A stretch of 64,000 nt of DNA from Prochlorococcus marinus subsp. marinus str. CCMP1375. GTDB taxonomy: Bacteria; Cyanobacteriota; Cyanobacteriia; PCC-6307; Cyanobiaceae. How positions within the stretch are numbered: the stretch's first letter is position 1; each line of letters begins with the position of its first letter. This document shows, piece after piece, positions 1 to 64,000 of this stretch. Position numbers and translations under genes: made by a program. Location of the stretch: NCBI RefSeq assembly GCF_000007925.1, contig NC_005042.1, forward strand, positions 1-64,000, written 5' to 3'. Below the pieces are notes generated by a model, which was not told where the DNA came from, did no database searches, and saw only the letters and a program-made list of their open reading frames with translations.

Positions 1-30
1 AAAGCTAGATGGCAGAAAGGTTTTTGAATA

Positions 31-48
31 ATTTCCACAGATTCCACA
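31..48 (+). other. Two DnaA-box-like sites upstream of dnaN
   Basis: Two adjacent nonamers, ATTTCCACA (31-39) and GATTCCACA (40-48), match the cyanobacterial DnaA box TTTTCCACA at 8/9 and 7/9 positions. They sit about 125 bp upstream of dnaN. In several cyanobacteria the replication origin lies next to dnaN, so these may be the inner edge of oriC. Two imperfect boxes alone are weak evidence, and the rest of any origin would lie left of the window. Confidence 0.35.
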
Positions 49-75
49 AGACCTACTACTACTGTATTAATTTCA

Positions 76-81
76 TATAAT
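76..81 (+). promoter_or_regulatory. Possible -10 element for dnaN
   Basis: A perfect TATAAT hexamer lies about 90 bp upstream of the dnaN ATG in AT-rich sequence. No convincing -35 hexamer is visible at the right distance. In a genome this AT-rich such hexamers occur by chance, so this is only a candidate. Confidence 0.25.
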
Positions 82-173
82 TAAATTAGAATTACTAGAA
101 GAAGAGAAAACTTTTATTAAAGCTATGAAAACTTTTTGTTCCTTTTTTGGTATTTCGTAGTTATGTTGAACCG

Positions 174-1331
174 ATGAAACTTGTTTGTTCTCAAATTGAG
201 CTCAATACAGCTCTTCAACTAGTTAGTAGAGCTGTAGCCACTAGGCCTTCGCATCCAGTATTGGCAAATGTATTGCTTACTGCTGATGCGGGAACTGGAA
301 AACTAAGCTTAACTGGATTTGATCTTAATTTAGGAATTCAAACATCGCTTAGTGCTTCTATCGAAAGTAGTGGAGCAATTACAGTTCCCTCAAAACTTTT
401 CGGAGAAATAATATCAAAATTATCTAGTGAATCTTCTATAACTTTATCAACAGATGATTCTAGTGAACAAGTTAATTTAAAGAGTAAAAGTGGAAATTAT
501 CAGGTAAGAGCTATGAGTGCTGATGATTTTCCTGATTTGCCTATGGTAGAAAATGGAGCTTTTTTAAAGGTTAATGCTAATTCTTTTGCTGTTTCATTAA
601 AATCTACTTTATTTGCTAGTAGTACAGATGAGGCGAAACAGATTTTAACAGGTGTTAATTTATGTTTTGAAGGTAATTCCTTAAAGTCAGCTGCTACAGA
701 TGGTCATAGATTAGCTGTTTTAGATCTTCAGAATGTAATAGCTTCTGAAACTAATCCTGAAATTAATAATTTATCTGAAAAATTAGAAGTAACTCTACCA
801 TCTAGATCATTAAGAGAGTTAGAACGTTTTCTATCTGGATGCAAATCGGATTCTGAAATAAGTTGTTTTTATGATCAAGGTCAATTTGTTTTTATTTCTT
901 CTGGGCAAATTATAACGACAAGAACACTAGATGGTAATTACCCTAATTATAATCAATTAATTCCTGATCAATTTAGTAATCAATTAGTTTTAGATAAAAA
1001 ATATTTTATAGCAGCTTTAGAGCGTATTGCTGTTTTGGCAGAGCAACATAACAATGTGGTTAAAATTTCAACTAATAAGGAATTACAAATTTTGAATATC
1101 TCTGCTGATGCGCAAGATCTTGGTAGTGGTTCGGAATCTATACCTATAAAATATGATTCTGAAGATATTCAAATTGCTTTTAATTCAAGATATTTATTAG
1201 AAGGTTTAAAAATTATAGAAACAAATACGATTTTATTAAAGTTTAACGCTCCTACAACTCCAGCAATATTTACACCTAATGATGAAACTAATTTTGTATA
1301 TTTAGTTATGCCTGTACAGATTCGTTCTTAA
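174..1331 (+). CDS. dnaN: DNA polymerase III subunit beta (sliding clamp)
   Basis: The beta clamp is a ring-shaped dimer that encircles DNA and tethers DNA polymerase III and other enzymes. The 385-residue product has the normal length and the expected three-repeat clamp fold; recognisable stretches include TRPSHPVLANVLL near the start, ATDGHRLA in the middle and the C-terminal VYLVMPVQIRS. I chose ATG 174 (MKLVCSQ) over an in-frame TTG at 147, because the family begins at this methionine and the nine extra residues have no clamp character. The next gene starts 2 bp after the stop, implying co-transcription with the PRC-barrel gene and purL. Confidence 0.97.
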   Translation: MKLVCSQIELNTALQLVSRAVATRPSHPVLANVLLTADAGTGKLSLTGFDLNLGIQTSLSASIESSGAITVPSKLFGEIISKLSSESSITLSTDDSSEQVNLKSKSGNYQVRAMSADDFPDLPMVENGAFLKVNANSFAVSLKSTLFASSTDEAKQILTGVNLCFEGNSLKSAATDGHRLAVLDLQNVIASETNPEINNLSEKLEVTLPSRSLRELERFLSGCKSDSEISCFYDQGQFVFISSGQIITTRTLDGNYPNYNQLIPDQFSNQLVLDKKYFIAALERIAVLAEQHNNVVKISTNKELQILNISADAQDLGSGSESIPIKYDSEDIQIAFNSRYLLEGLKIIETNTILLKFNAPTTPAIFTPNDETNFVYLVMPVQIRS

Positions 1332-1332
1332 A

Positions 1333-2079
1333 TTGAATATTCCAAGTCAATTTTTATTGAGCAATCTATTGAAGCTTAATGCTCGTTGTAGTAATGGTAT
1401 TGATCATGGTATTGGAACAACGGCTTGGATGTATCCTCCTGTTCATCGGCTTTTAGGTTGGGCAAGCAGACCTTCTAAATTAAGTCTTAAGAGATCTGTT
1501 TGGCGTTTAGATCAAATAAAAGCAATTACTGATAAAGATTTATTTGTTAAGGGTGTTCCAGCAGAATCAGATCAGGCTACAATAAATCGATTTCCAACTT
1601 TGCTTGAAGCTTCTTTGTTGAGTAAACAATCAGAAAAAATAGCTAATATTGCTGATCTTGTATTTGATACTAAAACAGGTAATATTATTTATTATTTAGT
1701 TGCGCGTAGTAATCCTAAATTACCTGGAACTAGTCGATGGCGTTTTGATTTAGATAAAATTATTGATCAACAGCCTGGCTGTGTTTTTTCTACGTTAGAG
1801 ACTTTAGATGAATTGCCTTTAGTTAAAAGTAGTATTAAGGAAGATTTTTTAAAAAGAAGTAAAGAAATTCGAGAAAATGTTTTAGAGTTTTCAAATATAG
1901 CTAATGAAAGATTAGAAGGATGGTTAGACGAAAATCAATTTGATAATCCTATTAATACTAACGATAATTGGGTTGATGATTATTCTAATAATAGAATAAA
2001 TGATGACGAATATTATAATTCATCAGATTATGAGAGATCTAAGAATGTTTTTAATAATGGAGAAGATCCATGGATTTAG
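1333..2079 (+). CDS. PRC-barrel-domain protein of unknown function
   Basis: This 248-residue soluble protein lies between dnaN and purL, where picocyanobacteria conserve a PRC-barrel protein. Two short beta-rich segments fit PRC-barrel half-repeats: residues about 48-75 ([13 protein letters not shown]) and 92-128 ([23 protein letters not shown]). The last 60 residues are rich in Asn, Asp and Glu and look disordered. No catalytic motif is visible; PRC barrels in other proteins mediate RNA-processing or photosynthetic-complex contacts, but nothing here fixes a role. The start is a TTG 2 bp after the dnaN stop; no in-frame ATG covers the conserved N-terminus. It overlaps purL by 10 bp. Confidence 0.8.
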
Positions 2080-4487
2080 ATATGATTGATATTTCATTTA
2101 ATAGATTGATTAAATCTAAAGATTATTTAGTTGATTATAATGTTGAATTAGCTTTAAAAAAGGAAGGTTTAACGAAGGCTGATTATATTGAAATTTGTAA
2201 TCGATTAAAAAGATCTCCTAATAGAACTGAATTAGGAATGTTTGGAGTTATGTGGTCTGAGCATTGTTGTTACCGTAATTCACGTTCTTTATTGTCCAAT
2301 TTTCCAACAACAGGAAAAAATATTTTAGTTGGACCTGGTGAAAATGCTGGCGTTGTTGATTTAGGTGAAGGACAAAGATTAGCTTTTAAGATAGAAAGTC
2401 ATAATCATCCTTCTGCTATTGAACCTTTTCAAGGAGCAGCTACTGGTGTAGGTGGCATATTGCGAGACATTTTTACTATGGGAGCACGTCCTATTGCTTT
2501 ACTGAATTCATTAAGATTTGGTCCATTGGATACTCCTATAAATGTAGGTTTATTGGAAGGTGTTGTTTCAGGAATAGCCCATTATGGAAATTGTGTTGGT
2601 GTTCCTACTGTTGGGGGTGAAGTAGCTTTTGATAAAAGTTATTCAGGAAATCCTTTAGTAAATGCAATGGCTTTAGGCATTATGGAAACTAAGGAGATTG
2701 TTTGTTCAGGTGCAAAAGGAATAGATTTTCCTGTTATTTATGTCGGTAGCACTACAGGTAGAGATGGTATGGGAGGAGCTAGTTTTGCAAGTTCGGAGCT
2801 TACTCAAGCTTCTATAGATGATAGACCTGCTGTACAAGTTGGCGACCCTTTTCTAGAAAAGGGTCTTATTGAAGGATGCTTAGAAGCCTTTAAAACAGGT
2901 TATGTTGTCGCAGCTCAAGATATGGGAGCGGCAGGTCTTACTTGCAGTTGTTCTGAAATGGCTGCAAAAGGTGGTGTTGGTATTGAACTAGATCTGGATT
3001 TAGTTCCAGCAAGAGAAAAAAATATGACAGCATACGAATTTTTGCTTTCTGAATCACAAGAACGCATGCTTTTTGTTGTTGAACCAGGTAAAGAAGAGCT
3101 TATAATGAATAAATTTAGAAAATGGGGATTACAAGCTAAGGTGGTAGGGAAAGTATTAGAAGAAAATATTGTTCGTGTTATTCATGAAAAACAAATTGTT
3201 GTTAATTTACCTGCAGATTCTTTAGCTGAAGATACTCCTGTGAATAAACATGAATTGCTTGAAGAGCCTCCTGGCTTCATTAAAGATCATTGGAAATGGG
3301 ATGAAACATCTCTTCCTAAAGTTTCAATTAAAGGAGTTCATTTTAAGGAAAATAACACTATTTTAGATTGGAATCAAATTATCTTGAGATTATTAGATGA
3401 TCCCACAATTGCATCAAAAAGATGGATTTATAATCAATATGATTATCAAGTACAAAATAATACAATTATTGCTCCTGGTATAGGAGATGCAGCTCTGATT
3501 CGATTAAGAGAAATAGAGAATCAAAATCAAAATTCTAATCGTGGAATTGCTGCAGTAGTTGATTGCCCTAATAGATGGGTTGCTTTAGATCCAGAACGTG
3601 GTGCTATTGCTGCAGTAGCAGAGGCATCCCGAAATATTAGTTGTGTAGGAGCTAAACCTCTTGCTGTTACAGATAATTTAAATTTTTCTTCACCTGAAGA
3701 TCCAATTGGGTATTGGCAATTAGCAAAGGCATGTAAGGGTTTATCAAAAGCTTGTGTAGTTTTAGAAACACCTGTTACAGGAGGTAATGTCTCTCTATAT
3801 AACGAAACTGCATTGCCAAATGGATTAAAGCAACCGATTCAACCAACACCAGTTGTTGGAATGATTGGTTTAATCCAAGATATCAATTCTGCGACACGAC
3901 AAGGTTGGAAAGATCAAGGAGATCAAATTTATTTATTAGGTACATCGATAGACCCCTCTATACTAAATAATCAAAATATTTCTTTAGCTGCAACCTCTTA
4001 CTTAGAAAATATTTATGGCTTAAAAACAGGAAGACCTCCTTTAATTGACTTAGAGTTTGAAAAATTAGTGCAATTATTTTTAAGAGAATCAATTGCTAAT
4101 AATTTAATAAAATCTGCTCATGATATTAGTGATGGTGGCCTCGTTATTGGACTTGCAGAATCATGTATTAGTTCTGGTTTAGGAATCGAATGCAATTTGC
4201 CGGAAATTGATAATCGCTTAGATAAACTTTTGTTTGCTGAAGGAGGCTCGAGAGTTTTAGTAAGTGTTTCTCCAAATAACATTCACAATATTAAAAATAG
4301 TTTGAATAATTTTAATATTGCTAACTCTGAACAAATTTCTTTTAATTATTTAGGAACAGTTACTGATAATAAATATTTTCAGATTAACATAAATCAGACA
4401 AAAATCATAGATTTATCAGTTAATGAAATTACAAATAAATTTGAAAGATCTATACCAAGAAGAATAAACTCTACTATAGTGAGCTAA
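2070..4487 (+). CDS. purL: Phosphoribosylformylglycinamidine synthase subunit PurL
   Basis: PurL catalyses the ATP-dependent conversion of FGAR to FGAM in purine synthesis, with ammonia supplied by PurQ and bridged by PurS. At 805 residues this is the small PurL type that needs those two separate partners; neither is in the window. Visible signatures are the SEHC motif with its catalytic His (residues 63-66), [21 protein letters not shown] (starting at 109, ATP/substrate loop) and a second AIRS-type half with [10 protein letters not shown] near residue 685. ATG 2070 is favoured over ATG 2082 because GGAGAAG lies 5 bp upstream of it. It overlaps the preceding gene, and purF follows 42 bp later. 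Confidence 0.96.
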
Positions 4488-4529
4488 TCTTCAAGATCAA
4501 AATTATATATTTTATTTAAGGAGACAATT

Positions 4530-5987
4530 ATGTGTGGAATAGTAGGAATAGTTTCTAATAATCAAATTAATCAAAAGATTTATGATAGTTTGCTTTTATT
4601 ACAGCATAGAGGGCAGGACTCAACAGGAATAGCAACGATGGAAGGAAGTGTTTTTCACTTACATAAATCTAAGGGTCAAGTTAAAGAAGCATATAGAACA
4701 AGAGACATGAGAATTCTGACCGGCAATATTGGAATTGGTCATGTAAGGTATGCTACTTCAGGAGAGGCACATCGAGAAGATGAAGCACAACCTTTTTATG
4801 TAAATGCACCTTATGGAATTATTCTTGTACACAATGGAAATTTGACAAATACGCGTGAATTAGAAAAAGAACTTTTTAGTATTGATAGAAGACATACGAA
4901 TTCCTCTAGTGATACAGAAATGCTTTTAAATGTATTGGCAACTGAAATTCAGTCTGAAAATTATGGAAGTTCATTATCTCCCGAACATATTTTTTCTGCT
5001 ATATCATCATTACATAAAAGAGTAGAAGGTACATATTCAGCAATTGCAATGATTGCTGGTTATGGATTACTTGCTTTTAGAGATCCATATGGAATAAGAC
5101 CTTTAGTCTTAGGTAAAAGAGTTTTAGATAATGGTAAAACCGAATGGATTGTTGCAAGTGAATCTTTGGTATTAGAAAATAATGATTTTGATGTAGTACG
5201 AGATGTTGTACCTGGTGAAGCTATTTTTATTTCTAATGAAGGAGAATTTTATTCAAAACAGTGTGCTGATAATCCACAATTGTTTCCTTGTTCTTTTGAA
5301 TATGTTTATTTGGCTCGACCAGATTCTGTAATGAATGGTATTTCTGTATATGAAGCTAGATTAAGGATGGGAGATTATCTTGCCAAGACAATTCAGGAAC
5401 AAATTACTTCGGGCGAAATTGATGTAGTTATGCCAATTCCTGATTCTTCTAGACCATCTGCGATGCAGGTTGCAAGACAATTAGGTCTTGAGTATAGAGA
5501 AGGATTTTTTAAGAATCGTTATGTAGGAAGGACTTTTATTATGCCTGGTCAGGCACAAAGAAAGAAATCTGTACGTCAAAAACTTAATGCGATGAGTAGT
5601 GAGTTTAAAGGAAAAAATGTATTATTAGTCGATGATTCTATAGTTCGTGGAACTACATCTCGAGAGATTGTACAAATGGCAAAATTAGCAGGAGCTAATA
5701 AAGTAACCTTTACTTCTGCGGCGCCTCCGATACGTTTTCCTCATGTTTATGGTATTAATATGCCATCAAAGATGGAGTTAATTGCTCATGATAAATCTAT
5801 TGATCAAATACAAGAAACTTTATTGGCAGATGGTTTGGTATATCAAAAAATATCTGATTTAGAGCAATCTATTTTAAAAGGTTCTCAAGTGAAAAATCTT
5901 GACCTTTCTTGCTTTAATGGTGAATATGTAACTGGAAAGGTTACTGAAGAATATTTAGCTTGGGTCGGATCTAAATATTCTTCTTAA
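4530..5987 (+). CDS. purF: Amidophosphoribosyltransferase
   Basis: PurF transfers glutamine amide nitrogen to PRPP, the first committed step of purine synthesis. The 485-residue protein starts directly with the N-terminal nucleophile Met-Cys (MCGIVGI), so it has no Bacillus-type propeptide. The glutaminase domain is followed by the PRPP-binding motif VLLVDDSIVRGTTSRE near residue 365. Of the four cluster cysteines of the Bacillus enzyme only two are kept: PCSFEY near 253 and SCFNGEY near 457. The third position is His (FPHVYGI) and the CxxC is DxxC. A strong Shine-Dalgarno AAGGAGA lies at 4518-4524. It is convergent with the topoisomerase gene. Confidence 0.97.
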   Translation: MCGIVGIVSNNQINQKIYDSLLLLQHRGQDSTGIATMEGSVFHLHKSKGQVKEAYRTRDMRILTGNIGIGHVRYATSGEAHREDEAQPFYVNAPYGIILVHNGNLTNTRELEKELFSIDRRHTNSSSDTEMLLNVLATEIQSENYGSSLSPEHIFSAISSLHKRVEGTYSAIAMIAGYGLLAFRDPYGIRPLVLGKRVLDNGKTEWIVASESLVLENNDFDVVRDVVPGEAIFISNEGEFYSKQCADNPQLFPCSFEYVYLARPDSVMNGISVYEARLRMGDYLAKTIQEQITSGEIDVVMPIPDSSRPSAMQVARQLGLEYREGFFKNRYVGRTFIMPGQAQRKKSVRQKLNAMSSEFKGKNVLLVDDSIVRGTTSREIVQMAKLAGANKVTFTSAAPPIRFPHVYGINMPSKMELIAHDKSIDQIQETLLADGLVYQKISDLEQSILKGSQVKNLDLSCFNGEYVTGKVTEEYLAWVGSKYSS

Positions 5988-6007
5988 TAGTTTAATTATA
6001 ACTATTT
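5986..6007. terminator. Possible terminator between purF and the topoisomerase gene
   Basis: A 7-bp AT-only stem (AATAGTT at 5986-5992, AACTATT at 6000-6006) with a 7-nt loop spans the short convergent junction and runs into TTTT on the plus strand. It could end both transcripts, but the stem has almost no GC and would be weak. Confidence 0.35.
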
Positions 6008-8478
6008 TCTTCAATCAAAGGAATTATTTTTTCTAATAGTTCATTTTTTTCTAGGTTAAATGCTTTTTTTTGTTCTTCATTGAATTTTAGTTTTTCGATC
6101 TGATTTGAACTAACTCTTCCATGTTTACCTTGATTCGTTTTTATACCCACTAGTTGTTTTGCATTATAAGTTTGTATTAATCTATCTTTTTGATTGTTTT
6201 TGTCTTTAAAACTTATTCCTATTTCACCCAGATCCCCTTTAGAGGATTCTTTAATTGATTTTAGAGAATGTTTTATAACTGTTCCTTTCTCAGATATTAA
6301 AATTATATTGCAATTTTCTTTTTCTTTTGTAGTTAATGCACCAATGATATTTTCACCCGGGAAAAGCTTTATCATCACTGACCCTTGGGCAAGCTTACCC
6401 ATTAATGGTATTGATTCTTCATTGATTTTAAGTTTGATAATTCTTCCTATATTAGTCACAACTAATAAATGACCATTTAATGGGCATAATAAAGCGGATT
6501 TTAGAAAAACCCCATCTTTTAATTTTAGTATTGTCGTTGCGCGTCCAGAAATATCAATTATTTCATTTAGATTAGTTCTTTTAAATCTTCCATCAGTACT
6601 CAATAAGCCAAGACTCAAATTTTCAGTATTTAATAACGGTAAAAGATTTGTGATTTTTTCTCCTTCAAGACCTGATGGTAGAAATCTATTTAATTGACCA
6701 GGTTGACTTCCAGCGAACTCCCATTTTAATAAGGCAATTTTTCCATGATTTGTAATAGCTAGAATTTTTGGTTGTTTTGCTATAGGCCAAAGTAATCTTG
6801 TTGGCACAGGTCCTTCACCTAGTAAACAACTTTCGGTTAAATTGAGTTTGGTAAGTATTTGTGGCCGTAAGATTTTAACTTGATCATCATCTTGAATTAG
6901 CAAATATCCATCTTTTGGAAGGCTTTCAAAAGCTTTTTTTCTTTGTAATTCTGCATTCGGTCTTAGATTGGCATTTCTTTCTGCTACTAATTCATCTCCT
7001 CCTTCTACAAGCTTTGTTTTTCTTTGACTTCCAAATTTCTTTTTTAATAATTTTAATTCATTGACCATCTCTGAAAGCAATTGGCTTCTATTTTCTAATA
7101 TTTCACGAAGATTTTTTTCTAATATTTTTAAATCATTTGCTTCATTATAGAGACCTTGAGTTTCTAGATTAGTTAACTTCCTTAATGGCATAGAAAGTAT
7201 TCCTTCAGATTGTTTTTCATTTAATTTTAATTCAGACATGATTTTGATTTTTGCATCAATTGAGTCTTTAGCATTTTCAATTAGATTTATTACTTTTTTT
7301 AAGTTCTTAAGAGCTTTAATTAAACCTTCTAATATTTCTAATCTTGCTAAAGTCTGTTTTAATTTATTTTTTGTTCTTTTTCTGATCGTTAATTCTCTAT
7401 ATTCTAGAAAAATTATTAATAATCTCTTTAAAGATAGTTGTTTTGGCTGTCCATTTACTAAGGCTAATAATGTAGCACTAAAGTTATTTTGAAGATTTGT
7501 TTTTTGATATAAAGTATCTTTTACTATTTCATGATCAATATCTCTTCTTAATTCTATAACTATTCTCATTCCATCTCTATCACTTTCATCTCTGATATCT
7601 GCAATTCCATCAATTTTAGAGTTGTTTACAAGATCAGCGAGTTTTTCAATCCATGCAGCTTTGTTTACTTGGTAAGGTAACTCTGTAATAACAATACCTT
7701 TTTTACGATGCTTGCCTTTTCCTGGATTAATTTCTTCTATATGTGTTATTCCTCTCATTGGAATACTTCCTTTTCCTTTTAAATATGTTTCTTTGATTCC
7801 ATTACTTAAGAGGATTTCACCTCCAGTAGGGAAATCTGGACCTGGAATAATTTCAATTAATTTATCTTCTGATAATTCAGGTTTTTTTATTAGCGCAATT
7901 AATCCATTAATTATTTCATTGATATTGTGAGGAGGAATATTTGTTGCCATTCCTACGGCAATCCCAGAGCAACCATTAAGTACTAAAAATGGTAATTGAG
8001 CTGGTAGTACATCTGGCTCTTGTTGTGATCCATCAAAATTCTGACTAAAATCCACTGTTTTATCGTCTATTTCATTTAATAAGGCTTGATTAGCTATAGG
8101 GGCTAAACGTGTTTCGGTATAACGCATTGCAGCTGGAGGATCATCATCAATAGATCCAAAATTCCCATGACCATCTAGTACTGGATATCTGCTTGAGAAG
8201 CTTTGTACAAGCCGTACTAATGCGTCATATACAGCTTGATCTCCATGAGGGTGGTATTTACCTAGAACATCGCCAACTACACGAGCACATTTTCTAAAAG
8301 GCCTTTCAGGGGTCAATCCTAATTCATGCATTGCATATAGGATCCGACGCTGGACTGGCTTAAGACCGTCTCTTGCATCAGGTAATGCTCTACCCACAAT
8401 TACGCTCATAGCGTATTCGAGGTATGAGCGTTGCATTTCCTGATGCAACGAAATAGGTTGAAAGCGTTCTTTAGCCAT
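5992..8478 (-). CDS. parC: Type IIA topoisomerase subunit A (GyrA/ParC family)
   Basis: This subunit cuts and reseals DNA in a gyrase or topoisomerase IV heterotetramer. The product is 828 residues. The N-terminal breakage-reunion domain shows [19 protein letters not shown] (33-50), [17 protein letters not shown] and the catalytic tyrosine in [10 protein letters not shown] (Tyr120). A coiled-coil region follows at about 360-500, and the C-terminal half carries beta-pinwheel blades. I do not see the QRRGGKG GyrA box that allows negative supercoiling, which favours a ParC-like decatenase, but the window has no parE or gyrB to settle it. The start [15 protein letters not shown] is the usual family start. 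It is divergent from no gene; the TPR gene lies 79 bp downstream of its start on the same strand. Confidence 0.9.
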
Positions 8479-8557
8479 TCACTTTATGACTGTGCAAAAG
8501 GCTTAGATGATTCACAGTACAAATTTTTTTTCGTTACTACAAGTTTTATTGCTCTTT

Positions 8558-9433
8558 TTAATTTGTAAACCTTGAATTTGCAGAAGCTTTATTTATTACG
8601 GCTTTTAATTTCGGATTTTTGAAAAGGGTTTTTCCTGCTTCTTGTAGCTTTTCACCCCACAATTGCTCTTTTTGGTGCGCTTGAGAAAAGTAATTTGGAT
8701 TTTCTTGTAATGCTTCCTTAGCTAATTTTATTGATTCTTTGTTAGCTGGTTCAATAGAATACAATGCTATTGCTAAAGCAAGCTTTGGTTCTGGATCTGA
8801 TTTGATTTTTAGTACTTTCCTCCATATTTGGATTGCTTGTTTTTTATTCCCTAATTCAAAATAAATAAGGCCTTTATTATTTATTGCTTGCCAAAAGTTT
8901 GGTTTTACTTTTGTTGCTTTTGTGAATGCGTCTAAAGCTTCGGTGTGATTTTTTTGAATTAGTTTTGCATTGCCTAGTAAAAAATATGCATTTGAATTCT
9001 TCTTTTCTATCTTTAAGCATTTATTAATAGAATTAATTGCAAGTTGAATCTCACCCATTTGCATTTCTATTGATGCTTTTGTAAACCATAGAATTGGAAT
9101 GTTAGGATTAATATTTTTAGCTCTTTCAATTGAAATAAGAGCTTCTTCTAGTTTATTATTACTTAATTGTGCTCTAGCGAGAATGATCCAAAGCTCTATT
9201 TCTTTTGGATTAAGACTGATTGCTAGTTTTGCAAGCCCAATTGCTTCTTTTGTTTGACCATATTTAATGTATTCAGAAGCAGTCAGCCCTATTCCTATGC
9301 TAGTGTCAATTAGTACTTTTGGATTTGGGCTATATATATTTGGTATGTAAGCATGCGATGGTTTGTTAATAACAAATAAATTTGTATTTAATATTATGCA
9401 AATTAACCAGTATATTTTTTTATAATTTTTCAT
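8558..9433 (-). CDS. TPR-repeat protein with N-terminal signal/anchor
   Basis: The 291-residue protein has an N-terminal hydrophobic segment (residues 7-25, IYWLICIILNTNLFVI), either a signal peptide or a membrane anchor. It is followed by about five tetratricopeptide repeats between residues 50 and 215, with repeated patterns such as AIGLAKLAISLNPKEIELW and AYFLLGNAKLIQKNHTEAL. TPRs form helical scaffolds for protein contacts; no enzymatic motif is present. The start ATG overlaps the queG stop by one base (TAATG), so the two genes are probably translationally coupled. The partner of this scaffold cannot be named from sequence. Confidence 0.85.
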   Translation of the reverse strand: MKNYKKIYWLICIILNTNLFVINKPSHAYIPNIYSPNPKVLIDTSIGIGLTASEYIKYGQTKEAIGLAKLAISLNPKEIELWIILARAQLSNNKLEEALISIERAKNINPNIPILWFTKASIEMQMGEIQLAINSINKCLKIEKKNSNAYFLLGNAKLIQKNHTEALDAFTKATKVKPNFWQAINNKGLIYFELGNKKQAIQIWRKVLKIKSDPEPKLALAIALYSIEPANKESIKLAKEALQENPNYFSQAHQKEQLWGEKLQEAGKTLFKNPKLKAVINKASANSRFTN

Positions 9434-10395
9434 TATTTTGACGAATTAAATTTATTATTTTTAAGAATATAATTTGCATTTCTACGCCACATCCATGGTT
9501 TAATTCTTTTTAATGAAGATCCTTTAAGCTTTTTTTGCCAATTTTTGTCATCCCATTCTTTTGCTTGTTTAGCTGTTAAATCTAATATCCATTCTTTTGG
9601 TTGCGTATCTGGATCAAGACTAATAGGAATTTTTTGTTGATTCCAAGGACATATTTCTTGACATATGTCACATCCTGCAATCCAAAGACCCATTGCTTTT
9701 TGAATTTCTATTGGAATGTCTTTATTTCTATTTTCAATATTATGATAAGCAATACATTTTCTTGAATCAATTACAAAAGGTTCAACAATTGCTTTGGTTG
9801 GGCATGCTTCGATGCATTTTTGACATTTACCACATAGAGATTCAGAAGGTTTGTCAGGTATTAGTTCTTCTGTAGATAAAAGATTACCTAGTACCATCCA
9901 AGATCCTTGTTTGGAGTTAATTAGATTACTGTTTTTTCCAATCCATCCTAAGCCTGCTTCTTCAGCCCATGCTTTTTCTAGAAGAGGTTTTGAATCTACA
10001 CAGATTTTCCATTTTGAGTCTGGTCTTTTAGTTTGAAGCCATTTACCTATTTCTTTAAGTCTTTTTTCAATGACTTTATGATAATCATTCCCTTGAGCAT
10101 AGCGACCAATTAACAATTGATTTGGTTTTTTATTTTCCGGAATAGTGAAATAGTTTAGCCCTACTACTAGTACACTCTTGACCCCATAAAGAAGCTTTTC
10201 CGCTTCGATTCTTGCTGGTGCTTTCATCCAATTCATGTCTGCATGATGACCTGCTTCTATCCACCTTTCCAGTGCATCAGTTCTCAATTTTATTCTTTTA
10301 CTTTTTGTTATTCGTGCAATACCTACAGGTTGGAAACCCTTTTTTTCAGCTTCTCTTTTGAGTGAATAGCTTAATTCATCTTGACTTTCAGCCAT
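9433..10395 (-). CDS. queG: Epoxyqueuosine reductase
   Basis: QueG reduces epoxyqueuosine to queuosine at tRNA position 34, using cobalamin and two [4Fe-4S] clusters. The 320-residue protein has the family hallmarks: DSKPLLEKAWAEEAGLGWIGKN (starts near 131), the ferredoxin-like cluster motif CGKCQKCIEACP near 187, and a second motif CDICQEICPWN near 242. The start is MAESQDELSYSLKREAEKKGF. Because QueG is B12-dependent, it adds to the cobalamin theme seen in cbiD and hupE in this window. It is followed by the TPR gene with a one-base overlap. Confidence 0.95.
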   Translation of the reverse strand: MAESQDELSYSLKREAEKKGFQPVGIARITKSKRIKLRTDALERWIEAGHHADMNWMKAPARIEAEKLLYGVKSVLVVGLNYFTIPENKKPNQLLIGRYAQGNDYHKVIEKRLKEIGKWLQTKRPDSKWKICVDSKPLLEKAWAEEAGLGWIGKNSNLINSKQGSWMVLGNLLSTEELIPDKPSESLCGKCQKCIEACPTKAIVEPFVIDSRKCIAYHNIENRNKDIPIEIQKAMGLWIAGCDICQEICPWNQQKIPISLDPDTQPKEWILDLTAKQAKEWDDKNWQKKLKGSSLKRIKPWMWRRNANYILKNNKFNSSK

Positions 10396-10520
10396 GATTC
10401 ATTCAACCCTCAGAAATATTTTGGGCTGTTATTTCGCTTATTTCCATTAAAAAATTCATTTATTCTAGTAAATTGTGTAACGTTAGTTGAATAAACTAAT
10501 TAAAAGGCATTTGATCCTTC

Positions 10521-11270
10521 TTGGTCCAGTCCTCTCCTAGACAAGATCTTTCTTTACCTACGAGGCTTCAGCAAGATCTTAAAAACGACCTTATTGCAGG
10601 TTTATTGGTGGTCATTCCATTGGCCACAACAATCTGGCTGTCTACGATAGTCAGTCGTTTTGTTTTGGCTTTTTTGACGTCTATTCCAAAGCAATTAAAT
10701 CCTTTTATTACGCTCAATCCATTATTGCAGGATCTGATAAACCTTTCTTTGGGACTAACAGTTCCTTTATTGGGGATTCTTTTGATTGGATTGATGGCAA
10801 GGAATTTTGTTGGTCGTTGGCTTCTTGAATTTGGAGAAGGAACAGTTTCTAGAATTCCATTGGCAGGTTCTGTTTATAAAACACTTAAGCAACTTTTAGA
10901 AACCTTTCTAGGAGATAATGCTTCTAGATTTAGAAGAGTAGTTTTAGTTGAATATCCCAGAGAAGGTTTATTTAGTGTTGGTTTTGTTACTGGATTGGTT
11001 GGCCCGACCTTGCAGGCTGAATTAAACGAACCTTTATTAAGCGTTTTTATTCCAACTGCGCCAAACCCTACAACAGGTTGGTACACATTAGTTCCTGAAT
11101 CTTCAGTCAAGGATCTAAATATTTCTGTTGAGGATGCATTTAGAACTATTATTTCAGCTGGTATTGTGAATCCAGATGAAAGAAATAATAGTACAAATGC
11201 TAGTTTTTCTAGCTTATTACAACAGTTTAGATCTAGATCAACTCAATCTTCATTAACTAAAAAAACTTAA
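10521..11270 (+). CDS. DUF502 family membrane protein
   Basis: This 249-residue protein matches the DUF502 pattern: RLQQDLKNDLIAGLLVVIPLATTIWLS at residues 15-42, a second membrane segment at about 70-92 (LINLSLGLTVPLLGILLIGL), then RIPLAGSVYKTLKQLLETF and a soluble beta-rich part with GFVTG and FIPTAPNPTTGWYTLVPES. Family members are integral membrane proteins without an assigned reaction; the gene often neighbours nusB/ftsY-type genes in cyanobacteria. The start is a TTG at 10521; no in-frame ATG lies near the conserved N-terminus. nusB follows 21 bp later on the same strand, so an operon with nusB and ftsY is likely. Confidence 0.85.
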   Translation: MVQSSPRQDLSLPTRLQQDLKNDLIAGLLVVIPLATTIWLSTIVSRFVLAFLTSIPKQLNPFITLNPLLQDLINLSLGLTVPLLGILLIGLMARNFVGRWLLEFGEGTVSRIPLAGSVYKTLKQLLETFLGDNASRFRRVVLVEYPREGLFSVGFVTGLVGPTLQAELNEPLLSVFIPTAPNPTTGWYTLVPESSVKDLNISVEDAFRTIISAGIVNPDERNNSTNASFSSLLQQFRSRSTQSSLTKKT

Positions 11271-11291
11271 AAACTATTTAATATTTAATAA

Positions 11292-11927
11292 ATGGAATCT
11301 AGATCTCTTGCTAGAGAAGTTGCTCTTTTAGTATTAGGCCAATTATCAGAAGACCATATTCAAAATTATACTTCCCTTTCTTTAGATGACCTGATTGGCT
11401 TGAGCTTAAATACACTTTTGAGTTATTGGCGCGAGCAATTAGATGATTGTGCTGCTCAAATAGATTTAGCCCAAGAGGAATTATTGAATACTGAATTACC
11501 TGAATCGGATAAAAGTTATATTCCTCGTACTAGGCAATATTTATTAAATACTTTAAAAAAGTCAGAGCATATTATAAATGTTCTTTCTGATACATTTGAA
11601 TTGTCAAGGTTGCTTACTTTAAGTGATCAAGAACAAATTCGTAATGAAGCAATGAAAAGGGTTGATTTAGTAATTAATAAATATCAAATTATTAATGATG
11701 CATTAGATAATGTTATGGAAGGATGGAGATTAAAGCGCTTGCCTAGAATAGATCAAGATATTTTGCGGTTGGCTTATATAGATTTATATAATCTTAAAAC
11801 CCCAATTGCAGTTAGTTGTAATGAGGCTGTTAATCTCGCTAATCGCTATAGTGATCAACAAGGTCGTAAAATGATTAATGGTATTTTGAGAAGATTGCAA
11901 AGCACTCCTTCACATAATACTATTTAA
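11292..11927 (+). CDS. nusB: Transcription antitermination protein NusB
   Basis: NusB binds boxA RNA with NusE (S10) and supports rRNA antitermination. The 211-residue product is longer than the roughly 140-residue bacterial norm because of an N-terminal/central extension that is typical of cyanobacterial NusB. The start MESRSLAREVALLVLGQLSED and the C-terminal part (RLPRIDQDILRLAYIDLYNL, AVSCNEAVNLANRYSDQQGRKMINGILRRL) are diagnostic. It lies 21 bp downstream of the DUF502 gene and 38 bp upstream of ftsY. Confidence 0.94.
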   Translation: MESRSLAREVALLVLGQLSEDHIQNYTSLSLDDLIGLSLNTLLSYWREQLDDCAAQIDLAQEELLNTELPESDKSYIPRTRQYLLNTLKKSEHIINVLSDTFELSRLLTLSDQEQIRNEAMKRVDLVINKYQIINDALDNVMEGWRLKRLPRIDQDILRLAYIDLYNLKTPIAVSCNEAVNLANRYSDQQGRKMINGILRRLQSTPSHNTI

Positions 11928-11965
11928 CTATTCATAAACAAATAATAATCAATTCAATAACACAT

Positions 11966-13261
11966 ATGCAAGAACAAAAAGACAACAGTTTATTTGATAA
12001 GTCGAATGCTGAAGAACAAGATAGTCTGGACTGGGCTAAGGAAGCTTATGAAAAACTTAAAAAACAACAAGAAGAGAAGAAGAAATCAATTTTAGTTCAA
12101 GAAAGCAAAGAACTAAAATCTAACGATTCATTTTCTAATGCTTTTGAAGCAAGTTCACTGGATAATTCAATTACTTCAAATGATCAGTCTGATGTAAAAG
12201 AAAATGCTTCCGAAAATAAAGTTTTAGATAGCGAAGAACCAAGCTTGGGAGAATTTGATAAGACTTTTACTTGGTCAGCAAAAGTCTTGGAAGCACAAGG
12301 AAGAAAAGTAGAAAATATTTCATTAGATGAGATTAATTGGCTGTCTAGATTGCAACAAGGTTTGGAAAAAACTCGTAAGGGTTTTGTTACAGATTTACTT
12401 GATAAATTCGGAGATGATCCTCTTACCCCAGAGACATTAGATGAATTAGAAACTCTTCTTTTGCGTTCAGATGTTGGAGTTGATGCAACTGATCAAATTA
12501 TTAATGCTTTAAGAAAACGTTTGAATGAAGAAGTTTTAGATTCAAAAGAAGGATTACGCTTTCTTAAAGAGCAACTTTGTAAAATAGTAGATCAACCTAT
12601 TAAAAATAGTGGCAAAACTTTATTAATGCCTTCTGAAAACAGTCTTAATATTTGGTTAATAGTAGGTGTAAATGGTGTAGGTAAAACAACTACTTTAGGA
12701 AAATTGGCTAATTTAGCTTTGAGAAGTGGTTTTTCAGCATTAATTGCAGCAGCAGATACTTTTAGAGCTGCAGCAGTGGAGCAAGTAAAAGTATGGGGAG
12801 AGCGTAGTGGCGTTTCAGTTGTTGCGAATGAGACTCCAAATGCAGATCCTGCAGCCATTGTCTTTGATGCAATAGGTGCAGCTAAGTCAAAAAAGATAGA
12901 ACTATTGTTAGTAGATACTGCTGGTCGTCTACAAACTAAAAATAATTTAATGGAGGAATTAACCAAAGTTCGGAAAATAATTGATCGATTGGCTCCTGAA
13001 GCTAATGTTGAATCTTTACTCGTTCTAGATGCAACCCAAGGACAAAATGGTTTGAGTCAAGCAATGTCATTTGCAAAATCAGCAAATCTTACCGGTGTTG
13101 TTATAACTAAACTCGATGGTTCAGCTAGAGGAGGTGTGGCTTTCGCAGTCTCTTCTCAGACAAATTTGCCTATTCGTTTTATTGGTGCTGGAGAAGGAAT
13201 TCGGGATTTAAGACCTTTTAATAGTTTTGAATTTGTAGAAGCTTTGCTAGCAGATTCATGA
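11966..13261 (+). CDS. ftsY: Signal recognition particle receptor FtsY
   Basis: FtsY is the SRP receptor GTPase that docks ribosome-SRP complexes at the membrane. The 431-residue protein has an acidic, Lys/Glu/Ser-rich N-terminal A domain (1-125) and then the NG domain: GVNGVGKTTTLGKLA (G1, near 233), DTFRAAAVEQ, DTAGR (G3) and TKLDGSARGG (G4). The low-complexity start MQEQKDNSLFDKSN fits the poorly conserved A domain. It forms a run with nusB and the PP2C phosphatase gene. Confidence 0.96.
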   Translation: MQEQKDNSLFDKSNAEEQDSLDWAKEAYEKLKKQQEEKKKSILVQESKELKSNDSFSNAFEASSLDNSITSNDQSDVKENASENKVLDSEEPSLGEFDKTFTWSAKVLEAQGRKVENISLDEINWLSRLQQGLEKTRKGFVTDLLDKFGDDPLTPETLDELETLLLRSDVGVDATDQIINALRKRLNEEVLDSKEGLRFLKEQLCKIVDQPIKNSGKTLLMPSENSLNIWLIVGVNGVGKTTTLGKLANLALRSGFSALIAAADTFRAAAVEQVKVWGERSGVSVVANETPNADPAAIVFDAIGAAKSKKIELLLVDTAGRLQTKNNLMEELTKVRKIIDRLAPEANVESLLVLDATQGQNGLSQAMSFAKSANLTGVVITKLDGSARGGVAFAVSSQTNLPIRFIGAGEGIRDLRPFNSFEFVEALLADS

Positions 13262-13309
13262 TTTATGCAGTCTTTTCTTGTTTTCTAGCTTTTAATTATT
13301 AAGAGATAA

Positions 13310-14719
13310 GTGAGCAATAATCCTTTAATTCCAAATAGAAATGAATCTTCCCAAGGTTTTCCGGAGCATGAATTGCCTTTTGAATCTGTTAGAGAGTTAT
13401 TAGATAGTCTTTCTACTGAACAAAGTAGAAATCAAGAATTAATTAGTTCGATAGGCTTTAGCTTGCGAAGCTTTACCAATTTAGATCTTTTTTTAGAGTT
13501 AATTCCTGTAATTGCTTCTCGCTTAGTAGGTGTTAAAGGTGCTTTATTAATTCCTTTTCATTCTGATGGACGTATATCTAGAGAGCAGCTCCAAATTCTC
13601 CCTCAAGATAACTTTGATGTATTGATTCGCAAAATTCTAGATTTTCAACAAGCTCAAAGTGTTGCTTTTGCTAATGAGGGTAATCATATTAAAGCTTTGG
13701 ATAAATTAATACATAGTCATATTGGTCAATCTGCGATTTTTTCCACTTCTTTGGTAGCTCGTGGAAAACAACGTGGGAGGTTGTATGTATTTGATTTGAA
13801 TCGATCGTTTTCATTTAGTAATGTCCATAGACGTCAGCTTCAATTTATAGCTGACCTTGCAGGAGTTGCTATTGAAAATCACCTTTTGCTTCAACAAACT
13901 CGAAGTCATGAAAGTGTAGATAGGCAACTAAGTATAGGAGCAGAAATTCAGTCACAATTATTACCCGATCACTGTCCTGTTATTGAAGGTATAGAACTCG
14001 CAGCTTGTTGTAGACCGGCTTTCCAGGTTGCAGGTGATTATTACGATTTTATGCCTACTAGACCAGAGCTAATGGGAAAAAGTCGAGAGCGTGGTCGATG
14101 GGCTTTGGTTGTTGGTGATGTCATGGGTAAAGGTGTTCCTGCGGGGTTATTAATGACCATGCTTCGTGGCATGTTGAGAGCAGAAGTTTTAAGTGGCTTG
14201 CCACCTGATCGAATTCTTCATGATTTAAATCAACTGGCTTTAGATGATTTGACACAATCTCATCGATTTGTGACTCTTTTTTATTCAGATTATGAGCCAA
14301 AATCTAGAAGACTTCGCTTTGCTAACGCAGCACATAACCCTCCATTACTTTGGAGTGCCAAGGAAAAAGAAATTACACGATTGGATGCTCTTGGACTATT
14401 AATTGGGTTACAACAAGAAGCTGAGTATGTTTGTGGAGAAGTTACTCTTGATGCAGGTGATGTTTTGCTTTATTACACTGATGGTGTTACCGAGGCCTTA
14501 GGTATATCTGGAGAGCGTTTTAATGAAAAACGTTTAATTTCATTGTTAAATGAATCTGCTAGAAAATTTACAAAAGCAAAGGATATCTTGGACAATTTAT
14601 TTAAACGTCTAGATAGCTTTGTTGGGGACAATCATCATTTAGAAGATGATGCGTCTATGGTAGTTCTCAAAGTCGATGAGGCAGTGAAGTTTCCTCATGT
14701 AAATAATTCAACTGCCTGA
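13310..14719 (+). CDS. GAF-domain PP2C-type (RsbU-like) serine phosphatase
   Basis: The 469-residue protein combines a GAF-like sensor domain (residues about 40-195, ending [17 protein letters not shown]) with an RsbU/SpoIIE-class PP2C phosphatase domain (about 220-460). Metal-binding motifs are visible: [22 protein letters not shown] and [11 protein letters not shown], with a final DDASMVV. Such proteins dephosphorylate anti-sigma-factor antagonists in partner-switching pathways; no antagonist or anti-sigma gene is beside it, so its target is unknown. The start is GTG 13310, and the first in-frame ATG would cut into the conserved region. Confidence 0.88.
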
Positions 14720-14760
14720 CAAGACCAGTACAAACTGCTTTATTAGAGAAAAGGATTGGA

Positions 14761-16158
14761 TTGCTTAATTTGCAAAAAACTTGGAGCGATAGATTTGAAG
14801 AAGGATTAAATCCTTTTATTGAAAGCTTTAATGCTTCTATTAATTTTGATTTTCTTCTTATAGAGGAAGATCTTGATGGTTCTATAGCGCATGCAAGAAT
14901 GCTTGCTAAAACTGGGATAATTACTTCTGAAGAGGCTGATCAACTTGAGGCTGCTTTACAAAAAATTCGTTTAGAAGCTTCTCAAGGTCTTTTTAAGCCT
15001 GATATTTCTGATGAAGATGTTCATATGTCTGTGGAAAGACGTTTAATATCTATTCTTGGTCCTCTTGGTAAGAAATTACATACTGCTAGAAGTCGAAATG
15101 ATCAAGTAGGTACAGATTTGAGATTATGGTTGCGTCGAAGAATTGATGACATAGATATTGAATTAAAGAAATTACAAGTTGCTTTATTTAAAAAAGCAGA
15201 GAAAAATTTATTAACTTTGATCCCTGGATATACTCATTTACAACGAGCACAACCATTATCTTTAGCACATCATCTACTTGCTTATATTGAAATGCTACAG
15301 AGAGATAGAAATCGTTTAGCGGATGTAAGAGAAAGAGTAAATATATGTCCTTTGGGTGCTGCAGCTTTAGCAGGGACTTCTTTACCAATTGATAGAGCAT
15401 TTACTGCAAATCAATTAGGCTTTACAAGTATTTATTCTAATAGTTTAGATGCTGTTAGTGATAGAGATTTTACTGTTGAATTTACAGCTGCGGCATCTTT
15501 AATAATGACGCATATAAGTCGTTTAGCTGATGAAATTATTTTATGGGCTTCAGAAGAATTCTCCTTTGTACGTTTAACTGATAGATGTTCTACAGGTAGT
15601 AGCTTGATGCCTCAGAAAAAGAATCCTGATGTACCTGAATTAGTAAGAGGTAAAACGGGCCGTGTTTTTGGACATTTGCAAAGTCTCTTGACCATGATGA
15701 AAGGCCTTCCTTTAGCTTATAACAAAGATTTTCAAGAGGATAAAGAAGCAGTTTTTGACACTGTTAAAACAGTAAGGGATTCTTTAAAAGCAATGACCAT
15801 TCTTTTAGAGGAAGGTTTAGAGTTTTCTCTTGAACGTTTGAAAGAGACAGTTGAAGCCGATTTTTCTAATGCTACTGATGTTGCAGATTATCTAGTGTCC
15901 AAAAATATTCCTTTTCGAGAGGCATATCAAATTGTTGGACGCGTTGTTAGGCTTTGCATTCAGAAGAAAATTTTACTAAAAGACCTAACTCTTAAGGAAT
16001 GGCAAGAAATAAATACTTTGATTGATCATGATATATATGAAAAAATAACCCCTGAAAAAGTCGTAGCAGCTAGGATTAGTGATGGTGGAACAGGTTTTGA
16101 TCGAGTTCGAGAAGAGTTGGAAAAGTGGCGAAATGATCTTATTTCACTAAATCAATAA
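14761..16158 (+). CDS. argH: Argininosuccinate lyase
   Basis: ArgH splits argininosuccinate into arginine and fumarate, the last step of arginine synthesis. The 465-residue protein has the complete fumarase/aspartase-superfamily set: [13 protein letters not shown] at the start, [17 protein letters not shown] near 105, TPGYTHLQ-like sequence ([12 protein letters not shown]) near 155, and the signature [12 protein letters not shown] near 282 that carries the catalytic serine. The start is TTG 14761 (LLNLQKTW), with no in-frame ATG nearby. It stands 41 bp after the phosphatase gene. Confidence 0.96.
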
Positions 16159-16278
16159 TCATTCTGCTTCGAAAGGCTATTAGGTATTAAAATTAATTGG
16201 TTAATGGTTTTTTTTAAATCATTAATTTTTTGGCTTTTAGCCTTTTAGGTACATTTTATTTTTCAGTCCAATTTTCAA

Positions 16279-17037
16279 GTGAGTATTTTTGTTGGCAACT
16301 TGCCCTTCCGCGCTGAGCAGGAAGATGTTATTCAATTGTTTGCTCCTTATGGAGAGGTTGCAAACTGTTCTTTGCCTTTAGAACGCGACACAGGTCGTAA
16401 AAGAGGTTTTGCATTTATTGAAATGGCTGATGAGGCAGCAGAAGCTGCGGCTATTGAAGCTCTTCAAGGTGCGGAATTGATGGGTCGCCCTTTGAGAATT
16501 AATAAAGCTGAGCCTCGTGGCGGCGGCGGCGGCGGTCGTGGCGGTGGCTATGGCGGCGGCGGTCGTGGTGGCTATGGCGGCGGCGGTGGTTATGGCGGCG
16601 GCGGCGGCTATGGCGGCGGTGGCTATGGCGGCGGCGGTGGTCAAGGCGGCTACGGCGGCGGTGGTCAAGGCGGCTACGGCGGTGGCGGTCAAGGCGGCTA
16701 CGGCGGTGGTGGTCAAGGCGGCTACGGCGGTGGTGGTCAAGGCGGCTACGGCGGTGGCGGTCAAGGCGGCTACGGCGGTGGCGGTCAAGGCGGCTACGGC
16801 GGTGGCGGTCAAGGCGGCTACGGCGGCGGTGGTCAAGGCGGCTACGGCGGTGGTGGTCAAGGCGGCTACGGCGGTGGTCAAGATACAGAGCAACGTGCTT
16901 CAGGCGCTCAAGGTTGGGAGGATCGTAGTTATGGTTCTTCTGACTCTTCTGAAAGAGACGATACTCGTAGCAAGCGTAGAAGAGGGGCTTCTTCTGAAGC
17001 TGATCAAGATGCCGATTATGGAGGTGCTGAAGGTTAA
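16279..17037 (+). CDS. Glycine-rich RRM RNA-binding protein
   Basis: A cyanobacterial Rbp-type protein of 252 residues. Residues 1-80 are one RRM with RNP2 (IFVGNL, residues 3-8) and RNP1 (KRGFAFIEM, near 43). Residues 84-200 are a Gly/Tyr/Gln tract with ten QGGYGGGG-type units. A polar, charged tail follows (SDSSERDDTRSKRRRG). Rbp proteins bind mRNA and are linked in cyanobacteria to cold response and mRNA localisation. The start is GTG 16279. The glycine tract is far richer in GC than its surroundings because of GGC/GGT codons. The tail and long repeat are unusual compared with the roughly 100-residue Rbp proteins of other cyanobacteria. Confidence 0.92.
   Translation: MSIFVGNLPFRAEQEDVIQLFAPYGEVANCSLPLERDTGRKRGFAFIEMADEAAEAAAIEALQGAELMGRPLRINKAEPRGGGGGGRGGGYGGGGRGGYGGGGGYGGGGGYGGGGYGGGGGQGGYGGGGQGGYGGGGQGGYGGGGQGGYGGGGQGGYGGGGQGGYGGGGQGGYGGGGQGGYGGGGQGGYGGGGQGGYGGGQDTEQRASGAQGWEDRSYGSSDSSERDDTRSKRRRGASSEADQDADYGGAEG
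16642..16878 (+). repeat. 24-bp minisatellite in the rbp gene (10 copies)
   Basis: Ten tandem copies of a 24-bp unit (last one 3 bp short) encode QGGYGGGG. The units differ mainly at third positions of glycine codons (GGC/GGT), so the array has partly diverged. A less regular Gly/Tyr tract lies just upstream (16518-16641). Such in-frame arrays change copy number by slippage or unequal recombination without breaking the reading frame. Long open frames on the other strand and in another frame here are by-products of the repeat. Confidence 0.95.
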
Positions 17038-17048
17038 ATAACTAACTA

Positions 17049-18050
17049 CTAAAGCCCGGCATCTTCTAGTTGTCGGGCAGCTTTTTCTAAAATAATTAAT
17101 TCTGCTTTAGGGTTTTGTGCTTTTTGGCTTAGTTCATTTCGCCATTTTCGTGCTCCTTTTACACCTTGAACGAGATGCAGCGTATGTTTGCAAATATCCC
17201 ACAATCGTCCATTTTTACTTAAATGTTTTTCTGCATAAGGAATTAAGCCTCTAAGAATAATAGAAGCATTAATTTTTACTTTTTTTTCTCCGAAAAAAAT
17301 ATCATCTATTTCTTTCCACATTAAAGGATTTGAATATATTGCTCTCCCAACCATTACTCCATCAAATGTTTTTAGTGCTTTTATACAATCATATTGATTT
17401 TGCAATCCCCCATTTAATTCTATTTTTAGATTAGGCCGACATTTTTTGATCTTTGCAACCTTTTCATATTCAAGCGGTGGAATAGAACGATTCTCTTTAG
17501 CATTGAATCCATTTAGCAATGCTTTTCTTGCATGAATTGAAAATCTGTCGGCTCCTGCAGAAGCCATTTTGTCTACAAAATCAAGAAGTAATTGTTCACT
17601 ATCTAAATTATCTATACCTGTTCGATGTTTTATAGTTACAGGGATATTGGTCTTTTTTTTCATAGCTTCTATGCATTTAAAGACTTGGTCAGGTTGTCCC
17701 ATTAAACATGCCCCAAAGTTCCCGGATTGCACTTTTGGACTAGGGCATCCTAGATTTAAATTAATTTCGTCATATCCCCATTCCTCTGCTATTTGAGCTG
17801 CTTCTGATAAAACTATTGGATCATCACCTCCCACTTGAAGCGCAATAGGGTGTTCTATTTCATCAAAATCCAAAAGTGATTTTCTATTTTTATATTTTAA
17901 AGCTTTAGCTACAATCATTTCTGTATAAACCAAAGCTCTACCAGTTATTTGGCGCATAAGCACTCTAAAATGTCTATCAGTACAATCGAGCATTGGAGCA
18001 ACGCTGAATTGATAGGCTTCTGTAATCAGTGGTTTTGATTTCTGGACCAT
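17049..18050 (-). CDS. dus: tRNA-dihydrouridine synthase
   Basis: Dus enzymes are FMN-dependent and reduce uridine to dihydrouridine in tRNA D-loops. The 333-residue TIM-barrel protein shows SVAPMLDCTDRHFR at the start, the active-site cysteine in NLGCPSPKVQSGNFGACLM near 100-116, TIKHRTGID and ELNGGL (FMN-phosphate site), and VMVGRAIY. The overall pattern is closest to DusA. It is convergent with the rbp gene, whose terminator overlaps the end of dus. Confidence 0.93.
   Translation of the reverse strand: MVQKSKPLITEAYQFSVAPMLDCTDRHFRVLMRQITGRALVYTEMIVAKALKYKNRKSLLDFDEIEHPIALQVGGDDPIVLSEAAQIAEEWGYDEINLNLGCPSPKVQSGNFGACLMGQPDQVFKCIEAMKKKTNIPVTIKHRTGIDNLDSEQLLLDFVDKMASAGADRFSIHARKALLNGFNAKENRSIPPLEYEKVAKIKKCRPNLKIELNGGLQNQYDCIKALKTFDGVMVGRAIYSNPLMWKEIDDIFFGEKKVKINASIILRGLIPYAEKHLSKNGRLWDICKHTLHLVQGVKGARKWRNELSQKAQNPKAELIILEKAARQLEDAGL
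17054..17086 (+). terminator. Rho-independent terminator after the rbp gene
   Basis: An 8-bp GC-rich stem with one G-T pair (GCCCGGCA at 17054-17061, TGTCGGGC at 17071-17078) and a 9-nt loop is followed by AGCTTTTT. It lies 16 bp after the rbp stop and inside the last codons of the convergent dus gene, so the two genes share the sequence. Confidence 0.75.
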
Positions 18051-18101
18051 TTTTATTGGCCTACATTTAGGGTTTCCATAGAATGTTCAATTTTTTATCT
18101 T

Positions 18102-18602
18102 ATGAATACAAACTTTTTTTTGTCTAGTCGCAGGAGTTTTTTAGTGGGAATTTTGTCAGCTTTTTTAGGAATTGTTCTAGGCCCTAAAAAAGTCTTAGCA
18201 GCTTCTAACTCAGATTCTTGGTCATTAACAAAAGATCAATGGAAACAACGTCTTTCAAGGGAGGCGTATTATGTGTTGAGAGAAGAAGGGACAGAAAGAC
18301 CTTTTTCTAGTTTATTAAATGATGAGAAACGAGAAGGAATTTTTGCTTGTGCTGGATGTGATTTGCCTTTGTTTGATTCTTCAAGGAAATTTGATAGTGG
18401 AACAGGTTGGCCTAGTTTTTGGGAGCCCTTACCAAATGCTATAGAGACAAAAACGGATTTTAAACTAATTGTTCCACGTACTGAATACCATTGCAGTAGG
18501 TGTGGAGGCCATCAAGGTCATGTCTTTAATGATGGACCACGTCCTTCAGGTAAGAGGTATTGCAATAATGGGGTTGCTCTTGTTTTTACAGTAAGTAAGT
18601 AA
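18102..18602 (+). CDS. msrB: Peptide-methionine (R)-S-oxide reductase, Tat-exported
   Basis: MsrB reduces the R epimer of methionine sulfoxide in proteins. The 166-residue protein has a twin-arginine signal (SRRSFLVG at residues 9-16, then a hydrophobic run to about 32 and a likely cleavage near VLAAS). The MsrB fold follows: two zinc CxxC pairs (CAGC near 86 and CSRC near 131), GTGWPSFW, and the catalytic cysteine in RYCNNG near 152. Tat export suggests a role in the periplasm or thylakoid lumen, repairing photo-oxidised proteins; that is inference. It stands alone between the divergent dus gene and grpE. Confidence 0.94.
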   Translation: MNTNFFLSSRRSFLVGILSAFLGIVLGPKKVLAASNSDSWSLTKDQWKQRLSREAYYVLREEGTERPFSSLLNDEKREGIFACAGCDLPLFDSSRKFDSGTGWPSFWEPLPNAIETKTDFKLIVPRTEYHCSRCGGHQGHVFNDGPRPSGKRYCNNGVALVFTVSK

Positions 18603-18706
18603 TCGACAGTCAAATTCAATGTATTTTTACTTGGTGCGGGCTTCCGTAGCTTGTTAGATCTTTACTCTTTGCCTCAATATTAATAATTAGAGTTTTATGT
18701 AAGCAT

Positions 18707-19435
18707 ATGAAAGAAGAAGTTTCCACTTCTAATCAAGAGGATCTAGTGGCAGATCAGGAAGTCATTGCATCTGAAGAAAGCGATCTTTCTCCAAAAGAAG
18801 AGAAAGTTTCTGAATCTACTATTGATGACGATGATTCTTTAAATGACGCTGAGCTTCAATCCAATAAGCAGACTCTTGATAATGAAGCTCGTCTTGAGCA
18901 GTTAGAAAAAGAGCATGAAACTTTACGAAGTCAATACGTAAGAATTGCAGCAGATTTTGATAATTTTCGAAAACGTCAAAGTCGAGATCAAGATGATTTA
19001 AAGCTTCAACTTACTTGCAATACACTTAGTGAAATTCTTCCAGTAGTAGATAATTTTGAGAGAGCTAGGCAACAAATCAATCCAGAAGGAGAAGAAGCAT
19101 TAACAATTCATAGGAATTATCAAAATCTATATAAGCAGCTTGTTGATGTATTAAAGAAGTTGGGTGTTGCGCCTATGAGAGTCGTAGGACAATCTTTTGA
19201 TCCCACATTGCATGAGGCACTCCTTCGAGAACCAAGTGAATTGATGGTTGAGGATATGATTTTAGAAGAATTAGTTCGTGGATATCATTTAAATGGTCGT
19301 GTTTTGCGTCATGCTCAAGTTAAAGTATCCATGGGTCCAGGTCCAAAAGTTGATGAAGAAGACAAACAAATTGATGAAGATAGTCAAGCTGATAAGAGAG
19401 ATGAAGCTACAACTGCTTCTAATGAATTGGATTAA
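18707..19435 (+). CDS. grpE: Nucleotide exchange factor GrpE
   Basis: GrpE drives ADP release from DnaK. The 242-residue protein has an acidic disordered N-terminus (1-65), a coiled-coil ([32 protein letters not shown], 66-97) and the C-terminal beta-domain ([32 protein letters not shown]). A further acidic tail after residue 210 is longer than in E. coli. It is followed by dnaJ 45 bp later, the usual chaperone pair; dnaK is not in the window. Confidence 0.95.
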
Positions 19436-19480
19436 GAAGATGTTTTTTGACTTTTCCTCCAAATTTTTAATAAGCAGCTA

Positions 19481-20617
19481 ATGGCAGATTTTTATGACAC
19501 ATTGGGCGTTAATAGAAATGCTGATGCTGACAGCTTAAAACGAGCATATAGGCGTTTAGCTCGTCAATATCACCCCGATATTAATAAAGAAGCAGGCGCT
19601 GAAGAACGTTTTAAAGAAATAGGGCGTGCCTATGAAGTCTTAGGTGACCCAGAGAAGCGTGCTCGTTACGATCAATTTGGAGAGGCTGGTTTAGGCGGAA
19701 GTGCAGGAATGCCCGATATGGGAGATATGGGAGGTTTTGCAGATATTTTTGAAACCTTCTTTAGTGGTTTTGGAGGTCCTGGATCATCTGGGGCTAGAAC
19801 GCAACGTAGAGGTCCCCAGCAAGGTGACGACTTGCGATACGATTTAACCATTGATTTTAATCAAGCTGTATTTGGTCAAGAGAGAGAAATAAAGATTCCT
19901 CATCTAGAAACTTGTGATGTTTGTAGAGGAACCGGTGCGAAACCTGGAACTGGTCCAACAACATGTTCTACGTGTGGAGGGGCTGGGCAAGTTCGCCGAG
20001 CAACTAGAACACCTTTTGGCAGTTTTACGCAGGTATCTGATTGTCCTACTTGTAGCGGTTCTGGCCAGGTCATTTCAGATTCTTGTCAAAGTTGTGGTGG
20101 TCAAGGTGTTAAACAAGTTAGAAAAAAACTTCGTATCAATATTCCCGCAGGAGTTGATACAGGAACTCGTCTGAGGGTCTCAGGAGAAGGTAATGCTGGA
20201 CCCCGAGGCGGCCCTTCTGGTGATTTATATGTTTTTTTGAAAGTAAAAAGTCACGCTCGCTTAAAAAGAGATGGTTTAAATATTCATTCAGAAGTTAATG
20301 TGAGTTATCTACAAGCAATTCTTGGAGATACTATTGAAGTTGATACTGTTGATGGACCTACAACTCTTCAAATTCCTTCAGGGACTCAACCAAGTGCTGT
20401 TTTAATTTTAGATAATAAAGGTATTCCAAAATTAGGTAATCCTGTTGCAAGAGGGAATCATTGTATTTCTGTAAACATTAAAATTCCATCTCGATTAACA
20501 GATGATGAAAAAATATTATTGGAAAAATTAGCCATTTATTATTCAGCTAAAGGACCGCAAAACCATCATCATAATAGTGGCTTATTTAGTAGATTATTTA
20601 AAAGTAATGCTAGTTGA
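19481..20617 (+). CDS. dnaJ: Chaperone protein DnaJ (type I)
   Basis: DnaJ delivers substrates to DnaK and stimulates its ATPase. The 378-residue protein has the full type I layout: J domain (1-70) with the HPD motif in [10 protein letters not shown], a Gly/Met-rich linker (73-115), four zinc-finger repeats ([32 protein letters not shown], about 146-210) and the C-terminal substrate domain. The stop overlaps the start of the TusA-like gene by 4 bp, so the two are translationally coupled. Confidence 0.97.
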
Positions 20618-20847
20618 TGATTAAATCTATAGATCTTCGTGGAACTCCTTGTCCAATTAATTTTGTACGTTGTCGATTAGAGTTGGAAAAATTAAATGAC
20701 GAACAAATTTTACAGATAGATCTTGATAGAGGAGAACCAGAAGAAATGGTTCTCTCAGGACTCAAGGATGAAGGACATAATATTCAAATAATTCTTGAAG
20801 AAAAAGATTGGATTAGATTAAGAATTATCTCCAATGCTAGAGATTAA
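20614..20847 (+). CDS. TusA/SirA-like sulfurtransferase-family protein
   Basis: TusA-fold proteins carry sulfur on a conserved cysteine and pass it on in tRNA thiolation or other sulfur transfer. The 77-residue protein begins [21 protein letters not shown], placing the key cysteine at about position 12. The usual CPxP motif reads CPIN here, so the second proline is replaced by Asn. The rest fits the small alpha/beta fold. It overlaps dnaJ by 4 bp and rsgA by 14 bp, in a tight dnaJ-tusA-like-rsgA arrangement. The true acceptor is unknown. Confidence 0.85.
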
Positions 20848-21763
20848 TAAAGATAGAATTAAAGGAATAGTCCTAGCATTAAAGGCCAATTATTATATAG
20901 TGCAGATTGATACAATTAATTTAATACCAGAGCTTTTTAAGAAAAAAATTGGCGATCATAATTTTAGATTACTATGTACAAAAAGAAGTCGGTTATCTTA
21001 TAAAGGTCATTCTGTAAGTGTTGGTGATTTTGTGTTAATAGAAGCTATTGATTGGACTGCAGAAACTGGGGTTATAAGTTTTGTTGAGCCTAGAAAAAAT
21101 CTTATTACTCGTCCTCCTGTGGCTAATGTAACTGATGTTATTATTGTAGTATCACTTTTAGATCCTAGCTTTGATTTAAATCAAGTTTCTAGGTTTTTGA
21201 TGAAGGCTGAAGAAACAGGCCTAAAAGTAACTATAGTGTTAACTAAACGAGATCTTATTGATGAGAAAATCTTAGAGAAATATGATAAGAAACTACAAAC
21301 TTGGGGTTATCAACCAATTCCAATTTCTATTGTAAATGGGGAAGGAATACAAAAATTATCTGCGCGATTAAAATCCATGAAATTAGGGGTCTTATGTGGG
21401 CCATCAGGAGTTGGAAAAAGTAGTTTAATTAACTACTTATTACCTAAAATTTCTATACCTATTGGTAAGTTATCTAAAAAATTAAAAAGAGGTCGGCATA
21501 CAACCAGGCATGTAGAACTTTTTTCTATTTATTCTGATTCATTTATTGCAGATACTCCTGGATTTAATAAACCTGAATTTTATACAGAGCCTAGTCAAGT
21601 CCCTCAATTGTTTCCAGAATTGCGATCTCAGTTATTAATTAAAAAATGTAAGTTTCGTAATTGTATGCATTTAAATGAGCCAGACTGTGCAATTTCTAGA
21701 GATTGGGAAAGATATTCAAATTATAAGAATTTCTTACAAGAAATGCTTAATTATCATCATTAA
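20834..21763 (+). CDS. rsgA: Ribosome small subunit-dependent GTPase RsgA
   Basis: RsgA checks late 30S ribosome maturation. The 309-residue protein has the circularly permuted GTPase order: OB fold (about 1-85), G4 TKRD near 136, G1 [10 protein letters not shown] near 194, G3 DTPG near 239, and a C-terminal zinc site with [14 protein letters not shown] near 275-288. The start ATG 20834 overlaps the preceding gene by 14 bp. The 3' end overlaps the convergent ybaB gene by 17 bp. Confidence 0.95.
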
Positions 21764-22094
21764 TACCTGGCAGATTGAGATTGAGCCCCCCTGTTAATTC
21801 CTGCATTCTGCTTTTCATATTACTCGTAGAAATTTCATGAGCTTTTTGCATGGCTTCTAGTATCGCTGCTTCTACGATTTCTTCTTCCTCTTTTAGAATA
21901 GAGTTCTCAACCTTGACTCGAATTGGTTGTTGATTACCTGATAGCCAAACAGTTACACGGCCATCTTCATTGGTCCCTTCGAGCTCCATGTCGTCCAATT
22001 CTTCTTGTAGCTTTTGTGCATCCTGTTGAATTTGTTGGGCTTTTTTGAAGGCCTCTGTGATTTGTCCAAAATTTGGGAGTCCGAATCCTGCCAT
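21747..22094 (-). CDS. YbaB/EbfC family nucleoid-associated protein
   Basis: YbaB/EbfC proteins are small dimeric DNA-binding proteins thought to affect nucleoid structure and gene expression. The 115-residue product shows the family pattern: [33 protein letters not shown] with a helical N-terminus, then [18 protein letters not shown] and [18 protein letters not shown]. It is the promoter-distal neighbour of murB and murC on the same strand, a gene order common in picocyanobacteria. Confidence 0.92.
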
Positions 22095-22127
22095 TGTTTT
22101 AGTTAACCGAGTATTAGATTAAGAGAT

Positions 22128-23012
22128 TTAGTGAAAACCAAGGCGTTTTACTTCTGGTTGGAGTATAAAGCCATGTTTTTTCTCAACCTTTTTTTGAATG
22201 ATTGAGATTAGCTGAGTAATGTCTTTTGCAGTAGCGTCTCCTTTATTGACAATGAAATTTGCATGCATAGTTGAGACTTCTGCTCCTCCTTCACGGAGCC
22301 CTTTTAAACCAAGTTCTTCGATGATTTGACCTGCTTTAAGGTTAGCAGGATTCCTGAAAACACTTCCACAACTAGGTAGGTGGTATGGCTGTGTTTTTAA
22401 TCGATGGTGCAGATTAATGTTTGTTGAATTGAGTACTTCTTCTTCACTATGACCAGGTTCAAGATGAAATCGTACCGATAAAACAATTAACTTTTCTTTT
22501 TGAATTAAACTTTGTCGATAAGAAAATTCTAGTTCTTTCTTTTTGATTTCATATATATTTCCACTTTTAGGAGAAATCACTTTCGCAGATATCAATCTGT
22601 CAGCAGTGCAGCTTCCTTGAGCACCAGCATTCATGACAGTTGCTCCACCAACTGTTCCAGGTATACCTACTGCCCATTCGAGTCCATGAAGACCTTCTCT
22701 AGCTACTTTTCTTGCTAAATTTGGTAATGGTTCCCCAGCTAATGCTTCAACAATACCAGTACGGTTGTTTAGCTCATATCCATGCATTTTCCTCATACAT
22801 ATTGCTAGACCTTGTATACCATTATCATTGATTAAGAGATTTGAGCCTGCACCTATTATCTCACAATTTATATTTCTTTCTTTAGCCCAAGATATTTGCT
22901 GGATTATTTCTTGAATATTTTCAGGTTCTCCTAGCCACTCTGCTTGTCCTCCAATTTTCCAGGTTGTTAATTTTGCTAGCTTTTTTGAAGGCTTAATATT
23001 TGTATTTAGCAT
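22128..23012 (-). CDS. murB: UDP-N-acetylenolpyruvoylglucosamine reductase
   Basis: MurB reduces UDP-GlcNAc-enolpyruvate to UDP-MurNAc with FAD and NADPH. The 294-residue protein shows [12 protein letters not shown] near the start, the FAD-binding [27 protein letters not shown], the catalytic SCGSVFRNP near 219, and the C-terminal LQPEVKRLG. The ATG sits 4 bp after the murC stop, so murC and murB form an operon. Confidence 0.96.
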
Positions 23013-23016
23013 ATTT

Positions 23017-24435
23017 CTATTTTATTTTTTTACTTAGTTTTTCTGAAACTTTTGTTATATCACCAGCTCCCATAAATAAAAGAAGATCATTTTCCCTTGT
23101 TTTTAGATTAATAATATTTTCTAAGTCTCTTAATTGTTTACAAGTAAAAATAGGGAGGTTTGGATTATTTGCTAGTGTGCAAGATTTTAACTTTTCGCTA
23201 GTAATACCTTTAATTGGCTCTTCTCCAGCACTATATATTGGTGTTAATATAACTAAATCAGCGGCTCCAAGATTTTTAGCAAATTCCGTTATTAGATCTC
23301 TTGTTCTACTGTATCTATGGGGTTGGAAAATAACAACTATTCTATCAGCTGCCATAGGCAGAATACTTTTTTTAGTATTTATCATTAATCTTGCCATAGA
23401 TAAAGTCTCTCTAATTTCACTTGGATGATGGGCATAATCATCAACAATTTGCCTGCCTTTCCAAATACCTTTGAATTGAAATCTTCTTTCTGGGCATTTG
23501 AGTGAACTTACATGTGGTTTAATATCTGAGAAATTTATATCTGCAGATCGGCATGCTGCAATAGCACCTAGTGTATTATTTAGGTTATGAACTCCAGGAA
23601 GAGATATGCTTATATCATCTATGTATTTACCATTTTCATAGTAACTTGCAAGAGTTATTTGACCGTTCATGATTTTGGGTATTGCAGCAAAATTAATATT
23701 TTTAAATTCATTTGTGGACCACCAAATTGTTTTATCTGGGCAAGCTTTTCTTAGATTATTGCAATCATAGTTTGCGACAATTTTTTTACAGTTTTTTGTG
23801 AATTTTTTAATAGTATTAATTAATGAATCAATATTTGTATAATAATCTGTATGGTCTAATTCAATATTTGTAAGTAAGCCTATATCCCCATCATATTTTG
23901 TAAGACTACCATCTGATTCATCGGCTTCTGCTATAAGAAATTTACCCTTGCCTACATAAGCATTGCTATTATAATATGGAACAATACCACCAATTATTGC
24001 TGTTGGATCTTGATTAGCTTTACCAAGTATTGTTGTAATTATTGTACTTGTAGTTGTTTTCCCATGACTTCCCGCAATTAATATTGAATATTGCTGCTTA
24101 ATAAGAAAGGCAAGAATGTCTGAACGATGTAAAATTTTTAAATTTTTTTCATAGGCTTCTTTTAACTCTTCATTTTCTTGTCTTATTGCTGAGCTAATTA
24201 CAATAATTAATTGCTCATTTTTGTCTTCAGAAAGTTGTGAGATATTGGATGCAGCTTGTTCCTTAAATATATTTATTCCCAGATCTTTTAAATTATTGAT
24301 GGATGGATTGTTGCTTTTATCTGACCCAGATACTGCGAAGCCTCGTTGACGTAGAACCATGGCAAGACCTGACATCCCAATACCACCTATACCGATGAAG
24401 TGAAAATGCTTTATTTGATAAGGATTGTTAGTCAA
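23017..24435 (-). CDS. murC: UDP-N-acetylmuramate--L-alanine ligase
   Basis: MurC adds L-alanine to UDP-MurNAc, the first step of the stem peptide. The 472-residue protein has [14 protein letters not shown] (12-25, nucleotide fold), the P-loop AGSHGKTTT near 121, EADESDGSL near 169, and [10 protein letters not shown] near 317, all diagnostic of MurC. It is the first gene of murC-murB, with ybaB after them. A 182-bp intergenic region separates it from divergent gap2 and must hold both promoters. Confidence 0.97.
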
Positions 24436-24617
24436 ATGGATCTACTAGTCGAATGAACGATAACTCCCTCTTCATAAGAAGGCCTATTTTTTGGCTTTTT
24501 TTGAACTTTTTGCATGGTTTTTCAACTTTTTTCATGAATAAAATCAAAAAATTTAGTTATTGCGCCACTTTTCTGTAGGATCATTGACCATTTACTATTT
24601 ATTTGGCGGTTTAAAAA

Positions 24618-25640
24618 ATGACTTTGCGTGTTGCGATTAATGGATTCGGCCGAATTGGTCGCAACTTCATGAGGTGTTGGTTAAGTCGAGGAGAGAATAC
24701 GGGACTCGACCTTGTCGGAGTTAACGTCACTTCTGACCCTAAAACTAATGCTCATTTATTGAAGTATGACTCAATACTTGGCCAAATAAAGGATGCTGAA
24801 ATTGATTACACAGACGATACTTTCGTAATCAACGGAAAGACAATCAAATGTTTTTCTGATAGAAACCCAATGAATCTTCCTTGGAGAGAGTGGGGAATAG
24901 ATCTTGTAATTGAATCTACAGGTGTCTTTAATACCTTTGAAGGTGCAAGTAAGCATCTTCAAGTAGGTGCAAAAAAAGTTATTCTTACTGCTCCTGGTAA
25001 AGGAGAGGGTGTAGGTACTTTTGTTGTAGGTGTAAATGCTGATCAGTATCGCCACGACGATTTTAATGTTTTGAGTAATGCAAGTTGCACAACTAATTGT
25101 CTTGCTCCAATAGTTAAAGTGCTTGATCAGTCTTTTGGAATTAATAAGGGATTAATGACCACAATCCATAGTTATACAGGAGATCAAAGGATTCTTGACA
25201 ATAGTCATAGAGACCTTAGAAGAGCTCGTGCAGCTGCAATGAACATAGTGCCTACTTCTACTGGGGCTGCAAAAGCTGTTGCTTTGGTATATCCAGAGAT
25301 GAAAGGCAAACTTACAGGTATTGCAATGAGAGTTCCTACCCCTAATGTTTCTGCTGTTGATTTAGTTTTTGAATCTGGACGTTCAATTACTGCTGATTCA
25401 ATTAACGCTGCTCTTAAGAGTGCATCTGAAGGCTCTATGAAAGGAATTATTAAATATGGAGATACTCCTCTTGTTTCTAGTGATTATGCAGGAACCAATG
25501 ATTCTACAATTGTTGATACTGCATTAACTATGGCTATAGGAGATAATTTAGGCAAGGTTGTTGCTTGGTATGACAACGAATGGGGCTATAGCCAAAGAGT
25601 TGTTGATTTAGCTGAAGTAGTAGCTAAGAACTGGAAATAA
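24618..25640 (+). CDS. gap2: Glyceraldehyde-3-phosphate dehydrogenase (Calvin-cycle type)
   Basis: The 340-residue enzyme has the Rossmann start [18 protein letters not shown], the active-site cysteine in [12 protein letters not shown] (Cys near 156), TGDQRILD and WYDNEWGYS near the C-terminus. Its cyanobacterial Gap2 form runs in the anabolic Calvin direction with NADPH or NADH. I assign Gap2 rather than Gap1 from the inserted N-terminal [19 protein letters not shown]-type sequence and the conserved location beside murC and thiL in picocyanobacteria. It is transcribed alone. Confidence 0.95.
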
Positions 25641-25675
25641 AGATACAAATATTTTAATAATAGCGTTTTAAAACT

Positions 25676-26677
25676 TTAGAAGTGTTCAAATTTGGTGTCC
25701 ATGGCTTTTTGAATTGTTTCTCCGTTAGACCACATTGCTTTGGCAGGACCTTCCTTCATTCTTCCAATTGCTTTTGTACATGGCATGGCTTTTAGCCATG
25801 CTTTGGCCCAATTAGGTGGCAAACTAACAACTAATTCAAAATCTTCTCCTCCTTCCAAGCACCAATCATTCCATTGCTTTCCTGATGGCCAGTCTGCATG
25901 TTTAGGAAGATTCTTATGGTCAACAACTGCTGTGCAGTTGCTACTTCGACAAAGACTTTCTATTGCTTCTAACAGCCCATCGCTACTATCTGTTGCGGCT
26001 GCATTCCATGGCATTGCATATGGCTTGCATTTAAGAAGAGTTTGGAGAGCTTTTATAGGTGGCTGAGGTTCTTGATGGGCTTTGATTGCATGTTCTTTTA
26101 GTAAATTAGGGACATTGATTGATTTTGTAATTGGATCTGATAGCAACAAACTTAGACCTAATCGACTTAGTCCATGTGGACCACTAGTGATTAGATAATC
26201 TCCAGGTCTAGCGTTTGATCGATGAAGGTTTAACGGCCCTTTTGTTCCTAGCGCTGTAATGCAAAGCGTTTTTTGTTTTCCATTAGAACAGTCCCCGCCT
26301 AGTAATTTTCCTCCAAATTTATTTAAGGCAGCTTTTATGCCTGTATATACTCCATCAACCCAAGACCAAGGAGTTGAACTTGGAGCTGATAAGCCAACAG
26401 TTATCCCTATGACTTCTTCTAAGCCACTACAAGCTAGATCAGATAGATTTGTGGCTACTGCTTTCCATCCAATATGGTTTGGATTAGTTGTTATTTCAGA
26501 AAAATGAACATCTTCAACAAGCATGTCAGTATTAATAATTAATTCTTTTTTATAAGATTTTATTAAGGCAGTGTCGTCATCAATTTGGCCATAATCCATA
26601 TATTTTCTAAGGCGATTCAAAATCTCCTGTTCACCTAAATCATGAAGAATTTCTTGTGTATTTTCTTCTTTAAGCAT
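25676..26677 (-). CDS. thiL: Thiamine-monophosphate kinase
   Basis: ThiL phosphorylates thiamine monophosphate to the active diphosphate. The 333-residue protein has the AIRS-related kinase pattern: GDDTAL-like site (QIDDDTALI) near 36, INTDMLVEDVHF (50-61), HIGWKAVATNLSDLACSG, LGGDCSNGK and TDSSDGL. The 5' end overlaps the 3' end of the cyclophilin gene by 8 bp, implying a shared transcript. Confidence 0.93.
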   Translation of the reverse strand: MLKEENTQEILHDLGEQEILNRLRKYMDYGQIDDDTALIKSYKKELIINTDMLVEDVHFSEITTNPNHIGWKAVATNLSDLACSGLEEVIGITVGLSAPSSTPWSWVDGVYTGIKAALNKFGGKLLGGDCSNGKQKTLCITALGTKGPLNLHRSNARPGDYLITSGPHGLSRLGLSLLLSDPITKSINVPNLLKEHAIKAHQEPQPPIKALQTLLKCKPYAMPWNAAATDSSDGLLEAIESLCRSSNCTAVVDHKNLPKHADWPSGKQWNDWCLEGGEDFELVVSLPPNWAKAWLKAMPCTKAIGRMKEGPAKAMWSNGETIQKAMDTKFEHF

Positions 26678-27746
26678 GAGCGTGCAGATTTTCTGAGCCT
26701 GCTACAACTTTTATTGAAAGAATTCGATCATTTACACCTAATTCGTTAAGAATTTCTTCACCTTCAACTACATAGCCAAAAGCAGCATTTCTTCCATCAA
26801 TTAGGTTTCTTCCTGCTGGATTTAACTCTGCTTCATACAGAAAAAAGAAAAATTGAGATGATCCATCATCAAGTGCTTGTTCAGAATGTGCCCATCCAAG
26901 AGTTCCAAGTGTTGCAAATGGTAGAACTGGCGTTTCTGTATAAAGGCCAAGCTCTTCAAAAGTTTGGTTATAAATTGTTTCTGTTTTTTTAGGAGCTCGT
27001 ATTTCCAAAGGGACATGCCTTTCTTCCTTAGTTTCAGGATTGATATATCCGATAGCTTCTCCTTTAGGATCTCCAGTTTGTAGAACAAAAAATTCTTCAG
27101 CCCTATTCATAGGTAAACCGTCATAAAAGCCTTTACTGACTAGATCTATAAACGCACCGCCAGTTAAAGGGGCATTATATCCATCAATAATTGCATACAT
27201 ATCTCCTTTGGTAGTTTTAATATTTACACTTGCTCTTCCTAGCAGTCTAGGAAGAGAATCAAATTCTTTAGGAATGTCGTGAGGAAATTTCTCTGGCAGC
27301 ATTAAGGCTTCTATTTCACCAATTTCTTTAAGAGATTTACGTCGTATTTCTATGAAGTCAGACTTATTTTTTAAACTGGCTTCTTCATTAAGTCTTGTTA
27401 GATTTTCTTTTAATTCAGATATAATTTTTTCCCCCTTATTTTTTTCTTCATCAGGAATTGATTGGAGAATCTGATTGGTTTTTGTATTTACTAAAAATTG
27501 GCTTCTGGATGCTGCTTGATTAATTGCTGGCCATCGGTTGCCTCTTACCAAGTCACTTGTATCTTCTAGAGTGTGTTGAATCTCTCTTAATTCCTTTTGA
27601 TTGATCGGTAAGGAATTTCTTAGAATTGCATATGGGTCTTTTACTCGATTGCCCGTAGGGAGTGCTGCAGTTGCAGGATCTACCAACATAAAAACTATTG
27701 GAATTAATAGTGTTAGAAGAATTAGGAAGACAGTTTTTTTTGTCAT
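26670..27746 (-). CDS. TLP40/CYP38-type lumenal peptidyl-prolyl isomerase
   Basis: This 358-residue protein matches the cyanobacterial/plant TLP40-CYP38 family, thylakoid-lumen cyclophilins that help assemble photosystem II. It has an N-terminal hydrophobic signal (residues 5-26, ending ATAALP), a helical bundle (about 45-160) that in CYP38 covers the isomerase site, and a C-terminal cyclophilin domain (about 175-350) with [31 protein letters not shown] and [10 protein letters not shown]. The classical catalytic arginine region is altered, as in CYP38, so a chaperone role may dominate. It overlaps thiL by 8 bp and is divergent from efp. Confidence 0.9.
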
Positions 27747-27809
27747 GTGGTTTTCTACTCATGCATAACTCTGACACAGATTTATGATCGCGTGGTATGG
27801 TCAGCGACA

Positions 27810-28370
27810 ATGATTTCAAGTAACGACTTCCGCACTGGCACCACTATTGAATTAGATGGTGCTGTTTGGAGAGTAGTTGAGTTTTTACATGTTAAACCTG
27901 GTAAGGGTTCAGCTTTTGTTCGCACTAAGTTAAAAGCTGTACAAGCTGGGAATGTGGTTGAGAAAACCTTTAGAGCTGGAGAAATGGTTCCTCAAGCATT
28001 GCTTGAAAAAGCTACACTGCAACATACATATATGGAATCAGGAGATTATGTTTTTATGGATATGAGTACTTATGAAGAAACTAGGCTTACTGCCAATCAA
28101 ATTGGAGATAGCAGAAAATATTTGAAAGAAGGTATGGAAGTTAATGTAGTCTCATGGAATGAAAAGCCTCTTGAGGTTGAGTTGCCTAATTCTGTTGTAC
28201 TTGAGGTGAAGGAAACAGATCCTGGAGTCAAAGGTGACACAGCCACAGGAGGAACCAAACCTGCCATTCTTGAAACTGGTGCTCAAATTATGGTTCCGTT
28301 GTTTATTTCAGTAGGTGAGAAGATCAAAGTAGATACTCGTAATGATAGTTATCTAGGTCGGGAGAACTAA
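27810..28370 (+). CDS. efp: Elongation factor P
   Basis: EF-P relieves ribosome stalling at polyproline. The 186-residue protein starts [17 protein letters not shown] and carries the loop [15 protein letters not shown] with the tip lysine at residue 32. Domains II and III follow ([27 protein letters not shown]). I chose ATG 27810 because the 21 residues available upstream in frame have no EF-P character. accB follows after 5 bp, the common efp-accB pair. Confidence 0.96.
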
Positions 28371-28375
28371 TCAAA

Positions 28376-28891
28376 ATGAATCTTGATCACCAACAATTAG
28401 ATCATCTGTTAGCCACTTTGGCTGATAGTGATATTCAAGAATTTTCCTTGGAGGGCAAGGATTTTAGATTAGAAGTTAAGCGCAATTTATTGCCTGCTGC
28501 GGGCTCATCTTTAGTACATTCATCAACTTCCGCTAATGAAGCAACCTCTGTTCTTTCATCACAACTAGTTGATCCTTCAGCAGCAGCCATATCTAACGTT
28601 CCTTCTTCGCCAAGCACTCCTCCACCAGCAGTGGCTTCTTCGAGAGGTGAATTTGTTGAAATTACAGCTCCTATGGTTGGGACTTTTTATAGAGCCCCTG
28701 CTCCTGGAGAGCCTGTTTTTGTCGAGATTGGAGCAAGAATAACGGTTGGCCAGACTGTTTGTATTTTAGAAGCAATGAAATTGATGAATGAATTGGAATC
28801 AGAAGTGAATGGTGAAGTTGTTGAAATACTTGTAGAGAACGGAACTCCAGTAGAATTTGGTCAGCCTTTAATCAAAGTTAAACCTTCTTAA
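28376..28891 (+). CDS. accB: Biotin carboxyl carrier protein of acetyl-CoA carboxylase
   Basis: AccB carries the biotin that shuttles CO2 between biotin carboxylase and carboxyltransferase in fatty acid synthesis. The 171-residue protein has a helical N-terminus, a Pro/Ala/Ser-rich linker (about 45-90), and the C-terminal biotinyl domain with APMVGTFYRAPAP and EAMKLMNE, biotinylated lysine at 135. It is 5 bp downstream of efp and convergent with pdxA. Confidence 0.96.
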   Translation: MNLDHQQLDHLLATLADSDIQEFSLEGKDFRLEVKRNLLPAAGSSLVHSSTSANEATSVLSSQLVDPSAAAISNVPSSPSTPPPAVASSRGEFVEITAPMVGTFYRAPAPGEPVFVEIGARITVGQTVCILEAMKLMNELESEVNGEVVEILVENGTPVEFGQPLIKVKPS

Positions 28892-28894
28892 TTT

Positions 28895-29923
28895 TTAGAC
28901 ATCAGACAGCTCCCATGCTGTTTCAATTGCAGAAAACATACTTTTAGAATTTGCAATTCCTTTACCTGCAATATCAAACCCTGTTCCATGATCAGGAGAG
29001 GTTCTAATGAAGGGTAGACCTAATGTTGTATTGACAGCATAGTCAAATGCAATAATTTTTACTGGAATTAGCCCTTGGTCATGATAAAGGGCAAGTATTC
29101 CATCAGGACCTTTTGTTAGATGTGTATCTTTCCATGATTGTGCAGTTGATATCCAACAAGTATCAGGAGAGATCGGCCCTTCTAGAATTACGTTTGGATT
29201 ATTAACTCGCCACTCTTCGATAACAGGATTTAACCATTGAATTTCTTCATTGCCTAATTGTCCTTTTTCACCAGCATGTGGATTGAGTCCAGCGATAGCT
29301 AATTTGGGCTCATTGTTAAATTTTTGACAGAAGTTTAAGAGCGTATCTAATTTTGAAATTATTAATTCAGGGGAGAGATTTCTGGGAACTTCAGCTAAAG
29401 GAATATGAGTAGTTGCTAGCAAGGTGTTTAATCGCCAAGAAGTAAATGGTGATTTCGCTGTGAAAAGCATTGAAGGATTTTTTGTACTTGTTAACTCAGC
29501 TAACCTTTCTGTCTGTCCAGGGTAGTTATGCCCTGCAGCGTGCCAAGTATGTTTTGCTATAGGTGCGGTTACAAGAGCTCTTGCTTCATTCTTCAGAACA
29601 ATTTCATTGGCTCTGGTCAACCAATTAAAGCTTGCTTTTCCTGTTTTTTGGGATGGCTGCCCTGCTATTACATGTTCTTTAAAAGGTATATCTTCAAATT
29701 CAAGATCTTTTGGATTGGCTAAGGATTTAATGCCTTTTGTTTTTAGGTTGTAATAAGTGAGTTCTGCATTTCGTTTGCAACCAACCAGTAAAGGTTGCAT
29801 ATTTTTAGGTAAGAGCAATGAACCAAGTGCTTTAAGCGTTATTTCTGTTCCTATGCCTGCAGGGTCACCTAATGCTATAACGACTCGGTTTCTCGCTTCA
29901 AAATATTGATTCCTTTTTTTCAT
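28895..29923 (-). CDS. pdxA: 4-hydroxythreonine-4-phosphate dehydrogenase
   Basis: PdxA oxidises 4-phosphohydroxy-L-threonine in the DXP-dependent vitamin B6 pathway. The 342-residue protein shows ALGDPAGIGTEI near 17, VTAPIAKHTWHAAGHNYPGQTERLAEL (metal-binding His near 130-136), AGLNPHAGEKGQLG near 211, and YHDQGLIPVKI near 280 with another metal ligand. Its start codon overlaps that of the divergent 65-residue gene in the four bases CATG. Confidence 0.95.
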   Translation of the reverse strand: MKKRNQYFEARNRVVIALGDPAGIGTEITLKALGSLLLPKNMQPLLVGCKRNAELTYYNLKTKGIKSLANPKDLEFEDIPFKEHVIAGQPSQKTGKASFNWLTRANEIVLKNEARALVTAPIAKHTWHAAGHNYPGQTERLAELTSTKNPSMLFTAKSPFTSWRLNTLLATTHIPLAEVPRNLSPELIISKLDTLLNFCQKFNNEPKLAIAGLNPHAGEKGQLGNEEIQWLNPVIEEWRVNNPNVILEGPISPDTCWISTAQSWKDTHLTKGPDGILALYHDQGLIPVKIIAFDYAVNTTLGLPFIRTSPDHGTGFDIAGKGIANSKSMFSAIETAWELSDV

Positions 29924-30119
29924 GCTGAGGTTATTTTTTTTAATTTTTTTGGTTTATGGCATTGCTCAAGGCATGCGGGATGGTTGGTTGGTTGTTAAGT
30001 GGAGTCAGCTTTTACATAATATTGGGTTTACTCAGGTTGATCCAAACAAACCAATGAATTGGTCTGAGTTTATTATTAATAGATTGGAAAATGATTCATC
30101 CAAAGATTCTGATGAATAG
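29922..30119 (+). CDS. Conserved small membrane protein (65 aa)
   Basis: The protein has one N-terminal hydrophobic segment (residues 1-18, MLRLFFLIFLVYGIAQGM), then a short polar domain rich in Trp and Asn (DGWLVVKWSQLLHN, MNWSEFIINRL) and an acidic tail. I do not recognise a family with a known function. The codon use looks like its neighbours, and the ORF fills the gap between pdxA and the epimerase gene, which supports it being real. Its ATG overlaps the divergent pdxA start in CATG, so the promoters of each must lie inside the other gene. Confidence 0.7.
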   Translation: MLRLFFLIFLVYGIAQGMRDGWLVVKWSQLLHNIGFTQVDPNKPMNWSEFIINRLENDSSKDSDE

Positions 30120-30136
30120 ATTAAAGATTACTCTAA

Positions 30137-31030
30137 TTAATCAATGCATTTCAAACAGTCTGTGAGGCCTGATTTATAGTCAGAATGAATAAGCTGGTAT
30201 CCAAGAGTTTTGCACAAGACATGGTTACTTACTCTTCGATTTTCTTGCCAAAAAGATAAGGCCATCGGACTCATGTTTTTACAAGCAATGTCAAAGGACT
30301 CTATTGGCGGTAAAGGGATCTTTAAGAGGTTAGCTGCATAAGACATTACTTCTACATTTGTTGCTGGTACATTATCAGCTATATTAATAATTTTTGGACT
30401 AGTTTTGCTAGAGAATAAATGTATGAGATGCATTACAGCACCAGCTATATCGTCAATATGTACCCTTGAAAAAACCTGCCCAGGTTTGTTGACCACCAGA
30501 TTTTTTTGAGATTTTACAGCTTCTAATGTTGATCTTCCTGGCCCATAGATGCCAGGGAGTCTAAGTATTTGTACAGGTAATCCTAATGCTTCCCATTTTT
30601 TTTCACAGGACAGTCTGCGAATGCTTCGCTTCTGTTTGGGATGAGTAAAACTCTTTTCTGTGACCCATTCTCCCTTGTAGTCTCCATATACGCCTGTAGT
30701 AGATAAATACCCAATCCAATTTGGTTTAATGGCTTTTAATTTTTCACTGAAGTTATTTAATACAGGGTCTTCCCCTTCTTTTGTGGGAGGGATACAACTA
30801 ATTACATGAGTTACATGATTGAGAATGTGGTCAGGTATGCCAACTTTTTTGGAGCTGTCAAAAGCAAAGTCTGCGCCTTCTTTATTTAATTCTCGACGAC
30901 TGCAAAGCACGTTTGCGCCAAGTTGACGAGCAACTTTTGCAATATGTTGCCCTGTAAATCCTCCTCCAAAGATCAACATCTTTGAATTTGAAGGAAATGA
31001 TAGCGAATGCTTGACAACGTCTTCAATCAT
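30137..31030 (-). CDS. NAD(P)-dependent epimerase/dehydratase-like protein
   Basis: The 297-residue protein is an extended-SDR Rossmann protein of the YeeZ type. It has the dinucleotide motif MLIFGGGFTGQHIA near 19-32, a conserved SCIPP in place of a catalytic loop, and YLSTTGVYGDYKGEWVTE near 108 with the Tyr of the family. Later motifs are LRLPGIYGPGRSTLE and RVHIDDIAGAVMHL. The substrate is unknown; such proteins may act on nucleotide sugars or as NADP-binding regulators. It is convergent with the small 65-residue gene. Confidence 0.85.
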   Translation of the reverse strand: MIEDVVKHSLSFPSNSKMLIFGGGFTGQHIAKVARQLGANVLCSRRELNKEGADFAFDSSKKVGIPDHILNHVTHVISCIPPTKEGEDPVLNNFSEKLKAIKPNWIGYLSTTGVYGDYKGEWVTEKSFTHPKQKRSIRRLSCEKKWEALGLPVQILRLPGIYGPGRSTLEAVKSQKNLVVNKPGQVFSRVHIDDIAGAVMHLIHLFSSKTSPKIINIADNVPATNVEVMSYAANLLKIPLPPIESFDIACKNMSPMALSFWQENRRVSNHVLCKTLGYQLIHSDYKSGLTDCLKCID

Positions 31031-31130
31031 GAGTACAAATGTATTACTGAATGTTTTTTTGATGACTAGTTTTTCTTCTAAGAACCTTCGAGCAGGTCAG
31101 TTCTCTTGTCGCGATTTTCATCAAAGCGCA

Positions 31131-31283
31131 ATGGAGATTGAAGAACAAAATAGATTGCAATTTATTATGGGAATTGTTATTTCGTGTATAGGGTTAGCAG
31201 TGTTTTTTGCACCTGAACAACCTCATGAATTTGCATCTATTTGTCAGAAGTACAATACATCTAATGCTTGTCAAGTTTGGTAA
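31131..31283 (+). CDS. Small single-span membrane protein (50 aa)
   Basis: Starting at ATG 31131 (MEIEEQNRLQ) the product has a hydrophobic segment at residues 11-28 (FIMGIVISCIGLAVFFA) and a short C-terminal part with two cysteines (ICQKYNTSNACQVW). An in-frame ATG at 31011 would add 40 residues without character that overlap the divergent epimerase gene, so I prefer the short form. The paired cysteines suggest an exposed disulfide or metal site. No function is recognised. Confidence 0.55.
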   Translation: MEIEEQNRLQFIMGIVISCIGLAVFFAPEQPHEFASICQKYNTSNACQVW

Positions 31284-31286
31284 TTC

Positions 31287-31679
31287 TTAGGCAGCTTTTA
31301 TATCCCATTTAATTTTAGAATTTTTCTCTAATTCTTTTGGTTGGGCCCATTGAAGTAGTCTCATTGCCAAGCTTATATCTCCATCTATCCAAGCTCTTAT
31401 TGCCATAGCTCTTCTTGGATCATAAAAACGTTGTTTTCTATACCAGTAAAAAGCTTCAGTATCTGATTTTTTACCATTGCATGATAGACAAGCTGGCACA
31501 CAGTTTTCAGTAATACTTAATCCACCTTTACTGCGAGGTAGAATATGATCAATAGATTCAGAAGCATTTCCGCAATATATACATCTTTTTGCAGTGTAAC
31601 TATGAAGTGATTTTCTCCATTGACGATCGCGTAATTTTGGGCAGAAATCTTCTAGGAAGACGGCATCCCGATTCTGCAT
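31287..31679 (-). CDS. HNH endonuclease-domain protein
   Basis: The 130-residue protein has an HNH nuclease module with zinc-binding cysteine pairs: CIYCGNASESIDHILPRSKGG (residues 33-53) and CVPACLSCNGKKSD. The conserved His in DHILPR and the Asn in ENCVPACLSC match the active site of HNH enzymes. A C-terminal helical part follows. Standalone HNH proteins of this kind are common in cyanobacteria and have no assigned role; there is no sign of an intron, intein or phage nearby. Confidence 0.85.
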   Translation of the reverse strand: MQNRDAVFLEDFCPKLRDRQWRKSLHSYTAKRCIYCGNASESIDHILPRSKGGLSITENCVPACLSCNGKKSDTEAFYWYRKQRFYDPRRAMAIRAWIDGDISLAMRLLQWAQPKELEKNSKIKWDIKAA

Positions 31680-31804
31680 TCGCGCTCGATAATTGATTTT
31701 ATGGTGACTTACTTTTATAAATAGTCAATGTATAGAACACTGCATTGCTGAGCTTTTATGTGCTTTGTAAATGAATTGATATAGATATTTGCTTTAAATC
31801 CCTT

Positions 31805-32185
31805 TTAATAACTATATCTATCTTCGACATATCCTTTATTTACCTTTTTTTCTTCTACATTACCCTCTAGATCTTCCTCATTCTTAGGATAGAGGTCTCC
31901 AAGATGTTGAATACAGTCTTTATATGTATCTGGGCTACCCACTACCTGTTGAACGATAATAGTAGCGGCTTGCCTAGGGGATATTTTAAATAGTCCTCCT
32001 CTTTCATTTTTTAGTGACTGATAAGCTGCTAACCAGCTAGATGCATGGTCATTTCCACCATTTCTCATTACGCAGTAAATATCAACGCCTTGAGATCCTG
32101 CATTTGCTAATGATCCAACGATGGTTGAAATTGTTATTGCTGCAATTGATATAGGCAGAAAAAATAAATTTTTCTTGTTGCTCAT
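31805..32185 (-). CDS. Secreted small protein, conserved in picocyanobacteria
   Basis: The 126-residue product has an N-terminal signal peptide (residues 5-28, FFLPISIAAITISTIVGSLANAG) and a mature domain with two cysteines (DIYCVMRNGGND and YKDCIQHLGDLY) and the segment HASSWLAAYQSLKNERGG. An acidic, lysine-rich tail ends it. The cysteine pair could form a disulfide in the periplasm. I recognise no functional family. Confidence 0.7.
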   Translation of the reverse strand: MSNKKNLFFLPISIAAITISTIVGSLANAGSQGVDIYCVMRNGGNDHASSWLAAYQSLKNERGGLFKISPRQAATIIVQQVVGSPDTYKDCIQHLGDLYPKNEEDLEGNVEEKKVNKGYVEDRYSY

Positions 32186-32862
32186 AACTAAAAATTCTTC
32201 TTGGTTTCTTTCAAGATATCTATATGCTTTCGAATGTCTAGTTTGTTTGCCTGAATCATTTCTCGAATCTATTGCAATATTCGTACTAATAGAAGGTATT
32301 CAGAGTCAAATAGTAATTAATCTGACGGCATGTAATAAAGCTATTGCAGGACTGATGCAAGATTCAGCTTCTACTACACTCATATCCCTAATGCTTCCAG
32401 GAGTTGCACTTAACAAGGATTTATTTGATCAACTTCAATTAATCGTTTACTTCAAAGTCCAAGATTCATCCTTGTTGATACTAATGGAATAGTTTTTGAA
32501 AATTGATGTTTCTAAAGACCGGTATAAGGCTATGAGTAGGTTGTTAGTCTTTTCCAATAGCAATTTGAAGTATGTTTTTCTACCTTGAGGCCATATCAGC
32601 TATTGCCCTTGATGCTTAACAGTTCAACTCCTAATAATGCACCTGCAATAGTGGCCACTGGCATATCGTTGGGAATTTTTAGTATTCTAAAGAGATAAGC
32701 AGCGAGAACACAAATGAATAAACTACTCTAAATACATTTGTTAGGTTTTTTAGATTATGGTGAACTTCGCTATTAATAAGTTATTTGTTTTTTCTAGATG
32801 CATTAAGACTTGAGAATTTTGTATTTATGTGTTGTGATCAGTGCAAATGCAATTTTTACTAA
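32186..32862. other. 677-bp stretch without an intact gene
   Basis: No intact convincing gene lies here. An open frame at the left (plus strand to 32492) has no recognisable protein character and overlaps the secreted-protein gene. The right half holds the decayed membrane-protein gene at 32596-32803. No tRNA or repeat is visible. Confidence 0.6.
32596..32803 (-). pseudogene. Decayed small membrane protein gene (two frameshifts)
   Basis: On the minus strand, three overlapping reading frames join into one plausible protein of about 70 residues. The first frame starts at ATG 32803 (MHLEKTNNLL). The second continues INSEVHHNLKNLTNVFRVVYS. The third, stop-bounded at 32596-32727, gives FICVLAAYLFRILKIP then NDMPVATIAGALLGVELL. 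The last part contains two hydrophobic runs typical of membrane segments. Frame changes fall near 32770 and 32714. The smooth joining of protein-like segments suggests a once intact gene; alternatively only the 43-codon C-terminal frame matters. The family is not recognised. Confidence 0.4.
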
Positions 32863-33150
32863 ATGGGATCTTCATGTTCATTCAGGATTACGCGGACCGC
32901 AGAAGATCTTGCTCAAACTGTTACTGCTATTTCTCAGAGATTAATCAAACTAGAGCAGCGAATAGAAGCTTTAGAATTGACATCAATTCAACCTAAAGAA
33001 GTTCAATCGGATGAAGAATTGGTAATGCTTGATGGTGTTGATCAGCTTTTACAAGAATGTAAGGGACTTTTGAATAACTCTTCTAATGATTTTGATTCTG
33101 ATGAAGTATGGGTTGAAGAAGATAAAGGTAATCAAGAGATGGCTGCTTAG
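32863..33150 (+). CDS. Hypothetical coiled-coil protein (95 aa)
   Basis: The 95-residue product is predicted soluble and helical: a heptad-like segment runs from about residue 12 to 42 (AEDLAQTVTAISQRLIKLEQRIEALEL), followed by an acidic region (EEDKGNQEM near the end). Codon use matches neighbours. It lies between the gene-poor stretch and the convergent aminotransferase gene. No function can be assigned. Confidence 0.6.
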   Translation: MGSSCSFRITRTAEDLAQTVTAISQRLIKLEQRIEALELTSIQPKEVQSDEELVMLDGVDQLLQECKGLLNNSSNDFDSDEVWVEEDKGNQEMAA

Positions 33151-33188
33151 ATTTACTGTCTCAGTAGATTTAGATAAAGTAAATATTC

Positions 33189-34343
33189 TTAATTACTTCT
33201 TTCATTAAGTATTTTTGTTGCTATAGCAACCCCTGTTCCTATAGGATATTTTGATTTTCCTAGTTTATTTAGAGTTGCTTCTATAGATGCTATAGCTGTA
33301 ATTATGTCCCTATCGTTAATAAATCCAAGGTGACCAATTCTAAATATTTTGCCTTTAAGATTATCTTGACCGCCAGCAAGTAATATATCAAAATCTTCTT
33401 TTACAGTTTTTCTTATTTTTTCTGCATCTATACCTTCTGGCATTATTGAAGTGATTGAAGGACTTCCAAAACCGTTTTTAGCAAATAGATTTAATCCAAT
33501 TGATTTCATAGCTTCTTGTGTAGCTTTCATATGTCTCTGATGGCGCATAAATATTGATTCCAGTCCTTCTTCTTTCATCATTATTAGGGCTTCTTCTAGA
33601 GCAAAATATAGATTGACTCCTGGCGTGAATGGATTACTATCTTTATCAACTGTTTTTTTATAAGATATTAAATCAAGATAAAATTTTGGTAAGTCTGAAC
33701 GTATATTTGCTTGCCAAGCTTTTTCGCTCATTGCGACGAAACTTAAGCCTGGTGGCATCATATATCCTTTTTGGGATCCAGATGCAATAACATCTACTCC
33801 CCAATCATCCATTTTAACTTCACATGCACCAATACTCGTTACACAATCTGCAATTGTGATTGCATTCTTGTGATGTTTTACATAGCTACTAATTTTTTCT
33901 AGATCATTAATTACACCCGTTGATGTTTCAGAATGAGTGATAATTACTGCTCGTATATCTTGATGATCATTTAGAAGATTTTTAAAATTTTCAGGATCTA
34001 AAGGTTCACCCCAATTTGCTTTCACAGTTATTACTTCAAGTCCATATGCTTTAGCAACTTTGACCCATCTTTCACCAAATTTTCCATTTTCGCCGCAGAT
34101 TACCTTGTCACCTTTGCTAAGTGTGTTAATTATTCCAGCTTCCATAGCAGCTGTTCCACTGCCAGTAATTGTTAAGACATCACCTTTAGTTTGATGAAGC
34201 CATTTTAGAAGTTCTGTAGTACTTTTGACAATGTCTTGAAACTCTCGACTCCTATGGCCAATAGGATGCTTGCTAAGTGCTTTGAGTACTCTTTCAGGGA
34301 CAGGTGTGGGTCCTGGGATCATTAACGTAAGTTTTTCTTTCAT
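33189..34343 (-). CDS. Class V aminotransferase (serine/alanine-glyoxylate type)
   Basis: The 384-residue PLP enzyme matches the alanine/serine-glyoxylate aminotransferase group: MIPGPTPVPERVL near the start, HRSREFQ, the nucleotide-like GSGTAAMEA, DCVTSIGA, and the PLP lysine in SGSQKGYMMPPG near residue 192. In cyanobacteria it would use glyoxylate from photorespiration; the family has also been annotated as a soluble hydrogenase subunit, which the sequence does not support. It is divergent from cbiD with a 74-bp gap. Confidence 0.9.
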   Translation of the reverse strand: MKEKLTLMIPGPTPVPERVLKALSKHPIGHRSREFQDIVKSTTELLKWLHQTKGDVLTITGSGTAAMEAGIINTLSKGDKVICGENGKFGERWVKVAKAYGLEVITVKANWGEPLDPENFKNLLNDHQDIRAVIITHSETSTGVINDLEKISSYVKHHKNAITIADCVTSIGACEVKMDDWGVDVIASGSQKGYMMPPGLSFVAMSEKAWQANIRSDLPKFYLDLISYKKTVDKDSNPFTPGVNLYFALEEALIMMKEEGLESIFMRHQRHMKATQEAMKSIGLNLFAKNGFGSPSITSIMPEGIDAEKIRKTVKEDFDILLAGGQDNLKGKIFRIGHLGFINDRDIITAIASIEATLNKLGKSKYPIGTGVAIATKILNERSN

Positions 34344-34417
34344 GGACCAGGTATTGATAAAAGCTATCTTAAAAAACTATCTAGGAAATTGGTTTTGTTT
34401 TTTATTCTTTTGTTGAT

Positions 34418-35563
34418 TTGAGAGGATTCACACTTCCAGTATGGGTGGTTGCTGCTGCAAAGGCTGCAGTGAAAGTTTTAATTGGAGAGTCTTGGCAGTC
34501 GCATGAAGTAATTGAATTGTTGAACAATGAAGAATCAATAGTTGTTCCAATTAGATCAGCATCTATTTTGGACAATGGAGAAAAAGCTTTAGGCATTACT
34601 AATTGTGATCCAGGGGAGTGTCTAGACTTAACAAGAGGTTTGGAGATTTGGGTTTGCCTTAGATACATAGAAAATCAGCAGATAATTTCTTCAGATGGTT
34701 TAGAACTTGAGCCATGGTTGAAAATTATTCCAGGTTATGGAGTAGGTAAATTTGATTTGACAAATGACATCTCTATTTCTGAATTTGCTAGACAATTGCT
34801 AATTGTAAATCTAAAGCCTTATAGAAAAGAAGGATATTCTCTTAATTTGGAAATAATTTTTCCTTCTGGACAAGAATTAGCAGAGAAAACAAGTAATCAT
34901 GCTTTTGGAGTGGTAGATGGTCTTGCTTTAATTGGGACTCAAGCTGATGTTCAGGAAAGTGCATCTCCAAAGAAACTTCAAAGTACAATTCATGCTTTGC
35001 GTAGTCGATGTGCAGAATCAAGTTTCACTGGTTCTTTGATATTTGTAATTGGTGAAAATGGATTGGATTTAGCTTTGCAATATGGAATTGATTCTTCTAA
35101 AATTATTAAAACAGGTAATTGGCTAGGACCTTTGCTAGTTGCTGCTGCTCAAGAAAAAGTCCAGCAATTATTGATATTCGGCTATCATGGCAAATTAATT
35201 AAATTAGCTGGTGGTGTGTTTCACACTCATCATCATTTGGCTGATAATCGTTTGGAGACTTTGATAGCTTTCGCTGTTAAGGAAAGAATTCCGTTGTCTT
35301 TAATAAAGGAATTTGAGGAAGCAGTTTCTATTGAGGCAGCCTTATCAATATTGGAAAACAAAGATATTTCTACTGCCAAAAAACTTTGGAAAAGATTGGC
35401 AGTAGAGATTGAAAAAAGAAGTATTGACTATGTTAAAAGGTATGAGACATCTTCTATTGAAATAGGAGCTGTCATGTTTGATAGAGCCAGAAAAATTCGA
35501 TGGGCTGGCAATTATGCTCTGAAGCAAATTAATTCTTTTGGACTGAAACTTGAAGACTATTAA
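34418..35563 (+). CDS. cbiD: Cobalt-precorrin-5B C(1)-methyltransferase
   Basis: CbiD methylates C1 in anaerobic cobalamin (pseudocobalamin) synthesis. The 381-residue protein starts GFTLPVWVVAAAKAAVKVL, the family's N-terminus, and keeps PGYGVGKFD near 107, GENGLDLALQYG near 210, and the C-terminal FGYHGKLIKLAGGVFHTHHHLAD near 252. The start is TTG 34418, with no ATG or GTG between it and the upstream in-frame stop. Together with riboswitch-hupE and queG it shows B12 synthesis and use by this cell. guaA follows 53 bp later. Confidence 0.93.
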   Translation: MRGFTLPVWVVAAAKAAVKVLIGESWQSHEVIELLNNEESIVVPIRSASILDNGEKALGITNCDPGECLDLTRGLEIWVCLRYIENQQIISSDGLELEPWLKIIPGYGVGKFDLTNDISISEFARQLLIVNLKPYRKEGYSLNLEIIFPSGQELAEKTSNHAFGVVDGLALIGTQADVQESASPKKLQSTIHALRSRCAESSFTGSLIFVIGENGLDLALQYGIDSSKIIKTGNWLGPLLVAAAQEKVQQLLIFGYHGKLIKLAGGVFHTHHHLADNRLETLIAFAVKERIPLSLIKEFEEAVSIEAALSILENKDISTAKKLWKRLAVEIEKRSIDYVKRYETSSIEIGAVMFDRARKIRWAGNYALKQINSFGLKLEDY

Positions 35564-35616
35564 TACAATTCTCTCTATTCTAAGTTTTACAAGATTTTTG
35601 GTTTCTTTTTGTAGAG

Positions 35617-37203
35617 ATGTCTGATCCTAAGGTTACAACTCAGCGGAACCCATCCATTGTCATTCTTGACTTTGGTTCCCAATATTCTGAGTTAATAGCC
35701 AGAAGAATTAGAGAAACAGAAGTTTATTCAATGGTATTGGGATACAACTCTTCAGTTGAAGAATTAAAGAAATTGTCTCCTCAAGGAATTATTTTAAGTG
35801 GAGGACCTAGTTCGGTGTATGAGGAAAAGGCACCACTTTGTGATCCAAGTATTTGGGATTTGGATATACCTATTTTGGGCGTCTGTTATGGAATGCAAGT
35901 AATGGTGAAACAATTAGGAGGTCTTGTAGGAGAAGCAATTGGAAAGGCTGAATACGGGAAAGCACTTTTGCAGGTCGATGATCCAACTGCATTACTAACT
36001 AATGTCGAGAATGGTTCGACAATGTGGATGAGTCACGGAGATTCAGTGAAGCAATTGCCCGCTGGATTTGTACGATTGGCACATACGACAAATACGCCAG
36101 ATGCAGCGATTGCTTGCCATGATCGTCGTTTTTATGGGGTTCAGTTCCATCCTGAGGTGGTTCATTCGACGGATGGAATGGTAATCATTCGAAATTTTGT
36201 CCACAATATTTGTCGATCTAAGCCTGATTGGACTACAAATACGTTTATTGATGAGGCAATAAATGATGTTCAGGAAAAGGTTGGTAAGAAAAGAGTTTTA
36301 CTTGCACTGTCAGGTGGTGTTGATTCTTCCACCCTTGCATTTCTTTTAAAAAAAGCTATCGGAAATCAACTTACTTGCATGTTTATTGATCAAGGTTTTA
36401 TGCGAAAAGGTGAACCAGAATTTTTGATGGAATTTTTTGACAAAAAGTTTCATATAAATGTTGAATATATAAATGCTCGAGATCGATTTCTAGATAAATT
36501 ACAAGGTGTTAGTGATCCTGAAAAGAAAAGAAAGATTATAGGTACAGAATTTATTCGTGTTTTCGAAGAAGAAAGTTTACGTTTAGGTCCTTTTGATTAT
36601 CTTGCTCAAGGAACACTTTATCCTGATGTTATTGAGAGTTCTGGCACAAATATTGACCCCAAAACTGGAGAAAGAATAGCAGTAAAAATTAAGAGCCATC
36701 ATAATGTTGGAGGTCTTCCTAAGGATTTACAATTTAAATTAGTTGAACCATTGAGAACATTATTTAAAGATGAAGTAAGAAAAGTTGGTAGATCATTGGG
36801 ATTACCTGAAGAGATAGTTAACCGTCATCCTTTTCCAGGCCCAGGGCTTGCTATTCGCATCTTGGGTGAGGTTACTAAAGAAAAATTAAATTGTCTTCGT
36901 GATGCTGATCTAATAGTTCGAGAAGAAATAGCAGATGCAGGTTTATACCATCAGATCTGGCAGGCTTTTGCTGTTTTATTACCAGTTCGTTCAGTTGGCG
37001 TTATGGGAGATCAACGTACATATGCGTGGCCAATTGTTTTGCGATGTGTGTCTAGTGAAGATGGAATGACAGCAGATTGGTCTCGTTTGCCCAACTCTTT
37101 GTTAGAAAAAATATCCAATCGAATTGTTAATGAGGTTAATGGTGTTAATCGTGTGGTTTTAGATATAACAAGTAAACCTCCAGGAACCATTGAGTGGGAA
37201 TAG
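35617..37203 (+). CDS. guaA: GMP synthase (glutamine-hydrolysing)
   Basis: GuaA makes GMP from XMP. The 528-residue protein has a class I glutamine amidotransferase (residues 14-200; nucleophile in GVCYGMQ near 90, HPEV near 176), an ATP-pyrophosphatase domain with [10 protein letters not shown] near 234, and the C-terminal dimerisation domain ending KPPGTIEWE. The last 22 bases recur 772 bp downstream (37954-37975), one synonymous base different. The 3' end of guaA is a known integration hotspot for genomic islands in several bacteria. Confidence 0.97.
37182..37203 (+). repeat. Left copy of 22-bp direct repeat (guaA 3' end, attL-like)
   Basis: The 22 bp that encode the end of GuaA (GTIEWE and stop) match 37954-37975 at 21 of 22 positions. 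The single difference is a synonymous third-position C/T in the Thr codon. A further 9-bp match (TAGTTATAG at 37221-37229 and 37993-38001) has the same spacing in both copies. Confidence 0.85.
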
Positions 37204-37241
37204 CATTGACTACTAAAAAGTAGTTATAGATTAAAAGATAC

Positions 37242-37324
37242 ACTTCACCGTGGAACCTTTTCAATATTCAAGTGACAGAGTGACAACGGATCTCAAGCAG
37301 GTACTTCACCGTGACTTCACCGTG
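37242..37324 (+). repeat. ACTTCACCGTG repeats, left group (3 copies)
   Basis: The 11-bp sequence ACTTCACCGTG occurs at 37242-37252, 37303-37313 and 37314-37324; the last two are a perfect tandem pair. All have the same orientation. The group lies between the end of guaA and the lipoprotein gene. Confidence 0.9.
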
Positions 37325-37486
37325 GGACGTTGTGAGTGTCTCTACGGAGAAATCGTAGATAGTATGTTTTCTCTACACTTGGGATTTAAATTTTAAGATT
37401 CAGTTCCTATGAATCTATCAACGACTTCTCTACTAAGTATTTAAATAGGCACAAATTAAAGCAAGGAAGTTAAAGATAGATAAAGT

Positions 37487-37505
37487 GAAAATGAATATCA
37501 TTATT
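37487..37505 (+). promoter_or_regulatory. Fur/Zur-like operator upstream of the lipoprotein gene
   Basis: The 19 bp match the Fur consensus GATAATGATAATCATTATC at 15 positions and contain the inverted repeat AATGA-ATA-TCATT. The site ends 8 bp before the lipoprotein ATG, where a bound repressor would block transcription or early elongation. Zur boxes look similar, so iron and zinc control cannot be told apart. AT-rich sequence raises the risk of a chance match. Confidence 0.45.
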
Positions 37506-37513
37506 ATTTTTTA

Positions 37514-37666
37514 ATGCGTAAGTTTGCTCTTACTTTGATCGCTGGTTTTTCTCTACTCACTCCTATGCTTGTGACTGGTTGTCAGATGGGATCTGACGAA
37601 AAAACAGAAGAGCATCATCAGGACCATCATGATGATGACCATAAGGGACATCATCATGATCATTAA
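37514..37666 (+). CDS. Small histidine-rich lipoprotein (50 aa)
   Basis: The 50-residue product has a lipoprotein signal: positive MRK, hydrophobic FALTLIAGFSLLTPMLV and lipobox VTGC with Cys at 23. The mature 28 residues contain 10 His and many Asp/Glu (EEHHQDHHDDDHKGHHHDH), a metal-binding composition for zinc, nickel, cobalt or copper. A Fur/Zur-like operator precedes it and a strong terminator follows within 60 bp, so it is a complete single-gene unit. There is no clear Shine-Dalgarno, as often in this genome. It lies between duplicated guaA ends and may be mobile cargo. Function in metal storage or buffering at the membrane is inference. Confidence 0.7.
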   Translation: MRKFALTLIAGFSLLTPMLVTGCQMGSDEKTEEHHQDHHDDDHKGHHHDH

Positions 37667-37688
37667 TTAGTTAAATTATTTGCGATTT

Positions 37689-37725
37689 AAAAAGCACTCT
37701 TCTCATTTGAGTGGAGTGCTTTTTT
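37689..37725 (+). terminator. Terminator after the His-rich lipoprotein gene
   Basis: A stem AAAAGCACTC (37690-37699) pairs with GAGTGCTTTT (37714-37723) around a 14-nt loop, and ends in a T run to 37725. The A tract before it means it could also work on the minus strand. It lies 23 bp after the lipoprotein stop. Confidence 0.8.
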
Positions 37726-37874
37726 GAAACAGAACTAGTGTCTGAAAAGGTGTGCTATTTTTCCTTTTCTAAGAATTAGACCTTGAAGAGACCAACATCA
37801 CTAGAAATATTTGTTCGATTTAGAAGCAAAATATTGTAGTCACTTTTGCCAACTCAAAATATTCTTTGAAAAGA

Positions 37875-37896
37875 ACTTCACCGTGACTTCACCGTG
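37875..37896 (+). repeat. ACTTCACCGTG tandem pair, right group
   Basis: Two perfect tandem copies of the same 11-bp unit (37875-37885 and 37886-37896) lie in the same orientation as the left group. They fall after the lipoprotein terminator and 57 bp before the right guaA-end repeat, so they are unlikely to be the promoter element of the lipoprotein gene. Confidence 0.9.
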
Positions 37897-37953
37897 CTAT
37901 TATTAAAGAAATAAACCCTGTCTATGACTGCGTTTTTACACCCCATATATGGT

Positions 37954-37975
37954 AGGAACTATTGAGTGGGAATAG
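37954..37975 (+). repeat. Right copy of 22-bp direct repeat (attR-like)
   Basis: This displaced copy of the guaA 3' terminus still reads as GTIEWE and stop but has no guaA sequence upstream of it. It is what site-specific integration into the guaA 3' end would leave at the far side of an element. Confidence 0.85.
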
Positions 37976-38157
37976 TCGATAGCGTTAAATCATAGTTATA
38001 GTCTAAAAATTTATTTTTATAGGGGTTTAGTATGCTTTGACGATTTATTAAAGCGTTAGTTAAACTTGCTATGGGTTCTTGTTGTTTCTTTTATTTTTTT
38101 AGACTGGTTAATTAGCCTCATAATCGTTATTTTGACTTTGTATTTATAAAACTAAAA

Positions 38158-38769
38158 TTGACAATAGCTAATCAGCCTGAATTAAGTATTGATCGGCGAC
38201 TTCAGTACGACAGCATACAAGTATCAGGAAAAACGATTTTCTTGAATCCTTTTTTGTATTGGCGCCGATTTGATACTAATACTGATAGATGGTTACGAGA
38301 GCCTGGCCAGATTGGGGAAGATCAAATTGTTATTAATAGAGGACGCTTTTACCCAGAGCTAGATTGGGATTTTTTAGATGAGGAAGAGCGTAATATTAAG
38401 GATGCTGCGGTTGAGATGTTTTTAAAAAGCCTTGATCTGGTAAGTACTTTCCATCCAGATCTTAGTGCAGGGCAGCTATTGGAGGTAGAACGCAAAATGG
38501 CTGTCACTAAGAAGCGTGCGTTTGAAAGATGGGTGGAGAAGTCGTTTAGAAGAAGATTGAAACTGGAAAATCAAGAGAAGCAACGTTTTGCAAGAGAGCG
38601 CTTTTTGAGAGAATGGAAAGAATGGTTCATACTTGAAACTACTCAAAAAGCACTTTTGCCTTTTGTGGCTATTTGCTTTCTTGCAGTCTTTGGAGGTTGG
38701 TCCTTGGGTTTTTCTAGCAATAGCTGTACACCATATTTTTCATCTACAAATAACACAGTAATCAAGTAG
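38158..38769 (+). CDS. Hypothetical protein with C-terminal membrane anchor
   Basis: The 203-residue product has a soluble N-terminal part (LNPFLYWRRFDTNTDRWLREPGQ), a long charged helical region at about 105-160 (ERKMAVTKKRAFERWVEKSFRRRL) and one hydrophobic segment at 166-185 (LPFVAICFLAVFGGWSLGF). It is probably tail-anchored in the membrane. Start is TTG 38158. The next gene begins 9 bp after its stop, suggesting co-transcription towards the penicillin-binding protein gene. Function unknown. Confidence 0.7.
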   Translation: MTIANQPELSIDRRLQYDSIQVSGKTIFLNPFLYWRRFDTNTDRWLREPGQIGEDQIVINRGRFYPELDWDFLDEEERNIKDAAVEMFLKSLDLVSTFHPDLSAGQLLEVERKMAVTKKRAFERWVEKSFRRRLKLENQEKQRFARERFLREWKEWFILETTQKALLPFVAICFLAVFGGWSLGFSSNSCTPYFSSTNNTVIK

Positions 38770-38778
38770 CCTTTATTT

Positions 38779-39138
38779 ATGGCTCAAAATAGATTTCAAA
38801 ATATTCACCTTTCTTTGATGGAAGATTTCCTTCCAGTTGGAATGGCTTTCATAGAAAGAGTTCAGAAAGGAGGACTGGCAAAAGTAATCGATGGAGTTAC
38901 TTCTAGTGATGATCCAATACAAACGTTTAGGGGTGAAGGCTCTTCAGCTGCTCAGTTAATTAGAGAAAAGCTAGATGAGTTTGTTCCTGGTTTAGGAAAT
39001 CCTGCTCTGGAAGTTAAAGTTTCTACAAATACTTATGAAGAAAATGATGATACTTTAGTACAAATATTGAGTAGAATAGAGGATAGAGTTGATAAAATAA
39101 ATTCTTGTTTAGAGAATTCTATAGATATTAAATATTAA
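38779..39138 (+). CDS. Hypothetical protein (119 aa)
   Basis: A soluble 119-residue protein of mixed composition: MAQNRFQNIHLSLMEDFLPVGMAFIERVQKGG at the start, a central loop with GEGSSAAQLIREKLDEFVPGLGNP, and a C-terminal helix (TLVQILSRIEDRVDKINSCLE). No domain is recognised. It sits between a membrane-anchored hypothetical protein and the PBP gene with short gaps, probably in one operon. Confidence 0.7.
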   Translation: MAQNRFQNIHLSLMEDFLPVGMAFIERVQKGGLAKVIDGVTSSDDPIQTFRGEGSSAAQLIREKLDEFVPGLGNPALEVKVSTNTYEENDDTLVQILSRIEDRVDKINSCLENSIDIKY

Positions 39139-39168
39139 ATGCTTTATTAAGTTTAATTTTTCAATATA

Positions 39169-40956
39169 ATGAATGTAAAGAACGATAAGAAAAGTAATTT
39201 TACAAATCAAAGTAACACTCTTGTTCTAATTATTGGGGTAATTTTTTCTTTAATTTCAGGAAGATTATTTTGGTTGCAAATTATTAAAGGCTCATTTTAT
39301 AGAACGCTTTCAGATCAGAATCGTATTCGCTTAGTATCTAATCCACCTATTAGAGGAACAATAAGTGATGCAAAAGGTAATTTATTAGTAGATAATAAGC
39401 TTAGATTTGCTTTAATAGCTCAGCCTCATTTAATTGCAAAAGATAAATGGCCTAAGTTGCTCAAAAGACTTTCCAGGATACTAGAAACAGATAGAAACTC
39501 TCTCGACAATTTATACAGAGAAGGCGTTAAATATAATGATTTTAGTATTACTTTGCTTAGTAATATGACTAAGAAACAGGTTTTACGGTTTCAAGAACAG
39601 CAATCAACAATTGATGGAGTAAATGTTAGTATTGATTTAATTCGACATTATCCTAATAAGAATTTCGCATCTCATGTTCTTGGCTATACTCAATTGATTA
39701 CTCGCGATGAATATAAGAAACTTTCTAAACAAGGTTATAAGATTAAAGATGTTATCGGAAGGAGTGGATTAGAAGCAGCTTTTGAAAGTCATCTGCGAGG
39801 TGAATGGGGAGGAGAGATGTTAGAGGTTGATGCTTCTGGTCGCATTCAACGAAGTTTAGGTTTTAAACCTCCTAAACAAGGAAATAATTTAAAATTAACA
39901 TTAGATTTTGAGCTACAGAAAGCTGCAGAAAAAGCTTTGACTGATAAAATTGCAGGAGCAATAGTTGTTTTAGATCCCAATACTGGCGCTATAAAGGCGA
40001 TGGCTAGTAAGCCAAGCTTTGATCCTAATTTTTTTACTAAACCAATTAGAACACAAAAAGAATTTGAAAAGATTTTCTTATCTTCTAGCAAACCATTATT
40101 AAGCCGTGCTCTAAATGCGTATGACCCAGGTAGTACTTGGAAGATTGTTACTGGGATGGCTGGAATGGAAAGCGGAAAGTTTCAGCCAGATGTAATTTTG
40201 GAGACAGCTCCTTGTCTTCAATATGGAGGTCATTGCTTTCCTGAACATAATCGAAAAGGCTGGGGATCAATTGGCTATGAAGATGCATTTAGAGTTTCTA
40301 GTAATACATTTTTTTATCAAGTAGGGGTAGGAGTTGGAATTAAGGAATTACATAAAGCCGCATTGCAACTTGGCTTTAATACTCGTACTGGTATAGAAAT
40401 TGCAGACGAGGAAAGCAAAGGTTTTGTTGGTACTGAAGAATGGGCTGCTAAAGGTAGGGGCTGGGGTAGAGCTGGTACAACACCTTGGATTCCTGAGGAT
40501 ATTGCCAGTGCATCAATAGGACAGGCTGTGGTTCAAGTTACACCACTACAATTAGCTAGAGCATATGCTGTTTTTGCAAATGGTGGATATTTAATTACTC
40601 CACATTTCGTTGATGGTGATATTGATTGGTTATCTTCAAAATATCGAAAAAAAGTAGATATTAAACCAACTACACTGAAAACAATTAGAGAAGGTCTTAA
40701 GAAGGTAGTAGAATCTGGTACTGGTAGAAGTTTGCGGTGGGATTTACCAACTTTGCCACCCTTGGCTGGTAAGACTGGAACAGCAGAAGATAGTAGTGGT
40801 GGGAAAGATCATGCATGGTTTGCCTGTTTTGCTCCTTATGAGTTAAGTGAAATTGTCATTGTTGCTTTTGCTCAAAATACCCCTGGCGGTGGTTCAGTAC
40901 ATGCCCTACCAATGGCTCAAAATATTCTCAAAATTTGGTATCAGAGCAAGCTTTAG
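39169..40956 (+). CDS. mrdA: Penicillin-binding protein 2 (class B transpeptidase)
   Basis: This class B PBP cross-links peptidoglycan. The 595-residue protein has an N-terminal membrane anchor (residues 18-38, LVLIIGVIFSLISGRLFWLQI), a PBP dimerisation domain (RGTISDAKGNLLVDN near 63; VIGRSGLEAAFESHLRGEWG near 197), and the transpeptidase domain with the catalytic STWK near 322, SSN near 380 and KTGTAE near 533. Family features favour PBP2/MrdA (elongation) over FtsI, but the two are close enough that this is not certain. Confidence 0.88.
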   Translation: MNVKNDKKSNFTNQSNTLVLIIGVIFSLISGRLFWLQIIKGSFYRTLSDQNRIRLVSNPPIRGTISDAKGNLLVDNKLRFALIAQPHLIAKDKWPKLLKRLSRILETDRNSLDNLYREGVKYNDFSITLLSNMTKKQVLRFQEQQSTIDGVNVSIDLIRHYPNKNFASHVLGYTQLITRDEYKKLSKQGYKIKDVIGRSGLEAAFESHLRGEWGGEMLEVDASGRIQRSLGFKPPKQGNNLKLTLDFELQKAAEKALTDKIAGAIVVLDPNTGAIKAMASKPSFDPNFFTKPIRTQKEFEKIFLSSSKPLLSRALNAYDPGSTWKIVTGMAGMESGKFQPDVILETAPCLQYGGHCFPEHNRKGWGSIGYEDAFRVSSNTFFYQVGVGVGIKELHKAALQLGFNTRTGIEIADEESKGFVGTEEWAAKGRGWGRAGTTPWIPEDIASASIGQAVVQVTPLQLARAYAVFANGGYLITPHFVDGDIDWLSSKYRKKVDIKPTTLKTIREGLKKVVESGTGRSLRWDLPTLPPLAGKTGTAEDSSGGKDHAWFACFAPYELSEIVIVAFAQNTPGGGSVHALPMAQNILKIWYQSKL

Positions 40957-40975
40957 GTTGTTTGAATATTTGGTC

Positions 40976-41209
40976 TTAAGCAGCTTTTAACTTTTCTTTT
41001 TTTTCATCAAGCTTGGCATCCAGTATTAGTTTTGCTTCAATTAAAGAACAGATTTCTGTTCTAAAAGGAAGTAAGACTAGGGGACTTCTTTCTGGTCTAA
41101 TTAACCAACTTTTATTTTGTTGTTCTATAAGAAGAAAGCCTCTATAGCGAATTGCGCAATTTGATGCTCGAAAATATGTCATTTGCTTGGCTGTGGTTGG
41201 CAAAACCAT
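40976..41209 (-). CDS. Small hypothetical protein (77 aa)
   Basis: A 77-residue soluble protein with pattern YFRASNCAIRYRGFLLIEQQNKSWLIRPERSPLVLLPFRT and a charged helical end (LDAKLDEKKEKLKAA). It looks like a small beta-sheet domain followed by a helix. Composition and codon use fit a real gene, but no family is recognised. It is convergent with the PBP gene, 19 bp from its stop. Confidence 0.65.
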   Translation of the reverse strand: MVLPTTAKQMTYFRASNCAIRYRGFLLIEQQNKSWLIRPERSPLVLLPFRTEICSLIEAKLILDAKLDEKKEKLKAA

Positions 41210-41412
41210 TCCATTAATTCACACCACATATCTAGTGTACCAATGAAAGAAAAACCTATCCTTATTGTTTCAAAATAGAATCAATAGTTGCTTGTAATTT
41301 CGCTAAATGCTTGTCTAGCAGCCATGTTCGATCATCTTATTCATTATGAATTCAATATTTGTAGAAAAGGGCTAATTGCTTTGGCTCACTATATATGGAT
41401 GAGATGATTACT

Positions 41413-41946
41413 TTATGCCGGTTTAATTTTCAAAGGTTTCATTTGCAGTAATCTATCTAATATGTCTGTTATTGACGTATCTTGAGCGGGTGCCTTGTTA
41501 TTGCTAGCTAATTGACGTCCAAGGACCTGAGCTCCTAAATGACTAAATTGTATACGCATGGATATTAATACTTCCATGCAGCCACCACCTGAGACACTAG
41601 CCATTGCAATGGGACGTCCGTTAAATAATTTGCGGAAATCTTTTTCTTGAACAGAAAGCCACGCAATTGCGTTGGTTAGTACTGGTGGTATTGAGCCGTT
41701 ATACTCTGGCGCACAAACGACCCAATGGGAAATAGAAATCATTTCAGAATGAAGGAGTGTGATGGCAGATGGAATCCCTAATTCAGAATGCCTTTTTGGA
41801 CTGAAGAGAGGTAACTCCAGACTTGTAAGATCTATCAATGTGGAATTGACCCCCATTTGTTCTGCTAAAACAACAAAACGTTTTGCAAGTTTTAAGTTTT
41901 CACCATCACTAGCAGTGATGATCAATACTTTGTTCTCTGAATTCAT
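41413..41946 (-). CDS. NADPH-dependent FMN reductase family protein
   Basis: The 177-residue protein has the flavodoxin-like FMN-reductase fold: VLIITASDGENLKLAKRF at the N-terminus in place of the usual GSxR motif, LELPLFSP near 46, and the FMN-contact region APEYNGSIPPVLTNAIAWL near 98, with ASVSGGGCMEV. Family members reduce FMN or quinones with NAD(P)H. It is 46 bp downstream of the flavodiiron genes on the same strand, so a functional link through flavin or electron supply is plausible. Confidence 0.88.
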   Translation of the reverse strand: MNSENKVLIITASDGENLKLAKRFVVLAEQMGVNSTLIDLTSLELPLFSPKRHSELGIPSAITLLHSEMISISHWVVCAPEYNGSIPPVLTNAIAWLSVQEKDFRKLFNGRPIAMASVSGGGCMEVLISMRIQFSHLGAQVLGRQLASNNKAPAQDTSITDILDRLLQMKPLKIKPA

Positions 41947-41992
41947 TAGATTGATTTAAAGCATCCTTAGGTAGGTATATCAGATTTTGCCA

Positions 41993-43837
41993 TTAATAAT
42001 TTGCTCCGGTATGACGATGATGTACAGCTGTAACTCCATTCGGATCTAAAACTTTTCCATGTAGGATTTCTGCATAAATTAGCCAGTGGTCACCACACTC
42101 CATTCGTTGTTTTACACAACCTTCTATCCATGCTATGGCCTCAGGAAGTATGGGTTGCTCTCCAGGGCTGCGTAGTAAATTTAAGCCTGATAATCGATCT
42201 TCTCCTGGCAAGAAAGGTTGAAGAAATTGTTTTAGGGAATTTTGATAATTATTTTCATTTAAAATATTTAAAGTAAAGAGATCTTGCTTATGTAGCAAAG
42301 CTTCTACAGCTCTATCTTTAGCTACGGCAATTGTGATTCCTGGTGGTGAGAAACTCGCTTGGCTAATCCAACTAGCTACCATTGCACTGCTAATGGAATT
42401 TTCTTCTTCATGTTTTTGAGCTGCCAAGATAGATAAGGAGCCGACAACTTTCCCAAGTGCTAATAATGCAGGGTCACTTTTTGTAGCATTAATACCTCCA
42501 CTTAATCGACGTTGTTCTTGACGCTCTTTTTTAATAAGTTTCCTCCCTAACATTGTTCCTGTTTCTTCAAGTGTTTTTATTACTTCAGCATTTGGACTGA
42601 ACTTGATTTTGATTGGATCAAAGGCAAATTCAAAGCCTCCATTACGTAACTTATTTTCTAGCAAATCTAAAGCTTCACCACTCCACCCGTAACTACCGAA
42701 TATACCTACAGGCTTGTTTCTATCTCCTTCTGCAAGCAAAGTGCCTAGTGCAGACACAATCGGTGTCGGTGCATGTCCTCCTAGGGTTGGCGAACCAATG
42801 AGATATGCATCTGCTTTTTGTATCTCATTTAATAATTCATTGGCTGGTGTAAATTCGCAATTTAGACTTGTTACTTGAACTCCAGTTGAACTAATTCCTT
42901 TAGCTAGACTATCTGCAATTGATGCAGTATTTCCATATGCACTGGCAAATAACAGGATGATTTTGATAGAGGCTTTGCTTTGCTGTCCTCCCCATCTTTG
43001 ATAATCATTTAATAAACTGCGCCAGCTTGTGTCAATTGCTGGTCCATGACCAGGTGCAATTGACGTAATATTAAGCAACTCAATTTTTTCAATAATTCGA
43101 TTAATTTGACTCACCATTGGAGTCATAAGACAGTCAAAATAATGACGCCTTTCCTCTTCTGTGCTACTTCTATTGCTCTCGGCCCATTCTGCTGTACAAA
43201 TATGTGTACCAAATAATTTGTCACTCATTAGTAAGCCTGTTTTTTCTTCCAAAGCTATTAGTCCACCAGGCCATCGAGCTGTAGGGGCAGGTATTAATCT
43301 CAATTCATAATCGTTGAAGATAGAAATAGATTCTTCTTGTTTTATTAAACGAATTTCTGGTAAAGAAGGAATAATTAACCCTTTCTCTTCATTCAGCTTT
43401 TCTTTAGAAGGCTTTTTTTGATACCAGAGTTCTTTAAGTAATTTTCCACCTGGATTAGAACAGATAATTTTTATATTTTTAAATTCTGTGGCGAGTGCTC
43501 GTAGAAGGCTAATGCGATTTGGATTGACATGACCAATAATAATATGTAGTTCTTTGGTTTTATTGATAAGCGTTTTTAATGTTGGTAGAAATACTTCTTG
43601 AAAGTTGGCTCCAGGTGGATTCACCAAAACAGCAGGAGAAATTATGTGAGATCCATTATTTTTTGAAAAAAGAAATGCATTGGAAGTTGTTCCTTTACCT
43701 AAGGAATATTCAATTTCAAACCTTAGTTTTTTGGGGCTAAGGCATCTAATAGAAATAAATCCATCTTCTATTGGTAGCTGAACTACATCTTTGCCATTCG
43801 AAGATTGTGTGAATTGATTCTTTGAATTATTGAACAT
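41993..43837 (-). CDS. flv1: Diflavin flavodiiron protein, Flv1-like
   Basis: Flavodiiron proteins Flv1 and Flv3 reduce O2 to water downstream of photosystem I and protect it in fluctuating light. This 614-residue protein has the three cyanobacterial modules: beta-lactamase-like domain (1-275), flavodoxin domain (about 290-430, IILLFASAYGNTASIADSLAKG) and C-terminal flavin reductase (about 455-614). The diiron ligand motif is degenerate (GHVNPNRIS instead of HxExDH), the hallmark of the Flv1/Flv2 type. Its ATG overlaps the flv3-like stop by one base (TAATG). Confidence 0.9.
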   Translation of the reverse strand: MFNNSKNQFTQSSNGKDVVQLPIEDGFISIRCLSPKKLRFEIEYSLGKGTTSNAFLFSKNNGSHIISPAVLVNPPGANFQEVFLPTLKTLINKTKELHIIIGHVNPNRISLLRALATEFKNIKIICSNPGGKLLKELWYQKKPSKEKLNEEKGLIIPSLPEIRLIKQEESISIFNDYELRLIPAPTARWPGGLIALEEKTGLLMSDKLFGTHICTAEWAESNRSSTEEERRHYFDCLMTPMVSQINRIIEKIELLNITSIAPGHGPAIDTSWRSLLNDYQRWGGQQSKASIKIILLFASAYGNTASIADSLAKGISSTGVQVTSLNCEFTPANELLNEIQKADAYLIGSPTLGGHAPTPIVSALGTLLAEGDRNKPVGIFGSYGWSGEALDLLENKLRNGGFEFAFDPIKIKFSPNAEVIKTLEETGTMLGRKLIKKERQEQRRLSGGINATKSDPALLALGKVVGSLSILAAQKHEEENSISSAMVASWISQASFSPPGITIAVAKDRAVEALLHKQDLFTLNILNENNYQNSLKQFLQPFLPGEDRLSGLNLLRSPGEQPILPEAIAWIEGCVKQRMECGDHWLIYAEILHGKVLDPNGVTAVHHRHTGANY

Positions 43838-45609
43838 TAGTAAGAAGTGCCAACTTTGCGATGGTGTACGGCTGTTTTTGTCTCTGTATTTGAAATATTG
43901 CCATGTTCAACTAATGCATAGATGATCCAGTGATCAGTTGTTTCAAGACGTTGTTTTACAAAACAATCTAAATATGCAAGTGCATCTCCTAAGACTGGAC
44001 CTCCTTTGGCTACATCCTCCATAACAGTAATTCCTTCAAAACGATTAGCTCCTGGAGGGAATCTTTTTAGAAATTGTCTGAATAAGTGTTGATAGTTATT
44101 TTCTTCTAGCACATTTAAAACAAAACGATCACCTACTTGCATCAGCGCCTCAATTGCACGATCTTTTGCTACAGCAACTGTAAGACCAGGAGGATTGAAA
44201 CTTGCTTGGCTAACCCAACTTGCAACCATGGCACCTCTACGCTTATTACTATCATCACCTTGGCTAGCTGTTACTACATATAGTCCTCCACTAATACGAC
44301 CCATTGCTTTCATAAGATCTCCATCAAAGCTTTTGATGGTTGCAATATTTTTCTTTCGATTGAGTAATTGTCCCAGATCAGTTCCGGCTTCATCAAATTG
44401 TTGAAAAGTATTAGCATCAGGTGATTGCTTGACCCTTAGAGGCGAAAAAGCTTCTTTTTGTCCCAAACTTCTCAATTGATTCGCAACAACATCAATTGGC
44501 TCATCATTTTTTCCATAGCCTTCATATACGGCGACCCATTGCTTCGGTTTTAATGCAGCAAGCAATGTTCCTATCGAGCTTTGGAGTTCAGCGTCAGGCT
44601 TATTAGGCCAAGTTGGAACAACAACAGCTTTTGCATCTCCAATAAGTGCACTGAGTTCTTGTGCATCAGAAGCTCTGATGTCAACTAGTTGTACTTGTGC
44701 ATCTGCTTTATTTATTCCTAATGCAATTGCTTGACTTAGTCGATCACAAAACCCATATTGACTGATATAGCATACCGCTGCATAATCTTCTCCTTGACTT
44801 CGTTGACCACTCCACTCCTGGTAATTATTTAACCATAGATCTAAATTATGACGCAAAAGAGGTCCATGACCTACGGCAATTGTTTGTATGGTTGGTAAAT
44901 TTTTAATTCGCTTAAGTGCTTGAAGAACACTGCGCGCATTTGGACCCATTAAACAATCGTAGTAGTAGCGAAAATCGGGAAGAATTGCATCTGGATCAAG
45001 ATCAAATAATTCATCTGTACAGTAATGAAGGCCAAAAGCGTCACATGTGTAAAGAATACTTGTTGCATGATCAAAAGAAAAAATTGTATCTGGCCAATGA
45101 AGATTTGGAGCACTAATGAAGTCAAGTTTGTGATGGATACCATTAGATGGATTAATACCTAAATCAAGTTCTCCCCCGGTTTTTATTGCTGTAGATTTAA
45201 AAGGCCGATGAATTTGGTTTTCTAAAAATTGAATGGCAACTTTTGAGCCAACAATTTCAATATCATTATTGAGATCTAGAATGTCGCTTATTAATCCAGA
45301 ATGATCTGGCTCGGTATGACTGACAATTAAAAAATCAATTGTTTTTGGATCAATGCATTTGGTTAGTGCGTCAACCCAAGTGCTTCTGAATTTGACATGG
45401 CTGCTATCAATTAAGGCTGTTTTTTCTCCTTGAATAATAAAACTGTTGTAGGTTGTTCCATTTCGTAAACCAAATTCAATATCAAATCGACTGCGATCCC
45501 AGTCTAGTGATCTAATCGCGGTAGTATTGCTTGCAATTGGCTCGCATTGCAATGAAAGTCTAGGGCTAGTAATTTTTTGTTCGATGACTGCTCTTGAGTT
45601 AGTACTCAT
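43837..45609 (-). CDS. flv3: Diflavin flavodiiron protein, Flv3-like
   Basis: The 590-residue partner keeps canonical diiron ligands: SHTEPDHSGL (HxExDH, near 97), the bridging aspartate in CDAFG near 190, and AVGHGP near 247. A flavodoxin domain (CYISQYGFCDRLSQAIALG, near 280) and a flavin reductase domain (MVASWVSQASFNPPGLTVAVA, near 460) follow. Canonical ligands identify the Flv3/Flv4 type; pairing with a degenerate Flv1-type partner in one operon points to Flv3. The two probably work as a heteromer accepting electrons from ferredoxin or NADPH. Confidence 0.9.
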   Translation of the reverse strand: MSTNSRAVIEQKITSPRLSLQCEPIASNTTAIRSLDWDRSRFDIEFGLRNGTTYNSFIIQGEKTALIDSSHVKFRSTWVDALTKCIDPKTIDFLIVSHTEPDHSGLISDILDLNNDIEIVGSKVAIQFLENQIHRPFKSTAIKTGGELDLGINPSNGIHHKLDFISAPNLHWPDTIFSFDHATSILYTCDAFGLHYCTDELFDLDPDAILPDFRYYYDCLMGPNARSVLQALKRIKNLPTIQTIAVGHGPLLRHNLDLWLNNYQEWSGQRSQGEDYAAVCYISQYGFCDRLSQAIALGINKADAQVQLVDIRASDAQELSALIGDAKAVVVPTWPNKPDAELQSSIGTLLAALKPKQWVAVYEGYGKNDEPIDVVANQLRSLGQKEAFSPLRVKQSPDANTFQQFDEAGTDLGQLLNRKKNIATIKSFDGDLMKAMGRISGGLYVVTASQGDDSNKRRGAMVASWVSQASFNPPGLTVAVAKDRAIEALMQVGDRFVLNVLEENNYQHLFRQFLKRFPPGANRFEGITVMEDVAKGGPVLGDALAYLDCFVKQRLETTDHWIIYALVEHGNISNTETKTAVHHRKVGTSY

Positions 45610-45724
45610 AGATTACATCCATCACTCTCAATATTTTAGGGCGTTTCAGTTCGGATATGAGCCTTGCTCTACAGAAAAAAATTTATAAGAAATTTAGGAT
45701 CCTTGAAGTTAGTCAAAAAATGAT

Positions 45725-46594
45725 CTAGTGATTGATTGACATTGCTTGAATCATTGCTTTTTGTCTTTGTTGTTGATGGTATGAAACTAAATTATTTAAA
45801 AAAGTAATTTGCGAGTCAGGAAAAGCAGGGGCTGTTGCAAGTGGTAATTCTCTGTCCAAATGTTCCCCTGATTTTTCTTCGATTGAGGGAGCTATGACTA
45901 CTAGATCATCATCTAAGTTGTTTCTGTAACTCCACCATTGATTCAATATTTTTTTACTTCCATTCTCTGCATTGCTCTTTTTAGGTAATTTGTGCAATAT
46001 ATTTTTTCTTTTTCCTTCTTCATTTTTCTTAGTTGTTATTACTCTTTCTTTACTTAAATCTGACAACAATCTATTTTTGTTTCTGCCGCGTAGTTGAAAG
46101 AGGATAAAAGGATCTTCTTTAAATTGATCTCCCATCAAAAAATAAATTGCGCTGATATGTTTACATGGGTTGGCTTGATCAGGACAGCTACATTCACTTT
46201 TTACTTCTTGTAGATTAAATGGGAACAGACGTTTGCCACTAGTAGCAAATGCTTGTTCTATATCTTTAGGCATGACTCCAGCTAATAATTGTGCTGACCA
46301 CTTTGCTTTTTTTGCTAACGCTTCTATTACATATTTCCAATCTTCATCGTCAAGAACATCTAACCATAGCTTGACTTTATATGGTTCTATTTCTGTGCCT
46401 TGAACTCTTGCATGAACTCTTTGCCCTTCGAAAATGATAGAAGAAACCTTGCCTTCTCTTGCATAGATCCAAGCCCGTTCTAAACGCTTCTTATAACGAT
46501 AGGAATTAATCAGCTCCATCCATTGTTCTACCCACCATGATTGTTGGCCTAGTCCGTCTCGACCTATTGCTCTTGTTATTTCTGAGTTATTCAT
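45725..46594 (-). CDS. SWIM zinc-finger protein
   Basis: The 289-residue protein has a SWIM zinc finger (CxCxnCxH): CSCPDQANPCKH near residues 134-145, followed by ISAIYFL. The N-terminal 125 residues and the C-terminal third, with a Lys/Arg-rich stretch near 190-225, have no recognised domain. SWIM fingers bind nucleic acid or proteins. It lies 5 bp after the SNF2 helicase gene, and such SWIM/SNF2 pairs occur in diverse bacteria, suggesting a joint DNA or RNA remodelling role. Confidence 0.88.
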   Translation of the reverse strand: MNNSEITRAIGRDGLGQQSWWVEQWMELINSYRYKKRLERAWIYAREGKVSSIIFEGQRVHARVQGTEIEPYKVKLWLDVLDDEDWKYVIEALAKKAKWSAQLLAGVMPKDIEQAFATSGKRLFPFNLQEVKSECSCPDQANPCKHISAIYFLMGDQFKEDPFILFQLRGRNKNRLLSDLSKERVITTKKNEEGKRKNILHKLPKKSNAENGSKKILNQWWSYRNNLDDDLVVIAPSIEEKSGEHLDRELPLATAPAFPDSQITFLNNLVSYHQQQRQKAMIQAMSINH

Positions 46595-46599
46595 ATTTT

Positions 46600-49500
46600 T
46601 TAGAATTCTGGATTGCTATCTAAAGCAACTAATTCACTCAATTTTTCAAGACTTAATTGCCCTAACCAGCTTTCTCCTGATCCGACAATATTTTCTGCTA
46701 GTTCAGTCTTTTCGAGAATCATTTGATTGATTTTTTCTTCGATTGTGCCGGTGGTTATAAACTTATGGACGATAACACTTTTTTTTTGACCAATTCGGTA
46801 TGCACGATCTGTTGCTTGATTTTCTACTGCTGGATTCCACCAACGATCAATATGAAAAACATGATTCGCACGAGTTAGATTAAGACCCACTCCTCCTGCT
46901 TTTAGTGAAAGTAAAAAGATATTTGGCCCTCTAGGATCATCTTGAAAACGATCTATCATTTCTTGTCGCTTCCCTTTAGGAGTGCCTCCGTGTAGGAAAG
47001 GTACTTCTGATTCCCATTTTGTTTGTAAGTACGCTTGCAATAAATGCCCCCATTCAGCAAATTGAGTAAAGAGCAGAGCTCTATCATGAGATTCTTTCAC
47101 TTCTTGTAGTATTTCTTCCAGTCTTTGTAATTTTGAAGATCTTAATAAGAAATTCTTCTCGACTTGAGTTTCTTTTAAAGCAATTGCTGGATGATTACAA
47201 ATTTGTTTAAGACGAGTAAGTAGACCCAATGTTTTACCCTGGCGTTGACCAATGGGTAATGAGGCGAGTTCATCTAAGCTTTTCTCTACCGTTTGTTTAT
47301 ATAGAAGCTCTTGCTCTTGGCTTAGTCCAACCCACTCATTTAATTCAATCTTTTGAGGCAAATCAGAAATAATAGATTGATCGGTTTTCAATCTTCTTAA
47401 AATAAAAGGACTGACCTGTGTTTTGAGATCTTTTAATGAAGAGATGTCGCCATAATGCTCAATCGGTAACTTGTATCGCTGATTAAAAAAATCTTCTTCA
47501 CCTAATACTTTTGGATTAAGGAAATCCATTAGTGCCCATAGTTCACTAATACGATTTTCTACTGGCGTTCCTGTTAAAGCAATTCTAAAGGGATTACTTA
47601 TGAGATTTTTGCTTATTGCTCTAGTTATAATACTTTGCTTTGATTTGGAATTTTTAATAGCTTGAGCTTCATCAATAACTATTCCTTGCCAGTCGATTTC
47701 TTGTAGCAGCTCGCCATCTCGATAAAGTAACCCATAACTTGTGATCATAATGTCAACTTTTTTTAGATAATTTTGTAATTTTGGTATTGAAGAATGTCTC
47801 TTACTACCATAGTGTTCATGTATACATAGTTCTGGAGTAAAAGTGGCAGCCTCTCTTTTCCAATTTGTCAGCACAGATGTAGGCGCAATTAGGAGTACAG
47901 GCTTAGTAAGCTCGTTTTGAACTTTTAGGTGCTGAATAAAACATAATAATTGAATAGTTTTACCAAGCCCCATGTCATCTGCTAAGCATGCTCCTTGCTT
48001 AAAACGATAAAGAAATGCAAGCCACCCAAGACCTCTTTCTTGGTAAGGCCTTAATTGCCCATGGAATCCATTAGGTGCTGGTAAAGGTTCAGGCGCTTTC
48101 TGATGGTGATATTGCTCTAAGACACTTTGTAATCTTGGTCCAGATTCAAAATGATGTACTGGAAGTTTCATAAAAGTGTTGCCTTTATTAGCACTAAGCC
48201 TTAATGCTTTATCGAGGTTTAATTCTGGAGTATTAGCAAAAAATTTTGAAGCATTTTTCAGATCATTAGGACGTAATTCGATCCATGTCCCTTTGTGATT
48301 GAGTAGAGGACTATTTTTTTTTGCAAGCATTTCTAGTTCTTTCATGCTTAAATTTATACCTCCGATCATTAACTCCCAATCCCAGTTCAAACTTTCTCCT
48401 AGCATTACGCCTAGTGAAGACTCTGGTAATTCGGCTTGAATAGCAAGACCAAGTCGACTTGCAAATCCTTTGGACAAACTATTAGGCAGTATTACACCAA
48501 TACCCATGTCACGAAGTTTTGCTGCTGCTGTTCTAATAAGTACAAATGCTTCTGATGCAGACAGTTTCATTGTGTGAGGAGTTGGGCTTTCTAGTCCTTT
48601 TTCAATTGGAGGGAAAATTTCAAGACTTCTTCCTAGGCCTTCTAAAAGAATTTCACTTGGGTTGTCAATTGTTATTCCGCCAACTTTGGTTACTTCTACG
48701 CCTGCTTCCCAAATTTGATCTGCAGCTAGTCTGATACTCGGATCTGATTCTGATTGCAATGAAAAGTTTAAGTCCCATAAATCTAGATCATCAATCGGTG
48801 CAATTAGCTCTAGACATGTTTTCGCAGGTTGAACATTACTAGACAACCCTCTTTTCCAATTCTTACTTGCTTTTTCTAATCTTTTAGCGTTTTCATTCGA
48901 TAGGTTAATTATTCCATCTTTCGTGCCAAGTGCTTCTTGCCACGCTTTTAACAATGGATCCAAGTTTTTAGTTCTTGGTTGAAAATCTTTTCGAAGTTGT
49001 GCATCAATAAGTTCTTCGAGAAGATCCATCACTTCTACGCGATTGTGTCTTGGCCTATATAAAGAGAGTGTATTATTGTTTGAATTTGAGACTTGCTCAG
49101 TATTGACTATTTGTCCTTTAGCTTCTATCCATGGGACTGCACAAATAGCGACCAAGGGAATATTTTTTGCAAACTCTTCTAAGCGATTTCTTTCATTTTC
49201 TTGATTCAGCAGAGGTATCCATGATGCACGATATTCATTTCCTTCTTTCTTGTGTAATTTAACTTGAGGTAGCCATAGTCCACTCGCAATTAGATTAAGA
49301 GACCAACGCTCTAAATGAGCCCACCAAAGTAATTCTTCACTAAGATCAGAATCTTTTTTTGATAAAGGTAATTTTGTAAGCCATTCTGTTGCTTCGACAG
49401 TAGTGAGTGAAATTCCATCTACTTTCCATGGCCAACATTCATATTGTGTTGCTATTTCTTCATGAGCTTGTAAAGGGAGTCCCTTCCATTCAGATTCAAT

Positions 49501-49788
49501 ACCAGTTTTTTGATTCTTAGATTTTTGGTTATTTTTTTTGTGAATGGGTTTACTAGGAAGAGTGAGACATGCAGATGTATTAATACTCTCATTAGGCAAT
49601 AATTTTTTGCTATTGAGCCATTCTTTTAATTCATCTGAAGATAGGCTAAACGGGTGAGGTGAAGGTGTTTGTATTATTTGTTTTGGAGTTACTACGCGCC
49701 ATTGGTCTGCCCAAAGGAACAATTCTGATTGACCTAAATTAGATGGATGCCAATTAGTTGAAATCCAAGTGGCGTGCAGCAGAGTCAT
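46600..49788 (-). CDS. SNF2-family DNA-dependent ATPase (helicase)
   Basis: The 1062-residue protein has a long N-terminal part (1-570), partly a SNF2-associated domain, and the two RecA-like lobes: [14 protein letters not shown] (motif I, near 617), [10 protein letters not shown] (motif II DEAQ, near 720), TGTPVENR (motif III), and [42 protein letters not shown] (motifs V and VI, from about 965). Relatives such as RapA act on RNA polymerase or on DNA-protein complexes. It is followed by the SWIM gene. The exact substrate is unknown. Confidence 0.93.
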   Translation of the reverse strand: [1062 protein letters not shown]

Positions 49789-49983
49789 GGCTGGGATGTA
49801 TCTATCATCATGAAATTTGCTTTATTTGATATGTTGTGACAAGCAATAAAAATAATGATTTTCAGAAACCTCATAGCTAATAATGACAGTTAATTGGCTA
49901 GATTTTATGAGAAGCTAATTACTTCTTTTCTATTGTTGTAGTGCATCAGTTTTGATGCCCTTTTTACAACTTCCAATTTTGCT

Positions 49984-52662
49984 ATGGCAGTTGAACGATT
50001 GTCTTCTAACTCTGAGATGAAATCTCTTACAGGGGAAGAGATTAGGGCTGCCTTCCTCAATTTTTATGCAGAACGTGGTCATGAAATTGTGCCAAGTGCT
50101 TCTTTAGTTCCTAATGACCCAACAGTATTACTAACCATTGCAGGAATGCTCCCCTTTAAGCCTGTTTTCTTGGGGCATCAAGATAGACCTTCAGCGAGAG
50201 TGACTAGTTGCCAGAAATGTATACGAACAAATGACATAGAAAATGTAGGCCGAACTGCAAGGCATCACACTTTTTTTGAGATGCTAGGCAATTTTTCTTT
50301 TGGTGATTATTTCAAAAAAGAAGCAATTCAATGGGCTTGGGAACTAAGTATCAATGTTTTTGGTTTAAATCCATCGCACATAGTTATCAGTATCTTTCGC
50401 GAAGATGACGAAGCCGAACAGATTTGGCGAGACGTAATAGGAGTGAACCCTCGCCGAATTATACGAATGGATGAAAAGGATAATTTTTGGTCCTCAGGAC
50501 CAACGGGGCCTTGTGGGCCTTGCTCAGAACTTTATTATGATTTTCATCCAGAACTTGGAGAAGAAGAAATTGATCTTGAAGATGATACACGGTTCATAGA
50601 GTTTTATAACTTAGTTTTTATGCAATACAATCGTAATTCTTCTGGTACTTTGACATCATTGGCGAATTGCAATATCGATACAGGTATGGGACTGGAGAGA
50701 ATGGCGCAGATTTTACAAGGAGTTGCTAATAATTATGAAACGGATTTAATTTATCCACTTCTTGAAAAAATTGCTTCTTTAATCGATGTTCAGTATGAAG
50801 ACTTAAATGCGACAATCAAAGCATCTTTTAAAGTGATTGGTGATCATACGCGAGCATGTGTGCATTTGATAGGAGATGGAGTTTCAGCAAGTAATTTGGG
50901 CCGTGGGTATGTTTTAAGGAGATTACTTCGGCGTGTTGTGAGACATGGTCGCTTAATAGGAATTACAAAACCTTTTTTAGTGCAAATTGCTGAAGTGGCG
51001 ATTGAGTTAATGCAATCTGCTTACCCTCAACTATTGGAAAGACGTCAATTGATTTTCAAAGAGCTTCAGAGAGAAGAGACTCGTTTCTTAGAAACCCTAG
51101 AAAAAGGAGAAAAATTGTTAGCAGAATTACTTTCGAAAGCTCCATCGGTAATAACAGGGGAAGCGGCATTTGAGTTGTATGATACATATGGCTTTCCTGT
51201 TGAACTTACTGAAGAAATTGCTGAGGAAAATGATTTGAGAGTTGATATGAAGGGTTTTAAAAAAGCGATGGATGAACAACGTCGACGAGCTAAATCTGCT
51301 GCTATGACAATTGATCTCACTCTTCAAGATACTATTGATAAAGTTGTTTCTGAGGTAGGTGAGACTAACTTCTTGGGTTATCAACAATTAGAGCAATTCA
51401 GTCAGGTCCAGGCCATAGTGGTTAATGGAGTTTCGTCCCAAGAATGTAATGTAGGGGATAAAATAGATATAGTGCTAAATATGACTCCTTTTTATGGAGA
51501 AGGTGGAGGTCAAATAGGTGATAGAGGGATTATCAGTTCTGCATCTTCTGATGATTCTGAGTGCTTGATCGAAATTGATAGTGTACGTCGTGTTAAAGGG
51601 GCATTTGTACATTCTGGACTTGTTAAGAATGGAGTGTTGACATTAGGTGATAACGTTCAATGTACAGTTGATAGTTTTAGTCGCAGGTGTGCCCAAGCTA
51701 ATCATACTGCTACTCATCTTTTACAGGCTGCATTAAAAAAGGCAGTAGACTCAGATATTACTCAAGCGGGATCTTTAGTGGATTTTGATAGACTCCGTTT
51801 TGATTTTCACTTTGTGCGACCTGTCTCTGGTGCTGAATTAGAACATATAGAAAAATTAATTAATGGATGGATTTCGGAAGCTCATTCTTTAGTTATTTCT
51901 GAAATGTCTATTAATGAGGCTAAACGGGTAGGTGCTATTGCAATGTTTGGTGAGAAGTATGGGGAAGTTGTTCGAGTAGTTGATGTTCCGGGAGTGTCGA
52001 AAGAACTTTGTGGTGGTACTCATGTTACTAATACAGCGGAAATAGGTTTGTTTAAAATAGTTAGTGAGACTGGGATAGCCGCAGGTATTCGTAGGATTGA
52101 AGCTATTGCAGGACAAGGAGTATTGGATTATCTAAATGATCGTGATGGAGTTGTAAAGATTTTAAGCGAACGTTTCAAGGCACAATCTAATGAGATTGTT
52201 GATCGAGTTATTGCTTTGCAGGATGAAGTGAAATCTTTAACTAAATTACTTGTCAAGGCTCAGGACGAAGTTGCATTTACTAAGGCTTTATCATTAAAGA
52301 ATAAAGTTGTTTCTTTAACCAATAGTCAATACCTTATAGAACGTCTCGATGGTGTTACAGGAGATGCAATACAGTCTGTCGTCAAAACCTTAGTAGATGA
52401 ATTAGGTGATAATGCTGCTGTAGTTTTAGCAGGAATGCCAGATCTTAATGATCAAAAAAAGGTAATTTTAGTAGCTGCTTTTGGTTCAGAAATTATTGCT
52501 CAAGGATTGCATGCAGGACAATTCCTTGGTCCGATTGCTGAAATTTGTGGCGGCGGCGGCGGCGGCCGCCCCAATTTCGCTCAAGCCGGTGGCCGGGATC
52601 CTACAAAATTGGATGATGCACTTGATTTAGCTAAAGAAAGAATAATACAATCCTTAGATTGA
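49984..52662 (+). CDS. alaS: Alanine--tRNA ligase
   Basis: AlaRS charges tRNA-Ala and edits mischarged Ser or Gly. The 892-residue protein has the class II core: RAAFLNFYAERGHEIVPSASLVP near 22, TSCQKCIRTNDIENVGRTARHHTFFEMLGNFSFGD near 75-108; the editing domain with HTATHLLQAALKK near 578 and CGGTHV near 678; and the C-terminal domain with CGGGGGGRPNFAQAGG. The glycine run gives a short GC-rich patch near 52550. It is convergent with speA, 2 bp between the stops. Confidence 0.97.
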   Translation: MAVERLSSNSEMKSLTGEEIRAAFLNFYAERGHEIVPSASLVPNDPTVLLTIAGMLPFKPVFLGHQDRPSARVTSCQKCIRTNDIENVGRTARHHTFFEMLGNFSFGDYFKKEAIQWAWELSINVFGLNPSHIVISIFREDDEAEQIWRDVIGVNPRRIIRMDEKDNFWSSGPTGPCGPCSELYYDFHPELGEEEIDLEDDTRFIEFYNLVFMQYNRNSSGTLTSLANCNIDTGMGLERMAQILQGVANNYETDLIYPLLEKIASLIDVQYEDLNATIKASFKVIGDHTRACVHLIGDGVSASNLGRGYVLRRLLRRVVRHGRLIGITKPFLVQIAEVAIELMQSAYPQLLERRQLIFKELQREETRFLETLEKGEKLLAELLSKAPSVITGEAAFELYDTYGFPVELTEEIAEENDLRVDMKGFKKAMDEQRRRAKSAAMTIDLTLQDTIDKVVSEVGETNFLGYQQLEQFSQVQAIVVNGVSSQECNVGDKIDIVLNMTPFYGEGGGQIGDRGIISSASSDDSECLIEIDSVRRVKGAFVHSGLVKNGVLTLGDNVQCTVDSFSRRCAQANHTATHLLQAALKKAVDSDITQAGSLVDFDRLRFDFHFVRPVSGAELEHIEKLINGWISEAHSLVISEMSINEAKRVGAIAMFGEKYGEVVRVVDVPGVSKELCGGTHVTNTAEIGLFKIVSETGIAAGIRRIEAIAGQGVLDYLNDRDGVVKILSERFKAQSNEIVDRVIALQDEVKSLTKLLVKAQDEVAFTKALSLKNKVVSLTNSQYLIERLDGVTGDAIQSVVKTLVDELGDNAAVVLAGMPDLNDQKKVILVAAFGSEIIAQGLHAGQFLGPIAEICGGGGGGRPNFAQAGGRDPTKLDDALDLAKERIIQSLD

Positions 52663-52664
52663 TT

Positions 52665-54611
52665 TTACTCTTGTAAGTACGTACTTTGTCTAAGGCTTGT
52701 TTCGACATGCTCTATCAAACGTTGCGCATCGTTAATCTTTAAACTCCCTTGTTGAATTGCTGATTCGCTTGCCATTCTTATCCTTTCTAATAATTGTTCA
52801 GAGTCATGCTCCATGGCTTGCAGAACATCGCTTTTGCTATTTCCTCTAACTACATGATCAAGCTTATATTTTCCATTTTTAGTTAAACGAATGTGTATGG
52901 CATTGGTACTTCCAAATAAATTATGAAGATTGCCCATGACCTCTTGATAAGCACCGCCTAAAAACATACCTATCCAATAATTTTCATTAGCTTTTACTGT
53001 GTGCAGTTCTAGTAAAAATTTTTCTTGCCCATTATTTATAAAGCGTGCAAGTTTGCCATCAGAGTCACATGTGAGATCTGCAAAATGACCAAGTTGATCT
53101 GGTTTTTCTTGAAGACGATGAATTGGGAGGAGCGGGAATAATTGTTGGATTGCCCAAGTATCTGGTGCTGAACGAAAGATTGATATGTTTGCGTAATATG
53201 TCTCAGTCAGTCCTTTATTAATTGCAAGAAGTTCTTTGGGAATCTTAAGATCATTTGGTAAATGGGCAGCTATTTGTTTGGCGCATGCCCAGGTCAGTTG
53301 CTCAGCAGTGGCACGCTCAGTTAAATCTATAAACCCTAGACGAAATGCATTCAGTGCATCTTCTTTAAACTTTAGTGCGTCATTCCAAGCTTCTTGAAGT
53401 TTGGAGACATCAATTTTTTTCTCTTCACAAATCTGATGAAGAATCATCAATGTTTCTCGAAGATTTTTTACACTGAGGCATTCGTTGCTTGTTTCTATTG
53501 CAATTTGAGTAGGTACTGATGATGTACCTAAGACGTTAAATATTAATATAGAAAAATGACTTGAGAGAAAGCGCCCACTTTCACTAATTAATTTAGGTAC
53601 CTTGACTTTCTTTGCTTTGCAACATTCTTGAATTGTAGCCACAACATCATTTGCATAATTTTGTAATGAGTAGTTTGTCGAAGCACTTGTAGCTGTGCGA
53701 CTACCGTCATAATCAACACCTAATCCTCCTCCTACATCTAGATGGCCCATTGGTGCACCTAGACGATTTAATTCAACATAAATTTGACTTGCTTCTTGTA
53801 AAGCATTCTTGAGAATAGCAATATCGTTAATTTGACTGCCCACATGAAAATGGAGCAGAATTAATTCATTTAGGAGTCCAGCAGCAGTTAATTCTTGAAC
53901 TGCTTTTAATATTTCTGGTATAGAAAGTCCGAATTTAGATTTCTCTCCAACTGAATTTCCCCATCTACCACTACTTTGATTCGAGAGTTTTGCTCTTATT
54001 CCAATCAGTGGAGCAGCACCAAGCTTTTGACTTGCTTTGATAATGCGTCCAACCTCATCAGATTGCTCAATAACTACAATTGGTTGCCTACCAAGTTGAC
54101 GTGCAAGAATTGTTGTTTCTATATACCGGTTGTCTTTGTAGCCATTGCAGATTAGAAAAGCTTTAGGGTCATTGACTAAAGCAAGTGCTATTAGTAGTTC
54201 TGCCTTGCTTCCGGCTTCTAACCCAAAGTGCCATTTTCTTCCAATGGTTACTATTTCTTCGACAACATGTCGTTGTTGATTACATTTGATTGGGAAAACA
54301 CCTTGGTAATCATTGTTGTAGCCGTATTGATTGATAGCATTTTCAAAAGCTTGATGCAGTTTCTTTAACCTGTCTTCTAGAATATCGTCGAATCGTAGTA
54401 ATAGGGGAGTATTTAGGTTCCGCCCTTTTAATTCTTCTAAAAGATGAGTGAGCTCTAGACTATTTCCCTCTTTACCTTGTGGACTAACGGTGACATTTCC
54501 AGAATCGTTGATTGAAAAGTATTCTTCTCCCCAAAGGTCAAGACCATAAAGGGAGCAACTGTCTTTTACAGTCCATTCGTTTTTTTTTGTAGCGGGTTTT
54601 GATTTCGTCAA
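52665..54611 (-). CDS. speA: Biosynthetic arginine decarboxylase
   Basis: SpeA converts arginine to agmatine for polyamine synthesis. The 648-residue PLP enzyme has the family's barrel domain with GVFPIKCNQQRHVVEEI near 103 (PLP lysine in IKCN), LLHFHVGSQINDI near 258, GGGLGVDYDGS near 299, and SESGRFLSSH near 347. A C-terminal beta domain and helical bundle follow. Start MTKSKPATKKNEW. It is divergent from ndk. A 12-bp palindrome AAGTACGTACTT lies at 52675-52686 inside the last codons. Confidence 0.95.
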   Translation of the reverse strand: MTKSKPATKKNEWTVKDSCSLYGLDLWGEEYFSINDSGNVTVSPQGKEGNSLELTHLLEELKGRNLNTPLLLRFDDILEDRLKKLHQAFENAINQYGYNNDYQGVFPIKCNQQRHVVEEIVTIGRKWHFGLEAGSKAELLIALALVNDPKAFLICNGYKDNRYIETTILARQLGRQPIVVIEQSDEVGRIIKASQKLGAAPLIGIRAKLSNQSSGRWGNSVGEKSKFGLSIPEILKAVQELTAAGLLNELILLHFHVGSQINDIAILKNALQEASQIYVELNRLGAPMGHLDVGGGLGVDYDGSRTATSASTNYSLQNYANDVVATIQECCKAKKVKVPKLISESGRFLSSHFSILIFNVLGTSSVPTQIAIETSNECLSVKNLRETLMILHQICEEKKIDVSKLQEAWNDALKFKEDALNAFRLGFIDLTERATAEQLTWACAKQIAAHLPNDLKIPKELLAINKGLTETYYANISIFRSAPDTWAIQQLFPLLPIHRLQEKPDQLGHFADLTCDSDGKLARFINNGQEKFLLELHTVKANENYWIGMFLGGAYQEVMGNLHNLFGSTNAIHIRLTKNGKYKLDHVVRGNSKSDVLQAMEHDSEQLLERIRMASESAIQQGSLKINDAQRLIEHVETSLRQSTYLQE

Positions 54612-54760
54612 GTTTTGGTAAGAGCAACAAGCATTGAAATTCGGAAGATTTTAGATCTTTAAAAAGAATCTACGAAAAGTTTTATGTAATCCTATGGTTT
54701 TCCTTGCCAAGAGGGTACATTCCAGAAGACGATATCTCCATTCTTAATTTATTTGGTTTT

Positions 54761-55216
54761 ATGAGTGTTGAAAGGACTTTTCTTGCTATCAAGCCCGATG
54801 GTGTTCAGAGGGGACTTGTGGGTGAAATCTTGGGACGTTTTGAACGCAAGGGATTTAAGTTGGTCGGACTGAAACAATTGATTCCCAGTAAGGAATTGGC
54901 CGAAAAGCATTATGGAGTGCATAAAGAACGACCTTTTTTTACTGGTCTCGTTGGTTTCATTACAAGTGGCCCTGTTGTTGCAATGGTTTGGGAAGGTGAT
55001 GGTGTAATACTAAGTGCAAGGAAATTAATAGGTGCAACAAAACCTTTAGAAGCTGAACCAGGCACTATTAGGGGTGATTTGGGGATAAATATTGGTCGAA
55101 ATGTAATTCATGGATCTGATGGCCCTGAGACTGCATCTTTTGAGATTGATTTGTGGTTTAATTCTTCTGAATTAAATAATTGGAATCCTTCTGATCAAAA
55201 ATGGAGAGTTGAGTAA
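54761..55216 (+). CDS. ndk: Nucleoside diphosphate kinase
   Basis: Ndk equalises nucleoside triphosphate pools by a phospho-histidine mechanism. The 151-residue protein has the standard start [38 protein letters not shown], and the active-site motif [12 protein letters not shown] with the catalytic His. I chose ATG 54761 because the 19 in-frame residues upstream lack Ndk character. A hairpin terminator follows 24 bp after the stop. Confidence 0.97.
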
Positions 55217-55240
55217 AGCGTGTAAAAGTAAATAAGCTTT

Positions 55241-55270
55241 AATTGAACTTATTTAAGTTCAATTAGTTTT
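55241..55270. terminator. Bidirectional terminator between ndk and thiO
   Basis: A perfect 10-bp stem (AATTGAACTT at 55241-55250 and AAGTTCAATT at 55255-55264) with a 4-nt loop is followed by AGTTTT on the plus strand. It overlaps the end of the convergent thiO gene. The stem is AT-rich but long. Confidence 0.6.
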
Positions 55271-56371
55271 AAAACGATTCCATTGGAAGGCCATTAACAG
55301 ATCATGTTCTTTTTTAGTTAATTCTTCGTTGCAAATACTTTTTGTGATCAATTGGGATGTAATAGTTGCCAAAAGAACTCCATTCCTATGGTGACCAGTT
55401 GCTATCCATAGTCCTTTTAAAGAAGACTTGCCAAGTATTGGAGCTTCATCTGGTGTGCAAGGACGAAAACCCCACCATCTTTCCATGTGTGGCCATGATC
55501 TTGCTATCGGGAGTAATGCATTGACCCCTTCTTGTAATTCAATTTGTCCATTGGGGGTTAAACCTTCAGTAAAACCTGCATCCTTTTCACTTGTTGCCCC
55601 AACAACTATTAGTCCATCTTCGCGTGGAACCAAATAAATTCCTGGTCCAAATAAGATACGTTTGAGGGCATATTTGGGTCCTTGGATTGAGAACATTTGG
55701 CCTTTTAAAGGATATATAGGGATTTCATTGAGAAGTTGACTACTCCATGCTCCGCTACACAACACGGCTTGTTTGGCTGATATTTTTTTATTTTTCCCTT
55801 CAGCTGTTTTGATTAATACTCCTTCGAAGACATTTTTGTCTTTAATTAGCCTGATTACTTCAATACCTTCTTGAAATCTCACTCCCAATTCCACACAAGC
55901 TTTTTCAAGGGCACGCATTAATTTTCGCCTATTATCTATTTGCCCATCTTGTTTGAATAAGAGACCAGCTTTCCACTTAGAAGCAATTCCTGGAATTTCT
56001 TTTTTTAATTCTTTGTGATTTAGATGTATGCCTAAGGAAGCAGTGGAGTAGTTGTTTCTATCTTCACTATTTACAAAGGGGACTACTATTCCACATTGCC
56101 TCAGCCCACAACTCATCCCACTATCAGTTTCTATTGTTTTCACCCAGTTAGAAATTCCATTAAGACTTTCTAGACCAAGTTGTAGAAGCTGACCATTTAG
56201 TCCTTCTGCATGTGGAGCTAACATCCCTGCTGCTACGAACCCTGCTGCTTCATTTCTATTGCGGCTTAATACTTCTACAGATCTACCTTTTTTGGCCAAT
56301 GAATGAGCCAAAGATAGACCAATTAAGCCACCACCAAGTATTAGTAAAGGTTTTGCATTTGATTGAGCCAT
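55259..56371 (-). CDS. thiO: Glycine oxidase-like FAD enzyme (ThiO)
   Basis: ThiO oxidises glycine to dehydroglycine for thiazole synthesis in aerobic bacteria. The 370-residue flavoenzyme of the DAO family has the FAD-binding ILGGGLIGLSLAHSLAKKG (11-29), GFVAAGMLAPHAEG near 44, VLCSGAWSSQLL near 204 and the C-terminal IATGHHRNGVLLATITSQLI. DadA-like D-amino acid dehydrogenases are related, but the AAGMLAP and GHHRNGVLLAP-type motifs favour ThiO. With thiL in the window it suggests thiamine synthesis. It is divergent from gatB. Confidence 0.87.
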   Translation of the reverse strand: MAQSNAKPLLILGGGLIGLSLAHSLAKKGRSVEVLSRNRNEAAGFVAAGMLAPHAEGLNGQLLQLGLESLNGISNWVKTIETDSGMSCGLRQCGIVVPFVNSEDRNNYSTASLGIHLNHKELKKEIPGIASKWKAGLLFKQDGQIDNRRKLMRALEKACVELGVRFQEGIEVIRLIKDKNVFEGVLIKTAEGKNKKISAKQAVLCSGAWSSQLLNEIPIYPLKGQMFSIQGPKYALKRILFGPGIYLVPREDGLIVVGATSEKDAGFTEGLTPNGQIELQEGVNALLPIARSWPHMERWWGFRPCTPDEAPILGKSSLKGLWIATGHHRNGVLLATITSQLITKSICNEELTKKEHDLLMAFQWNRFKTN

Positions 56372-56477
56372 TGTTTTGGCTGTTCTAAGACTAATTTTGA
56401 GCCTTTTAGACCATGATGTCCATCCAATTTGATCTTATTTTCCATAGTATGCATATATAGGAATCTTGAACTAAGCA

Positions 56478-57956
56478 ATGACTGAACAGAAAGTTGATTG
56501 GGAACCTGTAATTGGTTTGGAAACTCATGTTCAATTAGGAACAAATAGCAAGATATTTACTTCTGCTTCTACTAGTTTTGGCGATGATCCTAATACCCAT
56601 ATTGACCCTATTGTTTGTGGCTTGCCAGGAACTCTTCCTGTTTTAAATAAAAAAGTTCTTGAATTTGCTGTTAAAGCTTCTATGGCTTTGAATTTAAAAA
56701 TTGCTAAACATTGTAAGTTTGATAGAAAGCAATATTTTTATCCTGATCTTCCTAAAAATTATCAGATCTCTCAATTTGATGAGCCAATTGCGGAAGAGGG
56801 TTGGATAGAAGTAGAAGTTGCTGAAAAAGGCAAAGAAACTTATCTAAAGAAAATAGGGATTGAGAGATTGCATATGGAAGAAGATGCAGGGAAATTAGTT
56901 CATGCAGGTAGTGATCGCTTATCAGGTTCTAAATATTCTTTAGTTGATTACAATCGCGCAGGTGTTGCTCTGGCAGAGATTGTTAGTAAGCCAGATTTAC
57001 GTTCAGGTCGAGAAGCTTCTGAGTATGCATCTGAGATTAGAAGGATTGTTAGGTATTTAGGTGTATCTGATGGGAATATGCAGGAAGGCTCCTTAAGGTG
57101 TGACGTAAATATCTCTGTTAGAAGAGGACCTAATGCTCCATTTGGTACAAAAGTTGAAATTAAAAATATGAACTCATTTTCTGCTATTCAGAAGGCATGT
57201 GAATATGAAATTAAACGTCAAATAAGTACATATGAAAGTGGAGGCATAGTTCATCAAGAAACACGTCTTTGGGATGAGACAAAACAACTTACAAAAAGCA
57301 TGCGATCTAAAGAAGGAAGTAGTGATTATCGATACTTTCCAGATCCAGATTTAGGTCCAATTGAAGTTAGTGTTGAATTACAAGAAAAATGGCGATCAGA
57401 GTTGCCTGAACTGCCTTCTTCTAAGAGGCATAGATATGCAGAAGAGCTTGGTCTTTCAGTTTATGACGCTCGTGTATTAACAGATGATTATCAAATGGCT
57501 AGATATTTTGAAATTGTTGTTTTAGAAGGTGCTGATCCGAAGTTGGCTTCAAATTGGATTACAGGTGATATTGCTGCACATATAAATGCAAATAAAAAGA
57601 GCTTTGAGAATCTTTTGCTTACGCCTAAACAATTAGCGGAAATGCTTCTATTAATATCTCAAGGAAAGATCAGTGGAAAAATCGCAAAAGAAATATTACC
57701 AGAGCTTCTTGAGAAAGGTGGTTCTCCTAAGGAACTTGTGGAGGAAAGAGGCTTGGGGATGATTAGTGATCCTAAAGTCCTTGGAGCAATAGTGGATCAA
57801 TTGTTGTCTGATTACCCTAATGAAGTTGAATCTTATCGTGGGGGTAAGAATAAACTCCAAGGGTTTTTTGTAGGTCAATTAATGAAGAAAACTAGTGGGA
57901 AAGCAGATCCTAAACTTGGCAATCAAATTCTTACAAAAAAACTTAAAGGTGAATAA
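56478..57956 (+). CDS. gatB: Aspartyl/glutamyl-tRNA(Asn/Gln) amidotransferase subunit B
   Basis: GatB is the kinase and tRNA-binding subunit of the amidotransferase that makes Gln-tRNA(Gln) (and Asn-tRNA). The 492-residue protein starts WEPVIGLETHVQLGTNSKIF and shows CGLPGTLPVLN, KHCKFDRKQYFYPDLPKNYQISQ, LHMEEDAGKL, VDYNRAGVALAEIV, and GNMQEGSLRCDVNISVR, all diagnostic. A C-terminal YqeY-like domain follows. gatA and gatC are not in the window. It is convergent with coaE. Confidence 0.97.
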   Translation: MTEQKVDWEPVIGLETHVQLGTNSKIFTSASTSFGDDPNTHIDPIVCGLPGTLPVLNKKVLEFAVKASMALNLKIAKHCKFDRKQYFYPDLPKNYQISQFDEPIAEEGWIEVEVAEKGKETYLKKIGIERLHMEEDAGKLVHAGSDRLSGSKYSLVDYNRAGVALAEIVSKPDLRSGREASEYASEIRRIVRYLGVSDGNMQEGSLRCDVNISVRRGPNAPFGTKVEIKNMNSFSAIQKACEYEIKRQISTYESGGIVHQETRLWDETKQLTKSMRSKEGSSDYRYFPDPDLGPIEVSVELQEKWRSELPELPSSKRHRYAEELGLSVYDARVLTDDYQMARYFEIVVLEGADPKLASNWITGDIAAHINANKKSFENLLLTPKQLAEMLLLISQGKISGKIAKEILPELLEKGGSPKELVEERGLGMISDPKVLGAIVDQLLSDYPNEVESYRGGKNKLQGFFVGQLMKKTSGKADPKLGNQILTKKLKGE

Positions 57957-57963
57957 TATCTTA

Positions 57964-58596
57964 TTATAATAATACTTCAACTTGGGGATAACTAAGATCC
58001 AATTTATTAGTATTATCTATAATATGATCTGAAAGTATTTTTTTACTTTCAAGTGGTAACTGCGCTTCAATTCGATATTTTGCTTGCTCTTTATTTAATC
58101 CATCTCTTTTCATTAATCGTTCATATTGCTCATCAAGTGAACAGTAGATAAGCCATACCTCACTACATAAATATGTAAAATTAGCCTCAAATAATAAGGG
58201 TATAATTAATACTATTGTAGATGATAGTTTATGTTTTTCTAATTCTTCTTCAAATCTTTTTTCAATAATAGGATGTAATAGGTTTTCCAGCCATATTCTT
58301 TCATTTTTATCGTGAAATATAATTTCACCTAATGCTGCTCTATTGATTGTTTTACTATTAGTATTTTCTTTATCTACAATAGTTCTTCCATATCGATTGA
58401 TAATTGTATCTTTTATAGTTTGATTTGCTGTTAATGCTTCCCTTGAAAACATATCTGCATCAAGGATTGGTGTATTTTTTACACTTTCTATGTATTTCCC
58501 AATAGAAGTCTTACCACTGGCAATACCGCCTGTGATTCCAATACGACGCTGGGAGCCTTTCCAACGTTTTAGAGCATTAGCCTTTGAAACTCTCAG
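57964..58596 (-). CDS. coaE: Dephospho-CoA kinase with non-canonical start
   Basis: CoaE phosphorylates dephospho-CoA in the last step of CoA synthesis. The P-loop GITGGIASGKTSIG and the following DADMFS are in frame, but the P-loop lies upstream of the first ATG (58452). From the P-loop back to the in-frame TGA at 58630-58632 there is no ATG, GTG or TTG. I set the start at a CTG (58594-58596), giving LRVSKANALKRWKGSQRRIG, which matches the length of relatives (210 residues); ATT at 58614 or CTG at 58608 are alternatives. The rest is normal: LLHPIIEKRF, IPLLFEA, RDGLNKEQAKYRIEAQLP. Confidence 0.85.
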   Translation of the reverse strand: MRVSKANALKRWKGSQRRIGITGGIASGKTSIGKYIESVKNTPILDADMFSREALTANQTIKDTIINRYGRTIVDKENTNSKTINRAALGEIIFHDKNERIWLENLLHPIIEKRFEEELEKHKLSSTIVLIIPLLFEANFTYLCSEVWLIYCSLDEQYERLMKRDGLNKEQAKYRIEAQLPLESKKILSDHIIDNTNKLDLSYPQVEVLL

Positions 58597-58641
58597 AAAA
58601 TAGCGCAGGATAATAAAGAGTTTACTTTCTCAGGCGGGGCC

Positions 58642-59883
58642 TTGAGCTTTTTTCAATCATCTAAATGGTCTTTGATTGCAGGTGGCATAACCGCGCCATC
58701 TGGATTCAAGGCGTCTGGAGTAAGTGCTGGTCTTAAGCCATCAAAGAAATTAGACCTCGCCTTATTAGTGACATCTCCGAATGCTCAATGTAGTGGAACA
58801 TTTACACAATCATTTGTTCGTGCCAAGTGTATTAATCTTTGCTTAGAACGTTTATCAAAGACTGCAGGAAAAGTTAGAGCAGTATTGGTGAATTCTGGCC
58901 ATGCCAATGCATGTACTGGAAATAGAGGCATAGATGATAGTTTGATTGCAACTAGAGCTCTTGCAGAAAAACTTGATCTTTTAGAAGAAGAGGTCTTGAT
59001 TTGTTCTACAGGTGTCATAGGTGAGCCAATTCCTATGCAAAAACTGCTTAAAGGTTTAGATCCTCTGGTGATGAATTTAAGTAAAGAAGGTGGGTCTGAT
59101 GCTGCAAAAGCAATTTTGACAACTGATCTTATAGAAAAAGAAATTGCTATTGAGGGTTACCTAGGAGATCGATTGATCCGAATTGGAGGAATGGCAAAAG
59201 GCTCAGGAATGATCCATCCAAATATGGCAACAATGCTTGGTTTCTTAACATGTGATGCTGGACTGCCCAAAGATGTTTGGGATGCAATGATTGATCGTGT
59301 TGTTGATTGTTCTTTTAATGCTATAAGTGTTGATGGTGATACAAGTACTAATGATTCTTTTTTGGCGTTTGCACAGGGAGATATTTTAGATAGTCAGCAT
59401 TTTAATGAGCTGGAAATTGGGTTGAAATTAGTTTCTACTTATCTTGCCCAGTCAATTGTTAGAGATGGTGAAGGTGCTAATTGCTTGTTTGAAGTTAAGG
59501 TAAAAGGCACTTCAAAGATTGCTCACGCACAAATCATTGCTCGACAGATTTGTAGCTCTTGTTTAGTAAAAACTGCTATCCATGGATGCGATCCTAATTG
59601 GGGCAGAATTTTATCTGCTGCAGGAAGTACAGGCATCCCATTCTCCTTGGATGAGGTTTCTATTTGGATTGGTTCATTCCAAGTCATGAGTAATGGTCAA
59701 CCCGTTGAATTTAATCGAAAGTTAGTTATTAGATATATGAAAGAAATAATAAAAGGGAATAATGCAAGTGATGAGAAACTAATTATTAGTTTGGTTGTTG
59801 GTAGATCAGAGATTGAAGCTATAGCATGGGGATGCGATTTGTCTTCAGAATATATTCACATTAATGCCGATTACACAACCTAG
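58642..59883 (+). CDS. argJ: Bifunctional glutamate N-acetyltransferase/amino-acid acetyltransferase
   Basis: ArgJ recycles acetyl from N-acetylornithine to glutamate and can also start the pathway. The 413-residue protein cleaves itself at the conserved threonine in HPNMATMLGFL near residue 195; upstream is NSGHANACTG near 92 and GMAKGSGMIHPNMATM, and the C-terminus carries GCDPNWGRILSAAG. Start is TTG 58642. With argH it covers arginine synthesis in this window. It is divergent from coaE across about 45 bp. Confidence 0.95.
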   Translation: MSFFQSSKWSLIAGGITAPSGFKASGVSAGLKPSKKLDLALLVTSPNAQCSGTFTQSFVRAKCINLCLERLSKTAGKVRAVLVNSGHANACTGNRGIDDSLIATRALAEKLDLLEEEVLICSTGVIGEPIPMQKLLKGLDPLVMNLSKEGGSDAAKAILTTDLIEKEIAIEGYLGDRLIRIGGMAKGSGMIHPNMATMLGFLTCDAGLPKDVWDAMIDRVVDCSFNAISVDGDTSTNDSFLAFAQGDILDSQHFNELEIGLKLVSTYLAQSIVRDGEGANCLFEVKVKGTSKIAHAQIIARQICSSCLVKTAIHGCDPNWGRILSAAGSTGIPFSLDEVSIWIGSFQVMSNGQPVEFNRKLVIRYMKEIIKGNNASDEKLIISLVVGRSEIEAIAWGCDLSSEYIHINADYTT

Positions 59884-60139
59884 ATAAGATCCATTGCACT
59901 GCAAGCGATTAGAGCTAACATTAGTTTAAATAAAACAGTAATTGCTTCCTTGATATCTATTGATATGACTGAATTTTTCTTGTTATGAGTGTATTAATGC
60001 CGATTAGACCACTTTGCTGATAACAGTATTCATATCAATTGATTAGAAAGATTTCTTTTTTGGTCACATTTTGATCACTTTTGAAGAAAACAATTTTTCT
60101 TCTAGGTTTTCCTTATGAGAAGGAATTAGAATATTGACT
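59884..60139. other. Intergenic stretch between argJ and the cobalamin riboswitch
   Basis: No gene is visible. A hairpin GAAGAAAA (60083-60090) with TTTTCTTC (60095-60102) and a 4-nt loop could end the argJ transcript. The promoter for the riboswitch transcript should lie here too, but no clear pair of hexamers can be singled out. Confidence 0.5.
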
Positions 60140-60260
60140 AGATAGGTTCTAATGGGAATCAGCCATTGGAGGTAACGGGGAAAAGCGGTGAAAATCCGTT
60201 ACTGTCCCGCAGCTGTGAAGTATCGATATTCTTCGATATCAGTCAGAATGCCCGCCTTAT
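60140..60260 (+). promoter_or_regulatory. Cobalamin (B12) riboswitch
   Basis: The leader contains the conserved core of the cobalamin aptamer: GCGGTGAAAATCCG (60185-60198), CTGTCCCGCAGCTGTGA (60202-60218) and the B12 box-like AGTCAGAATGCCCGCC (60241-60256). A variable hairpin (TATCGA...TCGATA, about 60221-60239) lies between them. The box is a little diverged from CAGGATGCC. It precedes hupE, whose Shine-Dalgarno GAGG lies at 60274-60277, so control by blocking translation is likely. Confidence 0.9.
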
Positions 60261-60285
60261 TGCACAATTCGACGAGGATCGATTT

Positions 60286-60918
60286 ATGGGGTTTATTAAC
60301 TTGGTGCGTAAGAATTTTTTTACGGTTTTAGTCACAGTATTTTTTTTGCTCAGTTTTATAGCAGATCTAGCGTTGGCTCATCACCCCTTTGGCATGGGCG
60401 AGAGCTCTGGACTTTCAGCATTGCAGGCTTTGTTTAGCGGTATAGGACATCCATTACTTGGACCGGATCATTTGCTTTTTATGCTAGGCATAGCCTTTGT
60501 GGGACTTAAAAGGACCAAGAAATGGGTTGTTCCTCTATTGGCAGTTGGCTTAGGAGGAAGTGCCTTTGCACAGTTGCAGCCTTTACCTGATTTACTAGTT
60601 CCCTGGGCTGAAGCACTTGTCTCTTTATCTTTGGCAGTAGAAGGCTTAATTGTTCTGAATATTTTTAGCAAATATTGGCTCTTGCCAATGTTTGCGTTTC
60701 ACGGCTACTTGCTTGGCAGCACAATTGTTGGTGCTGAATCGACCCCTCTCGTAGGTTATTTTTCCGGCCTTTTCCTTGCCCAGGGATTCTTACTTTTATT
60801 AGTAACAGCAGGATCTCAAAAAGTGATCAAAATGTTTGACGTTAATCGTCGTAATTTGTTTGCTGGGATCTGGATAGGTATAGGGATTGCTTTCTCTTGG
60901 GTTGCTCTTATTCCATAG
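60286..60918 (+). CDS. hupE: HupE/UreJ family cobalt (or nickel) transporter
   Basis: HupE/UreJ proteins are membrane permeases for nickel or cobalt. The 210-residue protein has a signal-like first segment, then the metal-site region LAHHPFGMGESSGL (residues about 30-44) and GIGHPLLGPDHLLFMLGIAF with the HPxxxxDH motif, followed by five more hydrophobic segments. B12-riboswitch control points to cobalt uptake for cobalamin synthesis. I set the start at ATG 60286 (MGFINLV), 9 bp after GAGG; 40 residues that read in frame upstream lie inside the riboswitch and are not protein-like. Confidence 0.92.
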   Translation: MGFINLVRKNFFTVLVTVFFLLSFIADLALAHHPFGMGESSGLSALQALFSGIGHPLLGPDHLLFMLGIAFVGLKRTKKWVVPLLAVGLGGSAFAQLQPLPDLLVPWAEALVSLSLAVEGLIVLNIFSKYWLLPMFAFHGYLLGSTIVGAESTPLVGYFSGLFLAQGFLLLLVTAGSQKVIKMFDVNRRNLFAGIWIGIGIAFSWVALIP

Positions 60919-61066
60919 GATTTACATGTAAATAGATGGTATAAATGACTATAATTATTAATGGTAAAGTTTAGATAAAGTATTAGGTGTAAAAGTGTAT
61001 TGTTTCCCTTTATTTACAGAATATGTAATATTCATATTCTAAAAACAATCATTTGATATATAGCAA

Positions 61067-62899
61067 TTAAATAGTGTTATCTTTTTCTTTTGCGGCATTA
61101 ATTGTATCTCTAAAACTTTCTGAATATTCAATTAGTTTTTCATAATTTCCAAATGCTTTAATTTGTCCATCTTCAAATTCATATATGCAATCACATCTTT
61201 GAACTGTTGATAATCTATGAGCGATAAATATTATTGTGCATCTTCTTGCAACTAAGTCTATAGCATTCATTACATTGGCTTCGGTTTTATTATCTAATGC
61301 GCTAGTAGCTTCATCTAGAACTAATAATTTTGATTTCCTATAAAAGGCTCTAGCGAGAACAAGTCTTTGTCTTTGCCCTCCAGAAAGTCGGATACCATTA
61401 TCTCCTATTTGTGTATATAAACCCATAGGTAATTCAGAAACTAATTCATCTACATGAGCTGCTTTTAATGAGTCCCATACTCTTTCTTCATCTATCTGAT
61501 CTGAATCTATTCCGTAAGCAATATTCTCTATTATATTGGTGTTGAGAAGATTTATCGACTGTGGTACATAAGAACAACTTGCTTGCCATGCAGGAACTTC
61601 TATTTCAGTAATATCTAGACCATCTAACTGTATAGATCCCGAAGAAGGTCTTAGAAGCCCAAGTATTTGATTTGCAGTTGTTGTTTTACCACTACCTGTC
61701 TTTCCTACAAAAGCTATTCTTGCTCCAACAGGTATATTTATATTAATGTCATTTAATACTAAATTTTCCGTATTAGGATATCTATAACTTAGATGATTGA
61801 CCCTAATATATTTTTTAGGTAATAGACCAATCGGTGAGGGGACATTTTTTGATCTTAGAGTTAATCGAGTAGATTGCAGTTCTACTAATTTTAATATTTC
61901 TTGAAGATCAGGTACTCCACTTCTCAAATCAGTAAAGCCTCGAAATAGATCTTGTAACGGTGGAGTTAACTTTAGAGAAGCCACAGCAATGGTTGCTACA
62001 AAAGGCACTATTTCACTAATATCAGATCCACTATTCTTACTCAGAAGTGGAAACAATCCAATACTGAAAATAAGAGTGATTCCAAATGGCTCAATTAAAG
62101 CCCTAGGGAATTCTGGTAGCGTTTCAGCTTTCCATAAGAATGGGAAAGCTTTATCTCTAGATTTAGAATATTTTTTTTCAAAGTATGGCTCTGAACTTGT
62201 TAGCAGAACATCAATTATTGTTTTAATTGATTCTGTAATTACATTATTTGTCTCGGTTTCTAGTTTGATTCTTTGTCGAGCAGCAAATCTTATAAATGGT
62301 GTAACAATATATGATATAAAGGTATAGCAAAGTAAAAGACTAAAAATTAAATACACAGCTGTTAGTTTTCCAAAAATAAGTATTGCTATTGATATGAATG
62401 ATACAATGAAGAAACCACTAACTATTTGTAAAATAGGCCGAACAAATTTTTCAGAAACTCTTGATACATTTAGCAGTAATTTTGTAGATAATTCAGAAGT
62501 TTTATTTGCTAGAAAAAATTCATATGGTTGTGATAATATTTTCTTTTGGGCTATTTCAGTTAAATCTAGCCAAATTGAATAAGTTAGTCTTTCTTGACAT
62601 GCCCTTAGGAATAGTCTGAGCAATGAAGATATCCAATTTACAGCTATATAGACAATCACTAGCAAAATGATTTTAGTTTTTGGATCTTCGGTAAATAGTT
62701 GGCTAAAAGGAATTGATGGTTTATTTGGGGCTCCTATGAAAAGGGTGAAAATGCGTGATACCAGTGCTACTACAGCGACATCGACTAGCCCAGTTATCGC
62801 AGCAATTGGTAAAAGCAAAAGAAGTGATCTTTTCCTTTTCTTTGGTAGTGTCTTTAAAAGACGAACCAGTAACTTAAATGTTTGACTTCTACGTATCAT
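61067..62899 (-). CDS. ABC exporter (fused permease-ATPase)
   Basis: The 610-residue half-transporter has an N-terminal membrane domain (about 25-320, six hydrophobic segments such as LLLLLPIAAITGLVDVAVVALVS) and a C-terminal ATPase domain: GKTGSGKTTTAN (Walker A, near 397), signature LSGGQRQRLVLARAF near 497, Walker B LLVLDEATSALD near 517 and the switch His in IFIAHRLS. It resembles MsbA and polysaccharide/lipid-linked exporters. The neighbouring glycosyltransferase suggests a glycan or lipid substrate, but that is inference. A hairpin AGAATATG/CATATTCT lies after its stop at 61018-61040. Confidence 0.9.
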   Translation of the reverse strand: MIRRSQTFKLLVRLLKTLPKKRKRSLLLLLPIAAITGLVDVAVVALVSRIFTLFIGAPNKPSIPFSQLFTEDPKTKIILLVIVYIAVNWISSLLRLFLRACQERLTYSIWLDLTEIAQKKILSQPYEFFLANKTSELSTKLLLNVSRVSEKFVRPILQIVSGFFIVSFISIAILIFGKLTAVYLIFSLLLCYTFISYIVTPFIRFAARQRIKLETETNNVITESIKTIIDVLLTSSEPYFEKKYSKSRDKAFPFLWKAETLPEFPRALIEPFGITLIFSIGLFPLLSKNSGSDISEIVPFVATIAVASLKLTPPLQDLFRGFTDLRSGVPDLQEILKLVELQSTRLTLRSKNVPSPIGLLPKKYIRVNHLSYRYPNTENLVLNDININIPVGARIAFVGKTGSGKTTTANQILGLLRPSSGSIQLDGLDITEIEVPAWQASCSYVPQSINLLNTNIIENIAYGIDSDQIDEERVWDSLKAAHVDELVSELPMGLYTQIGDNGIRLSGGQRQRLVLARAFYRKSKLLVLDEATSALDNKTEANVMNAIDLVARRCTIIFIAHRLSTVQRCDCIYEFEDGQIKAFGNYEKLIEYSESFRDTINAAKEKDNTI

Positions 62900-63338
62900 T
62901 CCTTGAAATTACCCATCCTTAGCCTTTGAAACCTTTTTAGCAGGCCACTTTTTAGGCTGATCTTTGGTAATGGAAAGAGCCCTTTACTGGAACAATGGAT
63001 CGTTAACAGTTAATCTTTTTCAGTCTGAGGCGATTCAATAAAAAGCGTTAATGATTTTTACTAGTCTTAGACAGTCAAATGAACCATTGGCCCTGTTTAG
63101 ATATTTCAATTCTTGATCATTAGATTTTTTATAAATTTTTCTTATGAATCGTTAGAGATGCTATGGATTTAGTTGGTGTGTTAACTGTCACAATGCCAAA
63201 ATCAAATTCTTCTTGAGCGATACTAGGTAGTAGTTATTATCTATTTCAATCTAATTGGCTACAGGAAATCGTATGTAAAGCATACCAAATACTCTTGATA
63301 TAAACATAAGCATAGATTTCACAGCAATTGATTTTTGT
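62900..63338. other. 439-bp intergenic region
   Basis: I see no gene here longer than about 20 codons, no tRNA and no repeat. It must hold the promoters for the minus-strand ABC exporter and the plus-strand glycosyltransferase gene, but no site is clear enough to name. Confidence 0.5.
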
Positions 63339-64000
63339 ATGAATAGGTGCAAAATAAGGCAAAATATATATAACCAAGAATTGAGTCTATTGGCACATAT
63401 TGTTTTGCTTTCTACAGCTGATTGGGATCATCCTTTATGGACAAATAAACAACATGTGGCTTGCTCTCTTGCAGATGAAGGCCATTATATTCTTTATGTA
63501 GAGTCATTAGGATTGAGATCAGTCAATGCTACTAGTAAAGATTGGATTCGTATATTTAAGAGATTAATCAAAGGTTTATCTCCTCCTAGGAATGTATATA
63601 AGAATATTTGGGTCTGGTCTCCATTGGTGATACCTGGCTCTTCAAAGGGAATATTTCTAATAATTAATAAATTTATGCTTTTTTTTGGTATTTATATCGC
63701 TAGAAAAATTTTAAGATTACGTTGTGAATGGCTCTGGACTTATAACCCTTTAACAACAAAGCTTCTAAATATAAAAAACTTTTCACAAATAATTTATCAT
63801 GCTGTTGACGCTATTCAAGAACAACCAAATATGCCGAGAGAAATTATAGAAAGTGAAGAAAAAAAATTATGTCTTAAAGCTAATAATGTTTTTGTTACCT
63901 CTCCAGCTATTTATAGAAGATTAAAGCCCTATTCTCATAATATTAAATACTATTCAAATTGTTGTGACTATAATCATTTTTCAAAAGCACTAAATATTAA
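63339..64000 (+). CDS. Glycosyltransferase, N-terminal part (runs off the window)
   Basis: An open frame runs from ATG 63339 through the end of the window without a stop, giving at least 220 residues. The sequence has the look of a GT-B glycosyltransferase N-terminal half: HIVLLSTADWDHPLWTNKQH near residue 20, then ADEGHYILYVES, IYHAVDAI with NVFVTSPAIYRRLKPYS further on. TTG 63381 or 63390 are alternative starts, because the first 17 residues are weakly conserved in character. It probably builds a surface polysaccharide together with the ABC exporter; the rest lies outside. Confidence 0.75.
   Translation, partial: MNRCKIRQNIYNQELSLLAHIVLLSTADWDHPLWTNKQHVACSLADEGHYILYVESLGLRSVNATSKDWIRIFKRLIKGLSPPRNVYKNIWVWSPLVIPGSSKGIFLIINKFMLFFGIYIARKILRLRCEWLWTYNPLTTKLLNIKNFSQIIYHAVDAIQEQPNMPREIIESEEKKLCLKANNVFVTSPAIYRRLKPYSHNIKYYSNCCDYNHFSKALNI

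Follow-up and report, generated by a model that had tools for sequence, protein, structure and literature searches.

Where does translation of coaE, an essential gene, begin in a Prochlorococcus genome that offers no ordinary start codon ahead of the catalytic motif of the enzyme? The window (the whole stretch of DNA analysed, 64,000 nucleotides) covers bases 1-64000 of a genome that consists of one contig (1,751,080 bases), and on the minus strand of the window the coaE frame extends over 221 codons from a TGA at 58630-58632 to a TAA at 57964-57966 (Table 1). By profile, the product is a dephospho-CoA kinase with a full CoaE domain and predicted kinase activity: the search returned TIGR00152 at 172.2 bits (cut-off 65.55; profile positions 2-187 of 188) and PF01121 at 166 bits (cut-off 27), the latter being the sole PF01121 match in the genome. 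The P-loop, GITGGIASGKT, is intact and in frame with the body of the gene; codons are numbered here by counting back from its Ile codon (58540-58542 = 0). The first-pass annotation had placed this P-loop 5' of the first in-frame ATG, which is indeed at 58450-58452, and its observation that no ATG, GTG or TTG is met on reading back to the stop is borne out; the earliest in-frame GTG or TTG lies at 58000-58002.

Within the window, 52 stop-to-stop frames of at least 90 amino acids were compared, largely non-overlapping and not each confirmed as a gene. A canonical start falls within the first 39 codons in 51 of them, and coaE alone has its first one past codon index 38, at index 59. Since nearly all of these frames have such an early canonical start, and since the same lack recurs in six related genomes, the missing start is beyond chance. 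A non-canonical coaE start, as originally proposed for this locus, is almost certainly real and inherited.

Table 1. Coordinates of the coaE frame, candidate start codons and neighbouring elements in the window
Feature	Position	Strand	Basis or remark
coaE open frame including TAA	57964..58629	-	ORF reading, profile matches
ATC, codon -23, favoured start	58609..58611	-	sole NTG/ATN codon in frame in 12/12 clade genomes
CTG, codon -22, adjacent candidate start	58606..58608	-	11/12; CTC in L009
CTG, codon -18, candidate of the first-pass annotation	58594..58596	-	homologous codon TTG in 5, CTG in 2 of 12
ATT where 21 selected relatives carry ATG	58599..58601	-	out of the coaE frame here
TATCCT, possible -10 element	58607..58612	-	similar hexamer 5' of coaE in ATG-start relatives too; inferred
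TAAACT, alternative -10-like hexamer 7 nt before ATC	58619..58624	-	by eye and inferred
TTG, probable start of divergent argJ	58642..58644	+	TTG in 12/12 clade genomes, no ATG apparent

Distribution of the missing start among relatives

Counting this genome, coaE is present in 13 of 14 genomes of the genus, 349 of 400 of the family, and 57 of a set of 60. The 5' ends were read at 106 coaE loci, this genome included, and the P-loop was located by script in 104 of these. Between codons -35 and -7, an in-frame ATG is found in 86 of the 104, only GTG or TTG in 11, and none of the three in 7; the two remaining loci, L019 and L021, carry ATG. The seven loci without any canonical start (L002, which is this genome, and L005, L006, L007, L009, L010 and L012), in which no AUG, GUG or UUG yields the essential CoaE N-terminus, form one clade of 12 together with five loci (L003, L004, L008, L011 and L013) whose only canonical start is a TTG at codon -18. 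The branch separating the 12 from eight other loci has 98% ultrafast bootstrap support in a CoaE plus ArgJ tree, which was built on an untrimmed alignment with ragged ArgJ 5' ends in L015, L035, L042 and L045. L024, which the database assigns to the same genus, is not a member of the clade in this tree and has an ATG at -19.

The CoaE of other Prochlorococcus and Synechococcus resembles that of the clade in being the same enzyme, in lying divergent from argJ wherever the argJ motif was found by script, and, by eye, in the N-terminal motif RW.G.QRRIG in many of them. It differs in its start, which is ATG in 88 of the 94 loci read outside the clade, and only TTG or GTG in the other six (L015, L033, L042, L045, L074 and L104). 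In many relatives the ATG stands at codon -20, and in some at -19 or -18 (the latter in L026 and L098, for example). Lineages near the clade also lack an ATG. In three loci of one other genus (L033, L042 and L045), the old ATG reads ATA and coaE has a TTG at -10. By eye, an AGGAG overlaps or follows this ATA; next comes a short ATG/ATT frame, out of phase with coaE, whose TAA lies one base ahead of the coaE TTG, an arrangement reminiscent of coupled re-initiation. In L015, ATA likewise replaces the ATG of the relatives and the sole in-frame canonical start is a TTG at -32, which may reflect an independent loss of the ATG. A pattern search of viral contigs gave no matches, and a scan of genome contigs gave one distant locus.

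Candidate start codons and possible translation of the upstream stretch

Upstream of the P-loop, the in-frame ATN and CTG codons of this genome are ATT (58612-58614), ATC (58609-58611), CTG (58606-58608) and CTG (58594-58596). The first-pass annotation had named the outer two and omitted ATC and the adjacent CTG. It had also proposed comparing the 5' ends of related strains for a conserved CTG or ATT, and across the clade neither of its codons is constant. In-frame NTG or ATN codons between -26 and -1 occur, per 12 genomes, once at -25, in 8 at -24, 12 at -23, 11 at -22, 7 at -18 and 3 at -4. The suggested ATT at 58612-58614 is ATT in 6 of the 12 and ATC in 2, but it sits where 1-base indels immediately 5' of the ATC break the frame in L009, L010 and L011. 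By sequence comparison, ATC at -23 and CTG at -22 fit the relatives better than either of the codons first suggested.

Several observations bear on how far upstream translation extends. An RW motif at -8/-7 is invariant in all 12 genomes and, by eye, widespread in the family, and codons -8 to -1 show a coding-type pattern of changes (6/4/17 at positions 1/2/3); translation should include this motif. In L005, L006, L009, L010 and L012, no NTG or ATN codon lies 5' of the RW motif except at -25 to -22, and L009 has ATC at -23 as its only one. As ATC at -23 alone serves all 12 genomes, one start common to the whole clade would most simply be the ATC at 58609-58611. The distance from this ATC to the P-loop is identical in all 12, and the 1-base indels found just upstream in three genomes do not occur within the frame-0 stretch that follows it. 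From -23 to -1, frame 0 is open in 12/12, and stops interrupt the two alternative frames in 10/12 and 9/12. This open frame is no more than suggestive, since column shuffles give an equally open one in 1275 of 20000 cases for -23 to -9 (1088 of 20000 for -18 to -9).

The pattern of substitution differs along the stretch. Across codons -23 to -19, parsimony changes number 1/0/6 at positions 1/2/3 (binomial P 0.007), the same third-position excess being weak when sites rather than changes are counted (P 0.077), and residues there are kept in 12/12 save for one TAT to CAT. Codons -18 to -9 have 15/18/13 changes and no coding signature, as expected if these N-terminal residues are free to vary, and give no help to the claim of translation. 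Taken together, these sequence comparisons lend moderate support to translation from -23. Inspection by eye showed no Shine-Dalgarno motif ahead of the ATC.

The presumed former ATG, upstream elements and alternative starts

In the proposed history, coaE has stayed intact, and its ancestral ATG disappeared from one Prochlorococcus clade, presumably by a change to ATT together with a one-base shift of the frame. All members of the clade would now start coaE at the same near-cognate codon, most likely AUC at 58609-58611, perhaps assisted by the adjacent CUG at 58606-58608, and the transcript would begin at or 5' of 58611. A start at AUC, or at AUC and CUG together (58606-58611), is tentatively favoured, at close to an even chance. 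It is rather doubtful that an AUC start for an essential gene has become fixed throughout the ecotype clade, read from a leaderless or nearly leaderless mRNA behind the TARRCT box described below; if true, this would be a stable and long-lived switch from AUG to a codon with normally very low initiation.

The comparison underlying this history used 39 loci hand-picked from the 106, with near-duplicates and loci with ATG elsewhere left out. A -10-like hexamer 3 to 15 nt before the ATG is present in 33 of the 39 and absent from 6 (raw count). A regular expression for such a hexamer 5 nt before the ATG matched 22 of the 39, which without L078 gives the 21 selected relatives. In these the hexamer, 5 nt 5' of the ATG, is mostly TATCCT or CATCCT, its positions 1, 2 and 6 being partly conserved by construction because the relatives were chosen by that expression. 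The place of their ATG reads ATT in 12/12 clade genomes, one base off the coaE frame. A sequence like ATCCTGCG is kept outside the coaE frame in relatives with an ATG start, where its variants include TATAAT, TATACT and TATCTT; these would point to a -10 box and to an mRNA with hardly any leader before its ATG. Conservation of the ATC may thus have another cause, and its presence in 12/12 was rejected as proof on its own, similar DNA being conserved where it is non-coding. A hexamer TARRCT, read by eye 6 to 8 nt 5' of the ATC in 12/12 clade genomes, could drive an upstream coaE transcript. A scan for consensus promoters found none (0.9 expected).

If TATCCT is a -10 box, the ATC would lie outside the transcript, and CTG or TTG at -18, where present, would be the better start. 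The first-pass annotation had preferred CTG 58594-58596 as best fitting family length. The codon does match the ATG positions of the relatives (-20 in many, -19 or -18 in some), would fall inside such a transcript, and has TTG, a normal start, as its homologue in 5 of the 12 genomes and CTG in 2. On this reading an old NTG start would persist there, as TTG in the sister group and CTG here, and other lineages would manage otherwise. What tells against it is that -18, with 8 parsimony changes, varies more than any other codon from -23 to -14, being GTT in 2, GTC in 2 and GAA in 1 of the remaining clade genomes. These five need another start, so that at least two solutions are required. In addition, a Watson-Crick pair at the first base of the codon is reported to be required by IF3 (PMC10158994), and CUG does not form one. 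A CUG start at 58594-58596 is a serious competitor of the AUC start, though less likely than not. Pairing also bears on the favoured AUC start. Third-base mismatches are reported to be far less tolerated with IF3 in vitro (PMC10158994), and on our reading AUC with a CAU anticodon would be such a mismatch; this would count against AUC.

A further possibility is a start at a normally unaccepted codon on a transcript with a very short leader (for instance, the GTT at -16 or the TTT/TTC at -19), or a change of frame from the ATT at 58599-58601. The GTT at -16 is invariant in 12/12 and the ATT is equally constant where the 21 selected relatives carry ATG; however, the ATT-shifted frame meets a stop before codon -8 in 10 of the 12 genomes, and we know of no natural use of GUU or UUU as a start, making this explanation improbable. 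A sequencing error or frameshift (the alternative first raised with the annotation) or a dead coaE gene, for which nothing speaks beyond the missing ATG itself, is regarded as refuted by the relatives and is scarcely credible, as the lack is common to 7 of the 12 genomes (including two single-contig ones, this genome and G003), frame 0 is open in all 12, CoaE domain scores are far over the cut-off, changes in codons 0 to 39 are concentrated at the third position (42/45/106), and this is the only PF01121 match of the genome.

For the divergent gene argJ, every one of the 12 clade genomes offers a TTG at -99 to -101. Across the family, a TTG or GTG lies close to that position at many of the loci with a recognised argJ motif, which the script missed in a good part of the loci; both coaE and argJ may therefore have weak starts. 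Four of the 12 (L007, L009, L010 and L011) lack the longer argJ frame (AQD...). A CATG palindrome common to the two starts was considered as a general rule and rejected on the argJ TTG of the clade and on the four genomes lacking the longer frame, although argJ could start at the ATG of such a palindrome in L014, L016, L044, L051 and L099. Just after the old coaE start, at 58582-58596 on the minus strand, a near-palindromic CTTGAAAGTTTCAAAG was seen by eye, clearest in L008 and L013 and imperfect here; its core, AGTTTCAA, recurs in another reading frame in L026 and L035. The element could possibly be an operator or the -35 region of argJ. At the argJ start, a hairpin resembling a terminator, with T-rich sequence behind it (58629-58646, plus strand), is probably due to chance (1 found, 0.5 expected).

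Relation to known near-cognate starts

Gene-finding software that accepts only ATG, GTG and TTG would start coaE too late, losing the catalytic P-loop, or omit the gene. The seven genomes offer a natural case of how start codons of low efficiency become fixed in a streamlined genome, and raise the question whether initiation in Prochlorococcus is more permissive than in E. coli. A literature search, covering titles and abstract openings and hence not proof of absence, found, among the papers listed, no title on a non-AUG coaE start in cyanobacteria, and the main text of an SS120 proteome paper contains neither 'CoaE' nor 'dephospho-CoA' by term search (PMC5451487).

CUG is reported to account for 0.024% of bacterial starts with 0.86% of the efficiency of AUG (PMC11497404); among 61,358 reconstructed AUG starts, two switched to CUG and one to AUU (PMC5622118); and AUU and AUC starts in prokaryotes are acknowledged, with variable incidence (PMC13339759). 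In vitro, IF3 is said to demand Watson-Crick pairing at both of the first two positions of the codon and to tolerate third-base mismatches poorly (PMC10158994), which counts against CUG and AUC alike. Bacterial CUG starts resemble the present case in that CTG codons are among the coaE candidates, and differ in that here a clade lacks any canonical start in 7 of 12 genomes and has only TTG in the other five.

The textbook gene with an AUU start is E. coli infC. Used as a positive control for AUU starts in the genus, infC was found in ten of the 14 genomes, and in 10/10 the frame opens with ATG. On the favoured reading, coaE of the clade would resemble the E. coli gene in that an ATN near-cognate codon, conserved in relatives, starts a housekeeping gene. 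On the other hand, the rare start of infC serves autoregulation by IF3, and we know of no such loop for coaE. Near-cognate starts are thus known as a kind; a clade-wide case in an essential gene would be a further member.
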